Positions 1 through 64,000 of a stretch of 64,000 bases of DNA are shown piece after piece. Location: assembly GCF_003426735.1 (NCBI RefSeq), contig NZ_QVON01000002.1, positions 868,001 through 932,000 on the forward strand. Direction: 5' to 3'. Under the pieces are notes generated by a model, which worked only from the letters and a program-made list of their open reading frames with translations, searched no databases and was not told the origin of the DNA. The stretch's first letter is position 1, and each line of letters opens with the position of its first letter. Origin of the DNA: Arenibacter sp. P308M17 (lineage in GTDB: Bacteria > Bacteroidota > Bacteroidia > Flavobacteriales > Flavobacteriaceae). The translations under genes were made by a program, and so were the position numbers.

Positions 1-524
1 CTGTCTATCTCATGGATAATCCCATTGCATTGATTGGCATCTGCACTGGTTATCTTGGCCTTATTCCCGGCCCTGTCCGTTAGTATTATATCCAGTCCGT
101 CCATAGACGCGTAAATTTTGTCGCCTTGAACAGTTGTAAAACTTGCCTTTCCATTACCGTTGCACAAAGCCTTTAAAATTTTTGAGGCCGTTATGTTGCC
201 GGCAACAATGTGGTAGGTTAAAAGCGAAAAGAGTTCCTGCTTATTTTCCGGTAACAACAATTCCCTCAGGTTTACCTTGGAAAGTTTTTTGAAAGCCATA
301 TCCGAGGGCGCAAAAACGGTAAAAGGGCCATCCTCATCCAATATTTTATCCAAATTGGCCGCCTTTACGGCTTCCAACAAGGTATAGTAATGTCCTGAAT
401 CAGCAGCACTTTCTATAATGGAACTTTCCTTTTGTAAAAAGCTATTTTCAATGAAAGAAGTTTGTCCATAAGCAAGGGAAGAAATTAAAAATAGTATTGC
501 GCAAACGGACACATAGCTTTTCAT
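1..524 (-). CDS. fasciclin (FAS1) domain secreted protein, partial
   Basis: The reading frame runs off the left edge of the window, so only the N-terminal 174 or so residues are visible. It starts with a clear signal peptide (MKSYVSVCAILFLISSLAYG, cleavage probably before Gln21). It then enters a fasciclin-like domain: the hallmark FTVFAPSDMAF segment (about residues 63-73) and the LLTYHIVAG segment follow in the usual order. FAS1 domains are extracellular or surface adhesion modules, often present as lipoproteins or secreted proteins in Bacteroidota. The upstream region (525-772) is shared with a divergent gene and holds no recognisable TAnnTTTG promoter. Whether a second FAS1 domain follows cannot be seen. 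Identification of the domain is firm; the biological role is unknown. Confidence 0.85.
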   Translation of the reverse strand, partial: MKSYVSVCAILFLISSLAYGQTSFIENSFLQKESSIIESAADSGHYYTLLEAVKAANLDKILDEDGPFTVFAPSDMAFKKLSKVNLRELLLPENKQELFSLLTYHIVAGNITASKILKALCNGNGKASFTTVQGDKIYASMDGLDIILTDRAGNKAKITSADANQCNGIIHEID

Positions 525-772
525 TGGTTCTGACTTGGGAATTACTAAAAAATCGACGAATGGTTAAATTCTTCGACAATATACAATAATAGGTTTATTG
601 TTCTAAAAAAAGTTATCAACTAATTTTGAAATATCGGAATATAGCCATTCAGGTTACGATTTGGTCACATTGTCATTAGGATTCACGGCCCATTTTATTT
701 TTTAACGCCCTAAACCAAATTGGAAAACCTTAATTTCTTAATTTTATAAACGTAGCTATAAAAGAATATAAA

Positions 773-1492
773 ATGTTGTTGAAAAGAACCAATATTCAGG
801 AAAAGCTTATTCTGGCCAAACAAAGGGACAAGGCTGCCGATAGTTTAATAAATGAAGTTTACCGTCTTTTGGCCAAAGGGGACCATGACCGGAAAAGAAT
901 TGGGGCCAATCTTAAAAACAAGGCCGAATTAGTTTCCAATGACTTTAATTTTGATCTATTGGCTACTACCGAAATTTACCATCTTCGCCATATAAAAAAA
1001 ATAGCGGTCGATTATAGATTGCGTTTTTTGGATTCCCACTATTTTAAAGGTAAAATACCGGAAGAGGCGATCACCAAAATTAAAAAACTGGAAAAAGAGC
1101 ATGAACTGGAATTAAAGGGGTTTAAAATTCTTGCTCCCTCCAAACTTTTTAAATTGAAAGACAGGGACGATCCCATTTTATTTGCCCCGATCGGGAATGA
1201 CCATTATTATTTGATCCATAAATGGGGCCATGACCTGCATCCTCTGAGAAAAATATTGATGTGGCCTTTCAAAAGTCTGGTGAATCTAATTGCTTTGGTA
1301 GTAAGCATCAGTTATCTAATAACCCTTTTGGTCCCCAACGGCTTGTTCTCGAAGGAAAGTTCCAGCTTTCAATTTTGGGTAATTTTCTTTTTTATGTTCA
1401 AATGTCTTGCTTCCATTGTCATATTTTATGGCTTTGCTTTGGGCAAAAATTTTAATCCCGCCATCTGGAATTCCAAATACCTAAAAACCTAG
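773..1492 (+). CDS. hypothetical protein with two C-terminal membrane segments
   Basis: A 239-residue protein that I do not recognise. The first 160 residues are soluble, charged and lysine-rich, with no signal peptide. Two hydrophobic stretches follow, at about residues 167-189 and 202-222, so it looks like a hairpin membrane protein with a large cytoplasmic N-terminal part. A motif such as DDPILFAPIGNDHYYLIHKWG (shortened here) just before the first membrane segment looks conserved in style but I cannot assign it to a family. The gene stands alone, divergent from the fasciclin gene and convergent with the ABC-F gene. The start is the first ATG and there is no competing upstream start in frame. 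Confidence 0.7.
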   Translation: MLLKRTNIQEKLILAKQRDKAADSLINEVYRLLAKGDHDRKRIGANLKNKAELVSNDFNFDLLATTEIYHLRHIKKIAVDYRLRFLDSHYFKGKIPEEAITKIKKLEKEHELELKGFKILAPSKLFKLKDRDDPILFAPIGNDHYYLIHKWGHDLHPLRKILMWPFKSLVNLIALVVSISYLITLLVPNGLFSKESSSFQFWVIFFFMFKCLASIVIFYGFALGKNFNPAIWNSKYLKT

Positions 1493-1496
1493 TATA

Positions 1497-1556
1497 CAGT
1501 GGGCAGTAAACGGTAAGCGTATGCAAAAAAACGGATTTCACTGCCCACTGCCTTTT
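1497..1556. repeat. intergenic inverted repeat, possible fragment of a dispersed repeat family
   Basis: Perfect 11-base arms (CAGTGGGCAGT at 1497-1507 and its complement at 1540-1550) enclose 32 bases between two convergent genes. The right part (a run of A, then CG, then CTGCCCACTGCC) resembles the end of the repeat at 33276-33369, which on its minus strand also ends in CTGCCCACTGCC after a run of A and CGAG. It may be a short relic of that family, or simply part of a bidirectional terminator. Confidence 0.45.
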
Positions 1557-1568
1557 GCTTATAGCTCA

Positions 1569-1590
1569 TTGTAGGAATTGGGTCCTACAA
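1569..1590 (-). terminator. hairpin downstream of the ABC-F gene
   Basis: TTGTAGGA (1569-1576) and TCCTACAA (1583-1590) form a perfect 8-base stem with a 6-base loop, ending three bases from the ABC-F stop codon. There is no strong T-run on the minus strand, so it is a likely but not classical terminator. Confidence 0.5.
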
Positions 1591-1592
1591 AA

Positions 1593-3275
<1,683 letters not shown>

Positions 3276-3361
3276 CTATATTACAACGCCTTTAGAGGTC
3301 GCCTTAACTAAGTTTCAGTAGATTTAACTCACAATTAACAGCCTCTATCTCTTGCTTTTAT

Positions 3362-3369
3362 TAGATTTG
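3362..3369 (+). promoter_or_regulatory. candidate -7 element (TAGATTTG)
   Basis: An exact TAnnTTTG match 25 bases upstream of the lipoprotein gene at 3395. No TTG lies at the ideal distance upstream, so only the -7 half is supported. Confidence 0.4.
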
Positions 3370-3394
3370 TTCACTATAAAGTAGCTATTCCCAT

Positions 3395-4783
3395 ATGAAT
3401 AAACCTTTACTATATTCTTTTCTAGTTGCGCTGATTGGTTGCAGTACGATAGAAAAAAAATCCCCTGGTGCATTCTTTGCTGGTGAAATTGTAAATCCCA
3501 CCAGCCCATTTGTGGTTCTATTTAAGGATGATATTGCCATAGATTCGGCCAAACTGGATGGCGATAATAGATTCAGTATTCAATTGGATACTGTTGAGGA
3601 AGGTTTATATCATTTTGACCATAGTCCTGAATTACAGTACGTGTATCTGGAAAAGGGAGATAGTTTGATGATCCGCCTAAATACAGAAGATTTTGACGAA
3701 ACATTGATATTTTCGGGGAAAGGGGAAGAAATAAATAATTTTCTTGTTGAGTTCTTTTTAAGTACGGAATCGGAGCCGGCCATAGTTTATTCCTATTCCC
3801 AACTTGGTCCAGAGGAATTTTCCCATATTTTGGATTCCTTAAAAAACATTAAGGTAAATGACCTTAACGACCTGATAATGGATGGTACCCTTTCCGATAG
3901 GGCAACAGAAATGGCCAAGGCCAGTATAGATTACAACTATTATATCTACAAGGAAAAATATCCGTTCTGGAACAGGAGAAAGACCGGAAAAGGCAATATC
4001 CAAGAGCTCCCCAACAACTTTTACGATTACAGAAAGGAAGTAGACTACAACAATAAAAGTCTAACCTACCATAGGTACTACTACAATTTTATGAAGACCC
4101 ATTTTAATAATTTATCCTATATGGGCTGTTATACAAAATGTAACGATACGCACCATGACATCGTCAAGAATAAATTACATTTTAACCAGCACAAATTAAA
4201 ACTGATCGATAGCCTCGTCATCGAAAAAAACCTGAGAGACAATTTATTCAGAAATGTGGCTATGGACTATTTGATCAGTGTACATGATACGCATGAAAAC
4301 AATAGAATTTTTCTTAACGATTTTCACAGATTTTCAGGAAACAATAGTCACAGTGCCGAGATTGAAGCCATTTACCAAGGTGTAAACAATCTACAGCCCA
4401 GCAATAAATTGCCCAATATTTCAGTTTTCAACACGGATGGAACTTTGGTTACCCTACAGGAAATTGCCGAAAAGGAAAAAAATGCCGTATTTTATTTTTG
4501 GTCGGGAACCCAGAGATCCAACTTCCAGAATATCCTTACGCGCGTGGCGCAACTATCCGAAAATAGGCCCGAATTTACTTTTATTGGAATTAATTGCAAT
4601 ACGGATGTCGTAAGATGGCAGTCCTTGTTAAGTGCCAATCAACTGGATATGGACAGGCAGTTCCGTACCGATGATTTTGAAAATTTAAAAAATGCCCTTG
4701 TGATAGGTGGACTCAATAAGGGTATTATAACCAAAGACGGACGTATTGTAAACGCATTTGCCGATCTCTATAGTAGTTTTTAA
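3395..4783 (+). CDS. TlpA-like thioredoxin-fold lipoprotein lacking active-site cysteines
   Basis: 462 residues starting with a lipoprotein signal (lipobox ending ALIGC, Cys16), so probably anchored in a membrane facing the periplasm. Residues 25-110 resemble the beta-rich N-terminal domain common before TlpA domains in Bacteroidota (DUF4369-like). The middle (about 120-330) is helical and charged. From about residue 340 there is a thioredoxin-like fold: LPNISVFNTDGTLVTLQEI, then FYFWSGTQRSNF, where the WCxxC site would lie. Here it reads W369-S-G-T-Q-R-S, so no redox cysteine pair exists. A thiol-disulfide role is therefore unlikely; binding or scaffolding is more plausible. The gene converges on the aldolase gene across a strong hairpin. 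Confidence 0.75.
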   Translation: MNKPLLYSFLVALIGCSTIEKKSPGAFFAGEIVNPTSPFVVLFKDDIAIDSAKLDGDNRFSIQLDTVEEGLYHFDHSPELQYVYLEKGDSLMIRLNTEDFDETLIFSGKGEEINNFLVEFFLSTESEPAIVYSYSQLGPEEFSHILDSLKNIKVNDLNDLIMDGTLSDRATEMAKASIDYNYYIYKEKYPFWNRRKTGKGNIQELPNNFYDYRKEVDYNNKSLTYHRYYYNFMKTHFNNLSYMGCYTKCNDTHHDIVKNKLHFNQHKLKLIDSLVIEKNLRDNLFRNVAMDYLISVHDTHENNRIFLNDFHRFSGNNSHSAEIEAIYQGVNNLQPSNKLPNISVFNTDGTLVTLQEIAEKEKNAVFYFWSGTQRSNFQNILTRVAQLSENRPEFTFIGINCNTDVVRWQSLLSANQLDMDRQFRTDDFENLKNALVIGGLNKGIITKDGRIVNAFADLYSSF

Positions 4784-4896
4784 GGAAGCCCTCTTTAATG
4801 GTCAGCTTCATGTTAGGACTAAAAAATTCGCTTTTTCATTTGAACTATTCTTATTCTGGCTCAATAATCTATAAATGGATTGCGATATAAATTAAC

Positions 4897-4931
4897 AAAG
4901 CCTCTTATGCCCTATGGGCCCAAGAGGCTTT
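4897..4931. terminator. bidirectional hairpin terminator
   Basis: AAAGCCTCTT (4897-4906) pairs perfectly with AAGAGGCTTT (4922-4931), with a second inner stem GCCC-TAT-GGGC (4909-4919). It lies between convergent genes and the A/T ends allow termination in both directions. Confidence 0.8.
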
Positions 4932-4955
4932 ATACTATTTAGAATTTTGGTAACG

Positions 4956-5609
4956 TTAGTTTCCTTTTTGGTAGTCTTCCAAAAACTTGGCGAGACCACT
5001 ATCGGTCAAAGGATGTTTTAAAAGACCCTCAATGGCCGACAAAGGTCCGGTCATAACATCAGCTCCAATTTTGGCACAATCTATCACGTGCATAGTGTGT
5101 CTTACCGAAGCCGCCAATATTTGGGTTTCAAACTCATAGTTATCGTATATATGCCTAATCTCGGAAATCAAGTTTAGCCCATCGGTAGAAATATCGTCCA
5201 ACCTACCTATAAACGGAGAAACATAGGCAGCCCCTGCTTTAGCGGCCAACAAAGCCTGTCCACAAGAAAACACCAAAGTACAATTGGTCCTTATACCCTT
5301 ATCCGAAAAATATTTTATAGCCTTGATACCGTCCTTTATCATAGGCACTTTAACCACGATTTGCTCATGCAATTCCGCCAATTCCTCTCCCTCCTTGATC
5401 ATACCTTTTAAATCTGTGGAAATTACCTCGGCGGATACGTCACCATCTACAATATTACAGATATCCACATAGTGTTTTAGAATATTGTTTCTTCCGGTGA
5501 TACCCTCTTTGGCCATTAGGGAAGGATTTGTGGTTACCCCATCCAATACTCCTAATTCCTGGGCTTCTTTTATCTGTGCTAAATTAGCGGTGTCAATAAA
5601 GAACTTCAT
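4956..5609 (-). CDS. transaldolase / fructose-6-phosphate aldolase family (TalC/FSA type)
   Basis: 217 residues, the length of the short transaldolase subfamily. It catalyses Schiff-base aldol transfer or cleavage of sugar phosphates in the cytosol, in the non-oxidative pentose phosphate pathway. The catalytic lysine is Lys87 in VVKVPM. The N-terminal FIDTAN and TTNPSL motifs (residues 4-9 and 26-31) and the segments [19 protein letters not shown] and SPFIGRLDD fit the family. The sequence does not distinguish a true transaldolase from a fructose-6-phosphate aldolase; in organisms that carry no long transaldolase this type normally serves as the transaldolase, so that is the better guess. The gene is monocistronic with a terminator at 4897-4931; the SDR gene upstream is on the same strand, 72 bases away. 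Confidence 0.92.
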
Positions 5610-5681
5610 GTCAATTGCTTTTAAAATTATTAATTTGAAAGATATTGCCTTTTCGCAGGCCTGTCTTTTGGTCCTGCAAAA

Positions 5682-6491
5682 TTACAATTTATAATGGTTC
5701 ATCAAGAGTTTCTCATATACTTTGTCCGGTAATATTTTTTTTAGGATCAAAGAGAACTTTTGCATAAACTCCCCTACCTTATAATGTACATAAGGCTCTT
5801 TTGTGTTTATTATTTTGTGGACCATATGTGCTACCAATACAGGATCCTTACCTTTTTCAACATGCTCGTTCATCATTTGCAAGGTATTGCCATAAGATGC
5901 TTTATAAGGCGAGTCCTCAAGGATAGGTACGTGGTAACGGCCCGAGGCTATATTGGTAGCAAAATCCCCAGGGGCCAAATTCGTTATGTTCACCCCAAAT
6001 CCTTTGACCTCCATTCTCATGGCTTCCGTAACCAGCTCCAAAGCCCCCTTACTGGCGGAGTACAATCCCCTATATGGCAAACCCATATAACCAGCAATAG
6101 ATGTAATATTGATGATCAAGCCCTTTTTCTGGCTCCTCATATAGGGCAAAACCGCCTTGAACATGTGTATGGGACCGTTAAAATTGGTGTCGAATGCCTT
6201 TAAAATTTCAGCGTGGGGGGTTTCCTCAATAGGTCCCGTAATTCCGATACCGGCATTGTTTACCAGAACATCCAACCTACCCTCCTTTGCCATGAGGTTC
6301 GAAATGGCATTACCTATACTTTCCGGATTTCTCACATCCAATTCCAATAGCTCAAAATGGGTAAAACCGGGATGTGCTTCCAATCGCCTGGTAGTTCCAT
6401 AAACTTTAAAACCTTTTGATGTTAAATATACCCCGATCGATTTTCCAATGCCCGAAGAACCTCCCGTAACCAGTACAACCCTATGCTCCAT
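5682..6491 (-). CDS. short-chain dehydrogenase/reductase (classical SDR)
   Basis: 269 residues with the full set of classical SDR motifs: TGGSSGIG cofactor loop (9-16), NNAG (78-81), catalytic Ser131, and Tyr144-x3-Lys148 in YSASK. The residue after the first strand and the arginines at about 35-36 (TTRRLE) favour NADP(H). The C-terminal part (about 190-269) is the variable substrate region, with a helix rich in lysine near the end (MQKFSLILKKILPDK) as in SDRs acting on lipids or retinol-like substrates. The substrate cannot be read from sequence. The gene is 72 bases upstream of the aldolase gene on the same strand and may be co-transcribed with it, but there is no metabolic link that I can defend. 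Confidence 0.9.
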   Translation of the reverse strand: MEHRVVLVTGGSSGIGKSIGVYLTSKGFKVYGTTRRLEAHPGFTHFELLELDVRNPESIGNAISNLMAKEGRLDVLVNNAGIGITGPIEETPHAEILKAFDTNFNGPIHMFKAVLPYMRSQKKGLIINITSIAGYMGLPYRGLYSASKGALELVTEAMRMEVKGFGVNITNLAPGDFATNIASGRYHVPILEDSPYKASYGNTLQMMNEHVEKGKDPVLVAHMVHKIINTKEPYVHYKVGEFMQKFSLILKKILPDKVYEKLLMNHYKL

Positions 6492-6613
6492 TAAATAAAA
6501 TTAAGGTGCAAATTAACAAATAAAACAGGAATTGTGGGGGAATTAGATCTGATAACTATACTTGATCCTACCTAAAGCTTTCAAAAACAATAAACACCAT
6601 AGCTTTAGGGTAC

Positions 6614-6714
6614 AAAAAATGGCAAGCTACCTACATCGCACCGCTACAACCATATACCCTTGCTGCGTTCCCACCCTGGGGGATTCTACAGGAGCTGGTC
6701 GTGTAGGACTTGCC
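6614..6714 (-). ncRNA. ffs: signal recognition particle RNA (4.5S type)
   Basis: About 101 nucleotides. The conserved SRP apical region is present on the minus strand: CCCAGGGTGGGAACGCAGCA followed by AGGGTA. The ends pair: GGCAAG (6714-6709) with CTTGCC (6626-6621), and the adjacent CCTACA with TGTAGG. The closing stem is followed by six T (6619-6614), serving as the terminator. The 5' end is placed by the promoter at 6719-6748. The RNA works with Ffh and FtsY in co-translational membrane targeting. No protein gene is supported here: the rest of the 6492-6918 gap is A/T-rich and empty. Confidence 0.95.
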
Positions 6715-6718
6715 GATG

Positions 6719-6748
6719 CAAATATACAATCTTTTAATTTTTTTGCAA
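6719..6748 (-). promoter_or_regulatory. consensus Bacteroidota promoter of the SRP RNA gene
   Basis: On the minus strand TTG (6748-6746), exactly 19 bases, then TATATTTG (6726-6719). This matches the TTG/TAnnTTTG consensus of the primary sigma factor of Bacteroidota, and the predicted start (about 6712-6714) coincides with the first base of the SRP RNA stem. Confidence 0.85.
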
Positions 6749-6918
6749 TCGTTTTCAGGTCTTAATTTTATTAAATATCTTGCCTTATGAAGTTGCCAAA
6801 TTAATTTTTGGATAGCAAGTTGATTTTAAGACAACTATAAAAAATTAAAGAAAAAAATAGTGCAAAACAGGCACTTTACCCGCTAAGATTTTATTTTAAA
6901 TAATACCTGTATTATATT

Positions 6919-7959
6919 ATGAATGCCTTCAAATTAAACCTATTATTCACTATTCCCTTGTTCTTCTTGGCCTGTGAAGGTACCACCAACCCCTCCAAAC
7001 TCTTCGAAATCCAGATAGAGGGAAACCAAACGGAATTTCATAAAAATCAGGTGGTAGGCATCTCGGTAAAAAATCTAAAAAATAAGGAAATCGATCAGAT
7101 TACCTATACATTGGACAATGAAGAAATTATACCGAACAACAATAAAATTAAGCTGGACCAACTGGAACTTGGGGCCAAGACCCTAACTGCCAGCATTCGT
7201 TTTGATGACCAAACCGTTGAAGTCTCCAAAGGAATTAAACTATTGGCAGAACACGCCCCTGAGATATATACCTACAAGATTCTGAACATATATCCCCATG
7301 ATATGGACGCCTATACCCAAGGATTGGAATTTTATAAGGATACACTTTATGAAAGTACAGGAAAAAAAGGGAAATCCTCTTTGAGGCAGGTAGATTATAA
7401 ATCTGGCAAAGTTCTAAAGAAAATAGACTTGGACAATAACTATTTTGGAGAAGGCATCACTATTCTAAACGATAAAATTTATCAACTCACTTGGCAAAGT
7501 GGATTGGGATTCATCTACGACCTTAAGGACTTTAAGAAAATAGACAGCTTTAAATACAACCAAAGTAAGGAAGGATGGGGTCTGTGCAACGACGGCAAAA
7601 AAATATTCAAGAGTGATGGCACCGAGAAAATATGGTTCTTAGATCCTGTTACTATGGCCGAGTTAGGCCATTTTGAAACGGTAACCAATACCTCCATCTT
7701 CAACAAGGCCAATGAACTGGAATATGTGGATGGAAAAATATACGCCAATGTCTATCAAAAGGAAAGTATGATGATCATAGATGCCAATAGTGGTGCAATA
7801 GAGGGTGTTATCAATTTTAGTGGCCTTAAGGAGAAGGTTACACAACATCAAAGCCTGGACGTACTAAACGGAGTGGCCTATCACCCTGAAAGAAAGACCT
7901 TCTTCGTTACCGGAAAAAACTGGGATAAATTGTTTGAGGTAAACATCCTTAAAAAATAA
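6919..7959 (+). CDS. glutaminyl-peptide cyclotransferase (glutamine cyclotransferase), lipoprotein
   Basis: 346 residues beginning with a lipoprotein signal (FFLACEG, Cys19). Residues about 25-105 form a beta-rich, probably Ig-like, extension. From about residue 110 the five-bladed beta-propeller of the plant/bacterial glutamine cyclotransferase family is clear: NIYPHDMDAYTQGLEFYKD, YESTGKKGKSSLRQVDYKSG, YFGEGITILNDKIYQLTW, EGWGLCNDGK, NELEYVDGKIYANVYQKE and the C-terminal SLDVLNGVAYHPE. The enzyme forms pyroglutamate at N-terminal glutamine of exported proteins, in the periplasm or on the surface. This is a plausible maturation step for flavobacterial secreted proteins, many of which begin with Gln after signal cleavage. 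The downstream thioesterase starts two bases after the stop, so the two are co-transcribed. Confidence 0.93.
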   Translation: MNAFKLNLLFTIPLFFLACEGTTNPSKLFEIQIEGNQTEFHKNQVVGISVKNLKNKEIDQITYTLDNEEIIPNNNKIKLDQLELGAKTLTASIRFDDQTVEVSKGIKLLAEHAPEIYTYKILNIYPHDMDAYTQGLEFYKDTLYESTGKKGKSSLRQVDYKSGKVLKKIDLDNNYFGEGITILNDKIYQLTWQSGLGFIYDLKDFKKIDSFKYNQSKEGWGLCNDGKKIFKSDGTEKIWFLDPVTMAELGHFETVTNTSIFNKANELEYVDGKIYANVYQKESMMIIDANSGAIEGVINFSGLKEKVTQHQSLDVLNGVAYHPERKTFFVTGKNWDKLFEVNILKK

Positions 7960-7961
7960 TT

Positions 7962-8360
7962 ATGGGAATTTTTGAAAAAACCATAAAGGTAGAAGAGGAG
8001 GATCTGGACGACCTGAACCATGTTAACAATGTACGATATGTACAATGGATGCAGGACATTGCCAAGGAACACTGGCGGGCCAAAGCGCCCAAAGAATTGA
8101 TCAACACTACGATCTGGGTGGTATTGACCCACCATATTACTTACAAAAGTGCAGCAAAATTGGATGATGTTATCTTAATGAAGACATATATAGACAAGAC
8201 CAAAGGCCCCGTATGTGTTAGGGTTGTAGAAATGTATAACCAAGAAAACCATCAATTGTTGGTCAAATCCAAAACCGAATGGTGTTTGCTCAATTCAGAA
8301 ACCTTCAAACCCATGAGGATTTCCCCTGAAATAGAAGATATCTTTCTAACCCAAACCTAA
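7962..8360 (+). CDS. hotdog-fold acyl-CoA thioesterase (4HBT type)
   Basis: 132 residues, the normal length of a single hotdog domain. The N-terminal motif DLDDLNHVNNVRYVQWMQ (about 14-31) is the 4-hydroxybenzoyl-CoA thioesterase signature, with the catalytic acid in the D-x-x-x-HVNN segment; WVVLTHHITYKSAAKLDDVI continues the fold. It hydrolyses an acyl-CoA or acyl-ACP thioester in the cytosol, substrate unknown. It follows the glutaminyl cyclase gene by two bases. A second thioesterase of the same fold but different sequence lies at 61117-61515. Confidence 0.88.
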   Translation: MGIFEKTIKVEEEDLDDLNHVNNVRYVQWMQDIAKEHWRAKAPKELINTTIWVVLTHHITYKSAAKLDDVILMKTYIDKTKGPVCVRVVEMYNQENHQLLVKSKTEWCLLNSETFKPMRISPEIEDIFLTQT

Positions 8361-8802
8361 GTAACTGTTTACCATTTATCTAGTAGGCCTCTTTTTCCTC
8401 CTATTGGATCCACTTTGATCCTACTAAAAGTAATGGAGCTTTGGAATTCGCCAATCGTACAGTTTTTTAAGGAAACTGTTTCATGTAGTATGGGCAGCAT
8501 ATCCTACACACAAAATATTCTGTCAGCAAAAAAAATTCCAGTGGTACTGAAACAGAAAATACGGTCACCGCACAGATGGTTCCCTTAAAATTTCTAAGGG
8601 CAGACGAAATAAAAAACCTAACTCATGATAAAAATACAGCATTTTAAGTTAAAAAATTGATAATACACTTCAATTTTTATAAGAAAAAACTTTCAAAACT
8701 TAATTTTTTTCAACATAAAACGAAAACCCTAGTTTTTCTAAGGTCGAAATACCCTCCTTTGCTATAAGGTATCAGTAAATTGCCGTAAAATCATCTGAAA
8801 TT
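8361..8802. other. 442-base intergenic region, no supported gene
   Basis: A gap between the thioesterase and the LytTR regulator. The left half (to about 8610) has near-average composition and includes an open frame of 51 codons at 8433-8588 with no family resemblance; the right half is very A/T-rich and probably contains the regulator's promoter, although no exact TAnnTTTG is present. It could be the remains of a decayed gene, but I see no recognisable sequence. Confidence 0.5.
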
Positions 8803-9534
8803 ATGGAATATACCTATACTATTTTGGACTCCGATGCCCAATCCAATTTACAGCTGCAACACTATATGGAAGAATATGGTGAATTTTATTGTTCTGGAGT
8901 AGCCACCAATAGTATTGATGGCCTAAATAGTATCCTTAAAAAAAACCCGGATATTGTTTTTATCCATTTAAATGAAAAGGCCCATGAATATTTTCATATG
9001 ATTATGGAATTGCACCAATATGTTAAGGAAACCCCCATATTCATTGCAATTTCCAAGAACAAGCAATATGCCTTTGAAGCTTTAAAATGCCATTTTTTCG
9101 ACTATTGGCTATTACCGTATAACGAATTCGATATCAGAAAAACCCTGCTTCGGTTAAAACTAAAAGCCCCGAAGGAGCAGGAGCCCAAAACACTTTTACT
9201 TCAATCCTATAAAGACTATCGCTACCTCAATACCCAAGAAATCATGTATTTACAGGCCGATAACAATGCTACAGATTTTTTTATGAAGGATGGAAGTACT
9301 ATAAGCGCTTTTAAAACGTTAAAGACTTTTGAGAACAATTTGCCAACGAATTTTATTAGGGTACATCAGAGTTATATCATCAATATCGACTTTGTTTCCA
9401 GGATCAACTATGGAAAAGGTATATGCACCTTAAAGCATGACAAGTTGCAATTGCCCTTTTCCAAATCCTATAAAAGCAATATAGACAACCTAAAAAAGAT
9501 TTTGGCCAAAAACACCATTTCTACCCTAAATTAA
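8803..9534 (+). CDS. LytTR-family transcription regulator with degenerate receiver domain
   Basis: 243 residues. Residues 1-115 have the length and pattern of a response-regulator receiver, but the phosphate-accepting Asp is replaced by His55 (PDIVFIHLNEK) and the conserved Lys by Leu104 (FFDYWLLPYNEF). Only Asp9/Asp11 of the acidic pocket remain, so normal phosphorylation looks impossible. Residues about 135-240 are a LytTR DNA-binding domain: LNTQEIMYLQADNNATDFF, then FIRVHQSYIINIDFVSRI and the C-terminal LPFSKSYKSNIDNLKKIL. LytTR regulators bind direct repeats upstream of target genes. The gene lies 142 bases before the repeat-protein gene and near a histidine kinase/regulator pair, suggesting a shared signalling locus. 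The kinase more likely serves the regulator at 12317 than this protein. Confidence 0.88.
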   Translation: MEYTYTILDSDAQSNLQLQHYMEEYGEFYCSGVATNSIDGLNSILKKNPDIVFIHLNEKAHEYFHMIMELHQYVKETPIFIAISKNKQYAFEALKCHFFDYWLLPYNEFDIRKTLLRLKLKAPKEQEPKTLLLQSYKDYRYLNTQEIMYLQADNNATDFFMKDGSTISAFKTLKTFENNLPTNFIRVHQSYIINIDFVSRINYGKGICTLKHDKLQLPFSKSYKSNIDNLKKILAKNTISTLN

Positions 9535-9626
9535 ACAAATTCTCACAGATACAGTACGTTTACTAACAGAACTCCCACTCCTACTAAAGATAATTCTTAC
9601 ATAATCTTCTAGAGACTGATTGTTGT

Positions 9627-9634
9627 TAATTTTG
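9627..9634 (+). promoter_or_regulatory. candidate -7 element (TAATTTTG) of the repeat-protein gene
   Basis: An exact TAnnTTTG match, predicting a start near 9641 and a leader of about 36 bases. No TTG stands at the ideal upstream distance, which would be compatible with activator dependence, for example on the LytTR protein encoded just upstream. Confidence 0.45.
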
Positions 9635-9676
9635 TTTAGAAATAAACCTCATTAACCCTCGAAAATCACTAGAAAA

Positions 9677-10117
9677 ATGAAAAGATTTTTATCTATTTTT
9701 GCCGTAGTACTTCTAAGTATCGGCTTATTTGCCATGGGAACCCAAGATGTTTTCCCAACAATAAACAATGACATTGCCACAGATGGTGACAACGTTCCCA
9801 AGGATAGAAGGGATCCTCCCAAGGCGACCCTTGATTATCAGAACAATGACAATGCCGTGGCCACCGATGGAGACAACGTTCCCAAGGATAGAAGGGATCC
9901 TCCCAAGGCGACCCTTGATTTTCAGAACAATGACAATGCCGTGGCCACCGATGGAGACAACGTTCCCAAGGATAGAAGGGATCCACCCAAGGCTACCCTT
10001 GATTATCAAAATATTGACAAAGCCGTGGCCACCGATGGAGACAATGTTCCCAAGGATAGAAGGGATCCTCCCAAGGCGACCCTTGATTTTCAAAATGTTA
10101 GTAACGCCATTGCATAA
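9677..10117 (+). CDS. small secreted protein of four 28-residue tandem repeats
   Basis: 146 residues that I cannot assign to a family. Residues 1-20 are a signal peptide (MKRFLSIFAVVLLSIGLFAM). After a short spacer come four copies of a 28-residue unit of the form ATDGDNVPKDRRDPPKATLD followed by YQNNDNAV, with very few substitutions. The unit is Asp/Asn/Lys/Arg-rich, has no cysteine or aromatic core and is probably disordered; the TDGDN-xxx-D spacing is reminiscent of calcium-binding loops. Dibasic RR in each repeat would permit proteolytic release of identical peptides. The gene lies between a LytTR regulator and a TPR histidine kinase and is followed by its own terminator. Function is unknown: a secreted signal or a surface/calcium-binding polymer are both possible. 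Long open frames in other phases here are by-products of the repeat. Confidence 0.85.
   Translation: MKRFLSIFAVVLLSIGLFAMGTQDVFPTINNDIATDGDNVPKDRRDPPKATLDYQNNDNAVATDGDNVPKDRRDPPKATLDFQNNDNAVATDGDNVPKDRRDPPKATLDYQNIDKAVATDGDNVPKDRRDPPKATLDFQNVSNAIA
9776..10111 (+). repeat. 84-base tandem repeat, four copies
   Basis: Units begin near 9776, 9860, 9944 and 10028, exactly 84 bases apart (28 codons). Copies 2 and 3 are almost identical even at third codon positions, which points to recent duplication or active homogenisation. Copy number is likely to vary between strains. Confidence 0.95.
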
Positions 10118-10169
10118 CTGACTTAAAAAATATCAGTGCCGAAAGGTTTAAACTGTATTAATAAAATAT

Positions 10170-10205
10170 AAAGCCCTAAGCAAATTTGTTTAGGGCTTTT
10201 TTTTT
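10170..10205 (+). terminator. intrinsic terminator between the repeat-protein gene and the kinase gene
   Basis: AAAGCCCTAA (10170-10179) pairs with TTAGGGCTTT (10190-10199), followed by nine T in total (10197-10205). It ends only 15 bases before the kinase ATG. Confidence 0.9.
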
Positions 10206-10219
10206 ATCTTTCCACCTTA

Positions 10220-12292
10220 ATGGAAAAGAAAGTCAATTATAAGTTTTTGTTCTATTTTATAATTTGCTTGCAACTGATGCATAATAGTTGTAAGGATACT
10301 TCCTTTGGCTCCACAGATTCGGTTCCCCCACCGGAAAACGACAGCATCACATACTGGCTGTCCGAAGAAAACAGTAGTTCCGCCGAAGAGTATGCCCAAA
10401 ATCTTTCCAAGGCCTATGAATTGGCCCTACAAGAAAAAAACGACTCCCTTAAATCCAAACAATTTTCAAAAATCTCTTATTACTACTCTCTAATGGGCGA
10501 TTCCCTGCAATTTAGGCGCTCCAACCATATTGCCATGGCTCTTTCCGCAAAAATTAAGGATTCAAATGCCTTGGCCAACAATCATTGGGACTTGGCATTT
10601 TTTTTGGAAGACAATGCAGTTGAGGATAGTGCCTATTATCATTTTTCCCAGGCCGAAAAAATCTTTAGGGGCCTAAATGATAATTATTCACGAGCTCGGG
10701 TTCTCTACAATATGGCTCTTGTCCAGGCCAATATTAAAGATTATACAGGTAGCGAAATAACTACCATAGAAGCCATAGAGCTTTTTAAACCACTGGACAA
10801 ACCTTATTATTTGTTTTCTTGCTATAACAATCTGGGATCGGTAACCAATGCCCTAAATGAATACGATAAGGCCTTGGAATATTATGGGAAGGCATTATTT
10901 TTTCTTGAGAAATCTGGATTTGACAAATCTAATCAACTAAGGTATAAAGCCATCAATAATATTGGTATGGTATACCAATCAAAAAAACAATATAAATTAG
11001 CCGCAGATTCCTTTAGCAAAGTAATCAATTTTGATAGTATTTATTTCAAGGACACACAATTATATGCACAGGCCCTTTCCAATTATGCACAAAGTAAAAG
11101 TAAGCTAAACGACACTGTTGGAGTTTTGACCTCATTTAAAAGAGCTTTGGCAATAAAGGATAGTATAGGCGACTCTAGAGGATTGGCTATTACCTATTAC
11201 GAATTAGCGGAATTTTATTTAAATAAAAGAGATACTGCTTTAGCTCTAAATTACGCAAACAATGCTAAATCCATTTCGAAACAGACCAGTAATAACAGAA
11301 GGCTATTGGAGTCCTTGGAACTGCTGGCAAAGCTAGACCTTAAAAACTCGAGAAGATATACCAACCAATATATACAGTTAAACGATAGTTTACAACGGGA
11401 GGAACGCTCTACTAGAAATAAATTTGCAAGAATACGGTTTGAGACCGACGAATTTATTGAACAAAATGAATTGCTAACCCGGCAACGCCAATTATGGATC
11501 GGGATAGCTACAACCCTATTTGTTCTTGCTGCATTTATTTTGACTACTATAGACCAACGCCGAAAAAATCAAAAATTGAGATTTGAACAGGCACAACAGA
11601 AAGCCAATCAAGAAATCTTTAATTTGCTCTTGGCACAGAACAAGAAGGTAGAAGAAGGCAAACAACTGGAAAAAAAGCGGATTTCAGAGGAATTGCACGA
11701 TGGTATTTTAGGACAGATGTTGGGAATACGTTTAATTCTAACCGGACTTAACAATAAAACAGATTCCGATTCCGTTCTTAAACGTAGTGAGCTACTTAAA
11801 AAATTACAAGGTTTGGAGGAAGAAATCCGTACAATTTCCCATGAATTGAGCAGGGCATCTCAAGAAAAAATTCATAACTTTATTATATCCATTGAAGAAT
11901 TGGTAAAAACAATTCAAGATTCCTCTAAAATGAAATGTCATTTTAAGTATGACCACAATATTGATTGGGACCAATTAAAAGGGGATATTAAAATTAATAT
12001 TTATAGGATTGTGCAAGAAAGTTTGCAGAATTGCATAAAGCATGCCAAGGCTACTAAAGTGGATCTTTTGTTCGAATCGGAAAATGGACATTTAAAGATA
12101 ATAGTTCTGGATAATGGTATTGGTTTTGACCAGAAAAAGGGAAAAAAAGGAATAGGGCTCAAAAACATTAATTCCAGATTGGAAAAGTTGAACGGAACCT
12201 ATGGTATTCATAGTAAAATTGGACAGGGAACAAAGGTAATAGTTACCATTCCCTGTGTAATGGAAGAACAGATGGAACCGTTACCAGCCTAA
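10220..12292 (+). CDS. TPR-containing sensor histidine kinase (NarL/DesK type)
   Basis: 690 residues. The N-terminus is a signal sequence with a possible lipobox (LMHNSC, Cys24). Residues about 60-400 are tetratricopeptide repeats facing the periplasm (for example YYNFSQAEKIFR-like and YDKALEYYGKALFFLEKSG units). One membrane helix lies at 426-445. A coiled segment then leads to the HisKA_3 dimerisation motif EKKRISEELHDGILGQMLG with phospho-acceptor His493, and a HATPase domain with the N box (NIYRIVQESLQNCIKHAKA) and G box (Asp631 in DNGIGFD). It autophosphorylates and should pass phosphate to the regulator 24 bases downstream. Periplasmic TPRs suggest sensing of a protein or peptide; the repeat protein encoded immediately upstream is an obvious candidate, but this is inference. 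Confidence 0.93.
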   Translation: MEKKVNYKFLFYFIICLQLMHNSCKDTSFGSTDSVPPPENDSITYWLSEENSSSAEEYAQNLSKAYELALQEKNDSLKSKQFSKISYYYSLMGDSLQFRRSNHIAMALSAKIKDSNALANNHWDLAFFLEDNAVEDSAYYHFSQAEKIFRGLNDNYSRARVLYNMALVQANIKDYTGSEITTIEAIELFKPLDKPYYLFSCYNNLGSVTNALNEYDKALEYYGKALFFLEKSGFDKSNQLRYKAINNIGMVYQSKKQYKLAADSFSKVINFDSIYFKDTQLYAQALSNYAQSKSKLNDTVGVLTSFKRALAIKDSIGDSRGLAITYYELAEFYLNKRDTALALNYANNAKSISKQTSNNRRLLESLELLAKLDLKNSRRYTNQYIQLNDSLQREERSTRNKFARIRFETDEFIEQNELLTRQRQLWIGIATTLFVLAAFILTTIDQRRKNQKLRFEQAQQKANQEIFNLLLAQNKKVEEGKQLEKKRISEELHDGILGQMLGIRLILTGLNNKTDSDSVLKRSELLKKLQGLEEEIRTISHELSRASQEKIHNFIISIEELVKTIQDSSKMKCHFKYDHNIDWDQLKGDIKINIYRIVQESLQNCIKHAKATKVDLLFESENGHLKIIVLDNGIGFDQKKGKKGIGLKNINSRLEKLNGTYGIHSKIGQGTKVIVTIPCVMEEQMEPLPA

Positions 12293-12316
12293 TAGATTAT
12301 TTTAACCGACAATAAA

Positions 12317-12985
12317 ATGAGAACTTTAAGAATCTTAACGGTAGATGATCATGAAATGATTACTACTGGATATAAATATCTTTTGGAGGCTGCCGAATTG
12401 GAAGAATTTCAGATAAAAGTAGAAACAGCCAATACTTTCGAAACCGGAAAGCAGAAAATAGAGGATTCGGCAAGATCATTTAAATACGATCTTTTATTGT
12501 TGGATGTGCAATTAACGGAGACCCATTTGGAGGAACCCCAAAACGGGGAGGATTTGGGAATAATTGCCAGAAAAATAATCCCGGATACCAAAATTGTATT
12601 CATGTCCTCATTTAGTGATAACTACAGAATTAACAGCATTCTAAAAAACGTAAATCCCGATGGCTATATGGTAAAATCGGAAATAGATGAAAAATCCCTA
12701 ATTGCCATGGTCAGGGGCGTAATTAACTCGCCCCCTTATTATAGTCAGAAAGCATTGGCGGCTATTAGAAAAAAAGTCTCCAATGACCTCTTATTGGATG
12801 ATAATGATAAAAAAATACTATACCACGTTTCAATTGGCACAAGAACAAAGGATATGGTCGATTTTATAAACTTGTCCCTGGCAGGGATAGAAAATAGAAA
12901 AAGACAGCTAAAGGTAATTTTTGGGGTGGAAAAGCAGAACGATTTGGCTCTGGTCCATGAAGCCAAAAATAGAGGATTTCTATAA
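12317..12985 (+). CDS. NarL/LuxR-type response regulator
   Basis: 222 residues. The receiver domain is complete: acidic pair Asp10-Asp11, phospho-acceptor Asp63 (LLLLDVQ), the Ser of FMSSFSD and the Lys of GYMVKS. An insertion of about six residues (THLEEPQNG) follows the phospho-acceptor strand. The C-terminal domain (about 155-222) has the pattern of a LuxR helix-turn-helix (DNDKKILYHVSIGTRTKDMV, then SLAGIENRKRQLKVIFGV) but diverges from the common LuxR consensus. It is the cognate partner of the kinase encoded 24 bases upstream and is followed by a terminator at 13154. Targets are unknown; the repeat-protein gene is one possibility. Confidence 0.9.
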   Translation: MRTLRILTVDDHEMITTGYKYLLEAAELEEFQIKVETANTFETGKQKIEDSARSFKYDLLLLDVQLTETHLEEPQNGEDLGIIARKIIPDTKIVFMSSFSDNYRINSILKNVNPDGYMVKSEIDEKSLIAMVRGVINSPPYYSQKALAAIRKKVSNDLLLDDNDKKILYHVSIGTRTKDMVDFINLSLAGIENRKRQLKVIFGVEKQNDLALVHEAKNRGFL

Positions 12986-13153
12986 TCAAATTCTTGCCTT
13001 TTCACCCACTTTGGCAATGCTTTCCTATATAAATATCCAGAATTTCCAGAAAATATTGTCAGTTCGCTTTATCACCTTCCATTTAAGACGTTCCATGTGT
13101 CCATTTACCGTTTAACGTCTACTTTTTCGACGAACACACCCAATCTGAATGAG

Positions 13154-13177
13154 AACCTTATTTTTTATAAGGTTTTT
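13154..13177 (+). terminator. intrinsic terminator after the kinase/regulator operon
   Basis: AACCTTAT (13154-13161) pairs with ATAAGGTT (13167-13174), a 5-base T loop, then a T tract to 13177. It lies about 170 bases beyond the regulator stop codon; the sequence between shows no gene. Confidence 0.7.
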
Positions 13178-13203
13178 ATCTAATTAAGGACAAAGCATTA
13201 ACC

Positions 13204-13211
13204 TAATTTTG
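13204..13211 (+). promoter_or_regulatory. candidate -7 element (TAATTTTG)
   Basis: Exact TAnnTTTG match 30 bases upstream of the ATG at 13242, after the terminator, so the orphan gene is probably transcribed on its own. Confidence 0.45.
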
Positions 13212-13241
13212 ATGTAAGTTTTTTAATTAATTACTATTAGA

Positions 13242-13913
13242 ATGTCGAAATCGGGAAACGAGTTTTTTAATAACCCAAAAATTGGAACAAAAAGCACCGA
13301 CCATATTGTAGGTTTAGAGACTTTTAGAAAAGGGTTGGAAAAGCATTTTTTTGCAGAAGTAAGTATTACCAATTATGGTATTAAAGAAGATTCCGCCAAT
13401 TTGATCATAGACCTTAAATGCAACCTAAGTCTGGACGAAGCTTTGTTTTATATAAATAAGCCATCCACTTGCACCGGTCGCCCTAAAGATTCAGACCAAG
13501 AAAAGACCATATTGTTCCTTTTGGCCTATTCGGAACTAAAAAGGCGGAACGGAATAAATATAGATATAAGTGAACTAACCATTTCCTTAATGGACACCAC
13601 CATTCTCATAAGCAAAATTTATGATCAAAGTATTGTGGATCAATTGGAAAATATCTTTTCGGAACTTATCAACCACAATTTATTCTATACAAAAGGATTG
13701 AACGAGACTCCCTTTGAAATATTTATCCCTGTATTTGAGGAGGATACCTTGGAAAGCGATGCAAAATTAAAGAATATTGTTTCTGACAATAACAGCACGA
13801 ACGACTATTTCGGCTTTTGGGGAATGTATTATGACCAAACAGAAGAGGCGGGCATTTATGACCTAAATACCAAAACCATAATATTTGGCGATATTCAAAT
13901 TCTCAGTGAATAG
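13242..13913 (+). CDS. hypothetical cytoplasmic protein
   Basis: 223 residues, acidic, with no signal peptide or membrane segment. I do not recognise it. Residues 20-75 (IVGLETFRKGLEKHFFAEV, then a strand-rich LIIDLKCNLSLDEALFYINK) could form an alpha/beta domain; residues 85-150 look helical; the C-terminus contains FGFWGMYYDQTEEAGIYDL, an aromatic-rich stretch. It has its own candidate promoter and is convergent with glyA. Codon use resembles its neighbours, so there is no sign of recent transfer. Confidence 0.7.
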   Translation: MSKSGNEFFNNPKIGTKSTDHIVGLETFRKGLEKHFFAEVSITNYGIKEDSANLIIDLKCNLSLDEALFYINKPSTCTGRPKDSDQEKTILFLLAYSELKRRNGINIDISELTISLMDTTILISKIYDQSIVDQLENIFSELINHNLFYTKGLNETPFEIFIPVFEEDTLESDAKLKNIVSDNNSTNDYFGFWGMYYDQTEEAGIYDLNTKTIIFGDIQILSE

Positions 13914-13927
13914 GAAGTATTAAAAAA

Positions 13928-13976
13928 ACTGTCCACAAAGCATAAAAAAGTCTTGAGCGTAAACCTTATGGACAGT
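13928..13976. terminator. long-loop inverted repeat between convergent genes
   Basis: ACTGTCCA (13928-13935) and TGGACAGT (13969-13976) are perfect complements separated by 33 bases. It is placed where a bidirectional terminator for the orphan gene and glyA is expected, but the long loop makes this uncertain. Confidence 0.4.
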
Positions 13977-13990
13977 ATTTCGATTGTAAA

Positions 13991-15265
13991 TTAAGCGTTG
14001 AATAGCGCTCTGGAATGCATTAGGGCATTTACTTTTTCCCTTACCCCATCAATAATCTTTACATCTTCAGGATTCATTAACACCTGATCGATGAAGTCTA
14101 CAATAACCTTCATTTGGTCTTCCTTTAAACCTCTAGTGGTGATCGCAGCCGTGCCAAAACGTATACCGCTGGTAACAAAAGGGGACTTGTCATCAAAAGG
14201 AACCATATTCTTATTCGCGGTAATATCAGCTTTCACCAAGGCATTTTCAGCATCCTTTCCTGTGATGTCCTTATTCCTAAGATCAATCAGCATCATATGG
14301 TTGTCCGTGCCGCCGGAAATAATTTTATACCCCTTATCAACAAATGCGCTTGCCATTGCCGCAGCATTTTTCTTCACCTGGAGCATATAATGCAAGAACT
14401 CATCGGTCAAGGCCTCTCCAAAAGCGATGGCCTTTGCCGCAATAATGTGCTCCAACGGACCTCCCTGATTGCCCGGAAAAACTGCCAGATCCAATAAAGC
14501 GGACATTTTTCTCAAAGCACCGTTCTTTAACTTTACCCCAAAAGGATTGTCAAAATCCTCTCCCATTAGAATAAGCCCTCCCCTTGGACCGCGCAAGGTC
14601 TTATGGGTAGTTGTAGTTACAATATGACAATGCGGTAATGGATCGTTCAAAATTCCTTTGGCGATAAGTCCTGCAGGATGGGATATATCGGCCAAAAGTA
14701 TAGCGCCTACACTATCTGCAATTTCCCTGAATTTTTTAAAATCCATATCCCTGGAATAGGCTGAGGCCCCGGCTATAATAAGCTTTGGCCTTTCTTTAGT
14801 GGCTATGGCCTGAATTTTATCGTAGTTCAGTACCCCGGTCTCCTCATCCACCCCATAGAATACAGGATTATACAATCTACCGGAGAAATTTACGGGAGAG
14901 CCATGGGTTAAATGCCCCCCATGAGACAGATCAAATCCAAGTATGGTATCGCCCGGCTTAAGACATGCATGGTATACAGAGGCATTGGCCTGGGAACCGG
15001 AGTGCGGCTGAACATTGGCATATGCGGCTCCAAATAATTGTTTCGCCCTATCTATCGCCAATTGCTCTATTTCATCCACAACTTCACAACCCCCATAATA
15101 GCGTTTGCCAGGATATCCTTCCGCATACTTATTGGTCAATACGGATCCGGCAGCCTCCATAACCTGTGGACTGGTAAAATTCTCTGAAGCAATTAGTTCA
15201 ATTCCATCTATTTGGCGTTCCTTTTCCGCCTCAATTAATTCAAAAATTTGATTGTCGCGTTGCAT
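13991..15265 (-). CDS. glyA: serine hydroxymethyltransferase
   Basis: 424 residues, the normal length. A cytosolic PLP enzyme that interconverts serine and glycine and charges tetrahydrofolate with one-carbon units. The PLP lysine sits in the canonical [16 protein letters not shown] segment (about residue 230). Other family marks are [35 protein letters not shown] and [13 protein letters not shown] [19 protein letters not shown]. The gene is monocistronic. A TATTTTTG -7 element lies 27 bases upstream of the start. No riboswitch-like structure is visible in the short leader. Confidence 0.98.
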
Positions 15266-15291
15266 AAAGTAATATTCTATTAAATAATGTG

Positions 15292-15299
15292 CAAAAATA
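15292..15299 (-). promoter_or_regulatory. candidate -7 element of glyA (TATTTTTG)
   Basis: Exact TAnnTTTG match on the minus strand, 26 bases before the glyA ATG. No TTG at the ideal distance. Confidence 0.45.
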
Positions 15300-15376
15300 C
15301 GAATTGCCGACCGTTAATTGCTAGAAAATAATATATTTGATAAGATATTTATTAAACACAAGTTAACAATTCCGAA

Positions 15377-16666
15377 ATGCCGTTAAAAACAAATCTTCCA
15401 GAAAAAAAAACATGGTTACCTGTACCCATCAATTCTGATTTCCCCATTCAGAATATCCCTTTTGGAGTTTTCCTTACCAGGGATGATATTATTACCATTG
15501 GCTCAAGAATTGGTGATTACGCAATAGATTTAGGGGCGTTGCATCAATTGGGATATTTTAAGGATATTCCTTTGACCGACGATATTTTTCTACAGGACAC
15601 TCTGAACGACTTCATTTCGGACGGTAAAAAAACTTGGCGTTTGGTCCGAAACAGGATTAGTGAAATATTCGACATCAACAACAATGATTTGAAGAACAAC
15701 GAAGAACATAAAAGTATTGTTCTTTTTACCATGGACGAAATAGAAATGCAACTTCCCGTGCAAATTGGGGATTATACGGATTTTTATTCCAGTAAGGAAC
15801 ACGCCACCAATGTGGGTAAAATGTTCAGGGACCCGGCAAATGCATTACTTCCCAATTGGTTGCACATACCCGTAGGATATCACGGAAGAAGCTCCTCTAT
15901 TGTACCTAGTGGTACCGCAGTCAGAAGGCCCATGGGACAGACCCTTCCGGCAGGAGAGGAACAACCTATTTTTGGTCCCTCCAAATTAGTGGATTTTGAA
16001 TTGGAAATGGCATTTATTACCACGGACGCCAATGTTTTGGGGGAGCCTATTCCTGTTGAGGAGGCGGAGAATTACATATTTGGAATGGTACTTTTTAACG
16101 ATTGGAGCGCAAGGGATATCCAAAAATGGGAATACGTGCCCTTAGGTCCATTTTTGGCCAAAAATTTTGCATCGTCCATATCGCCCTGGATTGTTACCCT
16201 GGATGCACTGGAGCCCTTTAGGTTGGCCAGCCCAATACAAACCCCTACCCCGCTGCCCTACCTACAGCAAACAGGCAAAAAAGGTTTTGATATCAATTTA
16301 GAAGTTTCTATAAAGCCGGAAGGTGGCAAAGCAACTACCGTTACCCGATCCAACTTCAAGTATATGTATTGGACAATGGCGCAACAACTGGCTCACCATA
16401 CCATAAATGGTTGTAAAGTAAATAGTGGTGATATGATGGGCAGCGGTACCATTTCCGGCCCGACCCCTGATACTTATGGTTCCATGTTAGAGCTTACTTG
16501 GCGGGGGGAAAAACCCCTGACCCTAGAGGATGGCTCCACAAGAAAGTTCATTGAGGATTATGATACTGTCACCATAACCGGTTACTGCAAAAAGGATAAT
16601 GTCCGTATAGGTTTTGGGGAAGTCACCACAAAATTGTTGCCTGTATATCAGCAGAAGAAGAAATAA
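15377..16666 (+). CDS. fahA: fumarylacetoacetase
   Basis: 429 residues, matching the full-length eukaryote-like fumarylacetoacetases. It performs the last step of tyrosine/homogentisate catabolism, giving fumarate and acetoacetate. Recognisable segments are the N-terminal SH3-like part (FGVFLTRDDIITIGSRIGDYAIDLGAL, shortened in practice), the catalytic/metal region LHIPVGYHGRSSSIVPSG, KLVDFELEMAF with metal-binding acidic residues, FNDWSARDIQKWEYVPLGPF and GDMMGSGTISGP. The gene lies divergent from glyA. No other tyrosine-degradation gene is in the window, so it is dispersed here. Confidence 0.97.
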   Translation: MPLKTNLPEKKTWLPVPINSDFPIQNIPFGVFLTRDDIITIGSRIGDYAIDLGALHQLGYFKDIPLTDDIFLQDTLNDFISDGKKTWRLVRNRISEIFDINNNDLKNNEEHKSIVLFTMDEIEMQLPVQIGDYTDFYSSKEHATNVGKMFRDPANALLPNWLHIPVGYHGRSSSIVPSGTAVRRPMGQTLPAGEEQPIFGPSKLVDFELEMAFITTDANVLGEPIPVEEAENYIFGMVLFNDWSARDIQKWEYVPLGPFLAKNFASSISPWIVTLDALEPFRLASPIQTPTPLPYLQQTGKKGFDINLEVSIKPEGGKATTVTRSNFKYMYWTMAQQLAHHTINGCKVNSGDMMGSGTISGPTPDTYGSMLELTWRGEKPLTLEDGSTRKFIEDYDTVTITGYCKKDNVRIGFGEVTTKLLPVYQQKKK

Positions 16667-16783
16667 GACATAATAAAAAAAACAATCCCCGTTTGTACGA
16701 TACGGAATAGTTTAACGTTGGAGTATAAGATTATTTTGGCATAGCTATTGAACTATGTCCAATATATTTTTAAACCAAACGTT

Positions 16784-17971
16784 ATGAAACAAATATTACT
16801 CACCTCATTGATGTTGTTTTTTTTAATCTCTTGTGGAGGGGTCAAAAAAACCCAAGAAGCCCTAAATACAGGCAATTATGGCAACGCAATAAATACGGCA
16901 TTGAAAAACATAGCAGAAAACAAATCCAAGAAATCCAATCAGCCCTATATTCAATTGTTAGAAGAGGCTTACAAGAAAAATACCGAACGTGAGCTACAGC
17001 AGATCGCTTTTTTAAAGAAGGACAGCAATCCGGCCAACCATGAAATAATTTTTAAGGGCTATCAAAACCTAAAATCCATCCAAGAACACATAAAACCTCT
17101 ATTACCATTACAACTATATGAACAAAATAGAGATGCCCATTTTGTTTTTAAGAATTATGACGAGGAAATAATAAAGTCTAAACGCGAATTGTCGGACTAC
17201 CTGTACAATAATGCCACTGCACTTTTAAATACAGGTCGATACAAGGATGATTTTAGAAAGGCTTTTGATGAGTTTACATATTTAAACGAAATAAACCCCA
17301 ATTTCAAAGACACCGAGCTTAAATTGGATGAAGCCCATAACAAAGGACTAGATTATGTTCAGGTAGTGATAATCAATGATTCCGAACAAATAGTCCCCAG
17401 TCGTCTAGAAGAGGAACTGCTCAATTTTAATTCTTACGGATTAAACGACCTCTGGACCGTTTACCATACCAACGCCTTGGAAAGTATTAAGTATGATTAT
17501 GAAATGCAAGTGGCTTTTAGAAACATAAATATTAGCCCGGAACACATTACCGAAAAACAGATCTCCAAGGAGAAACAGATCAAGGACGGTTACAAATATG
17601 CTACAAACTCCAATGGTGAGGTTTTAAAGGATAGTTTGGGCAATAAGATAAAGGTCGATAAATTTAAGACCGTAAAATGTAACTTTTATCAATTTACCCA
17701 ACTGAAGTCGGTGGAAGTAGTTGGAAATGTTAGCTTTTTGGACTTGAAAAATCAACAGCAAATTAATTCCTACCCTTTGGCCAGCCAGTTTGTCTTTAAC
17801 CACGTTTACGCCAAACACAATGGGGATACAAGAGCCCTTGAAGAAGAGATGGTTCCCTTGTTGCAACTTTCTGCCATACCCTTCCCTAGCAATGAACAAA
17901 TGGTCTATGACGCAGGAGAGGATTTAAAGGCCAAATTGAAAGGCATAGTCACCAGACATAGATTCAATTAA
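16784..17971 (+). CDS. hypothetical lipoprotein with helical repeats
   Basis: 395 residues from the chosen ATG, which begins a clean lipoprotein signal (MKQILLTSLMLFFLISC, Cys17). An in-frame TTG 36 bases upstream would prepend a peptide that spoils the signal, so I reject it. Residues 20-200 are helical with TPR-like features (TQEALNTGNYGNAINTALKN, GRYKDDFRKAFDEFTYLNEI). The C-terminal half (about 200-395) is beta/alpha and contains VVIINDSEQIVPSRLEEEL and FKTVKCNFYQFTQLKSVEVVG. I know similar proteins only as flavobacterial hypotheticals. Likely in the periplasm, tethered to a membrane; function unknown. It is convergent with ytxJ. Confidence 0.8.
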   Translation: MKQILLTSLMLFFLISCGGVKKTQEALNTGNYGNAINTALKNIAENKSKKSNQPYIQLLEEAYKKNTERELQQIAFLKKDSNPANHEIIFKGYQNLKSIQEHIKPLLPLQLYEQNRDAHFVFKNYDEEIIKSKRELSDYLYNNATALLNTGRYKDDFRKAFDEFTYLNEINPNFKDTELKLDEAHNKGLDYVQVVIINDSEQIVPSRLEEELLNFNSYGLNDLWTVYHTNALESIKYDYEMQVAFRNINISPEHITEKQISKEKQIKDGYKYATNSNGEVLKDSLGNKIKVDKFKTVKCNFYQFTQLKSVEVVGNVSFLDLKNQQQINSYPLASQFVFNHVYAKHNGDTRALEEEMVPLLQLSAIPFPSNEQMVYDAGEDLKAKLKGIVTRHRFN

Positions 17972-18048
17972 ACCATTGCAGGTACAAGCTATTTCTTTGT
18001 ACTTATTAAATACATCTATTTTATTTGTAGAAAAATTCTTCCCTATAA

Positions 18049-18214
18049 CCAGTGTCCTGTCAACGTTTAAATGACGGGTAAGGAATGATGGATCTTGAGT
18101 TGGGCCAAGGCGCAAAAAACGAGTATGGCCATAGCCAAGTAAGGATTTTTGCAACACGGGAGCGGCTCAAGAGACACTTTAAATTACCCGTAGGTTTAGG
18201 CTTGGCAGGACACT
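18049..18214. repeat. long palindromic intergenic element (full copy)
   Basis: About 166 bases that fold on themselves through nested arms: AGTGTCCTGTCAA (18051-18063) with TTGGCAGGACACT (18202-18214; one mismatch), ACGGGTAA (18074-18081) with TTACCCGT (18184-18191), TCTTGAG (18093-18099) with CTCAAGA (18166-18172), and GCAAAAA (18112-18118) with TTTTTGC (18146-18152). The left half (18049-18130) aligns without gaps to the minus strand of 33287-33368 at about 83% identity (68 of 82 by eye). The right arm ends on the ytxJ stop codon. It lies between convergent genes, like a repetitive extragenic palindrome or non-autonomous mobile element. Confidence 0.85.
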
Positions 18215-18614
18215 AGATGTATTTATTTAAGTCCAGATGTGTAATGGCCCCATGTGATTCGTGCGCCACTACCACTCCGTTTTTAATCACAAGCAACTGT
18301 GGGGATTCATGGACAACACCAAAAACATTACTGGTTTCATTGGAAACAGGCCGATATTGGTGCAGATCCAAATAATGAAGATCCAGACTATCTTTAGATA
18401 TATCATACCCCTCATTAAACCGGTTCATGACCATTCTACTTATCCCGCAGGTAGTAGAGTGCTTAAATATTACCTGAGGCCTGGCCTTGGACCTTTCCTT
18501 GATTATCGCTAGTTGATCTACGGACGCCAATGGGATCCATGGGGCCACCTTGGCAAGTTTTTTTTCACTTTCGCTATTATTTTCCTTTCCAAAAAGCCGA
18601 TTAAATATTCCCAT
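18213..18614 (-). CDS. ytxJ: YtxJ-like bacillithiol-system thioredoxin-fold protein
   Basis: 133 residues with a thioredoxin-like fold and a single reactive cysteine, Cys56, in FKHSTTCGISRMVM. This is the signature of the YtxJ family (monothiol bacilliredoxin-like, linked to bacillithiol metabolism). The rest of the fold is visible: LDLHYLDLHQYRPVSNETSN, then the cis-Pro segment HESPQLLVIKNGVVVAHESH. It probably removes bacillithiol from modified proteins in the cytosol. No bacillithiol synthesis gene is in this window. The stop codon lies inside the end of the palindromic repeat. The start follows from the conserved MGIFNRLFG beginning. Confidence 0.88.
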   Translation of the reverse strand: MGIFNRLFGKENNSESEKKLAKVAPWIPLASVDQLAIIKERSKARPQVIFKHSTTCGISRMVMNRFNEGYDISKDSLDLHYLDLHQYRPVSNETSNVFGVVHESPQLLVIKNGVVVAHESHGAITHLDLNKYI

Positions 18615-18779
18615 TTCGTAATTTTAGTATTAAGTCCAATAATTGTTGTTAACCTTACAAACTGCCGAATTGTCGTTAAAAACTACATATTAAAGGACAT
18701 TTTGTCGTGTTCAAAACAGTGGTAAGGTTGTTGTTTTAAGACTTCAAAAGTAATCAATAACACAAAAAAAATCAACTAT

Positions 18780-21380
18780 ATGAATTTTAATAACTTCACT
18801 ATAAAGTCGCAGGAAGCCATACAGCATGCGCAACAATTGGCGCAAGGCCTAGGCCACCAGCAAATAGAGAACGAGCATATTTTTAGGGCAATCTCCGAGG
18901 TGGAGGAAAACGTACTTCCGTTTATCCTTAAGAAATTGAACGTAAACACTACCTTATTGAACCAAATTTTGGAAAAGGAATTGGAAAGTTTTCCCAAGGT
19001 CTCGGGCGGCGAAATTATGTTGTCCCGGGAAGCCAATAAGACACTTACCGATGCAAGTATTATTGCCAAAGAAATGGCAGATGAATATGTCTCCATAGAG
19101 CACTTGTTGTTGGCAATTTTTAAATCCAAGAGCAAGATAGCCCAAATATTAAAGGATCAAGGGGTTAGCGAAAAAGACCTTAAGACCGCTATAAATGAGT
19201 TGAGAAAAGGGGGCAAGGTAACTTCCCAAAGTGCCGAGGACACCTACAATTCCTTGAACAAATATGCCAAAAATCTAAATGAGCTGGCAGATAGTGGAAA
19301 GCTGGACCCGGTTATAGGAAGGGATGAGGAAATTAGAAGGGTTTTACAGATCCTGTCACGTAGAACAAAAAACAACCCAATGTTGGTTGGGGAACCTGGT
19401 GTAGGTAAAACCGCGATTGCAGAAGGTTTGGCCCATAGAATTGTACAGGGCGACATCCCCGAGAACCTAAAGGATAAAACAATCTATTCCCTGGATATGG
19501 GCGCGTTAATTGCAGGTGCCAAATACAAAGGGGAATTTGAAGAGCGATTAAAAGCCGTTATCAAGGAGGTAACCTCTTCGGACGGGAACATTGTTCTCTT
19601 TATAGATGAGATCCATACCCTGGTCGGCGCCGGAGGCGGACAGGGTGCTATGGATGCGGCAAATATTCTTAAACCTGCACTGGCACGAGGGGAACTCCGG
19701 GCCATAGGTGCCACTACCCTGGATGAATATCAAAAATATTTTGAAAAGGACAAAGCCTTGGAGCGAAGGTTTCAGAAAGTGATAGTGGATGAACCCGACA
19801 CTGAAAGTGCCATATCCATTCTTAGGGGAATTAAAGAAAAGTACGAGGCGCACCATAAGGTTAGAATCAAGGACGAGGCCGTAATTGCGGCCGTTGAATT
19901 ATCACAACGCTATATTACCAATAGATTTTTACCGGACAAGGCCATAGACCTAATGGATGAGGCCGCTTCCAAGCTAAGGATGGAAATCAATTCCAAACCT
20001 GAGGAACTGGATGTATTGGATCGTAAAATAATGCAGTTGGAAATTGAAATAGAGGCCATAAAACGAGAGAACGATACTTCAAAACTAAAGGCCTTGAATG
20101 TGGACCTTGCCAATTTGAAGGAAGACCGAAATGAAATCTTTGCCAAATGGGAAAGCGAAAAGACGGTGGTGGACGATATCCAAAAAACAAGGAACGATAT
20201 TGAAAATTATAAATTGGAAGCCGAAAGGGCCGAACGTAACGGGGACTATGGAAAAGTGGCCGAAATAAGGTACGGCAAAATAAAGGAAGCCCAAGAACGG
20301 TTGGAAAAACTGGAAAGGGAACTGGAACATCAGCAACTTGGGGAAACCCTGATCAAGGAAGAGGTAACCAATGAGGACATCGCCGAAGTAGTAGCCAAAT
20401 GGACAGGTATCCCCGTTACAAAAATGCTACAAAGTGAAAGGGAAAAGTTATTAAAATTGGAAGATGTTCTCCACAAACGAGTGGTCGGGCAAGAAGAAGC
20501 CATACAGGCCGTTTCCGACGCCATACGAAGAAGTAGGGCCGGATTGCAGGACAGCAAAAGACCAATTGGCTCCTTCCTTTTCCTAGGGACTACAGGTGTA
20601 GGTAAGACAGAATTGGCCAAAACATTGGCCGACTATCTATTTGATGACGAAAATGCCATGACCAGGATCGATATGAGCGAATACCAAGAGCGCCATGCCG
20701 TAAGTAGACTGGTAGGTGCCCCTCCGGGATACGTTGGCTATGACGAAGGAGGCCAATTGACCGAGGCAGTGCGCAGAAGACCCTATTCCGTGGTCTTGCT
20801 CGATGAAATAGAAAAAGCGCACCCGGACACCTTTAACATCCTATTACAGGTATTGGATGAAGGCAGGTTAACGGACAACAAAGGCCGGGTGGCCGATTTT
20901 AAGAATTCCATCATCATCATGACCAGTAATATGGGAAGCCATATTATTCAGGAAAAGTTTGAGGCGAACAAAGATATCTATAGCGCCACTGAGGCTGCCA
21001 GGGTGGAAGTACTGGGACTATTGCGAAAAACGATAAGGCCAGAGTTCCTAAACCGTATAGACGATATTATCATGTTTACCCCTTTAAGCAAAAAGGATAT
21101 CAAAAAGATAGTGGTATTACAACTGGATCAGTTGAAAAAGTTGGTGGCCAAACAACAAATTACAATAGATGCAACTGATGAGGCCATAGATTATCTGGCC
21201 AACAAAGGATTTGATCCCCAATATGGTGCAAGACCCATAAAACGGGTAATTCAGAAAGAAGTATTGAACAATATTTCCAAAGAATTGTTAAGTGGTAAGA
21301 TCCATCCTGGTGGAATTCTTCTTATCGACTCCTTTGACGACCAACTGGTATTCAGAAATGAGAACGAACTGGCGAACTAA
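18780..21380 (+). CDS. clpB: ATP-dependent chaperone ClpB
   Basis: 866 residues, full length. A hexameric AAA+ disaggregase that works with DnaK. The N-domain (1-145) begins [19 protein letters not shown]. Nucleotide-binding domain 1 has Walker A GEPGVGKT (204-211) and the pore region [11 protein letters not shown]. The coiled-coil middle domain, which separates ClpB from ClpA/ClpC, spans about 400-525. Domain 2 has Walker A GTTGVGKT (603-610), the GYVGYDEGG pore loop and the C-terminal sensor 2 GARPIKR. The gene is monocistronic between ytxJ (divergent) and a strong terminator. No CIRCE or other heat-shock operator is visible in the 165-base upstream gap. Confidence 0.98.
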
Positions 21381-21399
21381 AACGACCACCTTTTAAAAG

Positions 21400-21432
21400 G
21401 GGCATCCTGTTTATCATAGGATGCCCTTTTTT
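21400..21432 (+). terminator. intrinsic terminator of clpB
   Basis: GGGCATCCT (21400-21408) pairs with AGGATGCCC (21418-21426), followed by six T. Confidence 0.92.
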
Positions 21433-21491
21433 ATCAACAATATATACCATGCAGTATAAAATTTTTTATATTAGCATAAAACTGTAAGGAC

Positions 21492-22088
21492 ATGTCTACA
21501 AAAGCCGAGAGAACAACTGCCTATATCATTGAAACCGTTGCTCCAATTTTCAACAAACTCGGGTATGTTGGGACTAGCATGAGCGATCTTACAGAGGCAA
21601 CAGGCTTGACCAAGGGAGCCATCTACGGAAATTTTGAAAACAAAGATTCCTTGGCCCTTGCTGCCTTTGAATATAACAGCAAAAAACTCTTGGCTGAAAT
21701 AGACGATAAATTAAACTCCAACGGCACCTCCCTTCAAAAGCTCTTTGTGCTTACCAATTTCTACCGTCATTACGACTCTTTTATTGAGGAATTGGGCGGT
21801 TGCCCCATTTTGAATATTGGAATAGACGCCAATCACAATAATTCCCAACTGCTGGCCGCTACCAAGGAAACCATAAAGACCATAGAGGGAAAAATTGCCC
21901 TGGTCCTAGAAAATGGGCTGAACAACAATGAGCTTAGACTGCCCGTAACACCCCTTCAGTTTTCCAAACAACTATTTACAATGATCCAAGGAGCAGTGGC
22001 CATGGCCACTATAACGGGAGATAGAAAATACTTACTGAACACGGTGACCTACTTGGACCAATTAATTGTCCGGGAAATAAAAAAATAA
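21492..22088 (+). CDS. TetR-family transcription regulator
   Basis: 198 residues. The N-terminal helix-turn-helix is typical: IIETVAPIFNKLGYVGTSMS, then DLTEATGLTKGAIYGNFENK (about residues 12-52), ending in the GAIYGNFENKDSL recognition helix. The C-terminal ligand domain (about 80-198) has GGCPILNIGIDANHNN, resembling the TetR_C subgroup with a GCP-L motif. It probably represses a nearby or distant gene in response to a small molecule. No efflux gene is adjacent, so its target is unclear. An A/T-rich near-palindrome lies at about 21455-21470 between the clpB terminator and the start and could be its own operator. Confidence 0.93.
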   Translation: MSTKAERTTAYIIETVAPIFNKLGYVGTSMSDLTEATGLTKGAIYGNFENKDSLALAAFEYNSKKLLAEIDDKLNSNGTSLQKLFVLTNFYRHYDSFIEELGGCPILNIGIDANHNNSQLLAATKETIKTIEGKIALVLENGLNNNELRLPVTPLQFSKQLFTMIQGAVAMATITGDRKYLLNTVTYLDQLIVREIKK

Positions 22089-22330
22089 TTGAACTCGTTT
22101 AAACTTTTTGGATTGAAGCGAAAATTAGACATTTTTTGCCCAATTTGAAGACTTTTTTGAGTTGCATAGCATCGCTACGGAAAGAAAAAAAGACAGGACG
22201 GAGCGCCTAAAAATAACCCTGTGGGTTATTTTAGCGAACGGGCCGGCTTGCGCAAGAGTGAAAAAGAGCAATTCCTGCCCGTACCGGATAAGGCGGGTTT
22301 TAGCCAATTAAAAAGTTTAACGAGTTCATT
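22089..22330. repeat. inverted-repeat-bounded structured intergenic element
   Basis: Fills the whole gap between the convergent tetR and PorP-like genes. Its ends are near-perfect inverted repeats: GAACTCGTTTAAACTTTTT (22091-22109) against AAAAAGTTTAACGAGTTC (22310-22327), differing by one base. A strong inner hairpin spans 22204-22236 (CTAAAAATAACCC, loop TGT, GGGTTATTTTAG). The interior is more G/C-rich than usual gaps here. Three bases (ATT) abut both ends, too short to be a convincing target duplication. It could be a non-autonomous mobile element, a large bidirectional terminator or a structured RNA. No convincing protein is encoded. Confidence 0.75.
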
Positions 22331-22336
22331 GTCCGA

Positions 22337-23974
22337 TTACTCCCCTATTATCCTAAATATCCAGGTTCTTTCGGCGTATTTACCATTAAAATTATTATCC
22401 CTTGCCACTTCCGCTTCTCCCAAGGTATCGAACCTTTCCAAATACACATAGTCCCATTTGGTCTTTTCCAAATAGAAAAACTTGGCATCGATTCCTTTCT
22501 TTTTAAGGCCCTCCACAAAAATATCGCGATATCTGGAGGTACCGTAAACATTGCCTATAAGATAAAATCCGGCTTTCTGGCCCTCCAGTTTGTCCACTTC
22601 CTCATAATGGCCCTTTGTAATCGCCCTGCCCGCCTTTTTCCTGGCAGCCATCATATCCAGATCATCCTGGATTTTCTTGGCCAATGCCAGTTCCATAGCT
22701 TTTATGGAATCCAATCTTTGCTTTTCCTTTATCCGGACAGCCATCGCCAAAGCCTCGGCTTCCTGTTCTTCCTTCAATCTTTTTGCCTCGGCCAATTCTT
22801 CCGCCATTCTTAATTCTTCGGCAATCGCTTTCTTCGTGCTGCCCTTAACGCGCTTTTGTTTTTTGGCTTTTTTTAATGCTTTTTTCTCGGCTAGGGCCTC
22901 TGTCTTACTAATTTCTTTCTGTATTTTCCTTTCTTCATTTATACGATCCCTAGCTTCCGGTATACGATCCCTAGCTTCCGGTTCCGTAGCCACCTCCGGT
23001 TTCCCATGTTCCACCGGCGTCTCATCCACGTGAAAACCTACTACCTTTTTTCGGGTATCGGGACTACCCAGGGTATAGGCCGCAATTATTTCAAAGGTGG
23101 GATCCTGATCCTTAACATCTGCATCCAAGCCATATTCTATTAGGGCCCCCAATGACAAATGCTTGAAAAATCTACCGCCCAGACCACCGGATATACCGTA
23201 AAAACTATTATACCCCCCTTGCAGCCAAAATTTATTGGAGGACAACAATGCATTTAGCCCCAGTTGCGTATCCCCGTAGGGCACAGATTTTACATATATC
23301 ATGGGGAGAAGATATGCATTGTCCGTCCCAGCGAACAGACTAATGGGAAATCTATAATCTACCATTCCCATGTAGATTTTTTCATCGGATCCGGAAGCAC
23401 TGGTATTCGTGGAAAAATTATAATCAAATAAATTTTCGGCCGTAAAGCCCACACTGAAACCATCTACCGAAAATCGAACACCCGGTGCAAATTGCATGAT
23501 AAATGCATTTTTGGACAACTCCAACTGTGGCAATGAAATTTCAGGATTTGGATTATATCTGTCGTCCGCAATTACACTATTAAAACCAAAAACATTCAAG
23601 CCAACGGACAATTGCATATTATTGTTAAAACTGAAGGCGTAGGCATAGTTGATCACTCCACCGGTATTTAAAAACACTCCAGTATTGTTTTGGATAAAAC
23701 CGGCGCCTATAGAGGAACGGGTATTTATTTTTCTGGAATAATTTAAGAAAATGGAAGTAGGGTCACTATCTATGGCCTGCCATTGATACCTGGTCCACCA
23801 TGCAATGGACTCAGGATTGTTCCTGTCCAATGAAAAAACCGGATTGAACAAACTGGCATTGAATTCGGTCAAACTGTGCTGCCTAAGGTCGGTTGGAACG
23901 GCAACTTCTTGGGCACGCGAAAAGAATACCGCAAGTAAAATAGTATATATAGCGTACTTTTTATCCATATACAA
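22337..23974 (-). CDS. PorP/SprF-family outer membrane protein with SPOR-like C-terminal domain
   Basis: 545 residues in three parts. After a signal peptide (start MYMDKKYAIYTILLAVFFSRA; Met3 is an equally good start) residues about 25-305 form a PorP/SprF beta-barrel: LRQHSLTEFNASLFNPVFSL, then strands such as SIGAGFIQNNTGVFLNTGGV and the terminal SLGALIEYGLDAD. Such proteins partner type IX secretion or gliding surface proteins. Residues about 310-455 are a very charged coiled-coil rich in Glu, Lys and Ala, including a perfect 21-base (7-residue) duplication. The last 80 residues (GFYLIGNVYGTSRYRDIFVE to FRIIGE) look like a SPOR peptidoglycan-binding domain. This would tie an outer membrane barrel to the cell wall. 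The joining of domains is seen; the role is inferred. Confidence 0.85.
   Translation of the reverse strand: MYMDKKYAIYTILLAVFFSRAQEVAVPTDLRQHSLTEFNASLFNPVFSLDRNNPESIAWWTRYQWQAIDSDPTSIFLNYSRKINTRSSIGAGFIQNNTGVFLNTGGVINYAYAFSFNNNMQLSVGLNVFGFNSVIADDRYNPNPEISLPQLELSKNAFIMQFAPGVRFSVDGFSVGFTAENLFDYNFSTNTSASGSDEKIYMGMVDYRFPISLFAGTDNAYLLPMIYVKSVPYGDTQLGLNALLSSNKFWLQGGYNSFYGISGGLGGRFFKHLSLGALIEYGLDADVKDQDPTFEIIAAYTLGSPDTRKKVVGFHVDETPVEHGKPEVATEPEARDRIPEARDRINEERKIQKEISKTEALAEKKALKKAKKQKRVKGSTKKAIAEELRMAEELAEAKRLKEEQEAEALAMAVRIKEKQRLDSIKAMELALAKKIQDDLDMMAARKKAGRAITKGHYEEVDKLEGQKAGFYLIGNVYGTSRYRDIFVEGLKKKGIDAKFFYLEKTKWDYVYLERFDTLGEAEVARDNNFNGKYAERTWIFRIIGE
22940..22981 (-). repeat. perfect 21-base tandem duplication inside the PorP-like gene
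   Basis: Two identical 21-base units (22940-22960 and 22961-22981) encode the heptad EARDRIP twice in the coiled-coil linker. Identity at every base indicates a recent in-frame duplication. Confidence 0.95.
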
Positions 23975-24063
23975 AAGAACAAAAAACTATGGGTACTGCA
24001 TACTATTTTACTGTAATTTTAGTTACTTTACAGGGAGAACCGAACACCAAAATAGAATTGACC

Positions 24064-24594
24064 ATGAAACACCTTCAACTGCTATTGATGCTTTCCTTGA
24101 CCATCGGTCTTATGTCCTGCAAGGAAGATCCGAAGTTACCCATGGAAATGGCAGAAGATTCTATTTCGACCTATTATTTTATAAGACATGCGGAAAAAGA
24201 TCGCAGCGATCCCGAAAACCTAGATCCTGAACTAAATCAGGACGGGCTTGGACGGGCCATACGCTGGGCAGAAGTTTTTGACCCTGTTGCCCTGGATGCC
24301 ATATACATCACCGATTTTGAAAGAACCGCAATGACCGCCGCGCCCACTTCCGTAAAAAAAGAAATTACCCCCCAATACTATGACCCCAAGGCAATCAATA
24401 TCGAGGAATTTAAAAGTTTAAATCTGGGCAAAAACGTTCTTGTTGTTGGACATAGCAATACTACTCCGGAGTTTGTCAATCTCATGTTGGGAGAAGAAAA
24501 ATATGTTCAAATGGACGATTATGACAATAGCAGCCTGTTTATTGTGCGGATCATAAATGGAAAAGCCACCGATATTAGGCTAAAAATGGACTAG
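24064..24594 (+). CDS. histidine phosphatase family (phosphoglycerate mutase-like) lipoprotein
   Basis: 176 residues from the ATG at 24064, which begins a lipoprotein signal (MKHLQLLLMLSLTIGLMSC, Cys19). An open frame continues upstream to 23989, but that start would bury the signal. The catalytic motif YYFIRHAEK carries Arg41-His42, and the second histidine is His130 in VLVVGHSNT. The protein is short, like SixA/PhoE-type members, and probably a periplasmic phosphatase of unknown substrate. It is divergent from the PorP-like gene and its stop is three bases from the stop of the convergent DUF6503-like gene. Confidence 0.88.
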   Translation: MKHLQLLLMLSLTIGLMSCKEDPKLPMEMAEDSISTYYFIRHAEKDRSDPENLDPELNQDGLGRAIRWAEVFDPVALDAIYITDFERTAMTAAPTSVKKEITPQYYDPKAINIEEFKSLNLGKNVLVVGHSNTTPEFVNLMLGEEKYVQMDDYDNSSLFIVRIINGKATDIRLKMD

Positions 24595-24597
24595 GCC

Positions 24598-25344
24598 CTA
24601 ATTGGACGCTTTCACGGAAATATCTTCCAATACTATTTTGGAGAATAGTTTCAATTTATTTCTTTCATAAAGTTGCTCCACATCATTAAATGTAGTCCCT
24701 TCCAAGGAAGCCCCATAATTTTCATAATCCACAAAACGGATACCACCTACAAAACGCTCATTATAAGCTGCCCTAAAACGGATCCCACCTCCGTCCACAT
24801 AAAACTTATATGCCAAGTAGTCCGGTTTAAAGGTCTCTTTGTTAAACCAATACAGATAAATATCCTCATAATCCTTTCCTCCGCCTTGCCGATCAAAAGT
24901 TACCTTTATCTTATAATACTCCTTGTTCCTTATCGTAACTTCGCCCAATAACTCCTTATTGACGGCTGCATCGTTCAGCCCGTATGGCAAGTAAGCAAAA
25001 TAATGTACGGAGTTCACGGAATTTGAGTACAAATTGGCAATGGAATCCTTTAAGGGTACCAAACTATCGTTTACGAACCGTTTAAACCCCTGGTCACCTT
25101 TCACATCTACTACCTTGGTAGAGTCCGTGTATGCGATACGTTTTAATATTCTACCACCGTTTTTCCATTCAGAGGCATATTGATAATTCCGAAATTTATA
25201 GAAAATATCATTGGTGGTATACTGCTCCCCGCCACATGCAGAAATGGACCTGTCCACTATTTCCTGGGCAGAAAGAGTGGCCTGCACTTTCTCCTTACAT
25301 GAAGCAACCACAAAAACAACGGCTAAAAGGTATATTACTTTCAT
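24598..25344 (-). CDS. DUF6503-like lipoprotein
   Basis: 248 residues with a lipoprotein signal (MKVIYLLAVVFVVASC, Cys16). After the signal comes LSAQEIVDRSISACGGE, a segment found at the start of many Bacteroidota proteins with a LolA-like half-barrel, and later strands such as DYEDIYLYWFNKETFKPDYL and GGIRFVDYENYGA. This matches what I recall of DUF6503 proteins; the assignment is by memory of the pattern. Probably a periplasmic protein that binds a lipid or hydrophobic ligand. Convergent with the phosphatase gene and divergent from smpB. Confidence 0.75.
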   Translation of the reverse strand: MKVIYLLAVVFVVASCKEKVQATLSAQEIVDRSISACGGEQYTTNDIFYKFRNYQYASEWKNGGRILKRIAYTDSTKVVDVKGDQGFKRFVNDSLVPLKDSIANLYSNSVNSVHYFAYLPYGLNDAAVNKELLGEVTIRNKEYYKIKVTFDRQGGGKDYEDIYLYWFNKETFKPDYLAYKFYVDGGGIRFRAAYNERFVGGIRFVDYENYGASLEGTTFNDVEQLYERNKLKLFSKIVLEDISVKASN

Positions 25345-25466
25345 TTATAAACTTTTCCCATTAATCGTAATGCTTCCCCTTACATTACAAAAAAAATTGA
25401 TTTATATCCAAAAAAATTAATACTATTATGTACTTATGACCTGATGGTCAATCGGATAATTGTTTC

Positions 25467-25474
25467 TATTTTTG
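25467..25474 (+). promoter_or_regulatory. candidate -7 element of smpB (TATTTTTG)
   Basis: Exact TAnnTTTG match ending nine bases before the chosen smpB ATG, which would place the transcription start at or next to the start codon (leaderless or nearly so). Confidence 0.45.
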
Positions 25475-25482
25475 TCCAACAT

Positions 25483-25944
25483 ATGCAGAAAAAAGTAAAT
25501 ATAAAGAACAAAAGGGCCCGATTCGATTACGAGTTACTGGACACCTATACGGCCGGTATTGTTTTGTCCGGTACCGAGATTAAATCCATTAGGGAGAGCA
25601 AGGCTTCCATTTCGGAAAGCTTTTGTGAGTTTAACGACCTGGGAGAGTTGTTCGTAATCAACATGCAGGTAGATGAATATTCCCATGGCACCCACTACAA
25701 CCACAAACCCAAGGCAGAGCGAAAACTACTACTCAACCGTGGTGAACTAAAAAAACTGGAAAAAGAAGTAAAAAATTCAGGTCTGACCATAATTCCCTTA
25801 AATCTTTTTATGAACGATAGGGGCTTGGCCAAAATAAACATCGCATTGGCCAAGGGTAAAAAACTCTATGACAAGCGTGAGACCATCAAAGATCGCGACA
25901 ACAAGAAAAACTTGGACAGGATTAAAAAAAGCTTCAACAATTAG
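25483..25944 (+). CDS. smpB: SsrA-binding protein SmpB
   Basis: 153 residues from the ATG at 25483 (MQKKVNIKNKRARFDYELLD), the length and N-terminus expected for the family. The open frame extends 39 bases upstream, but that part contains the likely promoter and does not resemble SmpB. Family marks: ARFDYELLDTYTAGIVLSGT, EIKSIRESKASISES, MQVDEYSHGTHYNHKPKAER and the basic tail KGKKLYDKRETIKDRDNKK. It delivers tmRNA to stalled ribosomes. The ssrA gene itself is not in the window. Its stop is nine bases from the stop of the convergent pcm gene. Confidence 0.97.
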   Translation: MQKKVNIKNKRARFDYELLDTYTAGIVLSGTEIKSIRESKASISESFCEFNDLGELFVINMQVDEYSHGTHYNHKPKAERKLLLNRGELKKLEKEVKNSGLTIIPLNLFMNDRGLAKINIALAKGKKLYDKRETIKDRDNKKNLDRIKKSFNN

Positions 25945-25952
25945 AACATCCC

Positions 25953-26615
25953 TTAATTCTTATTCTCCAATAAAGGCACAAACCTAAAGGATCCCAATTC
26001 CTTTTTCTCAAATTCTTTGGCAGATTTCCGAACAAACAACGTCATGATCTGCTCGTCCGTCCCTACCGGGATCACCAACCTGCCGCCTACCTTCAGTTGG
26101 GCAAGTAAAGGATTTGGTACAAAGGGGGCCCCGGCGGTTACTATAATACTATCAAACGGCGCCTCTTCTGGCAATCCCTTATACCCATCCCCAAATATTA
26201 CTTTTTTGGGGCTATATCCCATCTTTTTAAAAAAAATACTGGTCTTCTTAAATAGTTCCAACTGACGCTCAATAGTATATACTTTTGCCTTTAACTTTAA
26301 TAAAACCGCAGTTTGATACCCACTACCCGTTCCTATTTCCAAAACCTTGTGATCTGGACGTACCTGTAATAGCTCGGTCTGAAAGGCCACCGTGTAAGGC
26401 TGGGAAATGGTTTGGTCCGCCCCAATAGGAAAAGCTTTGTCCTGATATGCATGATCCTCAAAACTGCTATCCAGAAATAAGTGTCTTGGAACGGCCCGGA
26501 TAGCCTCCAATACGGAATTGTCCACAATCCCCTTCCCCGAAAGAAGGTCTGCCAATTTATTGCGCATTCCCCTATGTTTTAATGTATCTTTCAATTGTTT
26601 GGTTTTGGAGGACAA
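25953..26615 (-). CDS. pcm: protein-L-isoaspartate O-methyltransferase
   Basis: 220 residues. A SAM-dependent methyltransferase that starts the repair of isoaspartyl residues in damaged proteins. Marks are VPRHLFLDSSFEDHAYQD, the substrate-side GADQTISQPYTVAFQTELL, motif I VLEIGTGSGYQTAVL and the SPKKVIFGDGYKG / IIVTAGAP segments. A start at Met17 (MRNKLADLL) is also possible. Cytosolic. Convergent with smpB. Confidence 0.96.
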   Translation of the reverse strand: MSSKTKQLKDTLKHRGMRNKLADLLSGKGIVDNSVLEAIRAVPRHLFLDSSFEDHAYQDKAFPIGADQTISQPYTVAFQTELLQVRPDHKVLEIGTGSGYQTAVLLKLKAKVYTIERQLELFKKTSIFFKKMGYSPKKVIFGDGYKGLPEEAPFDSIIVTAGAPFVPNPLLAQLKVGGRLVIPVGTDEQIMTLFVRKSAKEFEKKELGSFRFVPLLENKN

Positions 26616-26851
26616 AGTTAAAAAACGTAAAACTTAAAATGAAGAAATAAAAAAATTACATGCCGCAATCTAATCTATTCTTTTATCCTAAGGTAAATTT
26701 GAACCAGATTTCTTTAGGAATGGGAATTCTAATTCAATAATCTACTTTATTGTTTTTATCCTATTTTTAGCACCTGGCATTGTTGACAAAAAAGAGGGGA
26801 TACAACACTTAACTTTTATTTTTTAAGCCCCCTAAACTTGCAAACTATCCT

Positions 26852-26859
26852 TATTTTTG
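26852..26859 (+). promoter_or_regulatory. candidate -7 element (TATTTTTG) heading the 26.8-33.3 kb gene run
   Basis: Exact TAnnTTTG match 16 bases before the ATG of the Gfo/Idh gene. The remaining upstream gap (26616-26851) is A/T-rich and shows no gene. Confidence 0.45.
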
Positions 26860-26875
26860 AGGAAAATATATACAT

Positions 26876-27844
26876 ATGCTTAATGTTGGCGTCCTTGGAG
26901 CAGGACATTTAGGAAAAATCCATCTAAGATTACTGAATGGGTCCCAGAAATATAATTTGGTCGGTTTTTATGATCCCGATGTCATCAATGGAAAAAAAGT
27001 AGCCGCTGAATTCGGTTATACTTTTTTCGATAATATAAACAAACTAATGGACGCCGTAGATGTAGTGGACATTGTAACCCCCACCCTTTCCCATTTCGAC
27101 TGTGCCAAAAAGGCCATGGAAAAAGGAAAACATGTTTTCATAGAAAAACCTATTACCAATACCCTTCAAGAAGCAGAAGAATTATTGCAGTTGGAAAAAA
27201 AACATCGGGTCAAGGGACAGGTGGGCCATGTGGAAAGATTTAATCCCGCCTTTATGGCGGTAAAGGGAAATATTAATAACCCCATGTTCATTGAAACCCA
27301 TAGGTTGGCAGAATTTAATCCAAGGGGAACCGATGTACCGGTAGTTTTGGATTTAATGATCCACGATATTGATGCCATCCTTAGTGTGGTCCGGTCGGAG
27401 ATTAAGCAGATCAATGCCAGTGGCGTATCGGTCATTAGCAGTTCTCCGGATATTGCCAATGCCAGAATAGAGTTTGAAAACGGTTGCGTGGCCAACCTAA
27501 CGGCCAGTAGAATTTCTTTAAAAAATATGCGCAAGTCGCGCTTTTTCCAAAAAGACGCCTATATCGCCGTGGATTTTCTGGAGAAAAAAGTGGAAGTGGT
27601 CAAAATGAAGGACGCCCCGGAAATACCTGGGGATTTTGATATGATCCTTCAAAATGCCGAAGGCGTAAAAAAACAGATCTATTTTGAAAATCCGGACATC
27701 GCTGCCAACAATGCCATACTGGACGAACTGGAAACCTTTGCCGAGGCTATAAACAACAACACTGTTCCGGTAGTCTCCCTGGAACAGGGCACCCGAGCCT
27801 TAAGGGTTGCTTTGGAAGTTATTGCGTCTTTTCAAAAAAAATAG
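26876..27844 (+). CDS. Gfo/Idh/MocA-family NAD(P)-dependent oxidoreductase
   Basis: 322 residues. The N-terminal Rossmann fold has GVLGAGHLGKIH (about 5-16) and the family hallmark EKP (VFIEKPITNTLQEAEELL, about 92). The C-terminal alpha/beta domain carries GQVGHVERFNPAF and DLMIHDIDAILS, where the HD pair sits at the catalytic position. The GHVERFNP type is common among proteins annotated as UDP-N-acetylglucosamine 3-dehydrogenase-like, but the substrate is not certain. The hbd gene follows 72 bases downstream on the same strand. Confidence 0.9.
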   Translation: MLNVGVLGAGHLGKIHLRLLNGSQKYNLVGFYDPDVINGKKVAAEFGYTFFDNINKLMDAVDVVDIVTPTLSHFDCAKKAMEKGKHVFIEKPITNTLQEAEELLQLEKKHRVKGQVGHVERFNPAFMAVKGNINNPMFIETHRLAEFNPRGTDVPVVLDLMIHDIDAILSVVRSEIKQINASGVSVISSSPDIANARIEFENGCVANLTASRISLKNMRKSRFFQKDAYIAVDFLEKKVEVVKMKDAPEIPGDFDMILQNAEGVKKQIYFENPDIAANNAILDELETFAEAINNNTVPVVSLEQGTRALRVALEVIASFQKK

Positions 27845-27916
27845 GTGCCCATTGTATATACTTACTAGGTAGGCCCAATAAATAATAGCATAAAGTTTCA
27901 TGCAAAACATTTAGAA

Positions 27917-28807
27917 ATGAAAAACATAGCAGTCATAGGGGCAGGAACAATGGGTAATGGCATTGCCCATGTAATGGCCCAAAATGGATATAAAACCAAT
28001 CTTATCGATATATCGCAGGATGCTCTTAACAAGGGCCTTACCACCATTGGCAAAAATCTCGATAGAATGGTGGCGAAACAGCTTATTACCGAAAATGAAA
28101 AGAAAGCCACTTTGGAAAACATAGCCCCCTACACCATTCTGGCAGATGGGATAAAAAAGGTAGACCTTGTAATAGAGGCGGCAACGGAAAACACGGCACT
28201 TAAATTAAAAATCTTTGGGGAATTGGATGCCATTTGTGAACCCACTACCATTTTGGCGACCAATACCTCCTCCATTTCCATTACACAGATGGCAGCTGCC
28301 ACCAAAAGAGCGGATAAGGTAATTGGTATGCACTTTATGAATCCCGTACCCATTATGCAATTGGTAGAGGTAATAAGAGGCTATAACACCTCCAATGAAG
28401 TAACAGAAACCATTATGGACCTGTCCAAGAAGCTCGGAAAAACACCAACAGAGGTCAATGACTATCCAGGGTTTATTGCCAACCGCATATTAATGCCCAT
28501 GATCAACGAGGCCATAGAGACCCTGTATCATAGAGTTGCGGGGGTCAGTGAAATAGACACGGTCATGAAATTGGGCATGGCCCACCCAATGGGTCCTTTA
28601 CAGCTTGCCGATTTTATTGGGCTGGATGTTTGTCTGTCCATTTTAAATGTAATGTACGACGGCTTCAAAAACCCAAAATATGCTCCCTGCCCCCTATTGG
28701 TGAACATGGTAACCGCTGGAAAATTAGGTGTTAAATCCGGGGAAGGTTTTTATGATTATTCCAAAACCCGCAAAGCCGATAAGGTTTCCCGACAGTTTAA
28801 TCAGTAG
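27917..28807 (+). CDS. hbd: 3-hydroxybutyryl-CoA dehydrogenase
   Basis: 296 residues, the length of the short monofunctional enzymes. NAD binding site AVIGAGTMGNGIAHVMAQNG (about 4-23). Catalytic His in IGMHFMNPVPIMQLVEV, with the Ser/Asn partners in TNTSSISI and NDYPGFIANRILMPM. It oxidises 3-hydroxyacyl-CoA in fatty-acid or butanoate metabolism. Neighbours do not include other beta-oxidation genes. It is in the same run as the Gfo/Idh and YggS genes, with 72 and 81 bases on either side, so a shared transcript is possible but not proven. Confidence 0.95.
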   Translation: MKNIAVIGAGTMGNGIAHVMAQNGYKTNLIDISQDALNKGLTTIGKNLDRMVAKQLITENEKKATLENIAPYTILADGIKKVDLVIEAATENTALKLKIFGELDAICEPTTILATNTSSISITQMAAATKRADKVIGMHFMNPVPIMQLVEVIRGYNTSNEVTETIMDLSKKLGKTPTEVNDYPGFIANRILMPMINEAIETLYHRVAGVSEIDTVMKLGMAHPMGPLQLADFIGLDVCLSILNVMYDGFKNPKYAPCPLLVNMVTAGKLGVKSGEGFYDYSKTRKADKVSRQFNQ

Positions 28808-28888
28808 TCCGTTCTGCCCGTTTCACCAACTGTAAATTTAAAGGTGTATAAGGGCCAAATGAAGATCAATAGCAAAAAAAATAATTGA

Positions 28889-29542
28889 ATGTCCATTAAA
28901 GATAATTTAAATACCATCAAGGAATCGCTTCCTTCCCATGTAAAGCTCGTTGCGGTTTCCAAAACCAAGCCCATATCGGATATAGAAGAGGCCTACGCTG
29001 CCGGACAAAGGGTTTTTGGGGAAAATAAAATTCAGGAAATGACGGAGAAGCAAGAAGTGCTTCCCAAGGATATTGAGTGGCATATGATAGGCCATATACA
29101 GCGCAACAAGGTGAAGTATATGGCAGAATATGTGGCTTTGATCCATGGAGTGGACAGCCTGAAACTTTTAAGGGAAATAAACAAACAAGCCAAAAAGCAC
29201 AACAGGGTCATCCCCTGTCTACTTCAGATCCACATTGCCGAGGAAGACACCAAGTTTGGCTTTGACGAAAACGACCTTAACGAATTGATTGCCTCAAATG
29301 AGATCGGGGAACTAAGCAACATAAAGATAGTTGGCCTAATGGGAATGGCGACATTTACGGACAATGGCCAGCAAATCAGGAAGGAATTTAAACAACTTAA
29401 AAACCTGTTTGAAAAAACCAAGTCGGTATTCCCCGATCTTTCCCAATTATCTATGGGTATGAGTGGCGATTATAAGATTGCCTTAGAGGAAGGAAGCACC
29501 ATGATACGAGTGGGAAGCAGCATTTTTGGATCTAGAAATTAA
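28889..29542 (+). CDS. YggS/PLPBP-family pyridoxal phosphate homeostasis protein
   Basis: 217 residues with the fold-III alanine-racemase N-terminal barrel. PLP-binding Lys25 in LVAVSKTKP; other marks are VFGENKIQEM, WHMIGHIQRNKVKY and LSMGMSGDYKIALEEGSTMIRVG, with the phosphate-binding GSS at the end. The family buffers PLP and has no known catalysis. Cytosolic. Lies between hbd and the nuclease gene. Confidence 0.95.
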   Translation: MSIKDNLNTIKESLPSHVKLVAVSKTKPISDIEEAYAAGQRVFGENKIQEMTEKQEVLPKDIEWHMIGHIQRNKVKYMAEYVALIHGVDSLKLLREINKQAKKHNRVIPCLLQIHIAEEDTKFGFDENDLNELIASNEIGELSNIKIVGLMGMATFTDNGQQIRKEFKQLKNLFEKTKSVFPDLSQLSMGMSGDYKIALEEGSTMIRVGSSIFGSRN

Positions 29543-29578
29543 CGAACAGGCTTGCTGTTTCCTTGGCATTGGATTATG

Positions 29579-29586
29579 TATCTTTG
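29579..29586 (+). promoter_or_regulatory. candidate -7 element (TATCTTTG)
   Basis: Exact TAnnTTTG match 27 bases before the ATG of the nuclease gene; a TTG lies 24 bases further upstream, longer than ideal. It may start a separate transcript for the nuclease-channel-miaA-gntK genes. Confidence 0.45.
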
Positions 29587-29613
29587 TCCTGTAATCCGAA
29601 TTAGAAATTTTAC

Positions 29614-30981
29614 ATGTACGTTATATTAGATATTGAAACCACAGGAGGAAAATACAATGAAGAAGGGATTACAGAAATTGCTATCCACAAATTTGACGGA
29701 CATAAAGTGGTGGATCAGTTCATTAGCCTCATAAACCCTGAAAAAGAAATCCAACCCTTTGTGGTCAATCTTACCGGTATCAACAACAATATGTTGCGCA
29801 CTGCCCCAAAATTCTATGAAGTGGCCAAGCGCATTGTGGAAATCACGGAAGATGCGGTTATTGTGGCCCATAATGCACAGTTCGACTATAGGATTTTGAG
29901 AACGGAATTTAGGCGATTGGGCTTTAACTTTGAACGCAAGACCCTCTGCACCGTTGAACTGGCCAAGCAATTATTACCGGAGGCGGAATCTTACAGTCTG
30001 GGCAAATTGGTACGGTCTCTTGGGATTCCTGTAAGCGACCGCCATAGAGCCAATGGGGATGCCCTTGCCACCTTGCAGCTATTTAAACTATTGCTTTCAA
30101 AAGATCTGGACAAAACTATTTATAAGAGCGTCTTAAGAACAGAGAGCCAAGGGGAACTATCGTCCAGACAATTGGATATGGTAGACGAATTACCTTCGGA
30201 AACAGGGGTCTACTATATGCACAATAAGGATGGAGAAATTATTTGGTTGGGAAAAAGTAGCAACATTAAAAAAAGGGTCAACCAGCATTTTACCAATAAC
30301 AGTCCAAATGCAAGAAGGATTCAGAAAGAAACCAAAAGGATTTCTTATGAAAAAACGGGCAATGAATTGGCCGCCCTTTTAAAGGAGAATGCGGAATTGT
30401 TGCGAAACAGGCCCAAGTACAATACCGGCTATAAAAGAAGGTTGTTTTCTCATGGAGTCTATCAATCCATTAACCAAGACGGCTATATTACATTAAGCCC
30501 GGAGGCGGTGAATCCAAGCAAAAAGGCAGTAGCTACCTTTAACAGCCTTCAGGGAGCAGAGAATTTTCTACAGGGCATCAGGGATGAATTTCAACTGTGC
30601 AATAAAATAAATGGCCTATCAAAGGCAAGGACTCATTGCTCCCATTTTGAGGACAATAATTGTCTTGGGGGATGTATAAACCAAGAGCCTGTGGAGGCAT
30701 ATAATTTAAGGGTATCACAAGCTATTGACAAGTACAGTTTGTCAAATAAGAGCATCCTGATCATGGACAAGGGAAGGGAAATAGGGGAGCGATGTGGAAT
30801 TGAGATCAAAGATGGTGTTTTTAAAGGATTTGGCTATTTTAATTTAAACCATCAAATCAATAATATCCATATCTTGGAATCCATAATAACTCCCATGGAA
30901 GGAAATGAAAACACGACCCATATTATTTCCTCCTATCTTAGAAAAAAAAAGATCCTGAAAATTATAGATCTAAATCGGTAA
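29614..30981 (+). CDS. DnaQ-like exonuclease fused to a GIY-YIG nuclease domain
   Basis: 455 residues. Residues 1-170 are a DEDDh exonuclease like the DNA polymerase III epsilon subunit: Exo I LDIETTG (Asp6, Glu8), Exo II VAHNAQFDYRILRTEF, Exo III DRHRANGDALATLQLF. Residues about 198-280 are a GIY-YIG endonuclease of the UvrC N-terminal kind: TGVYYMHNKDGEIIWLGKSS, then NIKKRVNQHF with the catalytic Arg, and ELAALLKENAELLRNRPKYN with the catalytic Glu. The remaining 170 residues include a cysteine group (CNKINGLSKARTHCSHFEDN, then CLGGC), as in the UvrC/Cho region. Related fusions are known in other bacteria. Probably a DNA repair nuclease. The channel gene starts three bases after the stop. 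Confidence 0.92.
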   Translation: MYVILDIETTGGKYNEEGITEIAIHKFDGHKVVDQFISLINPEKEIQPFVVNLTGINNNMLRTAPKFYEVAKRIVEITEDAVIVAHNAQFDYRILRTEFRRLGFNFERKTLCTVELAKQLLPEAESYSLGKLVRSLGIPVSDRHRANGDALATLQLFKLLLSKDLDKTIYKSVLRTESQGELSSRQLDMVDELPSETGVYYMHNKDGEIIWLGKSSNIKKRVNQHFTNNSPNARRIQKETKRISYEKTGNELAALLKENAELLRNRPKYNTGYKRRLFSHGVYQSINQDGYITLSPEAVNPSKKAVATFNSLQGAENFLQGIRDEFQLCNKINGLSKARTHCSHFEDNNCLGGCINQEPVEAYNLRVSQAIDKYSLSNKSILIMDKGREIGERCGIEIKDGVFKGFGYFNLNHQINNIHILESIITPMEGNENTTHIISSYLRKKKILKIIDLNR

Positions 30982-30984
30982 ATT

Positions 30985-31812
30985 GTGAAAATCAAAAAGA
31001 GTTGGAAACACAAAATTCATGAAGTAATCTACGGGACCCACACTCCAGCTGGTAGACTTTTCGATATCTTTCTGCTTATTGTGATAGTGTACAGCGTTAT
31101 TATTGTAATGTTGGAAAGTATTCCTACCTTCGATGAAAAACACCATAAATTCCTAAACTACTCGGAATGGGCGGTGACCATACTTTTTTCCATAGAGTAC
31201 ATATTGCGCATTATTTCCATAAATCGACCAAAAAAATATATTCTAAGCTTTTTTGGAGTGGTAGACCTACTTTCCACGATTCCAAAATACCTTTCACTTT
31301 TCCTGGTCGGTTCCCAATACATAACGGCCTTCCGTATTTTGAGATTGTTAAGGGTATTTAGAATTTTAAAGCTGGTCCGCTTTGTTGGGGAATCCAATAA
31401 ACTTATAAGGGCCTTGAACGCCAGTAGAACAAAAATATTTGTTTTTGTTTTCTTCGTCATCGTCATATCCGTTATATTGGGGACCGTAATGTACATCGTT
31501 GAAGGTCCCGACCACGGTTTCACAAGTATTCCCCATAGTGTTTACTGGACCATAGTTACCTTAACTACAGTAGGTTATGGGGATATATCTCCAGAAACGC
31601 CCTTGGGACAATTTATCGCAACCTTGATCATGATCATCGGTTATGGGGTAATCGCAGTACCTACGGGAATTGTTTCGGCCGAATATGCCGCCGGAATCAC
31701 CAACAAAAAAAATTTGGACACGGACAGAACCTGTCCGGAATGTGGCACGGAAATCATGCGTATTGATGCCCATTACTGTAGGGAATGCGGACACAGACTA
31801 AGTGATGATTAA
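30985..31812 (+). CDS. voltage-gated-type potassium channel with C-terminal zinc ribbon
   Basis: 275 residues starting at GTG, which is the first start in frame three bases after the nuclease gene. Six membrane helices: S1 begins RLFDIFLLIVIVYSVIIVML (about 23-42), S4 carries regularly spaced arginines (FRILRLLRVFRILKLVR, about 115-131), and the pore has the selectivity filter TTVGYGD (194-200). After S6 comes a short cytoplasmic tail with a four-cysteine zinc ribbon, Cys250/Cys253 and Cys265/Cys268 (CPECG and CRECG). A voltage sensor is thus joined to a small metal-binding module in place of the usual RCK domain. The stop TAA overlaps the miaA ATG by one base. Confidence 0.93.
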   Translation: MKIKKSWKHKIHEVIYGTHTPAGRLFDIFLLIVIVYSVIIVMLESIPTFDEKHHKFLNYSEWAVTILFSIEYILRIISINRPKKYILSFFGVVDLLSTIPKYLSLFLVGSQYITAFRILRLLRVFRILKLVRFVGESNKLIRALNASRTKIFVFVFFVIVISVILGTVMYIVEGPDHGFTSIPHSVYWTIVTLTTVGYGDISPETPLGQFIATLIMIIGYGVIAVPTGIVSAEYAAGITNKKNLDTDRTCPECGTEIMRIDAHYCRECGHRLSDD

Positions 31813-32726
31813 TGGATAAAAAAAATCTCATTTCCATTGTTGGACCAACCGCTATAGGAAAGACAACTTTGGCCATAGCCATAGCCAAACACAACAAAAC
31901 CGAGGTCATTTCTGCCGATTCCCGTCAGTTTTACAAAGAAATGTCCATTGGGACCGCAGTACCTGCCCCTGAAGAATTGGCCAGTGTTCCGCATCATTTT
32001 ATTCAACACAAAAGCATTTTTGAAAAATATACAGTAGGGGATTTTGAAAGGGAAGCCATTGAAAAACTGGAATTACTTTTCAAGGATAACAACCTCGTAG
32101 TCATGGTTGGCGGAAGTGGCCTTTACATTGACGCCATTAAGGAGGGACTGGATAATTTCCCCACCATTGACCCTAATGTTCGCCATGCACTTAACGCAAC
32201 TTTGAAGACCGAAGGCATTTTAAGCCTTCAGGAAAGACTTAAAACCCTCGATAGGGATTATTACGGTCTGGTAGACCTGAACAACCCACATAGACTTATA
32301 AGGGCCCTAGAGGTGTGCATTGTTTCAGGACTCCCCTACACCTCTTTCCTTAACCAAGCAAAACCCAAAAGGAATTTTAGTACAACTACCATTGCCATAA
32401 ATGCAGAAAGGAAAATCATATACGACCGTATAAATAAAAGAGTGGACATGATGATGGAACAGGGCCTATTGGAAGAGGTGGCATCCTTAAAGGAACAACA
32501 GTCCCTGAACGCTTTGCAAACCGTAGGCTACAAGGAATTATTTAAATATTTTAAAGGCGATATTGATCTGGATACCGCGGTAGATGAAATAAAGAAAAAT
32601 ACAAGAAGGTTTGCGAAAAGGCAATTGACATGGTTACGAAAAAAAGAGGATATCCATTGGGTAGATTACAAATACGACTTAAATGAAATTCTGGAAAGGA
32701 TAGTTCAAAAACGTAAGGATCAATGA
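31812..32726 (+). CDS. miaA: tRNA dimethylallyltransferase
   Basis: 304 residues. Transfers a dimethylallyl group to A37 of tRNAs that read UNN codons. P-loop GPTAIGKTTLA (about 10-20), SADSRQFYKEMSIGTAVP, VMVGGSGLYIDAI and the C-terminal LQTVGYKELFKYF and RFAKRQLTWLRK are all family marks. It overlaps the channel gene by one base and the gluconokinase gene by four, so translation is probably coupled. Cytosolic. Confidence 0.97.
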   Translation: MDKKNLISIVGPTAIGKTTLAIAIAKHNKTEVISADSRQFYKEMSIGTAVPAPEELASVPHHFIQHKSIFEKYTVGDFEREAIEKLELLFKDNNLVVMVGGSGLYIDAIKEGLDNFPTIDPNVRHALNATLKTEGILSLQERLKTLDRDYYGLVDLNNPHRLIRALEVCIVSGLPYTSFLNQAKPKRNFSTTTIAINAERKIIYDRINKRVDMMMEQGLLEEVASLKEQQSLNALQTVGYKELFKYFKGDIDLDTAVDEIKKNTRRFAKRQLTWLRKKEDIHWVDYKYDLNEILERIVQKRKDQ

Positions 32727-33277
32727 CATTAAAAGAACAACCTCAAGAAAATCCCGGTAGGCATCGGGCGAAAAACTTGAAAAATATTCTATTTGTAATC
32801 GGGGTCTCCGGAACAGGTAAATCTACCATAGGGCAATTATTGGCGGAAAAACTGGACCTACCATTTTTTGATGGCGACGATTTTCACACCGAAGCCAATA
32901 TAGAAAAAATGTCCAATAAAATCCCACTGACCGATGAAGACCGTTATGAGTGGCTTATAACATTAAACAGATTGGCCGTTTCCAACCAGGAAACCGGATC
33001 TGTCATTGTCTGCTCCGCCTTAAAGGAATCCTACAGAATATTACTTGCAAAAAAAATTGAAGAAAAAGTGGTATGGATTTCCTTGGAAAGTTCTTTTGAA
33101 CTGCTATTGGAGCGTCTACATAAACGAAAGGGGCATTTTATGCCCGCCGAACTATTGCGGTCCCAATTGGACACTTTTGAGCCTCCGATCGGGGCTATAA
33201 AAATCTCAATAGAACCCAGCCCCCAAGAAATTATAGATCATATAATAAAGGAGTACCGGCAACTGGAAGATGAGTAG
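32723..33277 (+). CDS. gntK: gluconokinase
   Basis: 184 residues, with a short basic N-terminal extension before the core begins at about residue 21. P-loop GVSGTGKSTIG; FFDGDDFHTEANIEKMSNKI, PLTDEDRYEWL and VIVCSALKESYR are typical of gluconate kinases. It phosphorylates D-gluconate for entry into the pentose phosphate or Entner-Doudoroff routes. The GntP-type permease in this window is 20 kb away at 53327, so the pair could still act together. The ATG overlaps the miaA stop by four bases. A half copy of the palindromic repeat starts at its stop codon. Confidence 0.93.
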   Translation: MTLKEQPQENPGRHRAKNLKNILFVIGVSGTGKSTIGQLLAEKLDLPFFDGDDFHTEANIEKMSNKIPLTDEDRYEWLITLNRLAVSNQETGSVIVCSALKESYRILLAKKIEEKVVWISLESSFELLLERLHKRKGHFMPAELLRSQLDTFEPPIGAIKISIEPSPQEIIDHIIKEYRQLEDE

Positions 33278-33369
33278 GCAGTGGGCAGCTATACTCGTTT
33301 TTTACCTCCTGGCCCACCTCAAGATCCCCCATTCCCAACCCGTCATTTAAACATTGACCGGACAGTGGA
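33276..33369 (-). repeat. half copy of the palindromic intergenic element
   Basis: On the minus strand this segment aligns without gaps to the left half of the element at 18049-18130 (about 83% identity over 82 bases), including GTTTAAATGACGGGT, GATCTTGAG and AAAAAACGAGTAT. It lacks the right half and so cannot form the long hairpin. It begins at the gntK stop and stops just before the rprY terminator. Confidence 0.85.
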
Positions 33370-33372
33370 TAA

Positions 33373-33402
33373 TAAAAAAGCACCAAGATATCCCTTGGTG
33401 CT
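33373..33402 (-). terminator. intrinsic terminator of the rprXY-like operon
   Basis: AGCACCAAG (33379-33387) and CTTGGTGCT (33394-33402) are perfect complements; on the minus strand the hairpin is followed by six T (33378-33373). Confidence 0.88.
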
Positions 33403-33426
33403 CTATAAAATTCTTAATAGGGGCGA

Positions 33427-34134
33427 TTACTCGGTTTTCACCACCAATCTAAATCCTTCTCCGTGGATGTTCAATATCTCCACATTTTCATCTTTTTTGA
33501 GATACTTTCTCAATTTGGCAATATACACGTCCATACTTCGGGATGTAAAATAATTGTCATCCCTCCAAATTTTGGTCAAGGCCAATTCCCTGGGCATTAA
33601 ATCGTTCTCGTGCAAGGCCAACAGTCTAAGCAATTCGTTTTCCTTAGGGGAGAGTTTAATGGCATCTTCATCTTTGTATTTCAGAAACCTAAGCTTGGAA
33701 TTCAATTGAAAACCACCAATAGTAAATTCAAATTGTTTACTGTCCGCTAGGGAACTGGAAGATTTTCTTTGGATTATGGCTTTAAGCTTCATCAAGAGCA
33801 CTTCCGAATCAAAAGGCTTGTTCAAATAATCGTCGGCCCCTGCTTTATATCCCTTAAGGACATCTTCTTTCATCGTCTTGGCCGTTAGAAAAACAATAGG
33901 AACGTTTTCGTTCTTTTCACGGATTTCCTTGGCAAGGGTAAAGCCATCCTTGTAGGGCATCATAACATCCAAAATACAAACATCAAAATTGTCCTTCTTA
34001 AATTTCTCAAAACCTTCCATTCCGTTTTTGGCCAATGTAACATCAAAGTCGTTCATTGCCAAGTAATCCTTAAGTACAATTCCAAAATTGGGATCGTCCT
34101 CTACGAGTAATATTTTCTTATCTATTGTTTCCAT
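33427..34134 (-). CDS. rprY: OmpR-family response regulator, RprY-like
   Basis: 235 residues. Complete receiver: acidic pair at about 13-14 (VEDDPNFG), phospho-acceptor Asp56 (CILDVMMP), Thr of FLTAK and Lys106 of DDYLNKPFD. The C-terminal winged helix (about 135-235) has LSPKENELLRLLALHENDLM and SRSMDVYIAKLRKYLK. It is the last gene of a two-gene operon with the kinase, eight bases apart. The gene symbol is given by analogy with the Bacteroides RprX/RprY pair and the typical kinase layout; orthology is likely but not proven. Confidence 0.88.
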   Translation of the reverse strand: METIDKKILLVEDDPNFGIVLKDYLAMNDFDVTLAKNGMEGFEKFKKDNFDVCILDVMMPYKDGFTLAKEIREKNENVPIVFLTAKTMKEDVLKGYKAGADDYLNKPFDSEVLLMKLKAIIQRKSSSSLADSKQFEFTIGGFQLNSKLRFLKYKDEDAIKLSPKENELLRLLALHENDLMPRELALTKIWRDDNYFTSRSMDVYIAKLRKYLKKDENVEILNIHGEGFRLVVKTE

Positions 34135-34141
34135 TATTGTT

Positions 34142-35716
34142 TTAAATTAAAGGTAGTTTAATATAAAAAGTGCTTCCTTTTCCTTTTTCACTTTCTGCAT
34201 AAACCTCACCTTGATGATCATCTACTATTTTCTTTACGTAAGCGAGCCCTAAACCGTGGCCCTTTACATTGTGTATATCCCCTGTATGTTCCCTATAGAA
34301 CTTTTCAAAAACTTTTTTTAATACCGCTTTGCTCATTCCGGCACCCTGATCCTGCACTTTTATAATGATAGAATTCCCGACCACTTCGGTAAAAACATCG
34401 ATCTTGGGCACTTCTGGCGAATATTTCATCGCATTATCCAATATATTCACAATAACATTGGTGAAATGCATCTCATTGGCCAATACCTCGGATCGTTCCG
34501 CCTTCAAATGGGGCTTGATATATCCTCCCCTATCCGCTACTATAAGCTCTACATGGGTAATGGCATCCTCTATTATGTCGTGTACATCCGCCCTATCCTT
34601 ACTTATATCCAATTGATTTTTTTCCAACTTGGATATCCGGAGTACATTTTCCACCTGTGCGTGCATTCTCTTGTTTTCGTCCCTTATCATTTGCAAATAG
34701 CGCAGTACCTTCTCCTTGTCATCAATGATTTTCGGGTTCTTAATAGCTTCAACTGCCAGGTTTATAGTTGCAATTGGAGTTTTGAACTCATGTGTCATAT
34801 TGTTGATAAAGTCTGATTTAATCTCTGAAATCTGCTTCTGCTTTATCAACTGATAGATGGCACTGGAATAGGCCACTACAATAACCAAGGTAAATGTTAG
34901 GGACAAAAGTGCCATTCCAAGAATGGACTGTATAAGGAACCTTTTCTTTTTGGGAAAAGTCAACAATAGAGAAAAATTAGTATTTCCTTCACTATCCTTA
35001 AATAAAGGTGCCTTATAAAGTGTGGTCTCGGAAAATTTGAATTTTTGGGATTTCACTTTTGTGGGCAGTCCCTTGCTATAGACCCCATATTCATAGTCAA
35101 TATCGATACCCCTATTATTTAATTCCTTACTGAGCATCAGTTCAACCTCCTGTTTGGACACCCGCTTATGGATGGGCCTATTTTTCGCCTGTTCCCTAAA
35201 AACATCATCCAAAGCAAACTTGTCAAGATCTGTCATAGATCCAATTTTTTCAAGTTTTTGGACAGGCGTTAACGAATATTGTGTCCCATCCAGACCAAAA
35301 TCCTCTTTGAAAATCTCGGTGGTCCTGGTACTGGTAATATTCCTAAAGGTAGTGGTGTCCAAGCCTATATCAAAGAACGTAGATGCCATATTGTAGTCCT
35401 CCTCCAAAATACCATGGGTATAAAAACGTACTTCGTTGGAATTAATATCACGGTCAAAAAAGAAAAAATTCTTAAGATGGGTAGCCTTTGGCTTTCCAAT
35501 ACTATCGCTAAGCTTGTAAAACTCGTTCAGGTAATCCTGCACCTCCCGCTTTTCAATATTATCCACAACCCTACTCAATATTTGGTTGACTGTATTTGAA
35601 AATTGTTCTTCCTTGTCCGATACCGACTTATTTATCCAATAACTCTGAACAAAGATGATTCCTATTAGGGAAAGGCTCATTAAGACTACCAAAAGACCAA
35701 ATAACCTCTTATTCAT
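34142..35716 (-). CDS. rprX: sensor histidine kinase, RprX-like
   Basis: 524 residues. Membrane helices at about 5-25 and 262-290 bracket a large periplasmic sensor region of about 235 residues with no family that I recognise. The HisKA domain has phospho-acceptor His309 in NNMTHEFKTPIATINLA. The HATPase domain shows NAMKYSPEVPKI, the DQGAGMSK G1 box and the HGLGLAYVKKIVDDHQGEV G2 box. No HAMP domain is visible between helix 2 and HisKA. It pairs with the regulator encoded immediately downstream. In the Bacteroidota the pair is conserved and linked to envelope and oxidative stress. Confidence 0.92.
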   Translation of the reverse strand: MNKRLFGLLVVLMSLSLIGIIFVQSYWINKSVSDKEEQFSNTVNQILSRVVDNIEKREVQDYLNEFYKLSDSIGKPKATHLKNFFFFDRDINSNEVRFYTHGILEEDYNMASTFFDIGLDTTTFRNITSTRTTEIFKEDFGLDGTQYSLTPVQKLEKIGSMTDLDKFALDDVFREQAKNRPIHKRVSKQEVELMLSKELNNRGIDIDYEYGVYSKGLPTKVKSQKFKFSETTLYKAPLFKDSEGNTNFSLLLTFPKKKRFLIQSILGMALLSLTFTLVIVVAYSSAIYQLIKQKQISEIKSDFINNMTHEFKTPIATINLAVEAIKNPKIIDDKEKVLRYLQMIRDENKRMHAQVENVLRISKLEKNQLDISKDRADVHDIIEDAITHVELIVADRGGYIKPHLKAERSEVLANEMHFTNVIVNILDNAMKYSPEVPKIDVFTEVVGNSIIIKVQDQGAGMSKAVLKKVFEKFYREHTGDIHNVKGHGLGLAYVKKIVDDHQGEVYAESEKGKGSTFYIKLPLI

Positions 35717-35723
35717 TTATCGA

Positions 35724-35731
35724 CAAAATTA
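35724..35731 (-). promoter_or_regulatory. candidate -7 element of the rprXY-like operon (TAATTTTG)
   Basis: Exact TAnnTTTG on the minus strand, ending eight bases before the kinase ATG; TTTTG lies 16 bases upstream (35748-35752). The transcript would be almost leaderless. Confidence 0.45.
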
Positions 35732-35796
35732 GAAATTTAACATTTAGCAAAATGTACGTTTAACCTAACCTTAACAAAAATGTTAAAATTTAGCGC

Positions 35797-36384
35797 TTAA
35801 ACCTTTATTTTAAGCAATTTATGATGAATTCGAAAAACTTCCCCTTCCGTGGCCTCAAGGTCTATATTTTCAATAATGAAGTCTGACAACCTCTCTTTTT
35901 CACTATCCGGCCATTGATTGTCCATACGTGCCATTAGCTGTTCCGCCGTAATTCCGTCCCTATCCACAACCCTTTGAATCCTGATGTCCCTTGGTGCGGT
36001 CACAAGGATTATTTTATCATAACGTTCCTGGTTCCCGCTTTCGAATATAATGGCGGCCTCTTGAATTACATAGGTGGCATTCTGGCGTTTGCACCAACTT
36101 TTAAAATGACGTCTCACAGCGGGATGTACTATATTGTTGAGACCTCGTAATAATATCTTATCCTTGAACACTTTCTTGGCTATATATCCCCTATTGGGTT
36201 CCCCATTCAAATAACTTTCCTTGCCCAAAAGGGCTTCAATGTCCTTTTTAATCTTTTTGGAACGGCCCATTAACTTCTTCGCCTCTACATCGGAATTATA
36301 TATGGGTACTCCCAATTTTTGGAACATAGATCCAACAGTAGATTTCCCACTACCAATCCCTCCTGTCAAGCCCACGATCATCAT
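35797..36384 (-). CDS. coaE: dephospho-CoA kinase
   Basis: 195 residues. Final step of coenzyme A synthesis. P-loop GLTGGIGSGKST (5-16), followed by VPIYNSDVEAKKLM, where the Asp is the catalytic base, and later HPAVRRHF and the lid motif RIQRVVDRDGITAEQLMARM. The last gene of a three-gene unit; its ATG overlaps the stop of the YbbR gene by four bases. Confidence 0.96.
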   Translation of the reverse strand: MMIVGLTGGIGSGKSTVGSMFQKLGVPIYNSDVEAKKLMGRSKKIKKDIEALLGKESYLNGEPNRGYIAKKVFKDKILLRGLNNIVHPAVRRHFKSWCKRQNATYVIQEAAIIFESGNQERYDKIILVTAPRDIRIQRVVDRDGITAEQLMARMDNQWPDSEKERLSDFIIENIDLEATEGEVFRIHHKLLKIKV

Positions 36385-37337
36385 TGCCTCTTCAGTATAA
36401 ATTCAACCTTATTCTCCCTTAACCGTACTACATTCACGCTATTGGGCTTTTTCGTCAGTTTTAGATCCAAAACATTTTCATTTTTGTCCTTGAGGTCGGA
36501 ATAATCGGCCGTAACCACAAAATCGGTTACCAACAATTCCTTAATGGCTCCCATGCGCCCCCTGCACAAAACCGATACCGATTCCGGAAACGTTCTTATC
36601 CCTACACCTTCCGGTACATTGATAACCACTACTGGAACCTTAAAAACCCTTTCTGAAAATTTAAATACTTTAGCGGACAAGTTTACACTAAGATGGGAAT
36701 ATTTGGTGTCTTTTAGTTCGGGCGGAAGATTCAATTTTAATTTTTTTGAAATATCACTGGTCGTATGTGGCAATACCAAAGTTTGGGTAGTAAGGCCCGT
36801 CAAAGTATCTATTTCCATTTTGGGGCCCATTACGGTAATGGAATCGGGCAACAGGGTATACGTGCTGTCCATTAGATAGTTTTGCTCCAAATCTATGGTG
36901 ACTTTAGGAAGTACAGGCACCTTTTTTCTAAAGAGTCTTTGGAAATTAAAAAATAGGGTATCCCTATCCATGTCCTCAACCCTTATAAACTTTGAAAGTT
37001 GATTTTCTATTTGGTTTCTGTATGCCGAAGGGGAAACAAAATACTTGGAGCCTCTTTTTTCCAGTTCGGAAAGGTCCACCTCCACCGTTTTATTTTTAAA
37101 CCCCAACATCAAGAATTGAAACCCACTGGCCCTTAACCGAACCTTAATGTTCCTTTTGGAAACGCTATTCAGCAATAAACTGTCCGGGGTGCTGCCATAA
37201 TTAATATCAAAGGTGGCGTTACTGGAATATTGTTCCGCCAAATTACTTACAAACCAAGCGAGACCGGAACATAATAGAAAGATCAGAAACAGTTTGACCT
37301 TTCTCTTGTTGAGTCCGTTTTTAATTTTATCCATCAA
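36381..37337 (-). CDS. YbbR-domain membrane-anchored protein
   Basis: 318 residues. One N-terminal membrane anchor (about 15-32, FLIFLLCSGLAWFVSNLAEQ) leaves the rest outside the cytoplasm. YbbR-like beta domains follow, marked by repeats such as PDSITVMGPKMEIDTLTGL and PESVSVLCRGRMGAIKELLV. In Firmicutes such proteins (CdaR) regulate the c-di-AMP cyclase; in Bacteroidota the gene is usually beside coaE, as here, and the role is unproven. It sits four bases after the glycosyltransferase gene and overlaps coaE. Confidence 0.88.
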   Translation of the reverse strand: MMDKIKNGLNKRKVKLFLIFLLCSGLAWFVSNLAEQYSSNATFDINYGSTPDSLLLNSVSKRNIKVRLRASGFQFLMLGFKNKTVEVDLSELEKRGSKYFVSPSAYRNQIENQLSKFIRVEDMDRDTLFFNFQRLFRKKVPVLPKVTIDLEQNYLMDSTYTLLPDSITVMGPKMEIDTLTGLTTQTLVLPHTTSDISKKLKLNLPPELKDTKYSHLSVNLSAKVFKFSERVFKVPVVVINVPEGVGIRTFPESVSVLCRGRMGAIKELLVTDFVVTADYSDLKDKNENVLDLKLTKKPNSVNVVRLRENKVEFILKRQ

Positions 37338-37341
37338 CTTA

Positions 37342-38349
37342 TTACAGCGTTTTAAAGAAAAGCTTGGGAAATAGCTCCTCCGGTTTTTTATTGCTTATTG
37401 CTATAAGCATCGAATTTTTCAAAAATCCATAGCCATAGCCCGCAAATTGGATGACCACCGCTATCAATGACAGCATAGCCACCTTAAAATTTTTATTGAC
37501 TACCAAGGAATGCACAAAAAGTAAACCAAAATAAAGGACATATATTGCAAATGGCCAAAAAACGCCTAATGCCCACATGGCCACGGCCCCTACAAACCCT
37601 AAACAGAACAGGGTAGGGAACCAATAGGTTATTTTGGCACTGTTGGGGTGCCAATGGTTTAATACAGGTCTTACCATTCCAAATTTTTTGACCTGGGTGT
37701 AAAATTTGTTCCAATCTATCCGCCTTTTGTGGTATACAAAGGCATCTTGGATCAATTTGGTGTCATAGCCCGCTTCCCATATTCTAAAGATAAGGTCGGG
37801 ATCTTCCCCTGGGTGTATATTGCCATATCCAAGGGTTTTTTCAAAGGCCGCCCTGGATATTCCCATATTAAAGCTCCTGGGCTGAAATTTACCTACGGCC
37901 CGTTTATTCCCCCTTATCCCCCCTGTGGTAAGGATTGAGGTCATCGCATAATTAATGGCCTTTTGTACAGGAGTAAAAGTAGGGTGTGCCGCATCCGGCC
38001 CCCCAAAACAATCCACATAATTATTTTTCAAGGACTGCTCCACCACGGACAAATAATGGCTTGGAATTATACAATCGGAATCCAGCACTATAAAATAATT
38101 GCCATGCGCGCGATTCATGCCATAATTACGGGAATCACCGGGACCCGAGTTCTTCTTCTTCAAATATGTTATGGACAATCCATCCCCATACTTTTTCACT
38201 ACATCTTCGGAACTTTCCAAGGAACCGTCCTCTACCACCACCACCTCAAAAGATTTATCATAGTCCTGCACTGAAAGGCTTTCCAGCAATTCATCTATCT
38301 CATTGGGCCTATTGTAGACCGGTACTATAAAAGAAAAAAATAAGTCCAT
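37342..38349 (-). CDS. family 2 glycosyltransferase with C-terminal membrane helices
   Basis: 335 residues. The GT-A catalytic domain has FIVPVYNRPNEIDELLESL (about 7-25), VVVEDGS, the metal-binding DSD in FIVLDSDCIIPSHYL, and the later GEDPDLIFRIWEAG with the ED base. Two to three membrane helices are at about 240-310. It transfers a sugar from a nucleotide donor to a membrane-bound or lipid acceptor; the product is unknown. First gene of the unit with ybbR and coaE. Confidence 0.92.
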   Translation of the reverse strand: MDLFFSFIVPVYNRPNEIDELLESLSVQDYDKSFEVVVVEDGSLESSEDVVKKYGDGLSITYLKKKNSGPGDSRNYGMNRAHGNYFIVLDSDCIIPSHYLSVVEQSLKNNYVDCFGGPDAAHPTFTPVQKAINYAMTSILTTGGIRGNKRAVGKFQPRSFNMGISRAAFEKTLGYGNIHPGEDPDLIFRIWEAGYDTKLIQDAFVYHKRRIDWNKFYTQVKKFGMVRPVLNHWHPNSAKITYWFPTLFCLGFVGAVAMWALGVFWPFAIYVLYFGLLFVHSLVVNKNFKVAMLSLIAVVIQFAGYGYGFLKNSMLIAISNKKPEELFPKLFFKTL

Positions 38350-38460
38350 TGGGTTTCTTTACTATTTAAAATTGCGGAACAATAGTGTTGGCCTGCCCTC
38401 ACCCCTTCTGCAACTGCATAATTCCATTTATTAGATGCGACCCCCGTATTAAACCAATAA

Positions 38461-38483
38461 TAACTTGGCTATCGGGCAAGTTA
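38461..38483 (-). terminator. candidate terminator hairpin after fabI
   Basis: TAACTTG (38461-38467) and CAAGTTA (38477-38483) are perfect complements 18 bases beyond the fabI stop; T-rich sequence follows on the minus strand, but not a clean T tract. Confidence 0.45.
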
Positions 38484-38500
38484 CCCTAATACCCGCGAAG

Positions 38501-39313
38501 CTATTCTGAAAACGTATCGATTACTTCCTGACTAACACCAGTATTGGAAAAACCGCCATCGTGGAACAAATTCTGCATGGTAACCTTTCTAGTGAAATCC
38601 GAAAAAAGGGTAACGGTATAATCCGCACAATCCTGAGCGGTTGCATTTCCCAAAGGGGACATCTTATCGGCATAGGAAATAAAACTGTTAAACCCCTTAA
38701 CTCCCTGCCCTGCCGTGGTAGCTGTTGGGGATTGGGATATGGTGTTTACCCTCACCTTCTTCTCCTTGCCAAAAAAATAGCCAAAACTACGGGCAACCGA
38801 TTCCAAATAGGCCTTATTGTCGGCCATATCATTATAATCAGGAAAGGTCCTCTGGGCGGCGATATAGGTCAAAGCTACGATGCTTCCCCATTCGTTCATG
38901 GCATCCGCCTTGTAAAGGCTCTGCATTACTTTGTGGAAAGATAGTGCGGATACATCCCAACCCTTGGTGGTAAAATCATACCTTCCATCTGTATAGGCCC
39001 TACCCTTGCGTACGTTGACGGACATCCCAATGGAGTGCAGTACAAAATCTATTTTACCTCCCAAAATCTCCATGGATCGCCTAATCAAATTATCCAAATC
39101 CTCTTCGCTCGTGGCATCGGCAGGAATAACCTTGGAGCCCGTGTTTTTTGCAAGTTCATCTATCTGCCCCATACGCATGGCTATGGGCGCGTTGGTCAGG
39201 ATAAAGGTCCCCCCTTCGGCATGTATGGTTTCTGCAGTTTTCCAAGCGATGGAATTGGCGTCCAATGCCCCAAAAATAATTCCCTTTTTTCCTTTTAATA
39301 AATTAAACGACAT
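38501..39313 (-). CDS. fabI: enoyl-[acyl-carrier-protein] reductase (NADH), FabI type
   Basis: 270 residues. It reduces enoyl-ACP in the last step of each fatty-acid elongation cycle. The cofactor region is KGKKGIIFGALDANSIAWK; the catalytic Tyr-x6-Lys pair is in FPDYNDMADNKAYLE, and QSPTATTAGQGVKGF forms the substrate loop. It resembles FabI and not FabV or FabK, so a triclosan-type inhibitor site should be present. Monocistronic, with a TATCTTTG -7 element upstream. Confidence 0.95.
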   Translation of the reverse strand: MSFNLLKGKKGIIFGALDANSIAWKTAETIHAEGGTFILTNAPIAMRMGQIDELAKNTGSKVIPADATSEEDLDNLIRRSMEILGGKIDFVLHSIGMSVNVRKGRAYTDGRYDFTTKGWDVSALSFHKVMQSLYKADAMNEWGSIVALTYIAAQRTFPDYNDMADNKAYLESVARSFGYFFGKEKKVRVNTISQSPTATTAGQGVKGFNSFISYADKMSPLGNATAQDCADYTVTLFSDFTRKVTMQNLFHDGGFSNTGVSQEVIDTFSE

Positions 39314-39341
39314 AGTCTATTATTTGTGCTTTTTAGATCGC

Positions 39342-39349
39342 CAAAGATA
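39342..39349 (-). promoter_or_regulatory. candidate -7 element of fabI (TATCTTTG)
   Basis: Exact TAnnTTTG on the minus strand, 28 bases before the fabI ATG. The rest of the 244-base gap up to recN contains no gene that I can see. Confidence 0.45.
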
Positions 39350-39557
39350 TTAAAAATTAGTGGGTAGACCGTAGAAAGAGGAAGGTATAAAAATCATTTC
39401 CCATTATGGAGTACCCTTGAAAAATATCCCCTAAGTACGTTGTTATAGCCCTTTTACATGGAAACAGGTGTAAGGAAAATAAGTTTGTTTTACACGAACA
39501 GGCCCATACCATACCCCTGATCGAAATTTGAGGTTTCCCTACCGCTACATACGAAAG

Positions 39558-41210
39558 TTAATCCAGCAACTGCCTTGCATGTGCCAAAGCCGATTCGGAC
39601 AAGTTTTTTCCTCCCAACATTTCTGCCAGCTCTACAACCCTTTCTTCTGAAGTAAGCCTTTTCATTTTGGTGTTGGTCCCCATCAGTTCCTCTGTCTTGT
39701 ACACTTTAAAATGATGCACCCCTTTGGCGGCCACCTGTGGCAGATGGGTAATGGAAAATATCTGCATGGAATTGCTCATATCCTTCATAATATCTCCCAT
39801 TTTATTGGAAATTTCCCCGGATACCCCCGTATCTATCTCATCGAACATCATAGTAGGCAGCTGTTCGTATCGGGCCAAAATAGCCTTAATGGTCAACATA
39901 ATCCTAGAAAGTTCCCCACCGGAGGCCACCTTCTTGAGGTCTCCATAAGCGGACCCCTTGTTCGCCGAAAACAAAAAGCTAAGATTGTCCCTACCTGTGG
40001 GTTTAAACTCTTTGGCTGCCGAAATTTCAATTTTAAAGGTAGCACTTGCCATTCCCAAGTCGATCAAAGTTTCCTCCAATTGGCTTTTTAGCTTTGGAAC
40101 AACCAACTTCCTTTTCTTACTTATGCTGGATGCTTCGGTGTTCAAAGCCTTTTCCAATTGCTGCAGCTCCTTCCTTTTGCGATCTATATCCGTAGCAACA
40201 TTCTCCGTGGCACTGACCTTTTCATCAAGATTATCCCTAATTTCCAATAATTCCGAAATAGTCTGGACCTTGTGTTTCTTTAAAAGATCATAAAGCAATT
40301 GAAGCTTGGCATTTACCTGTTCCAACAACTGTGGATCGGCCTCTACCTTGTCATTTAGAATAGTGAATTCGTTGGAGATATCATCCAACTCAATAAACAC
40401 CGATTTTACGCGTTCATTTATATCCGAATATTGATGGCCAAAACTGGCCAACTTATTGGATACCTGCTTAAGCGCTGTAAGTAGGTTTATCAGCCCAATC
40501 TGCTCATCATTCAATAGCTGTTGCCCGTGGGACAATTGTTCTAGGATAACCTCCACATTGTTCAGCTGTTCGTACTGCTCTTCCAGCTCCTCCAGTATTC
40601 CTTCTTTTAAAGGTGCCACATTTAATTCCTGTAATAAAAAACTATTGTATTCGTGTTCTTTGGTGGCACTATTCTGAAAATCCACCAGTTTTTGTAACTG
40701 CTTTTGTGTAGATTGATATAAGAGCAACTTTGAGGAGTACTCCCCAAGCAACTGTCCATTATCGGCCAGGGCATCAATAACTTTTAGTTGAAAATCATTA
40801 TCGGCAAGTCGCAACGTTTGGTGCTGGGAGTGCACATCTATCAATTGATCTCCCAACTCGGACAAAATATCCAAGGTCACAGGGGAATCATTGATAAAGG
40901 CCCTGGATTTACCACTCGGTAAAATCTCCCTTCTCAATATGGTCTTTTTCTCATAATCCAGGTCGTTTTCGGTAAAAAAAGCCTCCAGACCGTATTTGGA
41001 AATTTCAAATTCCGCCTCTACGATGCATTTATCCTCCTTCTCCCTTAAGGAGGAAAGATCCGCTCTTTTACCCAATACCAAGGACAGCCCACCCAATAAA
41101 ATGGATTTTCCGGCACCTGTTTCACCTGTTATTACCGTAAAACCATTGGTAAACTTAACGTTTAGATGGTCTATTAAGGCGTAATTCTTTATGGAAAGAT
41201 TTGTCAGCAA
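39558..41210 (-). CDS. recN: DNA repair protein RecN
   Basis: 550 residues. An SMC-like ATPase for double-strand break repair. The N-terminal half has NYALIDHLNVKF and Walker A TGETGAGKS (28-36); the centre (about 150-380) is a long coiled coil, and the C-terminal half has ASGGELSRIMLTIKAIL (signature), Walker B MMFDEIDTGVSGE and QIFSITHLPQVAAKG. Last gene of the minus-strand cluster that starts at DUF6913; a 121-base gap separates it from the DUF4835 gene. Confidence 0.97.
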   Translation of the reverse strand: MLTNLSIKNYALIDHLNVKFTNGFTVITGETGAGKSILLGGLSLVLGKRADLSSLREKEDKCIVEAEFEISKYGLEAFFTENDLDYEKKTILRREILPSGKSRAFINDSPVTLDILSELGDQLIDVHSQHQTLRLADNDFQLKVIDALADNGQLLGEYSSKLLLYQSTQKQLQKLVDFQNSATKEHEYNSFLLQELNVAPLKEGILEELEEQYEQLNNVEVILEQLSHGQQLLNDEQIGLINLLTALKQVSNKLASFGHQYSDINERVKSVFIELDDISNEFTILNDKVEADPQLLEQVNAKLQLLYDLLKKHKVQTISELLEIRDNLDEKVSATENVATDIDRKRKELQQLEKALNTEASSISKKRKLVVPKLKSQLEETLIDLGMASATFKIEISAAKEFKPTGRDNLSFLFSANKGSAYGDLKKVASGGELSRIMLTIKAILARYEQLPTMMFDEIDTGVSGEISNKMGDIMKDMSNSMQIFSITHLPQVAAKGVHHFKVYKTEELMGTNTKMKRLTSEERVVELAEMLGGKNLSESALAHARQLLD

Positions 41211-41331
41211 GGTTTATTATCTAAGATTGCCGTAAAGATAATTTATATTGCCTTGGAAAAAAATGTGTGGTAAAAAATTTCTCTATACCCCCATAACGAA
41301 GGGAGACCAAATAATTTTGTCCTGATTCCGA

Positions 41332-42222
41332 TCAAAATTTTATTTCGTTCCAAGTCGACGAATACATTGGGGCAATTTTGTTCAAGGTTTCCTTAAGCTG
41401 TACAATATCCACTTTTGGTCCGTCGGAAAAAACGTTTTGTATCTCTTCCGACTTCGCATCAAAAAAAGTTTGGATCAAAAAGGCATTGGGATATCTGCCC
41501 GCCATGGTCTCCAGTAAACGCATACTACCGGCAACTACCTGCTTTCCCGTACTGTTATTATCCGCCAGCACATCCAATCCCTTTCTGTGATAATTGTACA
41601 TTGCTATTCTATATTCCCTGTAAGAATTGGACAACAGGTTATCCACCAACTCGAATCTGCTTCTTTGTCCCGATGTCTGTGACCATCCGGAAAAACCGGC
41701 ACTTTGTGCCAAAGTAACCACTTGTTGCGCCTTTTTGTAAAAATCGGTTCCGCCCTCCAAAGAAAAAGTGTCGGCATCCAGTCCCAAAATAATATAGGAA
41801 TAGAAAGATACCACCCCTACCAAATTGGAAGTAATATTGTTTTCGTTCAAGATCAAAGGCTGAAACTCAATATAATCGAAACTGAATTGATTGTCCTTAT
41901 AATTAAAAACAGGACTTTCATAGGAGGTATTAAAAACAGGTCTTGAGGATTGAATTTGAATATTCCCTTTAAACCTACTGGATTCATACTCCGTAATGGT
42001 AATGAACATTTGGGCGTTCACCCTTTCATTCTCCTTATAGACCCGATTGGACCATCTGTTCTTATTTACAAAATCGTTTAGGGAACGTTCCAAGGTCTTA
42101 AAAATCTGTTGATTGGTCTGCCCAACCTGATCCGAATTTATAGTAACCACACAATTCAATTCTTGGGCTCCCAAGGCCATGGAAGTTATAAAACAAATAA
42201 TGGTCAAAGATAAATTACGCAT
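41332..42222 (-). CDS. DUF4835 / PorD-like secreted protein
   Basis: 296 residues from the ATG at 42222 (MRNLSLTIICFITSMALGAQ), which gives a proper signal peptide. An in-frame ATG 21 bases upstream, inside coaBC, would spoil it. The mature part begins ELNCVVTINSDQVGQTNQQI, then FKTLERSLNDFVNKNRW and later FYSYIILGLDADTFSLEGG, typical of the DUF4835 family. Some annotations name this family PorD and link it to type IX secretion; I recall the name but cannot verify the evidence. Probably periplasmic. The start overlaps the coaBC stop by eight bases, so the two are translationally coupled. Confidence 0.88.
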   Translation of the reverse strand: MRNLSLTIICFITSMALGAQELNCVVTINSDQVGQTNQQIFKTLERSLNDFVNKNRWSNRVYKENERVNAQMFITITEYESSRFKGNIQIQSSRPVFNTSYESPVFNYKDNQFSFDYIEFQPLILNENNITSNLVGVVSFYSYIILGLDADTFSLEGGTDFYKKAQQVVTLAQSAGFSGWSQTSGQRSRFELVDNLLSNSYREYRIAMYNYHRKGLDVLADNNSTGKQVVAGSMRLLETMAGRYPNAFLIQTFFDAKSEEIQNVFSDGPKVDIVQLKETLNKIAPMYSSTWNEIKF

Positions 42223-43420
42223 GGATCCTGTTCTTGATTTCATTTAAAATATCCAAGGCTACCTCTGCCTTGGTCTTTAACCCAAACGTTTTAATATCCA
42301 AATTCTTATCTATGAACGATATTTTATTGGTCAATTTTCCAAAACCTGCACCGCTATCGTTCATGGAATTTAGGACAATGGCGTCCAGGTTTTTTCGTTT
42401 CAATTTTCCAATGGCATTTTCAACCTCATTTTCGGTTTCCAGCGCAAAACCGACCAAGAACTGGTTATTTTTCATCTCTCCCAAAGAAAATAGGATGTCC
42501 TTGTTCCTTACCAAGGTAATGGTAAATTCATCGGACGTCTTCTTTATTTTCTGTTCAGCTACCAGTTTAGGTTTATAATCGGCAACCGCCGCAGCACAAA
42601 TAGCGATATCCACCTCCGGGTACAGGGCCACCGTTTCCCTATACATTTCATCTGCCGAAGTTACTTTGACCAGTTTTATCAGGGAATGTTGAATACTTAA
42701 ATGGGACGGACCGGATACCAAATATACCTTAGCGCCAAGCTTGGCGGCATTTTGTGCCAATTCGTACCCCATTAGGCCCGATGAATGATTTCCTATAAAC
42801 CTTACCGGATCTATAGCCTCATAGGTAGGGCCGGCCGTAATCAACACTATCTTGCCTTCCAACGGTAGGCCCTTGCCCAGATGATCATTGAGAAAACTTA
42901 CAATATCTTCAGGTTCGGCCATGCGGCCCTCCCCTATCAATCCACTGGCCAACTCTCCGGATGCGGCAGGAATCATTATATTCCCAAAGGATAACAGCTT
43001 TTTAAAGGTCGCTGTAGTGGAAGGATGTTTATACATATCCAAGTCCATCGCCGGAGCAAAATAAACAGGGCATTTTGCAGATAGGTAAGTGGCCATCAAC
43101 AGGTTGTCACAGGTACCATTAGCCATTTTGGACAGGGTATTGGCCGTAGCCGGAGCTATCAGCATAATATCGGCCCAAAGCCCCAGGGCTACATGGTTGT
43201 TCCAAGAAACCGTTCCACTTTCCTCATCTACAAATGAAGACAGTACGGCATTCTTGGACAGGGTAGCCAGGGTTAAGGGGGTAACAAAAGAGCTGGCGCT
43301 TTCCGTTAAAACTACTTTAACATTAGCGCCAGCTTTAATAAGTAAACGAACCAAAAAGGTGGTTTTATAAGCAGCTATACCCCCAGTAATGCCCAAAAGT
43401 ATATTCTTACCGCCCAACAT
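42215..43420 (-). CDS. coaBC: bifunctional phosphopantothenoylcysteine decarboxylase/phosphopantothenate-cysteine ligase
   Basis: 401 residues. The FMN-dependent CoaC part (1-180) has NILLGITGGIAAYKTTFLVR, SWNNHVALGLWADIMLIAPA with the catalytic His, and the substrate clamp APAMDLDMY. The CoaB part (about 185-401) has VLITAGPTYEAIDPVRFIGN, SSGLMGYELAQNA and AAAVADYKPK. Two steps of coenzyme A synthesis. It starts three bases after rpoZ and overlaps the DUF4835 start. Confidence 0.97.
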   Translation of the reverse strand: MLGGKNILLGITGGIAAYKTTFLVRLLIKAGANVKVVLTESASSFVTPLTLATLSKNAVLSSFVDEESGTVSWNNHVALGLWADIMLIAPATANTLSKMANGTCDNLLMATYLSAKCPVYFAPAMDLDMYKHPSTTATFKKLLSFGNIMIPAASGELASGLIGEGRMAEPEDIVSFLNDHLGKGLPLEGKIVLITAGPTYEAIDPVRFIGNHSSGLMGYELAQNAAKLGAKVYLVSGPSHLSIQHSLIKLVKVTSADEMYRETVALYPEVDIAICAAAVADYKPKLVAEQKIKKTSDEFTITLVRNKDILFSLGEMKNNQFLVGFALETENEVENAIGKLKRKNLDAIVLNSMNDSGAGFGKLTNKISFIDKNLDIKTFGLKTKAEVALDILNEIKNRIHA

Positions 43421-43423
43421 CCT

Positions 43424-43756
43424 CTAAGCGTCCTTCTCTGTATTCCTGTAGTAAATTTTATCGTCCAACCACTCCTTTACCGCTAATGCGTGTGGTTTGG
43501 GCAATTTTTCGTAGAATTTAGAAACTTCGATCTGTTCCTTGTTTTCAAAGACTTCTTCCAAACTATCGCTATAAGTGGCGAACTCTTCCAACTTTTCCAA
43601 AAGCTCTTTTTTAATTTCAGAATTAATCTGAACAGCTCTTTTGGCAGCTATTGAGATTGCCTCATAAATATTTCCAGTTTTGGCATCGAATTCATTTTTA
43701 TTGATCGTTACCGTAGAAACAGGAGCCTTCGAGTTCTTTAAATCGTTCATATTCAT
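43424..43756 (-). CDS. rpoZ: DNA-directed RNA polymerase omega subunit (Bacteroidota form)
   Basis: 110 residues. The core TGNIYEAISIAAKRAVQIN with the following helix SEIKKELLEKLEEF is the omega/Rpb6 signature. The C-terminal half, about 50 residues ending in LDDKIYYRNTEKDA, is an extension beyond E. coli omega and typical of this phylum. Omega helps assemble RNA polymerase. Located between bamD and coaBC, as in most Flavobacteria, with 13 and 3 base gaps. Confidence 0.92.
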   Translation of the reverse strand: MNMNDLKNSKAPVSTVTINKNEFDAKTGNIYEAISIAAKRAVQINSEIKKELLEKLEEFATYSDSLEEVFENKEQIEVSKFYEKLPKPHALAVKEWLDDKIYYRNTEKDA

Positions 43757-43769
43757 ATCAAATCGTATT

Positions 43770-44579
43770 TTATTTGGAATAAATTTCTAATTCTTTTTCA
43801 ACTTTTTCCAAGGTCTTATCGGCATCCTTGAGATACTTGGACTCGGGAAAGGATTTTTTTAAGGCCATATAAGCCGCCTTAGCATCATTCAACCTACTTT
43901 TTTTAAGATAATCAAAGCTGTTAAGCGCCAAATTGGTAGCTGAATCAAACTTATAATATAGGGCATCTTCGCGATAAACGGAACCGGGATTGTCCGAAAT
44001 AAAGTTATCAAAAGCCGCAACCGCCGGAGTTAAAAAGGTATAATCAAATTCCCCAATTGTATTGAACTGCTTTGCTATTTCGTAGGCTTTACGCTCTTTC
44101 TTGGTCGTCAATTCCTTGGCCATGATATTGGCCTCCACTAAAAACTCGGATTCCGGATAGGTATTGATAAAGTTTTGCAGTTTCATCAAGGCCTTGTCGG
44201 TATCCGTTTGATCCAAAGAATATTTAGGGGAAAGTTCATAGTAGCTTTTCGCCCCATAAAATCCTGCCTCTACTGCCTTATCACTTTTGGGATAGGATTT
44301 TAGGAACCTTTCGAACTGGTAACCTGCCATATTATAATCCTTGGTCTGGTAATACGAATCCGCAAGAAAGAACATAACACGTTCCCCTTGCGGCTTACCG
44401 ATATACTTTGGGGCAATCTGTTCCAATAATCGGTTGGCCCTTTTAAAATCCTTGGCATCGTAAAATTTTTCCGCCAAATCATATTTGGCCTTAACATCTT
44501 CATTTTTGAGTACCTTTTGGTACTCACTACAAGAGCTAAGGATGGCGACCAATAATAAAAAGGCAAATAGACGCTTCAT
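43770..44579 (-). CDS. bamD: outer membrane protein assembly factor BamD
   Basis: 269 residues from the ATG at 44579, which begins a standard lipoprotein signal (MKRLFAFLLLVAILSSC, Cys17); a start four codons upstream is less likely. The rest consists of TPR-like helical pairs: DLAEKFYDAKDFKRANRLLE, ADSYYQTKDYNMAGYQFERF and so on, as expected for the YfiO/BamD family. It is an inner-leaflet lipoprotein of the outer membrane BAM complex. It follows dapA but is separated from it by a terminator, and heads the bamD-rpoZ-coaBC-DUF4835 unit. Confidence 0.94.
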   Translation of the reverse strand: MKRLFAFLLLVAILSSCSEYQKVLKNEDVKAKYDLAEKFYDAKDFKRANRLLEQIAPKYIGKPQGERVMFFLADSYYQTKDYNMAGYQFERFLKSYPKSDKAVEAGFYGAKSYYELSPKYSLDQTDTDKALMKLQNFINTYPESEFLVEANIMAKELTTKKERKAYEIAKQFNTIGEFDYTFLTPAVAAFDNFISDNPGSVYREDALYYKFDSATNLALNSFDYLKKSRLNDAKAAYMALKKSFPESKYLKDADKTLEKVEKELEIYSK

Positions 44580-44701
44580 TTTTAAAAACATTCTGCAAAA
44601 TTAAGGATTCTAAACGGATTAATAAAACATTTTTATCGCGCTAAAATAGTCCGCCCCTCTACCAACTACAACATTTTTGTGCAAGTTTTAACTTTGTTGG
44701 T

Positions 44702-44727
44702 AAAAAACCCAATAAAAAATAGGGTTA
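44702..44727 (-). terminator. intrinsic terminator of dapA
   Basis: On the minus strand AACCC(T) and (A)GGGTT form a short stem followed by a run of six T just after the dapA stop, with the loop A/T only. It overlaps the last codons of the gene's 3' region. Confidence 0.6.
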
Positions 44728-44728
44728 T

Positions 44729-45622
44729 TTACTTAATCACCGTCTTTAGCAAAGTGTTCAAAAAACTCTTTATGGTCCTTTTTAGAGTTGTTGTGGCTTC
44801 TACCAATGGCAACCTAACGACCGCAGTTCCCAGGCCAATAGCTTCCAACAAAGCCTTGATTCCAGCAGGATTCCCTTCCTTAAAAATGAGATCCATACCG
44901 TCCTGAAGGGCATAGTGCAATGTAAAGGCTTCCTTGACCCTTCCTTCCAGCCCAAAACGTATCATTTGGGAAAATTCTGAAGGCAGTCCCTGTCCCAAAA
45001 CCGATATTACCCCGGAACCACCGGCCAATACCGTAGAAAGTGCCGTAAAATCATCTCCTGAAATTACCATAAAATCGGTGGGTTTATCCTTAATGGTACG
45101 CATTACTTGAACCATGTCGCCACAGGCCTCCTTTATACCTACAATATTATTGAAATCGTTGGCCAATCTCAAAACCGTTTCAGGAAGCATATTGCTCCCG
45201 GTCCTACCAGGTACATTGTACAATAATATTGGCTTTGGCGAGGCAAGGGAAATGGCTTTAAAATGCTGATAAATCCCCTCTTGGGAGGGCCTGTTATAAT
45301 AAGGTGAAACCGATAAAACGGCAATAAAATCCTTTAGATCGGTTTCCTGTAGTTCTTCAACAACGGCTGCCGTGTTATTGCTACCTACTCCCAAAACCAA
45401 TGGTAGTCTACCTGCATTGGCCTCCACAATGGTTTCGACGACCAATTGTTTTTCTTTTTTGGACAACACCACAGATTCTCCCGTAGTTCCCAAAACAACC
45501 AAATAATCTATTCCACCATCCACACAATAATTTACGATTTTTGCCAAGGCCATCGTATCTATAGAAAAATCCTCCTTAAAAGGAGTCACCAGGGCAACGC
45601 CCGTTCCTACTAACTGTTCCAT
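44729..45622 (-). CDS. dapA: 4-hydroxy-tetrahydrodipicolinate synthase
   Basis: 297 residues. It condenses pyruvate with aspartate semialdehyde, the first committed step toward lysine and diaminopimelate. The Schiff-base Lys164 is in [11 protein letters not shown]; Tyr135 in [12 protein letters not shown]; the TTGES motif at 46-50 gives the catalytic Thr. It overlaps the stop of the DUF6913 gene by one base, so the two are coupled. Confidence 0.97.
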
Positions 45623-46158
45623 TATTTAATCTCATTTAAAACCCTTAAATATTTCCCTAACTCTTTTTTAAAGGTCTGGAAATCCTCGATGGGGGTATTC
45701 AATATCAAATCATTTAAACTTTTATCCACACTACCAAAGCCTACCTTTAGCCTGGCCTTGGTATTTAACGTCATTAACTGTAACAATAATTTATCATCCG
45801 TATAATAATTAACCAAAAGATCGTACTCCCTATTTAAAAACTCCAGGGCATAGCTGTTCTCTATATTTCCTTTCCATCCCAAATCCTTGTCCGAAAAAAC
45901 CGGGGTCGAATAAGGGGAATTATTGTCGTTATATTTCTTATAGCCTATTATTTTCAAAGCATTGTGCCTGAGGGAAAATTCCTCCACAAACTCATCGAAA
46001 GCATTGGTATTTTCAAACTCGTCCAAATCCACAATGCATCCAACAGCACTTATTCCCTTGGCCCGGTCAACAATTTTGGGAGAAGCGTTCAACCCCTTCT
46101 TTAACAACTTTTTACCGGCCCTAAATTTAATTTTTTCCTTAAGCGCTTTTAAAAACAT
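45622..46158 (-). CDS. DUF6913-like protein
   Basis: 178 residues, no signal peptide. Begins with a basic helix ([20 protein letters not shown]) that might bind a membrane or nucleic acid, followed by an alpha/beta region ([36 protein letters not shown]) and [20 protein letters not shown]. The position just before dapA, and this sequence pattern, fit the DUF6913 family of Bacteroidota. Function unknown. First gene of the dapA unit; the divergent 5'-nucleotidase gene is 72 bases away, across a palindrome. Confidence 0.8.
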
Positions 46159-46163
46159 GTATT

Positions 46164-46191
46164 TTTACATTTTCATGACTGTAAATGTAAA
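46164..46191. promoter_or_regulatory. palindrome in the divergent promoter region
   Basis: TTTACATTT (46164-46172) and AAATGTAAA (46183-46191), perfect 9-base arms about a 10-base centre, in the 72-base gap between divergent genes. Spacing of the half-sites suits a dimeric repressor. Confidence 0.5.
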
Positions 46192-46230
46192 TAATATCGA
46201 CCCAATAATTATTACGAAGGTAAGAAGTAT

Positions 46231-46995
46231 ATGATTTTAAAAAACAAACATTTTGTTATAATTGCAACAATATTCTTGACGCTGGGTTGCACGGAATCCG
46301 TTCCCAAATTGAAAAGTATTGAGGGAGAAAGGATTCAGATCAATTATTCTTCCAGTTCAAAAGATTCCATAGAAAACGTCATCGGCCCTTATAGGAACAG
46401 GATCAATCAGATATTGGACAGTGTTTTGGCCTATGCCCCAATGGCCATATCCAAAACGGATGACGGGCTGAATTCTCCTGCCGGTAATTTAATGGCAGAT
46501 ATTGTAATGCAGGAGGTAAACCCTGTCTTTACGGCCAGAACTGGAAAGCAAATAGATTTTGTACTTCTTAACTTTGGCAGTATAAGATCTGTAATTTCGC
46601 CAGGGAACATTACGGAGCGTACGGCCTACGAGATAATGCCCTTCGAAAATTCGGTAGTTATTGCCGAATTGGATGGTAAGGCCATCAGGGCCTTGGTATC
46701 TTTCCTTATAAAGTCCGGCGTGCCCCACCCCATTGCTGGTATCCAAATAATTGTGGATAAAAATAAGAGTTTGCAAGCGGTAAACATTCAAGGGAAACCC
46801 TTTGATGAAAACAGGACCTATTATGTTGCCACTTCAAATTATTTGGTCACCGGTGGTGATAATATGGATTTTTTAAAAGGGTATATTTCTTTGACCGATT
46901 CCGATTACCTGATTAGAAATACCCTGATAGATCATTTTAAAAAAATTGATACCCTAACTGCGGCCACGGATGACCGGTTTGTTCAAATCAAATAA
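46231..46995 (+). CDS. 5'-nucleotidase C-terminal domain lipoprotein
   Basis: 254 residues with a lipoprotein signal (ATIFLTLGC, Cys20). The body matches only the C-terminal, substrate-binding domain of UshA-type 5'-nucleotidases: NSPAGNLMADIVMQEV, NFGSIRSVISPGNIT, YEIMPFENSVVIAELDG and the late TSNYLVTGGDNMDFLKG. The metal-dependent catalytic domain is encoded by the next gene, two bases downstream. The two proteins probably work together in the periplasm to release phosphate from nucleotides. Confidence 0.92.
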   Translation: MILKNKHFVIIATIFLTLGCTESVPKLKSIEGERIQINYSSSSKDSIENVIGPYRNRINQILDSVLAYAPMAISKTDDGLNSPAGNLMADIVMQEVNPVFTARTGKQIDFVLLNFGSIRSVISPGNITERTAYEIMPFENSVVIAELDGKAIRALVSFLIKSGVPHPIAGIQIIVDKNKSLQAVNIQGKPFDENRTYYVATSNYLVTGGDNMDFLKGYISLTDSDYLIRNTLIDHFKKIDTLTAATDDRFVQIK

Positions 46996-46997
46996 GT

Positions 46998-47909
46998 ATG
47001 GAACGTAGAAAGTTTATATCGGGAACAGCAGCCTCTGCTACTTTTATTGGCCTAGGAGGGCTGTCCATGAATTCTTGCGGAAATTCGGCCAACAAACACA
47101 TCACCATTTTGCACACAAACGATGTGCACAGTCATATAGATCCCTTTCCCAACAACCATTCCAACTACCCTAATTTGGGCGGTTTGGCAAGAAGGGCCAC
47201 ATTGGTGGATCAAATCCGAAAAGAAAACCCAAATACCCTGTTATTCGATGCAGGCGATATTTTTCAGGGAACGCCCTATTTTAATTTTTATGGGGGAGAA
47301 TTGGAATTTAAACTGATGAGCATGTTACAGTATGATGCAGCTACCATTGGCAATCACGATTTTGACAACGGAATCAATGGACTGTATGCCCAAATGCCCC
47401 ATGCCTCCTTCGATTTTTTATCGGCCAATTATGACTTTTCCAACACCCTTTTGGACAGTCATGTGCAACCATATAAAACATACATGGTAGATGGGATCAA
47501 GATCGGGGTTTTTGGATTGGGAATAGAACTGGACGGACTGGTCACCAAGAAGTTGTACCAAGAAACCGTTTATCTAGACCCCATAGAGATTGCACAGGAC
47601 ATGAGCCGTACCTTAAAAGATGGGGAAAAATGCGATTTAATTATTTGTCTTTCCCATTTAGGGTATCAATATCAAAATCCTCAAAAACCGGATGACTTAA
47701 AATTAGCGGCGAAAACAGAGAACATAGATTTAATTATTGGAGGCCATACACACACATTTTTGGATAGGCCCGCCATAGTATACAATAGAAAAAAAGAACA
47801 ACTATTGGTAAACCAAGTGGGCTGTTTTGGCATTAACCTAGGCAGGATCGACTTTTATTTTGACGATGGCAAGCAAAACACCACCGAAGGAGTTGCTATT
47901 AAGGTATAA
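46998..47909 (+). CDS. 5'-nucleotidase metallophosphatase domain protein
   Basis: 303 residues, only the catalytic half of a UshA-like enzyme. The N-terminus has a Tat-like signal (MERRKFISGTAASATFIGLG) and a possible lipid-attachment cysteine (MNSCGN). Catalytic metal motifs are intact: ILHTNDVHSHIDP, LLFDAGDIFQGTPYF, ATIGNHDFDNGI, ICLSHLGY and IIGGHTHTF. The partner domain is upstream. A twin-arginine route would mean that the enzyme folds with its metals before export. Confidence 0.92.
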   Translation: MERRKFISGTAASATFIGLGGLSMNSCGNSANKHITILHTNDVHSHIDPFPNNHSNYPNLGGLARRATLVDQIRKENPNTLLFDAGDIFQGTPYFNFYGGELEFKLMSMLQYDAATIGNHDFDNGINGLYAQMPHASFDFLSANYDFSNTLLDSHVQPYKTYMVDGIKIGVFGLGIELDGLVTKKLYQETVYLDPIEIAQDMSRTLKDGEKCDLIICLSHLGYQYQNPQKPDDLKLAAKTENIDLIIGGHTHTFLDRPAIVYNRKKEQLLVNQVGCFGINLGRIDFYFDDGKQNTTEGVAIKV

Positions 47910-47918
47910 CCCTATATT

Positions 47919-48752
47919 ATGATTCAGGAAAATGTAAAGTCGATTGTTTTAAAGAATATCATTAAAATTCAAGGGAGCGATGTTATAGAACACGCTGACG
48001 CCATTGCCGTTGAAGAACCCTTACAAATTAGTATTAACCTCTTAAATTCGGATTCCCCCTTCATCAATAAAAACATTTCCATTACCATGAGAACCCCGGG
48101 CCATGATCAGGAGCTGGCCGTTGGATTTTTGTTTACCGAAGGCATTATCCAAGCTTCCGATCAAATAAAAAAGGTCACCCTTGAAGAAAACAGTATAAAT
48201 ATCCACCTGATCCACTCCAAAAACATTGATCTTGGCAAACTGGAGCGAAATTTTTACACCAGTAGTAGTTGCGGTGTTTGCGGCAAGTCCAGTATTGAAG
48301 CTATAAAAACGGTATGTTCCCTACCCCCGTCCTCCGCAGATTTTCAAATTGAAAAAAATCTTATTAAATCCTTTCCCGGCAGACTGCAGCAAGTGCAGAA
48401 TATTTTCAACGATACCGGAGGAATACATGCCGCCGCACTATTTAATCTTCAGGGCGAATTAATGGCTATGCGCGAGGATGTTGGAAGGCATAACGCCCTG
48501 GATAAAATTATTGGCCATGCCCTTACCCAAGCCCTATTTCCCATAGACACATATTTACTCTTTCTTAGCGGTCGCGCCAGTTTTGAATTGATCCAAAAAG
48601 CGGCCATGGCAGGGATTCATTTTATTATGGCCGTGGGAGCTCCGTCCAGCTTGGCCATAGAAATGGCTTTGGAACACGATATTACCTTAATAGGTTTTCT
48701 GAACAAAACCAGATATAACATCTACTCCGGCACAAAACGGATCAAATTTTAG
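47919..48752 (+). CDS. fdhD: formate dehydrogenase accessory sulfurtransferase FdhD
   Basis: 277 residues. FdhD transfers sulfur to the molybdenum cofactor of formate dehydrogenase-type enzymes. The cysteine pair is Cys118 and Cys121 in SSSCGVCGKSS; other marks are GHDQELAVGFLFTEGII, DTGGIHAAALF and EDVGRHNALDKIIG, and LLFLSGRASFELIQKA. It lies 124 bases before the FdhF/YdeP gene, its likely client, and nine bases after the 5'-nucleotidase gene. Confidence 0.95.
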   Translation: MIQENVKSIVLKNIIKIQGSDVIEHADAIAVEEPLQISINLLNSDSPFINKNISITMRTPGHDQELAVGFLFTEGIIQASDQIKKVTLEENSINIHLIHSKNIDLGKLERNFYTSSSCGVCGKSSIEAIKTVCSLPPSSADFQIEKNLIKSFPGRLQQVQNIFNDTGGIHAAALFNLQGELMAMREDVGRHNALDKIIGHALTQALFPIDTYLLFLSGRASFELIQKAAMAGIHFIMAVGAPSSLAIEMALEHDITLIGFLNKTRYNIYSGTKRIKF

Positions 48753-48876
48753 ACCTAAACTTTGAGACCGATAAGAGATTTCTTAATTTTATGGGATTAG
48801 ATTTTGTTTGTTTGGATGGACACATGGAGGACCCGTCCGAAAATTGCCCCAACCCTGCCGCAACACCTGAAAAATT

Positions 48877-51186
48877 ATGGCCAAAAACCCTGAAAAATCA
48901 GACCCCGAAGCCGTGGCTCCGGCAAAATTAACCGGTTTGATTATAAAAAGCCCTAAAAAAGTAGCTGCAGGTATTCCGGCGGTTATCTCCTCCGTAAAAC
49001 AAGTTTTTGGGGAAATGGGACCGGTTAGGGGATTGAAAGCACTGGCCAACCTTAACCAAAAGGGCGGAATTGATTGTCCCGGCTGTGCCTGGCCGGATCC
49101 AGATGATGAGCGAAGCGCTGTAGCGGAATATTGCGAGAATGGTGCCAAGGCCATTGCCGAGGAGGCCACAATGAAAAAACTGGACACTGTCTTTTTCCAA
49201 GAAAACAGTGTTTCCCAACTTTCCCAGCTTTCAGATTACGAAATAGGTAAAAAAGGGAGGTTGACGCGACCCATGTTTTTGCCCGAAGGTTCCGATCATT
49301 ATCAAGAAATAAGCTGGGAAGGAGCTTTCTCCAAGATAGCAAAACATTTAAATGGGTTAAAAAGTCCTGACGAGGCCATATTTTACACCTCTGGAAGAAC
49401 AAGCAACGAAGCGGCCTTCCTGTACCAACTTTTTGTAAGGGAATACGGTACCAACAATATGCCGGACTGCAGCAATATGTGCCATGAAAGTAGTGGGGTT
49501 GCCCTTACGGATACCTTGGGCATAGGCAAGGGTTCTGTAAAATTGGAAGACTTTTACGAAACCGAGGTTATTCTGATCCTTGGCCAAAACCCCGGCACAA
49601 ATCATCCCAGAATGCTGAGCGCCCTTAAAAAGGCCAAGGAAAATGGTGCTACCATTATCTCTATAAATCCGATCCTTGAAACCGGACTCTTAAATTTCAG
49701 CAATCCTCAGGAAATAAAAGGTGCCCTGGGTATAAAATCGAAATTAACCGATCTATACCTTCAGGTAAAAATAAATGGGGATATGGCACTCCTACAAGCG
49801 TTGGCGAAACTTATGTTGATTGAGGAGGATAAAGATCCAGGGACAGTTTTCAATTTAGATTTCATTAAAGAAAAAACACAAGGCTTTGGAGAGTACCTAA
49901 CACACATAAGGACATTGGATCTAAACATTTTAATTGCCGAAAGTGGCATTCCCCTGCCAAGCTTGCAGGCTTTGGCCAAAATCCTTTGCAGCAAGAACAA
50001 GATTATTGCTTGCTGGGCCATGGGCCTTACCCAGCACAAAAATTCGGTAAATACCATAAAAGAGGTCGTAAACCTTTTATTGTTAAAGGGAAGTATTGGA
50101 AAACCCGGGGCCGGCACCTGCCCTGTCCGTGGCCACAGCAATGTACAGGGGGATAGGACCATGGGCATTTACGAAAAGCCCTCGCCCCCATTTTTGGACC
50201 GGTTGGAAAAAGTATTCCATTTTAGCCCACCGCGCAGGCAGGGATATGATACCGTAGAAAGCATCAAGGCCATGCATTCCGGGAAGGCCAGGGTATTTTT
50301 TGCCATGGGAGGTAATTTCCTGTCAGCCACCCCGGACACCCTATTAACGGCCGAAGCCCTTCAGAAATGTGACCTTACGGTACAGGTTTCCACTAAATTG
50401 AACCGCAGTCATCTTATCCACGGCAAAGAAGCCCTGATCCTGCCCAGTTTGGGAAGAACGGACAAAGACCTAATGAATGGCGAACTGCAGTTTGTAAGTG
50501 TGGAAAATTCCATGGGGGTGGTACATAGTTCCAAAGGAAGTCTCAAACCTATATCCTCCCATATGCTGAGCGAACCCACCATAGTTTGCCAATTGGCCAT
50601 AGCCACCCTAAAAAATTCCAAAGTGGACTGGGAAAAATATATGCAGCATTATGACCATATCAGGGACAGCATAGAAGAATGTATTCCTGGATTTGGGAAC
50701 TATAACCAAAGGGTGCGGCAACCTGCCGGCTTTTATTTGCCCAATGGGGCACGGGAGAATTCCTATAACACCACAAGCGGAAAGGCCAATTTTAGTATAT
50801 CCAATAGTGAGGCCATAGTTTTGGACGAAGCCGAGCTTTTAATGATGACCATACGGAGCCATGATCAGTTTAACACGACTATTTACGGGTTGAACGATAG
50901 ATATAGGGGCATATTTAATGAGAGACGTGTTATATTGATGCACCCCAAGGATATGGAAAGGCAGCATCTCAAGGAAAGGGATTTGGTAGACCTTTATAAT
51001 TTCCACAACAAAACGGAACGCATTGCACGGAAATTCATTGTTTTGCCATACAATATCCCTGAAAAATGCTGCGCCACCTATTTTCCGGAGGCCAATGTCC
51101 TTGTTCCTTTGAACAGTACAGCCGATAAGAGCAATACCCCGACCTCCAAGTCCGTGGTCATTAAGCTTAAAAAACATATATCCTAG
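48877..51186 (+). CDS. FdhF/YdeP-family molybdopterin oxidoreductase
   Basis: 769 residues, no signal peptide, so cytosolic. Begins with a region typical of the YdeP branch: LKALANLNQKGGIDCPGCAW and PDPDDERS with Cys67 and Cys70. The molybdenum cofactor-binding body shows RPMFLPEGSDHYQEISWEGA, YTSGRTSNEAAFLYQLFVRE, MPDCSNMCHESSGVAL, ILGQNPGTNHPRML and GTCPVRGHSNVQGDRTMG. The C-terminal cap domain (about 650-769) has MTIRSHDQFNTTIYGLNDRY. No selenocysteine codon is present. No Fe-S or cytochrome partner subunit is nearby, so the electron acceptor and substrate are unknown. Activation presumably requires the FdhD encoded upstream. Confidence 0.93.
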   Translation: MAKNPEKSDPEAVAPAKLTGLIIKSPKKVAAGIPAVISSVKQVFGEMGPVRGLKALANLNQKGGIDCPGCAWPDPDDERSAVAEYCENGAKAIAEEATMKKLDTVFFQENSVSQLSQLSDYEIGKKGRLTRPMFLPEGSDHYQEISWEGAFSKIAKHLNGLKSPDEAIFYTSGRTSNEAAFLYQLFVREYGTNNMPDCSNMCHESSGVALTDTLGIGKGSVKLEDFYETEVILILGQNPGTNHPRMLSALKKAKENGATIISINPILETGLLNFSNPQEIKGALGIKSKLTDLYLQVKINGDMALLQALAKLMLIEEDKDPGTVFNLDFIKEKTQGFGEYLTHIRTLDLNILIAESGIPLPSLQALAKILCSKNKIIACWAMGLTQHKNSVNTIKEVVNLLLLKGSIGKPGAGTCPVRGHSNVQGDRTMGIYEKPSPPFLDRLEKVFHFSPPRRQGYDTVESIKAMHSGKARVFFAMGGNFLSATPDTLLTAEALQKCDLTVQVSTKLNRSHLIHGKEALILPSLGRTDKDLMNGELQFVSVENSMGVVHSSKGSLKPISSHMLSEPTIVCQLAIATLKNSKVDWEKYMQHYDHIRDSIEECIPGFGNYNQRVRQPAGFYLPNGARENSYNTTSGKANFSISNSEAIVLDEAELLMMTIRSHDQFNTTIYGLNDRYRGIFNERRVILMHPKDMERQHLKERDLVDLYNFHNKTERIARKFIVLPYNIPEKCCATYFPEANVLVPLNSTADKSNTPTSKSVVIKLKKHIS

Positions 51187-51313
51187 ACCTTCACATTTAC
51201 AATTTAGGGACATGCCCAACATTGTTTGTTTTTAAAATACTATGACATTATTTACAAAAACCCTAACTTAACGGACAATAAAATAAACTATTATTTATCT
51301 CAAATCAATTACA

Positions 51314-52090
51314 ATGAATAAAGTGGCATATATTTCGGTTCTTTTATTGTTATTCACCATCAACACCTATGGCCAAACTGACCAGCGTGAATACTACCAA
51401 CTAAAGACCTACCTTTTGGATACCCGGGAACAGGAAAATTCCACGGACCAATACCTTAGTAAGGCTTTGTTGCCCGCGCTCAAAAAACTCAATATAAAGA
51501 ACGTGGGGGTTTTTAAACCAAAAACAATAGATTCCCTAAATCCCAGAAGCATCAAAGTATTGATCCCAATGAAAGGTCTTGGCGATTTGGAAACCATGGA
51601 GACCAAACTTCAAAAGGATAAAGTTTATATGGCAGCTGCCAAAGACTTTTTGGATGCCCCTTATAAAAACCCTCCCTATAGCCGGGTGGAATCAGTTGTT
51701 CTAAAAGCCTTTGTGGATATGCCCAAGATGAAGCCTTCACCTTTAAGCGGTCCCCGTGAAGACCGTGTCTATGAATTAAGAAGTTATGAATCGGCAACGG
51801 AGGCCAAATATGTTAACAAAGTAGACATGTTCAACAAAGGCGGGGAGGTAACCCTTTTCGACAAGCTGGGCTTTAATGCCGTATTCTATGGCGAGGTGTT
51901 GTCCGGCGCTACTATGCCGAACCTCATGTATATGACCACATTTGAAAATCAGGCCAGCAGGGATGCCCATTGGAAATCCTTTTCCGATTCCCCGGTATGG
52001 AACAAATTGAAATCGGATCCCAATTATCAAAACAACGTTTCCAAAAACGTTACACGTTTCTTTTACCCTACGGAATATTCCGATTATTGA
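51314..52090 (+). CDS. NIPSNAP-family secreted protein
   Basis: 258 residues with a signal peptide (MNKVAYISVLLLLFTINTYGQ). Two alpha-beta ferredoxin-like repeats of the NIPSNAP type follow: REYYQLKTYLLDTREQENST with LGDLETMETKLQ, and RVYELRSYESATEAKY with MPNLMYMTTFENQASRDAHW. The domain pair forms a dimeric alpha+beta barrel. No catalytic assignment can be made. Its own transcription unit; convergent with the 101-residue protein gene. Confidence 0.92.
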   Translation: MNKVAYISVLLLLFTINTYGQTDQREYYQLKTYLLDTREQENSTDQYLSKALLPALKKLNIKNVGVFKPKTIDSLNPRSIKVLIPMKGLGDLETMETKLQKDKVYMAAAKDFLDAPYKNPPYSRVESVVLKAFVDMPKMKPSPLSGPREDRVYELRSYESATEAKYVNKVDMFNKGGEVTLFDKLGFNAVFYGEVLSGATMPNLMYMTTFENQASRDAHWKSFSDSPVWNKLKSDPNYQNNVSKNVTRFFYPTEYSDY

Positions 52091-52176
52091 TCTTAATGCC
52101 CATCAGGCATCAAAAGGCGACCAATGATAACATGTCGACGCAGGTCCGAACGGGCACGGGTTGGAGCATTCCCATC

Positions 52177-52482
52177 TCACTCGGTGAGTAGAAAATACTC
52201 CACTAATTGCCGTTGTTCCTCTTCAAGGGTTATAGCGGGAAACTTTTTTCCTGCCATTCCATACCAATATCCTGAATTGAACCTATCTCCTTCCTTTCGG
52301 TGAAGATAGGCATGTATCCAACTACCATTGGCCGTATGTAGGTCCTGTGCAATATTGTGGGAAGACTCCCAGTCTCCCTTAACATCAAACCACATGGCAC
52401 GTAACCCTTCAGACCACGAAATTGGTGCCGATGCCAGTGTTAGGGTTGCATTAAATTCTTCCATATTTTTTGGAACGGACAC
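52177..52482 (-). CDS. conserved hypothetical protein, 101 residues
   Basis: Cytoplasmic, with many aromatic residues and the segment AQDLHTANGSWIHAYLHRKE followed by NSGYWYGMAGKKFP. This His/Trp-rich pattern is one I associate with small conserved proteins found beside sugar-acid enzymes, but I know of no function. The ATG overlaps the stop of the FAH-family gene by one base, so it is translationally coupled and probably acts in the same pathway. About 85 empty bases separate it from the convergent NIPSNAP gene. Confidence 0.82.
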   Translation of the reverse strand: MSVPKNMEEFNATLTLASAPISWSEGLRAMWFDVKGDWESSHNIAQDLHTANGSWIHAYLHRKEGDRFNSGYWYGMAGKKFPAITLEEEQRQLVEYFLLTE

Positions 52483-53315
52483 TAGGCGACGGTATTGGAT
52501 AGGGTCCCTATAGAATCTACAGTAATGTCAATAACATCCCCATGATCCAAAGTAAAGGAATCCGGTGGCACCACTCCTGTTCCCGTCATTAAAAGACTTC
52601 CAAATGGAAAGGACATTTCACGATATAAAAAGTGGACAAGATCGGTAAGTTTTCGTTTCATTTGGCCTAGCTCGGTCTCGCCTTCAAATACCGTACTTCC
52701 GTTTCGAAATATTTCAATTTTGATCTTGGTGTCCATAGAAATAGGTTCTTTGCTCAACCAAATACACGGGCCTATAGCAGCTGCCCCGTCATAACTCTTG
52801 GCCTGTGGAAGATATAACGGATTTTCCCCTTCAATATCCCTGGAGCTCATATCATTACCTATGGTGTAACCAATTATTTTTGCGTTGGGGGTTATTACCA
52901 GGGTCAATTCCGGTTCCGGGACATTCCATTTGGAATCCTTTCTGGTCCGGACCTCCTGCTTATGCCCCACTGCCCTACTGGCCGTACTTTTAAAAAATAG
53001 TTCAGGTCTTTCCGCATTATAGACACGGTCGTAAAAATCGCCCCCACCGGCATCCTTGGATTCTTCAATACGGGCCTCCCTACTCTTATAGTAGGTTACT
53101 CCGGATGCCCAAATTTCTTGGCGTCCCACTGGTGGCATTAAATCTCCGTTCATGATGGAAGCACTGTTTTTTATAGGATCAAGCTTGGAAATTAAACTTA
53201 ACGTACTGTCGTATACGGCATCATCGGTAATAAAGGAATCCCATTCCTTATCGGTAAGATAAAATTTTTGGTCATTTTCGATCAAAACCCCTTGGCTGGT
53301 CTTATATATTTTCAT
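52482..53315 (-). CDS. fumarylacetoacetate hydrolase-family protein
   Basis: 277 residues. The C-terminal FAH fold is clear: [58 protein letters not shown] with metal-binding acidic residues, [20 protein letters not shown] and [11 protein letters not shown]. Such enzymes act on 2-oxo acids, for instance dehydration or hydrolysis of 2-keto-3-deoxy sugar acids. The GntP-type permease 11 bases upstream makes a sugar-acid substrate likely. It differs from the genuine fumarylacetoacetase at 15377. Confidence 0.9.
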
Positions 53316-53326
53316 TCCTTAAAAGA

Positions 53327-54661
53327 TTAAATTATTAAACTGATTATAGTTAATACGATCATAGCGGAAAGGCCCAAAATAGCAGTGCCCAAACTGTGTG
53401 TCCTGTATCCTTGATTTACTTTCATATCGCTTAGCTGGGCAACTACCCAAAAAAAACTATCGTTGGCATGGGACACCAATGATGCACCGGCCCCAATGGC
53501 AATGACCGCCAAAGCTTTTGAAATCTCTGTATCAAAACCCATTGCCGGCATTAAAGGGGCAATAATGGAAGCCGTTGTAATTATGGCTACCGTAGAGGAG
53601 CCCTGAGCGGTCTTAATACCCGCAGCAATCAGAAACGGAAGCCATATTCCCAAATTTCCACTGGATACGTTCTGCTCCAGCAAGGAACTGATATCCGATG
53701 TCTGCAGCACCTTTCCAAAAGCTCCGCCCGCCCCGGTTATCAATATAATAATGGCAGCGGAAGTAAGTGCCTCCCCTATCCAACCAGAAGTGCCCAACAT
53801 TTCCTTATCCAATTTCTTGGGCAAAGTAAATGACAGTACCATTCCGATCAAAAGGGCCACTACCGGGTTGCCCACAAATCCGATAGCATACTTAAATGTC
53901 CCATCCCCAAAAGGCATTGTGGGGTATTGGGCAAAAGACCCCAACACAATAAGAAGAATGGGAACGACTATTGGAACAAAGGATTTAAAGACCGATGGCG
54001 CGTTTTCGAGTTGTGTATTAATCTGCTCCTCCGTTAGCTTTGGCGCCGGATCTATGAAAATTTTGGAACCTATTTTCTTGGCAAACAATATACATACCAA
54101 CAATGCGGGTATACTGGTCATTAGGCCAAAGAGAATGACCTGACCCAGATCGGCACCCAGGATTCCCGCGGCAGCGATGGGTCCCGGAGTTGGGGGTACC
54201 ATGGTGTGGGAAGCCATTAGGCCCAATGACAGGGCCACGGCCGTTCCTGCCAAGGACAATTTTGCCTTTTTGGTAAGTGCCCTATTCAATGGCGAAACAA
54301 TAATAAAGCCACTATCGGCAAATACTGGAATGGATACAAAATAACCTATAAAACCCATCGCCATATGTACCCGCTTGGGACCTATTATCTTTAGGACAAG
54401 GTTGGCCAAGGTATAGGCTCCGCCCGATTTTTCCAAAAAAGTCCCAATGATCAATCCCGCAATAATGATAATGCCTATCCCACCAATGGTACCTCCAAAA
54501 CCATCATTAATGGTCCTTATAAGCTCATCCAAAGGGAGTCCTGAGAAAATACCGAATATCAAACTAGCGGCAAGCAATGCCAAAAACGGATGAAGTTGAA
54601 AACGGGTCGAAGCCACAATTATGAATACAATACAGAATAGCAGAAGTAGTATGGTATACAT
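53327..54661 (-). CDS. GntP-family gluconate/sugar-acid permease
   Basis: 444 residues, 12 or so membrane helices throughout. GntP marks include LDELIRTINDGFGGTIGGIG, IIIAGLIIGTFLEKSGGA, ASHTMVPPTPGPIAAAGILG and SLVSHANDSFFWVVAQLSDM near the C-terminus. A proton symporter for gluconate, glycerate or related sugar acids. First gene of an operon with the FAH-family enzyme and the 101-residue protein. The gluconokinase gene at 32723 is distant, so gluconate itself may not be the substrate of this operon. Confidence 0.94.
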   Translation of the reverse strand: MYTILLLLFCIVFIIVASTRFQLHPFLALLAASLIFGIFSGLPLDELIRTINDGFGGTIGGIGIIIIAGLIIGTFLEKSGGAYTLANLVLKIIGPKRVHMAMGFIGYFVSIPVFADSGFIIVSPLNRALTKKAKLSLAGTAVALSLGLMASHTMVPPTPGPIAAAGILGADLGQVILFGLMTSIPALLVCILFAKKIGSKIFIDPAPKLTEEQINTQLENAPSVFKSFVPIVVPILLIVLGSFAQYPTMPFGDGTFKYAIGFVGNPVVALLIGMVLSFTLPKKLDKEMLGTSGWIGEALTSAAIIILITGAGGAFGKVLQTSDISSLLEQNVSSGNLGIWLPFLIAAGIKTAQGSSTVAIITTASIIAPLMPAMGFDTEISKALAVIAIGAGASLVSHANDSFFWVVAQLSDMKVNQGYRTHSLGTAILGLSAMIVLTIISLII

Positions 54662-54752
54662 AATTATAATTTAATATAAATTTCCATTATCCCCATTTGC
54701 CCATAGTTTTTGCTTCTAGATCTGTTCATTTTATTTTTCACGGGATACAAAA

Positions 54753-56771
<2,019 letters not shown>

Positions 56772-56945
56772 TCATTAATTGTTTACTTTTCCTGTTTGTC
56801 CTGTTACCGTATTATTGAGTTATCAAGTTATGGATTATGTTGTTTCTGTTTTCTGGTTTTAAAAACACACCCCTAACCTCCTAAAAAAAATTCGGGGCCG
56901 GCTCATTCAAGAGGGGATTTTATATATGCCCCAATTATTACATTG

Positions 56946-57803
56946 TCACATTAAACACCCTTTTAACATCCTATCGTTTCCATACATATCCTTTCCGAGT
57001 TCAATTTCGGAAAAATTATTGGCTTCCAGAAGTTGTTTCATTTCTTTGCCTAGATATTGGTTTATCTCAAAAAACAAGATCCCATTTTTCTTTAGATGGC
57101 CCAAGGCCAGGTGGGTTATTTTTTTATAAAAAATTAGAGGATCCCGATCGGGAACAAATAGGGCTAGTCCAGGTTCGTTGTCAACAACATTATTTTTCAT
57201 TTCCAATTTTTCCAATTCCCTTACATAGGGAGGATTGGATACAATTATATCAAATTTATCCTTAAGACCCTCAACAAATAAAATATCCCTTTCCAAAAAG
57301 ACGATGTCCACCCCATTATCCATTGCGTTCTGCCCCGCCACCTGCAATGCTTTTTTTGAAACATCTATGGCATACACTTGGGCATTGGGCAAATTTTTGG
57401 CAAGGGAGATGGCAATGCAACCACTTCCTGTACCGATATCCAAAATCCTTAACCCTTCCCGGGAACTTCTTTTTTGAACCTCCTTTAAAATCCAGTAAAC
57501 CAATTCCTCCGTCTCAGGCCGGGGTATTAAAACGTTTTCATTAACATGGAACACAAGTTCGCAAAAATGGGCCTTCCCCAGAATATACTGAATAGGGCGT
57601 TCCAATTTTAATTGGCTCAAGGCATAGAACAAGGGTTCCTCCTCCTCTTTGGGCACCATGAGCTTAGGTTGCATGGCCAGTACAAATCGCTCCAAACCCA
57701 AATAATGGTCAATTACCAAATAAAAAAAGCTATCCACCTCTTCTTTTGGAAAAATGGGATCCAGTTCTAAGTGATAGATGTCTTTAATCTCTTTTAACAG
57801 CAT
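56946..57803 (-). CDS. prmC: peptide chain release factor N5-glutamine methyltransferase
   Basis: 285 residues. It methylates the GGQ glutamine of release factors. The N-terminal helical domain (1-85) precedes the SAM domain with VLIPRPETEELVYWIL, motif I ILDIGTGSGCIAISLA and the glutamine-binding NPPY (190-193). The ATG is three bases after the stop of a small gene on the same strand. Confidence 0.95.
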   Translation of the reverse strand: MLLKEIKDIYHLELDPIFPKEEVDSFFYLVIDHYLGLERFVLAMQPKLMVPKEEEEPLFYALSQLKLERPIQYILGKAHFCELVFHVNENVLIPRPETEELVYWILKEVQKRSSREGLRILDIGTGSGCIAISLAKNLPNAQVYAIDVSKKALQVAGQNAMDNGVDIVFLERDILFVEGLKDKFDIIVSNPPYVRELEKLEMKNNVVDNEPGLALFVPDRDPLIFYKKITHLALGHLKKNGILFFEINQYLGKEMKQLLEANNFSEIELGKDMYGNDRMLKGCLM

Positions 57804-57806
57804 TCC

Positions 57807-57956
57807 TTAATTTTGCGCAAACATTTCATCCAAGGTCTTATCGGCATATGCGGTACCCACTTTAAGCACTCCAAGGTTCTCTAACGTTTTTCCTGTTAAC
57901 CTGGCAACATTCCCATTGTTCTTCGGATGAATTTCCCTTATGGCAATGACTAACAT
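57807..57956 (-). CDS. small basic protein of 49 residues upstream of prmC
   Basis: An ATG-to-TAA frame whose product reads MLVIAIREIHPKNNGNVARL, TGKTLENLGVLKVGTAYADK, TLDEMFAQN. The stop is three bases before the prmC ATG, the typical spacing of an operon. An in-frame TAG 15 bases upstream of the ATG fixes the start. The codon pattern and amino acid composition look real, and the shape (strand, charged loop, two helices) suggests a small folded or partner-bound protein. I do not recognise the family. It is divergent from ribD, 42 bases from its start. Confidence 0.6.
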   Translation of the reverse strand: MLVIAIREIHPKNNGNVARLTGKTLENLGVLKVGTAYADKTLDEMFAQN

Positions 57957-57998
57957 AGGATTACCAATAATCTACTTATATTGTTCTATTTTTACGGA

Positions 57999-59048
57999 GT
58001 GAAGATACACGAAAAATATATTTCAAGATGTATACAGCTCGCCAAAAATGGGCTGGGAACCACCTTTCCCAATCCCATGGTGGGCAGTGTAATTGTGCAT
58101 GGGGCCAAAATCATCGGAGAGGGCCATACCAGTCCCTATGGGGGTTCCCATGCCGAAGTAAATGCCATAAACTCCGTAAAGGACAAGCAGCTCTTAAAAA
58201 AGGCTACCTTGTACGTTACCCTGGAACCATGTTCCCATTATGGAAAGACACCTCCCTGCGCAGACCTGATCATTGAACATCAAATTCCCAATGTTGTAAT
58301 TGGATTATTGGATCCGCATGAAAAAGTGGCCGGCAAGGGCATTGAAAAATTAAAAGCGGCCGGCTGTAATGTTACCCTGGGTATCCTGGAAGCTGCATGT
58401 ATGGAACACCATAAACGATTCCTAACCGCCCATACCAAAAAAAGACCCTATATAATTTTGAAATGGGCAGAAACGGCAGACGGCTTCATAGCCCCAGACC
58501 AACTAAAAAGACTTAAGCATCCCGAACCATATTGGATCAGCAATACATATTCCCAACAACTTGTCCATAAATGGCGTAGCCAGGAACAAGCCATTTTGGT
58601 CGGAACCAATACCGTATTGGCAGACAACCCTAAATTGAACGTGCGCCATTGGAAAGGGCAGGATCCTATTAGGATTGTTCTGGACCGGGAGTTGAAAATA
58701 GGTCCCCAACACCATGTTATGGACGGAAGTGCAAAAACCATAGTCATCACCGCTCAAATACCTGAAAAAACACATCACGGAATTATATATGAGGTCATTG
58801 ATTTTGAAGCTAATTTGGCGGCCCAAATCTGCGCCATCCTTTATAAGCATCATATAATTAGTGTCATCATTGAAGGAGGTGCCAGAATACTTCAAAACTT
58901 CATAGACTCCCATTTATGGGACGAGGCCAGGATCTTTAAAGGTAAAAACCGTTTTGGGGAAGGCTTGGAATCTCCCAAGATACATGGTTACCTTCAAAGC
59001 GAAACGCAAATAGCATCGGACATACTAACACTCCTTAAACATGATTAA
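57999..59048 (+). CDS. ribD: bifunctional riboflavin biosynthesis deaminase/reductase RibD
   Basis: 349 residues from the GTG at 57999, which gives the usual N-terminus (KIHEKYISRCIQLAKNGLG); a TTG 18 bases earlier is open but unlikely. The deaminase zinc ligands are His51 in SHAEVNAI with Glu53, Cys78 in LEPCSHYGKTPPCADL and Cys87. The reductase domain (about 145-349) has RPYIILKWAETADGFIAP, AILVGTNTVLADNPKLNVR and IIEGGARILQNF. It performs two consecutive steps of riboflavin synthesis. No FMN riboswitch could fit in the 42-base divergent gap. The HAD gene overlaps its end by eight bases. Confidence 0.95.
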   Translation: MKIHEKYISRCIQLAKNGLGTTFPNPMVGSVIVHGAKIIGEGHTSPYGGSHAEVNAINSVKDKQLLKKATLYVTLEPCSHYGKTPPCADLIIEHQIPNVVIGLLDPHEKVAGKGIEKLKAAGCNVTLGILEAACMEHHKRFLTAHTKKRPYIILKWAETADGFIAPDQLKRLKHPEPYWISNTYSQQLVHKWRSQEQAILVGTNTVLADNPKLNVRHWKGQDPIRIVLDRELKIGPQHHVMDGSAKTIVITAQIPEKTHHGIIYEVIDFEANLAAQICAILYKHHIISVIIEGGARILQNFIDSHLWDEARIFKGKNRFGEGLESPKIHGYLQSETQIASDILTLLKHD

Positions 59049-59643
59049 AAACATTGTATTCGATTTTGGGGATATTTTTATCAATCTGGATAAACAGGTA
59101 ATTTTTAGAGCATTGCAAGATAAAGACATTCAAAAATTCTTGCCCAAATACCATAGCATTAACGCGGATTTTGAAGTTGGTAAAATTGGCCCTAAGGAAT
59201 TTGTGGAAAGACTACAGCCCGATTTTCCCCATCTTAGTCCCAAAGCCATTACCGATATTTGGAACTCCATGCTGTTGGATTTTCCGGAATACCGTCTAAG
59301 CTTTTTGGAAAACTTGGCAAAGGACGGCCAGTATAGATTATTCCTTCTTAGCAACACCAATGCCCTGCACATTCCACATGTCACCAAGATTATGGGTACT
59401 GGGAGTTTTGGACGATTTAAGAATTCGTTCGAGCAATTTTATTTATCCCACGAAATTCAATTGAGAAAACCGGACCTAGAAATATTCCAATTTGTTCTGG
59501 AGCAAAATAAATTGACTCCCCAGGAAACGCTTTTTATAGATGACACCAGTGAAAATACGGGGGCAGCCAAAAAATTGGGCATTAAAACCTGGAACCTAAT
59601 GGTTGGCAAGGAAGATGTGGTTCATTTGAAGGAAAGACTTTAG
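59041..59643 (+). CDS. HAD-family phosphatase (YihX-like)
   Basis: 200 residues. Motif I is FDFGDIFINLD, with the nucleophilic Asp8 followed two residues later by another residue than the usual Asp (D-F-G), as in YihX and haloacid-dehalogenase-like enzymes; motif II is LLSNTNALH, motif III the KPDLEIF lysine and motif IV FIDDTSENTGAAKKLG. It could be a sugar phosphatase. Overlaps ribD by eight bases and precedes the EamA transporter by two. A role in dephosphorylating the riboflavin intermediate, a step lacking a dedicated gene in many bacteria, is suggested only by position. Confidence 0.9.
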   Translation: MIKNIVFDFGDIFINLDKQVIFRALQDKDIQKFLPKYHSINADFEVGKIGPKEFVERLQPDFPHLSPKAITDIWNSMLLDFPEYRLSFLENLAKDGQYRLFLLSNTNALHIPHVTKIMGTGSFGRFKNSFEQFYLSHEIQLRKPDLEIFQFVLEQNKLTPQETLFIDDTSENTGAAKKLGIKTWNLMVGKEDVVHLKERL

Positions 59644-59645
59644 TT

Positions 59646-60509
59646 ATGTTGGATCTGGCATTAAGTATACTATTTTCCAGCCTGATCTTTGTGGTATTTA
59701 AATTGTTCGGCACCTATAAGGTACAAACGCTTTATGCCATCATCATCAATTACATGGTAGCCTCTGCCGTAGGAATGGCTTTTTACGAGAAAAAGATCGG
59801 GCTTTTACAAATTCCATCGAAACCTTGGTTTCTAGGCACTTTGGCTTTGGGTATATTGTTCATCCTTGTATTTAACCTTATGGCGGCCACTTCACAAAAA
59901 AGCGGAGTATCAGTAGCTTCCGTCGCTACTAAAATGTCCTTGGTAATACCTGTCCTTTTTGGTTTGCTGGTTTACAATGAAAAATTGGGAACCTTAAAAT
60001 CCGTTGGTATTCTATTGGCCTTGGCTGCCGTATACTTTGCCTCCGTAAAGGAAAAGGATATTCCCTTTAAGAAAAATAGCATTGTATTGCCCATCTTGGT
60101 CTTTATAGGTTCAGGGATAATCGATACCAGTATCAAGTATTTGGAGGAGACCTTGGTTCCCAAGGAGGAGTTTCCCTTATTTTCCGCGGTGGTCTTTGGT
60201 TCTGCCGCTGCTACAGGGGTAATCTTTATTGTGATCAAATCCTTTAAAAAGTGGTTGCCCCCCCATATACAGACCGTTCTTGGTGGAATTTGCCTGGGCA
60301 TTCTAAATTATTTTTCAATATTTTACCTATTGCGCGCACTGCAGCACGAAAGCTTGAATAGTGCATCCGTTTTCACCATTAATAATGTAGCCATAGTTAT
60401 GCTTTCTACCCTTTTGGGCATAGTACTGTTCCATGAACGTCCCAGCATCAAAAATTGGTTGGGAATTGCGTTGGCCATTATCAGCATTTTTCTAGTGGCT
60501 TTTTTTTAA
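59646..60509 (+). CDS. EamA/DMT-family transporter
   Basis: 287 residues with ten predicted membrane helices in two EamA halves: helices begin LDLALSILFSSLIFVVF, and the second half starts IVLPILVFIGSGIIDTSI. Late segments SVFTINNVAIVMLSTLLGIV and LFHERPSIKNWLGIALAI are typical of drug/metabolite transporters. The substrate cannot be deduced. It starts two bases after the HAD gene and is followed seven bases later by the IMPACT gene, so it belongs to the ribD transcription unit. Confidence 0.9.
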   Translation: MLDLALSILFSSLIFVVFKLFGTYKVQTLYAIIINYMVASAVGMAFYEKKIGLLQIPSKPWFLGTLALGILFILVFNLMAATSQKSGVSVASVATKMSLVIPVLFGLLVYNEKLGTLKSVGILLALAAVYFASVKEKDIPFKKNSIVLPILVFIGSGIIDTSIKYLEETLVPKEEFPLFSAVVFGSAAATGVIFIVIKSFKKWLPPHIQTVLGGICLGILNYFSIFYLLRALQHESLNSASVFTINNVAIVMLSTLLGIVLFHERPSIKNWLGIALAIISIFLVAFF

Positions 60510-60516
60510 TTTACCT

Positions 60517-61128
60517 ATGGAATTGGACGTTTACAAAACCTTGAAGGCACCTTCGGAAGAAATTTTGTTCAAAGAACGCAAGAGCAAGTTTTTTGGTTAC
60601 GCCTTTCCGATATCGCATGAGGACGAGGTAAAACCTATTATTGATGCACTTAGAAAACAACACCATACCGCCAACCATGTTTGTTATGCCTGGCAGTTAG
60701 GGGTTGAGGATGTCAATTACAGGGCCAATGACGATGGCGAGCCCAATAATTCTGCAGGAATGCCCATATATGGCCAAATACAGTCTTTTGGGATTACCAA
60801 CGTTCTAGTAGCCGTAGCCCGCATCTTTGGAGGCACAAAACTGGGGGTCGGCGGCCTGATATCCGCTTATAGGACAGCGGCCTATATGGCCCTGGATTCA
60901 GCGGAAATAATTGAAAAAACTTTGCGACAAAGGTATTTATTATGTTTTGAATATTCAGAAATGGATAAGGTTATGCGGATTTTAAAGCAACACCAAATGG
61001 ACATTATTAACCAAAAAATGGAAATGGACTGCACCATTGAAATATCCGTTAGAAAAAACGACGCCCTTTCTACCGAAAATATTTTTGCCAATTTGTATCC
61101 CGTAAGAATAAAAAAACTAAATGTCTAA
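60517..61128 (+). CDS. IMPACT/YigZ-family protein
   Basis: 203 residues, normal for YigZ. The UPF0029 signature is clear: KERKSKFFGYAFPI, HHTANHVCYAWQLG, NDDGEPNNSAGMPIYG and VLVAVARIFGGTKLGVGGLI. The C-terminal ferredoxin-like domain (about 135-203) contains MDKVMRILKQHQMDIINQKM. YigZ-type proteins may bind nucleic acid or act in translation control; the function is not established. Its last 12 bases overlap the convergent thioesterase gene. Confidence 0.93.
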   Translation: MELDVYKTLKAPSEEILFKERKSKFFGYAFPISHEDEVKPIIDALRKQHHTANHVCYAWQLGVEDVNYRANDDGEPNNSAGMPIYGQIQSFGITNVLVAVARIFGGTKLGVGGLISAYRTAAYMALDSAEIIEKTLRQRYLLCFEYSEMDKVMRILKQHQMDIINQKMEMDCTIEISVRKNDALSTENIFANLYPVRIKKLNV

Positions 61129-61515
61129 CTTATCAAGAATATAATCTGGACATTTTATTGGTTTGTTTAATTTCATATCCATAAATGCCAGAACGGTGTT
61201 TGCCTCTATCAATAATTCTTTGGACTCATTACGTATCTCATAGTCGAATTCTATTCTTACCATAGGCCGCTTTCGGAGGTAGGTCGTAACCGTTAAAAGA
61301 TCGTCATAAACGGCCGACTTCTTAAATAAAATATTTAAAGAGATCACAGGCAACATTATTCCGTTTTCCTCCATACTTTTATAGGAAATGCCCATAGACC
61401 TTAACCATTCTACCCGTCCCATCTCCAAATATTGTGCATAATTGCCATGATAAACTACGCCCATCTGATCTGTTTCCCCATACCTGACCCTAAAAGAAAA
61501 TTCATTAAAATTCAT
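61117..61515 (-). CDS. YbgC/4HBT-family acyl-CoA thioesterase
   Basis: 132 residues. Hotdog fold with the YbgC-type start FRVRYGETDQMGVVYHGNYA (about 8-27), where Asp in ETDQMG is the catalytic acid. Later RVEWLRSMGISYKSMEENG and YDYEIRNESKELLIEANTV-like segments complete the fold. It hydrolyses a short or medium acyl-CoA. It is convergent with the IMPACT gene (12 shared bases) and divergent from dnaA. Confidence 0.92.
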   Translation of the reverse strand: MNFNEFSFRVRYGETDQMGVVYHGNYAQYLEMGRVEWLRSMGISYKSMEENGIMLPVISLNILFKKSAVYDDLLTVTTYLRKRPMVRIEFDYEIRNESKELLIEANTVLAFMDMKLNKPIKCPDYILDKLDI

Positions 61516-61715
61516 ATTATTCCGTGTAAAACCTTTATATTTAAAAATGGAGAAATACCGTGGTACAACATGAGAAAAAAAAAGAGAAAATTCAACCTCT
61601 TTGGATTTTTTTTTTAGAATATTTGTTCACATATTTGCCCACTTGATAGTCCCATTTTACCTGGCCGAATATCATCCATAATTTACACTAACCAAAAAAA
61701 AAGAAAACTTTAAAA

Positions 61716-63140
61716 ATGAGTGTTACTGCAACGTCCGTATGGAACCATTGTTTGAGCTTTATAAAAGACAATATCCAACCGCAGGCATTCAAAACTTGGT
61801 TCGAACCAATTAAACCAGTCAAGCTTTCCGATAATGCCCTGAGCATTCAAGTTCCCAGTAAGTTTTTTTATGAATGGTTGGAAGAGCACTATGTTAAATT
61901 GCTAAAAGTAGCTCTCACCAAAGAATTGGGCGAGACCGCCAAATTGGTGTACATCATTAAAATGGAGAACACCTATGGCAATCGGGAGCCTTTTACCGAA
62001 AAAATACCTAGCTCCAATAGGTCCCATGTAGAACCGCAGGAATTGGACGTGGCCATAAAATCCAAAAATCCGGAATTAAAAAATCCATTTGTAATTCCCG
62101 GAATAAGGAACATAAAGATCGAATCCCAATTAAACCCTAGCTATAATTTCGATAATTTCTTGGAAGGAGACTCCAACAGACTGGCAAGATCCGCAGGTAT
62201 GGCCGTAGCCAACAAGCCCGGGGGAACCTCTTTTAACCCACTATTGGTGTTTGGCGGTGTTGGTTTGGGAAAAACACATTTGGCCCATGCCATAGGCGTG
62301 GAAATAAAGGATAAATACCCAGAAAGGACCGTATTGTATATCTCTGCTGAAAAATTTACCCAACAATATATTGAGTCGGTCAAGAAAAACACTAGAAACG
62401 ATTTTATTCATTTCTATCAGTTGATAGATGTGCTCATTATTGATGATGTGCAATTTTTATCCGGAAAATCAGGGACTCAGGACGTATTCTTCCATATTTT
62501 CAATCATTTGCACCAAAACGGCAAACAGGTAATACTAACGTCGGACAAAGCCCCAGTTGATATGCAGGACATAGAACAACGTTTGCTTTCGCGATTTAAA
62601 TGGGGTTTATCCGCAGAGCTCCAAACACCCGACTATGAAACGAGAATATCTATTTTAAAAAACAAATTGTATCGGGATGGGGTGGAAATGCCGGACGACA
62701 TTATAGATTATGTGGCCAAGCACATAAAAACTAATATCAGGGAATTGGAAGGAGCAATAATTTCATTGATCGCCCAGTCTTCCTTCAATAAAAAGGAAGT
62801 CACCTTGGAATTGGCCCAATTGGTAGTAGAAAAATTCGTGAAAAATACCAAAAGGGAAGTGTCCATAGATTATATCCAAAAGGTAGTTTCCGATTATTTT
62901 GAAATGGATGTGGCCACACTTCAATCAAAAACAAGAAAAAGACATATTGTACAGGCAAGGCAATTGGCCATGTTCTTTGCAAAAAAATTCACCAAAGCCT
63001 CATTGGCAAGTATCGGCTCCCAAATTGGAAAAAGAGACCACGCTACTGTGCTACATGCATGTAAGACTGTAGATAATCTTGCTGAGACCGACAAGCAGTT
63101 TCGAAAATACATAGACGACCTAACAAAAAAATTTTCTTAA
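61716..63140 (+). CDS. dnaA: chromosomal replication initiator protein DnaA
   Basis: 474 residues. Domain I (1-95) has SFIKDNIQPQAFKTWFEPIK, followed by a variable linker. Domain III is the AAA+ core with Walker A GGVGLGKT (180-187), Walker B VLIIDDVQFLSG and LLSRFKWGLSAE. Domain IV binds DnaA boxes: IGKRDHATVLHACKTVDNL (signature). It opens the origin of replication. The 200-base gap upstream contains long A and T tracts but no TTATCCACA box that I could find, so the origin is probably elsewhere. Confidence 0.98.
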   Translation: MSVTATSVWNHCLSFIKDNIQPQAFKTWFEPIKPVKLSDNALSIQVPSKFFYEWLEEHYVKLLKVALTKELGETAKLVYIIKMENTYGNREPFTEKIPSSNRSHVEPQELDVAIKSKNPELKNPFVIPGIRNIKIESQLNPSYNFDNFLEGDSNRLARSAGMAVANKPGGTSFNPLLVFGGVGLGKTHLAHAIGVEIKDKYPERTVLYISAEKFTQQYIESVKKNTRNDFIHFYQLIDVLIIDDVQFLSGKSGTQDVFFHIFNHLHQNGKQVILTSDKAPVDMQDIEQRLLSRFKWGLSAELQTPDYETRISILKNKLYRDGVEMPDDIIDYVAKHIKTNIRELEGAIISLIAQSSFNKKEVTLELAQLVVEKFVKNTKREVSIDYIQKVVSDYFEMDVATLQSKTRKRHIVQARQLAMFFAKKFTKASLASIGSQIGKRDHATVLHACKTVDNLAETDKQFRKYIDDLTKKFS

Positions 63141-63153
63141 TACCTCGATTGTC

Positions 63154-63612
63154 ATGGGAACCAAAGTCCTTATGGTCTGTTTGGGCAATATATGCAGGTC
63201 GCCGTTGGCAGAGGGAATTCTAAAAAGCAAATTGGACAGGGATACTATCCAGGTGGATTCTGCGGGTACCGCAAGTTATCATATTGGAAAAAAACCCGAT
63301 AACAGATCTATTTCGATAGCCAAAAAATATGGTATCGACATTAGCCAACAACAATGTAGGCAATTCACTACCAAGGATTTTAACGAATATGACCTTATTT
63401 ATGCCATGGACAACAGTAATTACGAAAACATTGTTGCCCTGGCAGGGAATAAAAACGATATTGCCAAGGTGAATTTATTGCTACATAGAGCAAATTTGAC
63501 CAACAAGGAAGTTCCGGACCCCTATTTTGGGGATGAGAATGGATTTGAGGAAATTTTTCATTTAATTGATTCCGCATGCAACCTTATAGTGCAGGACATA
63601 ATTCATAAATAA
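63154..63612 (+). CDS. low-molecular-weight protein-tyrosine phosphatase
   Basis: 152 residues. The catalytic loop VCLGNICRSPLAEG carries Cys9 and Arg15, and the general acid Asp is in VPDPYFGDENGFEE. Both lie at the canonical distance. Such enzymes dephosphorylate tyrosine kinases of polysaccharide export or other phosphoproteins. Starts 13 bases after dnaA and 10 bases before the methyltransferase gene, so the three could share a transcript. Confidence 0.95.
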   Translation: MGTKVLMVCLGNICRSPLAEGILKSKLDRDTIQVDSAGTASYHIGKKPDNRSISIAKKYGIDISQQQCRQFTTKDFNEYDLIYAMDNSNYENIVALAGNKNDIAKVNLLLHRANLTNKEVPDPYFGDENGFEEIFHLIDSACNLIVQDIIHK

Positions 63613-63622
63613 TCCAATCCCT

Positions 63623-64000
63623 ATGGAAGAGGTAATGGGCACTACTGGAAAATTATATTTAATCCCCACAACCTTGGGAGATAACGAGCCCCTGGAAGTG
63701 TTGCCAATATCCATTAAAAGGACCATTGAACAAATTGATCATTACATCGTTGAAAATGAAAAAACGGCCCGGCACTTTATTAAAAAGATAAGTTCCAAAA
63801 AGTCACAGCCGGGTTTACATATCAATATACTTAACAAGTTTACCGAACCGGAAATACTTCCTACTTTTTTAGATCCGTGTTTTGAGGGATATAACGTAGG
63901 CATAATATCGGAAGCCGGTTGCCCGGGAATTGCGGATCCCGGTGCGGATATCGTACGAATTGCCCACATCAAAGGGGTACAGGTAGTACCTTTGGTAGGC
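63623..64000 (+). CDS. RsmI-like SAM-dependent methyltransferase, partial
   Basis: The frame is open to the right edge of the window (126 residues seen). The start is the ATG at 63623; an alternative ATG at 63635 gives the shorter MGTTGKLYLIPTTLGD and is just as plausible. Visible family marks are LYLIPTTLGDNEPLEVLP, VENEKTARHFIKKI and GIISEAGCPGIADPGADIV, which belong to the tetrapyrrole methylase fold of the RsmI group. It probably methylates ribosomal RNA, but this branch (LPTTLGD type) is distinct from classical RsmI and may have another substrate. Confidence 0.88.
   Translation, partial: MEEVMGTTGKLYLIPTTLGDNEPLEVLPISIKRTIEQIDHYIVENEKTARHFIKKISSKKSQPGLHINILNKFTEPEILPTFLDPCFEGYNVGIISEAGCPGIADPGADIVRIAHIKGVQVVPLVG

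Follow-up and report, generated by a model that had tools for sequence, protein, structure and literature searches.

A small repeat protein encoded in the window, a 64-kb stretch of an Arenibacter genome in which all coordinates below are given, very probably supplies the cognate peptide ligand of the TPR histidine kinase encoded next to it. The original prediction had proposed this ligand role, with several identical peptides released from one precursor, and it is now strongly supported by linkage tested against controls, strict conservation of the peptide core within arrays and the finding that peptide and TPR domain are replaced together between close species. Linkage, core invariance, joint replacement, the modelled TPR fold and the operator-like repeats were established at the sequence level. 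We consider the following scheme, taken as a whole, to be likely. A Sec-exported precursor would yield peptides of ~15 residues, here four copies of TDGDNVPKDRRDPPK, with the units presumably freed by proteolysis. The peptide would bind the periplasmic TPR domain of the adjoining kinase, and bound ligand would set the state of the kinase, with output presumably running via a NarL-type regulator. The precursor gene is probably driven, from a triple 21-bp operator, by a LytTR regulator whose receiver is dead.

Gene order, precursor and operator candidate

ORF calling recovered the four co-directional genes that had been described, at the same positions and all on one strand (Table 1).

Table 1. 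Features of the locus, with positions in the window
Feature	Position	Strand	Basis
LytTR transcription regulator, degenerate non-phosphorylatable receiver, 243 aa	8803..9534	+	Pfam LytTR E 1.7e-16
Triple direct repeat, candidate LytTR operator, 5' of precursor	9539..9592	+	Period test over loci
Repeat protein, multi-copy peptide precursor, 146 aa	9677..10117	+	ORF, TRF, genus homologues
Predicted ligand core, copy 1, TDGDNVPKDRRDPPK	9779..9823	+	Unit residues 1-15
Predicted ligand core, copy 2	9863..9907	+	Unit residues 1-15
Predicted ligand core, copy 3	9947..9991	+	Unit residues 1-15
Predicted ligand core, copy 4	10031..10075	+	Unit residues 1-15
Intrinsic-terminator-like hairpin and T-run, precursor/kinase gap	10170..10209	+	13-pair stem
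Histidine kinase, HisKA_3/DesK-VraS type, 690 aa	10220..12292	+	Pfam, signal-like N-terminal segment, Cys24
TPR sensor domain, kinase residues 42-395	10343..11404	+	AlphaFold; portion swapped along with the peptide
Single transmembrane segment, kinase residues 423-446	11486..11557	+	Hydropathy
Cognate response regulator, NarL-like, phospho-Asp63, 222 aa	12317..12985	+	Pfam and alignment

After a signal-like leader, the repeat protein, predicted to be exported by Sec, has four 28-residue units, the last of which stops exactly at the stop codon. TRF reported an 84-bp unit in 4.0 copies at 9757-10092 with a score of 558, the highest of the four arrays in the window. The earlier description of the units as almost identical was fair: they share 89% amino-acid identity, and residues 1-12 (TDGDNVPKDRRD) are invariant across copies. 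The units are Asp-rich (TDGD), and the cores are simple and Asp/Gly-rich. Unit residues 1-15 are nearly monomorphic inside arrays and different between species; inside one array, synonymous changes have left the amino-acid sequence of the core unaltered or nearly so, and between species the core is altered in all array copies simultaneously. Copy number within Arenibacter ranges from 2 to 14. These array statistics left out three arrays with runs of N (L041, L042 and L051), whose visible units still gave cores for the peptide-receptor comparisons (one full unit for G008).

The Arg-Arg pair of each unit had been proposed as a protease site, which we rejected: the pair sits inside the invariant core and is missing from Flavobacterium arrays at the same position, such as IIGGNATGGNMKLD. 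Both observations suggest that it more likely belongs to the ligand. No family above cut-off was found in Pfam or NCBIfam for the repeat protein or for six other precursors, nor in Pfam alone for three database relatives, for one of which the database lists PF27855. PHROGs returned one weak match, to a family of unknown function (E 7e-5), with no passing stretch. Identity with the PG1828 lipoprotein was rejected, as the match was confined to the leader (22-23 bits vs 50). Where Flavobacterium precursors are named, they appear as hypothetical protein, '3-oxoacyl-ACP reductase' or, once, general stress protein.

The LytTR regulator had rightly been predicted to lack phosphorylation residues: position 55 is His, the usual Lys is Leu, and the receiver match falls below the Pfam cut-off (15.1 vs 30.2 bits). 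Among 82 relatives, position 55 is Asn or His in 69 and Asp in 6, and the Lys is kept in 20. A relative lies within 950 bp upstream of the kinase at 70 of 80 named loci and is present in 19/20 Flavobacterium stretches. LytTR operators are direct repeats ~21 bp apart 5' of the target gene. Direct repeats of this spacing precede the precursor gene (9539-9550, 9560-9571 and 9581-9592; period 21 bp, consensus WTACTCNCARA), forming a candidate LytTR operator. Autocorrelation over 42 loci (39 from L082-L121, the window and two other Arenibacter loci) peaked at 21 bp; the register was chosen per locus, so that the column table leans towards the motif. The two-copy repeat pattern (at most one mismatch) has its sole window match here, with 0.22 expected and one present in 18/100 shuffles. 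A simple ACTA-N17-ACTA repeat proved too narrow (13/18 Arenibacter, 3/39 others), so the period test was used in its place.

The hairpin between precursor and kinase has the longest stem among five terminator-like sites in the window. As 3.6 such sites are expected by chance, the terminator candidate, a claim limited to the window, is based on position and stem length and not on the count. It would allow production of the precursor apart from the receptor.

Linkage of precursor and kinase across Flavobacteriaceae

The kinase matched TPR_12 and HATPase_c in Pfam, with HisKA_3 below threshold. H493 is invariant in 61 kinases, and D63 and K120 of the response regulator are kept in 97/97, so the pair carries the His and ATPase motifs and the phospho-Asp of a two-component system. 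An AlphaFold2 model of the kinase (mean pLDDT 83, TPR region mostly >90) places TPR helices at residues ~42-395, and hydropathy analysis revealed one hydrophobic segment (423-446) between the TPR and kinase parts; the hydrophobic, signal-like N-terminus ends at Cys24. Judged from the sequence, the TPR domain is probably periplasmic, as had been supposed, because it precedes the single hydrophobic segment and follows the signal-like N-terminus. The model resembles peptide-binding TPRs, with the quorum sensors NprR and Rap among the best structural matches, although such matches are inflated by repeat folds. Variability of A-helices vs B-helices, taken as a mark of a peptide groove, showed no clear contrast in the TPR domain.

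A small secreted ORF was found directly upstream of the TPR kinase at 40/40, 34/38 and 75/76 testable Flavobacteriaceae loci, and in 47/669 cases when the same test was applied to seven control genes. Loci with fewer than 650 upstream bases were set aside, and L151 was scored as a miss although a precursor is visible there. Homologues of the repeat protein were present in 18/18 Arenibacter genomes searched. The proposal that the precursor stays next to this kinase was borne out within the genus, with both intact on one contig in 14/18 genomes; in three of the other four the break falls inside the array and both halves were recovered, and for the last the LytTR half alone was fetched. Precursors regularly lacking a neighbouring kinase had been named as evidence against the prediction; one precursor with no adjoining kinase (L314) was found among nine chosen secondary places. 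Kinases without an adjoining precursor comprise 7/8 in one tandem cluster, 2/4 in a second and 1/2 in a third, together with L127, L145, L154 and L231.

Across loci, the precursors combine a conserved leader with a hypervariable C-terminal peptide, which several lineages, Flavobacterium among them, have amplified in tandem. Outside Arenibacter, relatives are mostly short (44-62 residues in 31/40), and in most of the other genera sampled a short orthologue stands at this position. By this comparison, the precursor found upstream of this TPR kinase across Flavobacteriaceae is represented in Arenibacter by the repeat protein.

Joint change of peptide and TPR domain

Two Arenibacter pairs that differ in their peptides give the clearest contrast: identity is 97-100% for the kinase domain and regulator and 71-72% for the TPR domain. 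In both, TPR synonymous divergence jumps as well, which it does not do in four identical-peptide pairs. A TPR domain that differs with the peptide, next to a near-constant kinase domain and regulator, is the signature of an exchangeable ligand-receptor cassette, or 'pherotype'. Kinase-domain pS is below LytTR pS in 9/9 Arenibacter pairs, and homogenisation may therefore add to the TPR/kinase contrast.

A Mantel test over 55 loci gave r 0.26 (p 0.0005), or 0.21 (p 0.0035) without Arenibacter. Because some correlation with the peptide is left for the response regulator too over 42 non-Arenibacter loci (r 0.17, p 0.008), this result is suggestive at most of co-variation. The Flavobacterium Mantel test left out L294, L295 and L313. 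Over 61 close Flavobacterium pairs, the peptide score correlated with the kinase domain and with the TPR domain at Spearman 0.47 each. The Flavobacterium pair L307/L309, with different peptides, has a TPR pS of 0.64 vs 0.54-0.68, the jump being in amino acids alone, and the similar-peptide pair L287/L290 has 0.64 vs 0.21-0.49. Ligand and sensor co-vary over conserved output parts, as in pherotypes, with exceptions in these two pairs and in the regulator and kinase-domain correlations.

The precursor might instead be a small periplasmic accessory lipoprotein acting solely in the cell that makes it, for example as a kinase inhibitor or envelope-stress adaptor whose C-terminal tail touches the TPR domain, so that both co-diverge and cells do not communicate. 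We regard this as unlikely but worth serious consideration; it shares the ligand claim with our preferred explanation, and the two probabilities overlap. A lipobox-like Cys occurs in 33/40, 32/34 and 50/75 of the ORFs found, and such products, with their short tails, may remain membrane-bound; moreover, ligand and sensor share one compartment, and no release or export machinery was identified among the genes scanned. However, Arenibacter and Flavobacterium precursors and some of the Maribacter type have no such Cys in their leaders, and neither the identical-core tandem arrays in many lineages nor cassette exchange over an unchanged kinase in close species is readily explained in this way.

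Hypervariable multi-copy cores also occur in bacteriocins and RiPPs. Lipoprotein-RiPP hybrids are known in Bacteroidota, according to the available part of PMC12636315. The peptides could thus be antimicrobial or RiPP-like products whose production is regulated, or which are sensed for immunity, by the kinase pair, as with nisin. This is improbable given the simple, Asp/Gly-rich cores and a Pfam scan of seven window genes (6919-13910), which revealed no modification enzyme, transporter or immunity-like family. In a further reading, close to the original alternative, the product is a surface adhesin or a calcium-binding or structural repeat polymer that the neighbouring two-component system simply regulates. 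Secretion, tandem repeats and the Asp-rich units would suit it, but it is much weakened by the short relatives in other genera and appears very improbable, as the core is identical within but not between species and is replaced along with the receptor domain rather than with the output domains. Neutral replication slippage beside a fast-evolving kinase could produce the variable copy number, yet we give it hardly any credence: it is contradicted by pN/pS, the core diverging at synonymous sites but hardly or not at all in amino acids, and by the short same-position orthologues.

Returning to the peptide ligand, its most likely use is self-recognising communication, by a pheromone with pherotypes, because ligand and receptor domain differ by species as exchangeable types, with kinase and regulator unchanged; an envelope signal confined to the producing cell is less probable. 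It counts against our preferred explanation that a 15-mer would have no free passage across the outer membrane. Our confidence that the peptide is a true cell-to-cell pheromone is moderate. We lean to a similar degree towards a family-wide Bacteroidota system, in which periplasmic TPR kinases sense lineage-specific peptides from secreted precursors of one or several copies and whole pherotype cassettes are exchanged between related species, extending from Arenibacter, Maribacter, Zobellia and Muricauda to Flavobacterium, with a second precursor-kinase subfamily in addition.

Little is known about how Bacteroidota cells signal to one another, and we are aware of no established peptide pheromone with a receptor in this phylum; a full-text literature search found no description of the locus. 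If correct, this would be, to our knowledge, the first peptide quorum-sensing system with a receptor and pherotypes in Bacteroidota, and a common bacterial family would communicate by species-specific peptides whose sequence can be read directly from the genome. Each species would then supply a peptide and a receptor, and synthetic peptides could be used to test specificity, cross-talk and the switching of pherotypes.

Relation to known systems

The yeast alpha-factor precursor likewise carries several identical pheromone copies in a single secreted protein, but it is unrelated, and Kex2-type dibasic processing is not indicated here. Gram-positive pherotype systems, namely AgrD-AgrC of agr, ComC-ComD and ComQXP, share the conserved leader with a variable peptide and the adjoining kinase, in which the sensor co-varies with the peptide but the kinase domain, like the regulator, does not change. 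Their sensor is a polytopic membrane domain, whereas the one described here would be a periplasmic TPR domain with one transmembrane segment; the signal-peptide or lipobox leader, tandem identical cores and Gram-negative Bacteroidota host also differ. In contrast to agr, the phospho-Asp is absent from the LytTR protein of the window and from most of its relatives, a separate NarL-type regulator lies 3' of the kinase, and the seven window genes scanned with Pfam included no AgrB-like family.

Chryseobasin-type RiPP-lipoprotein hybrids of Bacteroidota are also short precursors with a lipoprotein signal and a processed C-terminal part; in the available part of PMC12636315 they lie beside MNIO enzymes and have a conserved C-terminal motif, whereas the C-terminus here is hypervariable and Pfam found no MNIO or other modifying enzyme among the seven window genes. 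Porphyromonas gingivalis FimS and other TPR kinases (NF053520) similarly hold a TPR sensor within a histidine kinase. NF053520 matched kinase residues 138-454 (E 5e-11), but at 41.6 bits, below the curated cut-off of 600, and identity as a FimS equivalog was rejected.

RRNPP systems (Rap, NprR and PlcR, with Phr/NprX-type peptides) share a TPR-fold receptor and an adjoining gene for a small exported propeptide, but their receptors are soluble and intracellular, whereas the TPR domain described here forms part of a transmembrane kinase. The RRNPP_detector study, in the available part of PMC10075063, covered complete Firmicutes genomes. If our interpretation holds, TPR domains would serve as pheromone receptors outside the cytoplasm, in parallel to RRNPP inside Gram-positive cells.

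The locus in the window and within Arenibacter

ORF calls in the window bore out the positions that the original prediction had assigned to the four genes of the locus. The 84-bp unit of the repeat gene is present in 4.0 copies and has the top score among the four tandem arrays in the window. The full-length kinase is encoded once in the genome, two further matches covering the kinase domain only.

Features of the locus and its surroundings (positions in the window)
Feature	Position	Remark
Glutaminyl cyclase (cyclotransferase)	6919-7959	PF05096, E 5e-94; lipobox-like start
Interval before the LytTR gene	8361-8802	about 440 bp
LytTR regulator	8803-9534	
Direct repeats	starts 9539, 9560, 9581	between LytTR and precursor
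TAACCCTCGAAA	9653-9664	just 5' of precursor start
Repeat gene (precursor)	9677-10117	
Histidine kinase	10220-12292	
Terminator-like hairpin, 13-pair	10170-10199	between precursor and kinase
Response regulator, NarL-like	12317-12985	
hyp223	13242-13913	no Pfam family

The repeat gene was found in all 18 Arenibacter genomes searched. In 14 of them, the order LytTR, repeat gene, kinase, regulator, hyp223, glyA and fah is unbroken on one contig, with the repeat gene directly beside the TPR kinase gene. A contig break falls inside the array in three genomes, from which both halves were recovered, and the LytTR half of the locus alone was fetched from the last. Copy number ranges from 2 to 14, and the units measured are 20, 28 or 34 residues long.

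The ORF hyp223 follows the response regulator in the fetched loci of the cluster, with few exceptions. The glutaminyl cyclase gene is a conserved neighbour; its product could act on peptide N-termini, a possibility that gains no support from anything tested. At the position of the short interval before the LytTR gene, many loci of other genera carry a gene for a lipoprotein of about 510 aa (SCRKDFEYAPSxGNLxFSKDTVFLDT...); in several other Arenibacter the gap there measures 1.7 kb.

A probable secreted precursor upstream of the kinase in other genera

At E <= 1e-60, the kinase was detected in 173 of 299 genomes of a family-wide sample and in 30 of 296 of a phylum-wide sample, 29 of these 30 belonging to the same family. 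A small ORF with a predicted secreted product lies just upstream of the kinase in 40/40 loci fetched from the best kinase matches outside Arenibacter. Thirty-one of these loci encode a single-copy precursor of 44-62 aa, in which a leader like MKKVxSILAVxxMSxGLFSCEAE is followed by ETxALYE and a variable tail (for example ATDGDDVRPDERDNG, CDTCHNERDDRGSGDN and SGDGDQVPTRNGSGGN); identity among single-copy precursors is 53% over the first 20 residues versus 14% over the last 15. The same pattern recurred in 40 lower-ranked and 80 named loci. When one rule was applied to the kinase and seven control genes at the testable loci of three sets, a secreted ORF preceded the kinase in 40/40, 34/38 and 75/76 cases, versus 47/669 for the pooled controls (LytTR 1/39, 4/26 and 3/66; response regulator 1/40, 0/40 and 5/78; thioesterase 0/36, 0/1 and 2/57; cyclotransferase 1/36 and 6/55; hyp223 7/38 and 12/63; glyA 4/62; fah 1/32).

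In Flavobacterium, the kinase is present in 85 of 121 genomes, and a LytTR relative in 19 of 20 stretches examined. Precursors at the 50 loci inspected, one of which sits at a contig end and falls outside the precursor test, carry a leader like MKKAILTIGLFSLVMVLTSFTTPE and then a peptide that is particular to the species and occurs one to six times (for example IIGGNATGGNMKLD six times, LVGGASAGGNKKVD four times, NIDGGSRQIKTD four times). Tandem kinase clusters in three Flavobacterium genomes are short of precursors, with one for eight, two for four and one for two kinases; cluster L294 spans 19.9 kb with 8 kinases and 1 precursor, and L295 spans 15.5 kb with 4 kinases and 2 precursors.

Eight precursors (L092, L107, L110, L111, L170, L175, L183 and L184) lack the lipobox Cys and have a CxxC within the peptide (for example ACGDC or ACDDC), which perhaps closes the ligand by a disulfide. 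In seven Muricauda/Allomuricauda/Flagellimonas loci (L190, L199, L207, L213, L216, L230 and L237), another small secreted ORF follows the first precursor and precedes the kinase; its product ends in ...DDREL, NDERQL or a related sequence and may be a further ligand or an antagonist.

With a cut-off of E <= 0.001, a precursor profile had matches in 68 of the 149 family genomes searched; among the weaker matches, many barely extend past the leader. Among nine chosen secondary places, six (L315, L316, L317, L318, L319 and L322) have a precursor resembling MKKVIIAVMALVFNTFLFSCTDDSIAESDSLYETQATEGDDGD immediately 5' of a kinase-regulator pair of another kind; the kinase of L315, the one checked for domains, gave TPR and HATPase matches. 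The others are the canonical locus, a precursor that follows LytTR at the end of a contig, and an orphan precursor, MKKVLLVLAVAIFTIGFVGCEPETASDDNLYEQASDKDEEPDRGDDK, with no adjoining kinase (L314, genome G049).

Constancy of the peptide core and joint change with the TPR domain

No amino-acid change was observed over the first 12 residues in 12 of 19 arrays, despite synonymous divergence of 0.15-0.83, and pN was 0.01-0.07 in the remaining seven; four of these 12 residues served as the search anchor, which biases this test towards identity. An anchor-free comparison of residues 5-12 in nine Arenibacter arrays gave 35 synonymous and 2 nonsynonymous changes within arrays, the corresponding counts for comparisons of different species being 9 and 6 (Fisher p 0.005), and linker residues 16-24 of the same arrays showed no such contrast (30/64 vs 9/14, p 0.62). 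Adjacent copies in 22 Flavobacterium arrays had pS of 0.313 and pN of 0.025. These substitution patterns indicate that the peptide is selected to stay constant within a genome. Residues 1-15 are each monomorphic in at least eight of the nine Arenibacter arrays, and of the eleven residues 17-27, nine are variable in at least five arrays. The mature ligand is thus probably a stretch of roughly 15 residues at the start of the unit, here called the core.

Of four parts compared across 42 non-Arenibacter loci, the TPR domain has the lowest median identity (0.39, with 0.54 for the kinase domain, 0.58 for the response regulator and 0.65 for LytTR). Within Arenibacter, genomes G015 and G005, whose cores differ at 3/15 residues, share identities of 0.98 in LytTR, 1.00 in the regulator, 0.99 in the kinase domain and 0.98 in the coil/TM region, and 0.72 in the TPR domain; G017 and G012, differing at 6/15, gave 0.98, 0.97, 0.98, 0.96 and 0.71, respectively. 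G005 is the nearest to G015 by kinase domain, yet its TPR identity is below that of G013, which has the same peptide as G015 (TPR 0.84, kinase domain 0.91). TPR identity was 0.84-0.91 in four identical-core pairs, and averaged 0.73 (range 0.65-0.88) in 63 other close pairs. Along the kinase, divergence in seven mismatched pairs picked for low TPR identity was 0.14-0.50 at residues 31-390, 0.00-0.08 at 391-660 and 0.12 in the last 30.

Such joint change could reflect selection in place or replacement of the peptide together with the TPR domain. In three mismatched Arenibacter pairs, TPR pS (0.60, 0.70 and 0.71) exceeds LytTR pS (0.26, 0.35 and 0.45), which points to replacement. TPR/LytTR values were 0.62/0.63, 0.58/0.57, 0.40/0.39 and 0.28/0.31 in the four identical-core pairs, and mixed in two pairs one core residue apart (0.47/0.26 and 0.58/0.56). 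Over nine Arenibacter pairs, pS at kinase residues 391-480 was intermediate, and kinase-domain pS was below LytTR pS in every pair. The Flavobacterium loci L279 and L284 form a DNA mosaic (identity 0.94 in the upstream region, 0.99 in the leader, 0.64 in the peptide part, 0.63-0.69 in the TPR domain, 0.94 in the coil/TM region and 0.93 in the kinase), and the same-core pair L267/L271 has identity of 0.89-0.99 throughout. Running counter to this pattern, L287/L290, with similar peptides, show a partial synonymous jump in the TPR domain; L307/L309, with different peptides, show none there.

In partial Mantel tests on 46 Flavobacterium loci, the peptide correlated with the TPR domain when the kinase domain was controlled for (r 0.40, p < 0.001); with the roles of the two domains exchanged, r was 0.01 (p 0.4). 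In 67 close, non-independent Arenibacter pairs, core identity had a Spearman correlation of 0.39 with TPR and 0.12 with the kinase domain; in 61 close Flavobacterium pairs, the peptide score favoured neither (0.47 for both). A residual peptide correlation of the response regulator outside Arenibacter (r 0.17) runs counter to a TPR-specific link.

Putative signalling chain and upstream elements

No description of this locus was found in the largely non-subscription literature searched. Most likely, the precursor gene is controlled by LytTR and insulated from the kinase gene by the terminator; the precursor, a lipoprotein in many genera, would be exported via Sec and cleaved into identical peptides, which the TPR superhelix would bind, and the kinase would then signal to the NarL-type regulator to set the output. 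Bacteroidota surface lipoproteins or peptide transporters are possible routes for a 15-mer across the outer membrane.

At TAACCCTCGAAA, just 5' of the precursor, the hexamer TAACCC is conserved in 18/18 aligned Arenibacter upstream regions. Over 42 loci, the interval from the LytTR stop to the precursor start shows direct repeats with a 21-bp periodicity, in three copies resembling WTACTCNCARA; the autocorrelation at this spacing is 0.435, versus a mean of 0.279 for all spacings and 0.314 at the 99th percentile of shuffle maxima. A two-copy pattern has one match in the 64 kb window, and the 21-bp spacing agrees with that of LytTR-family operators.
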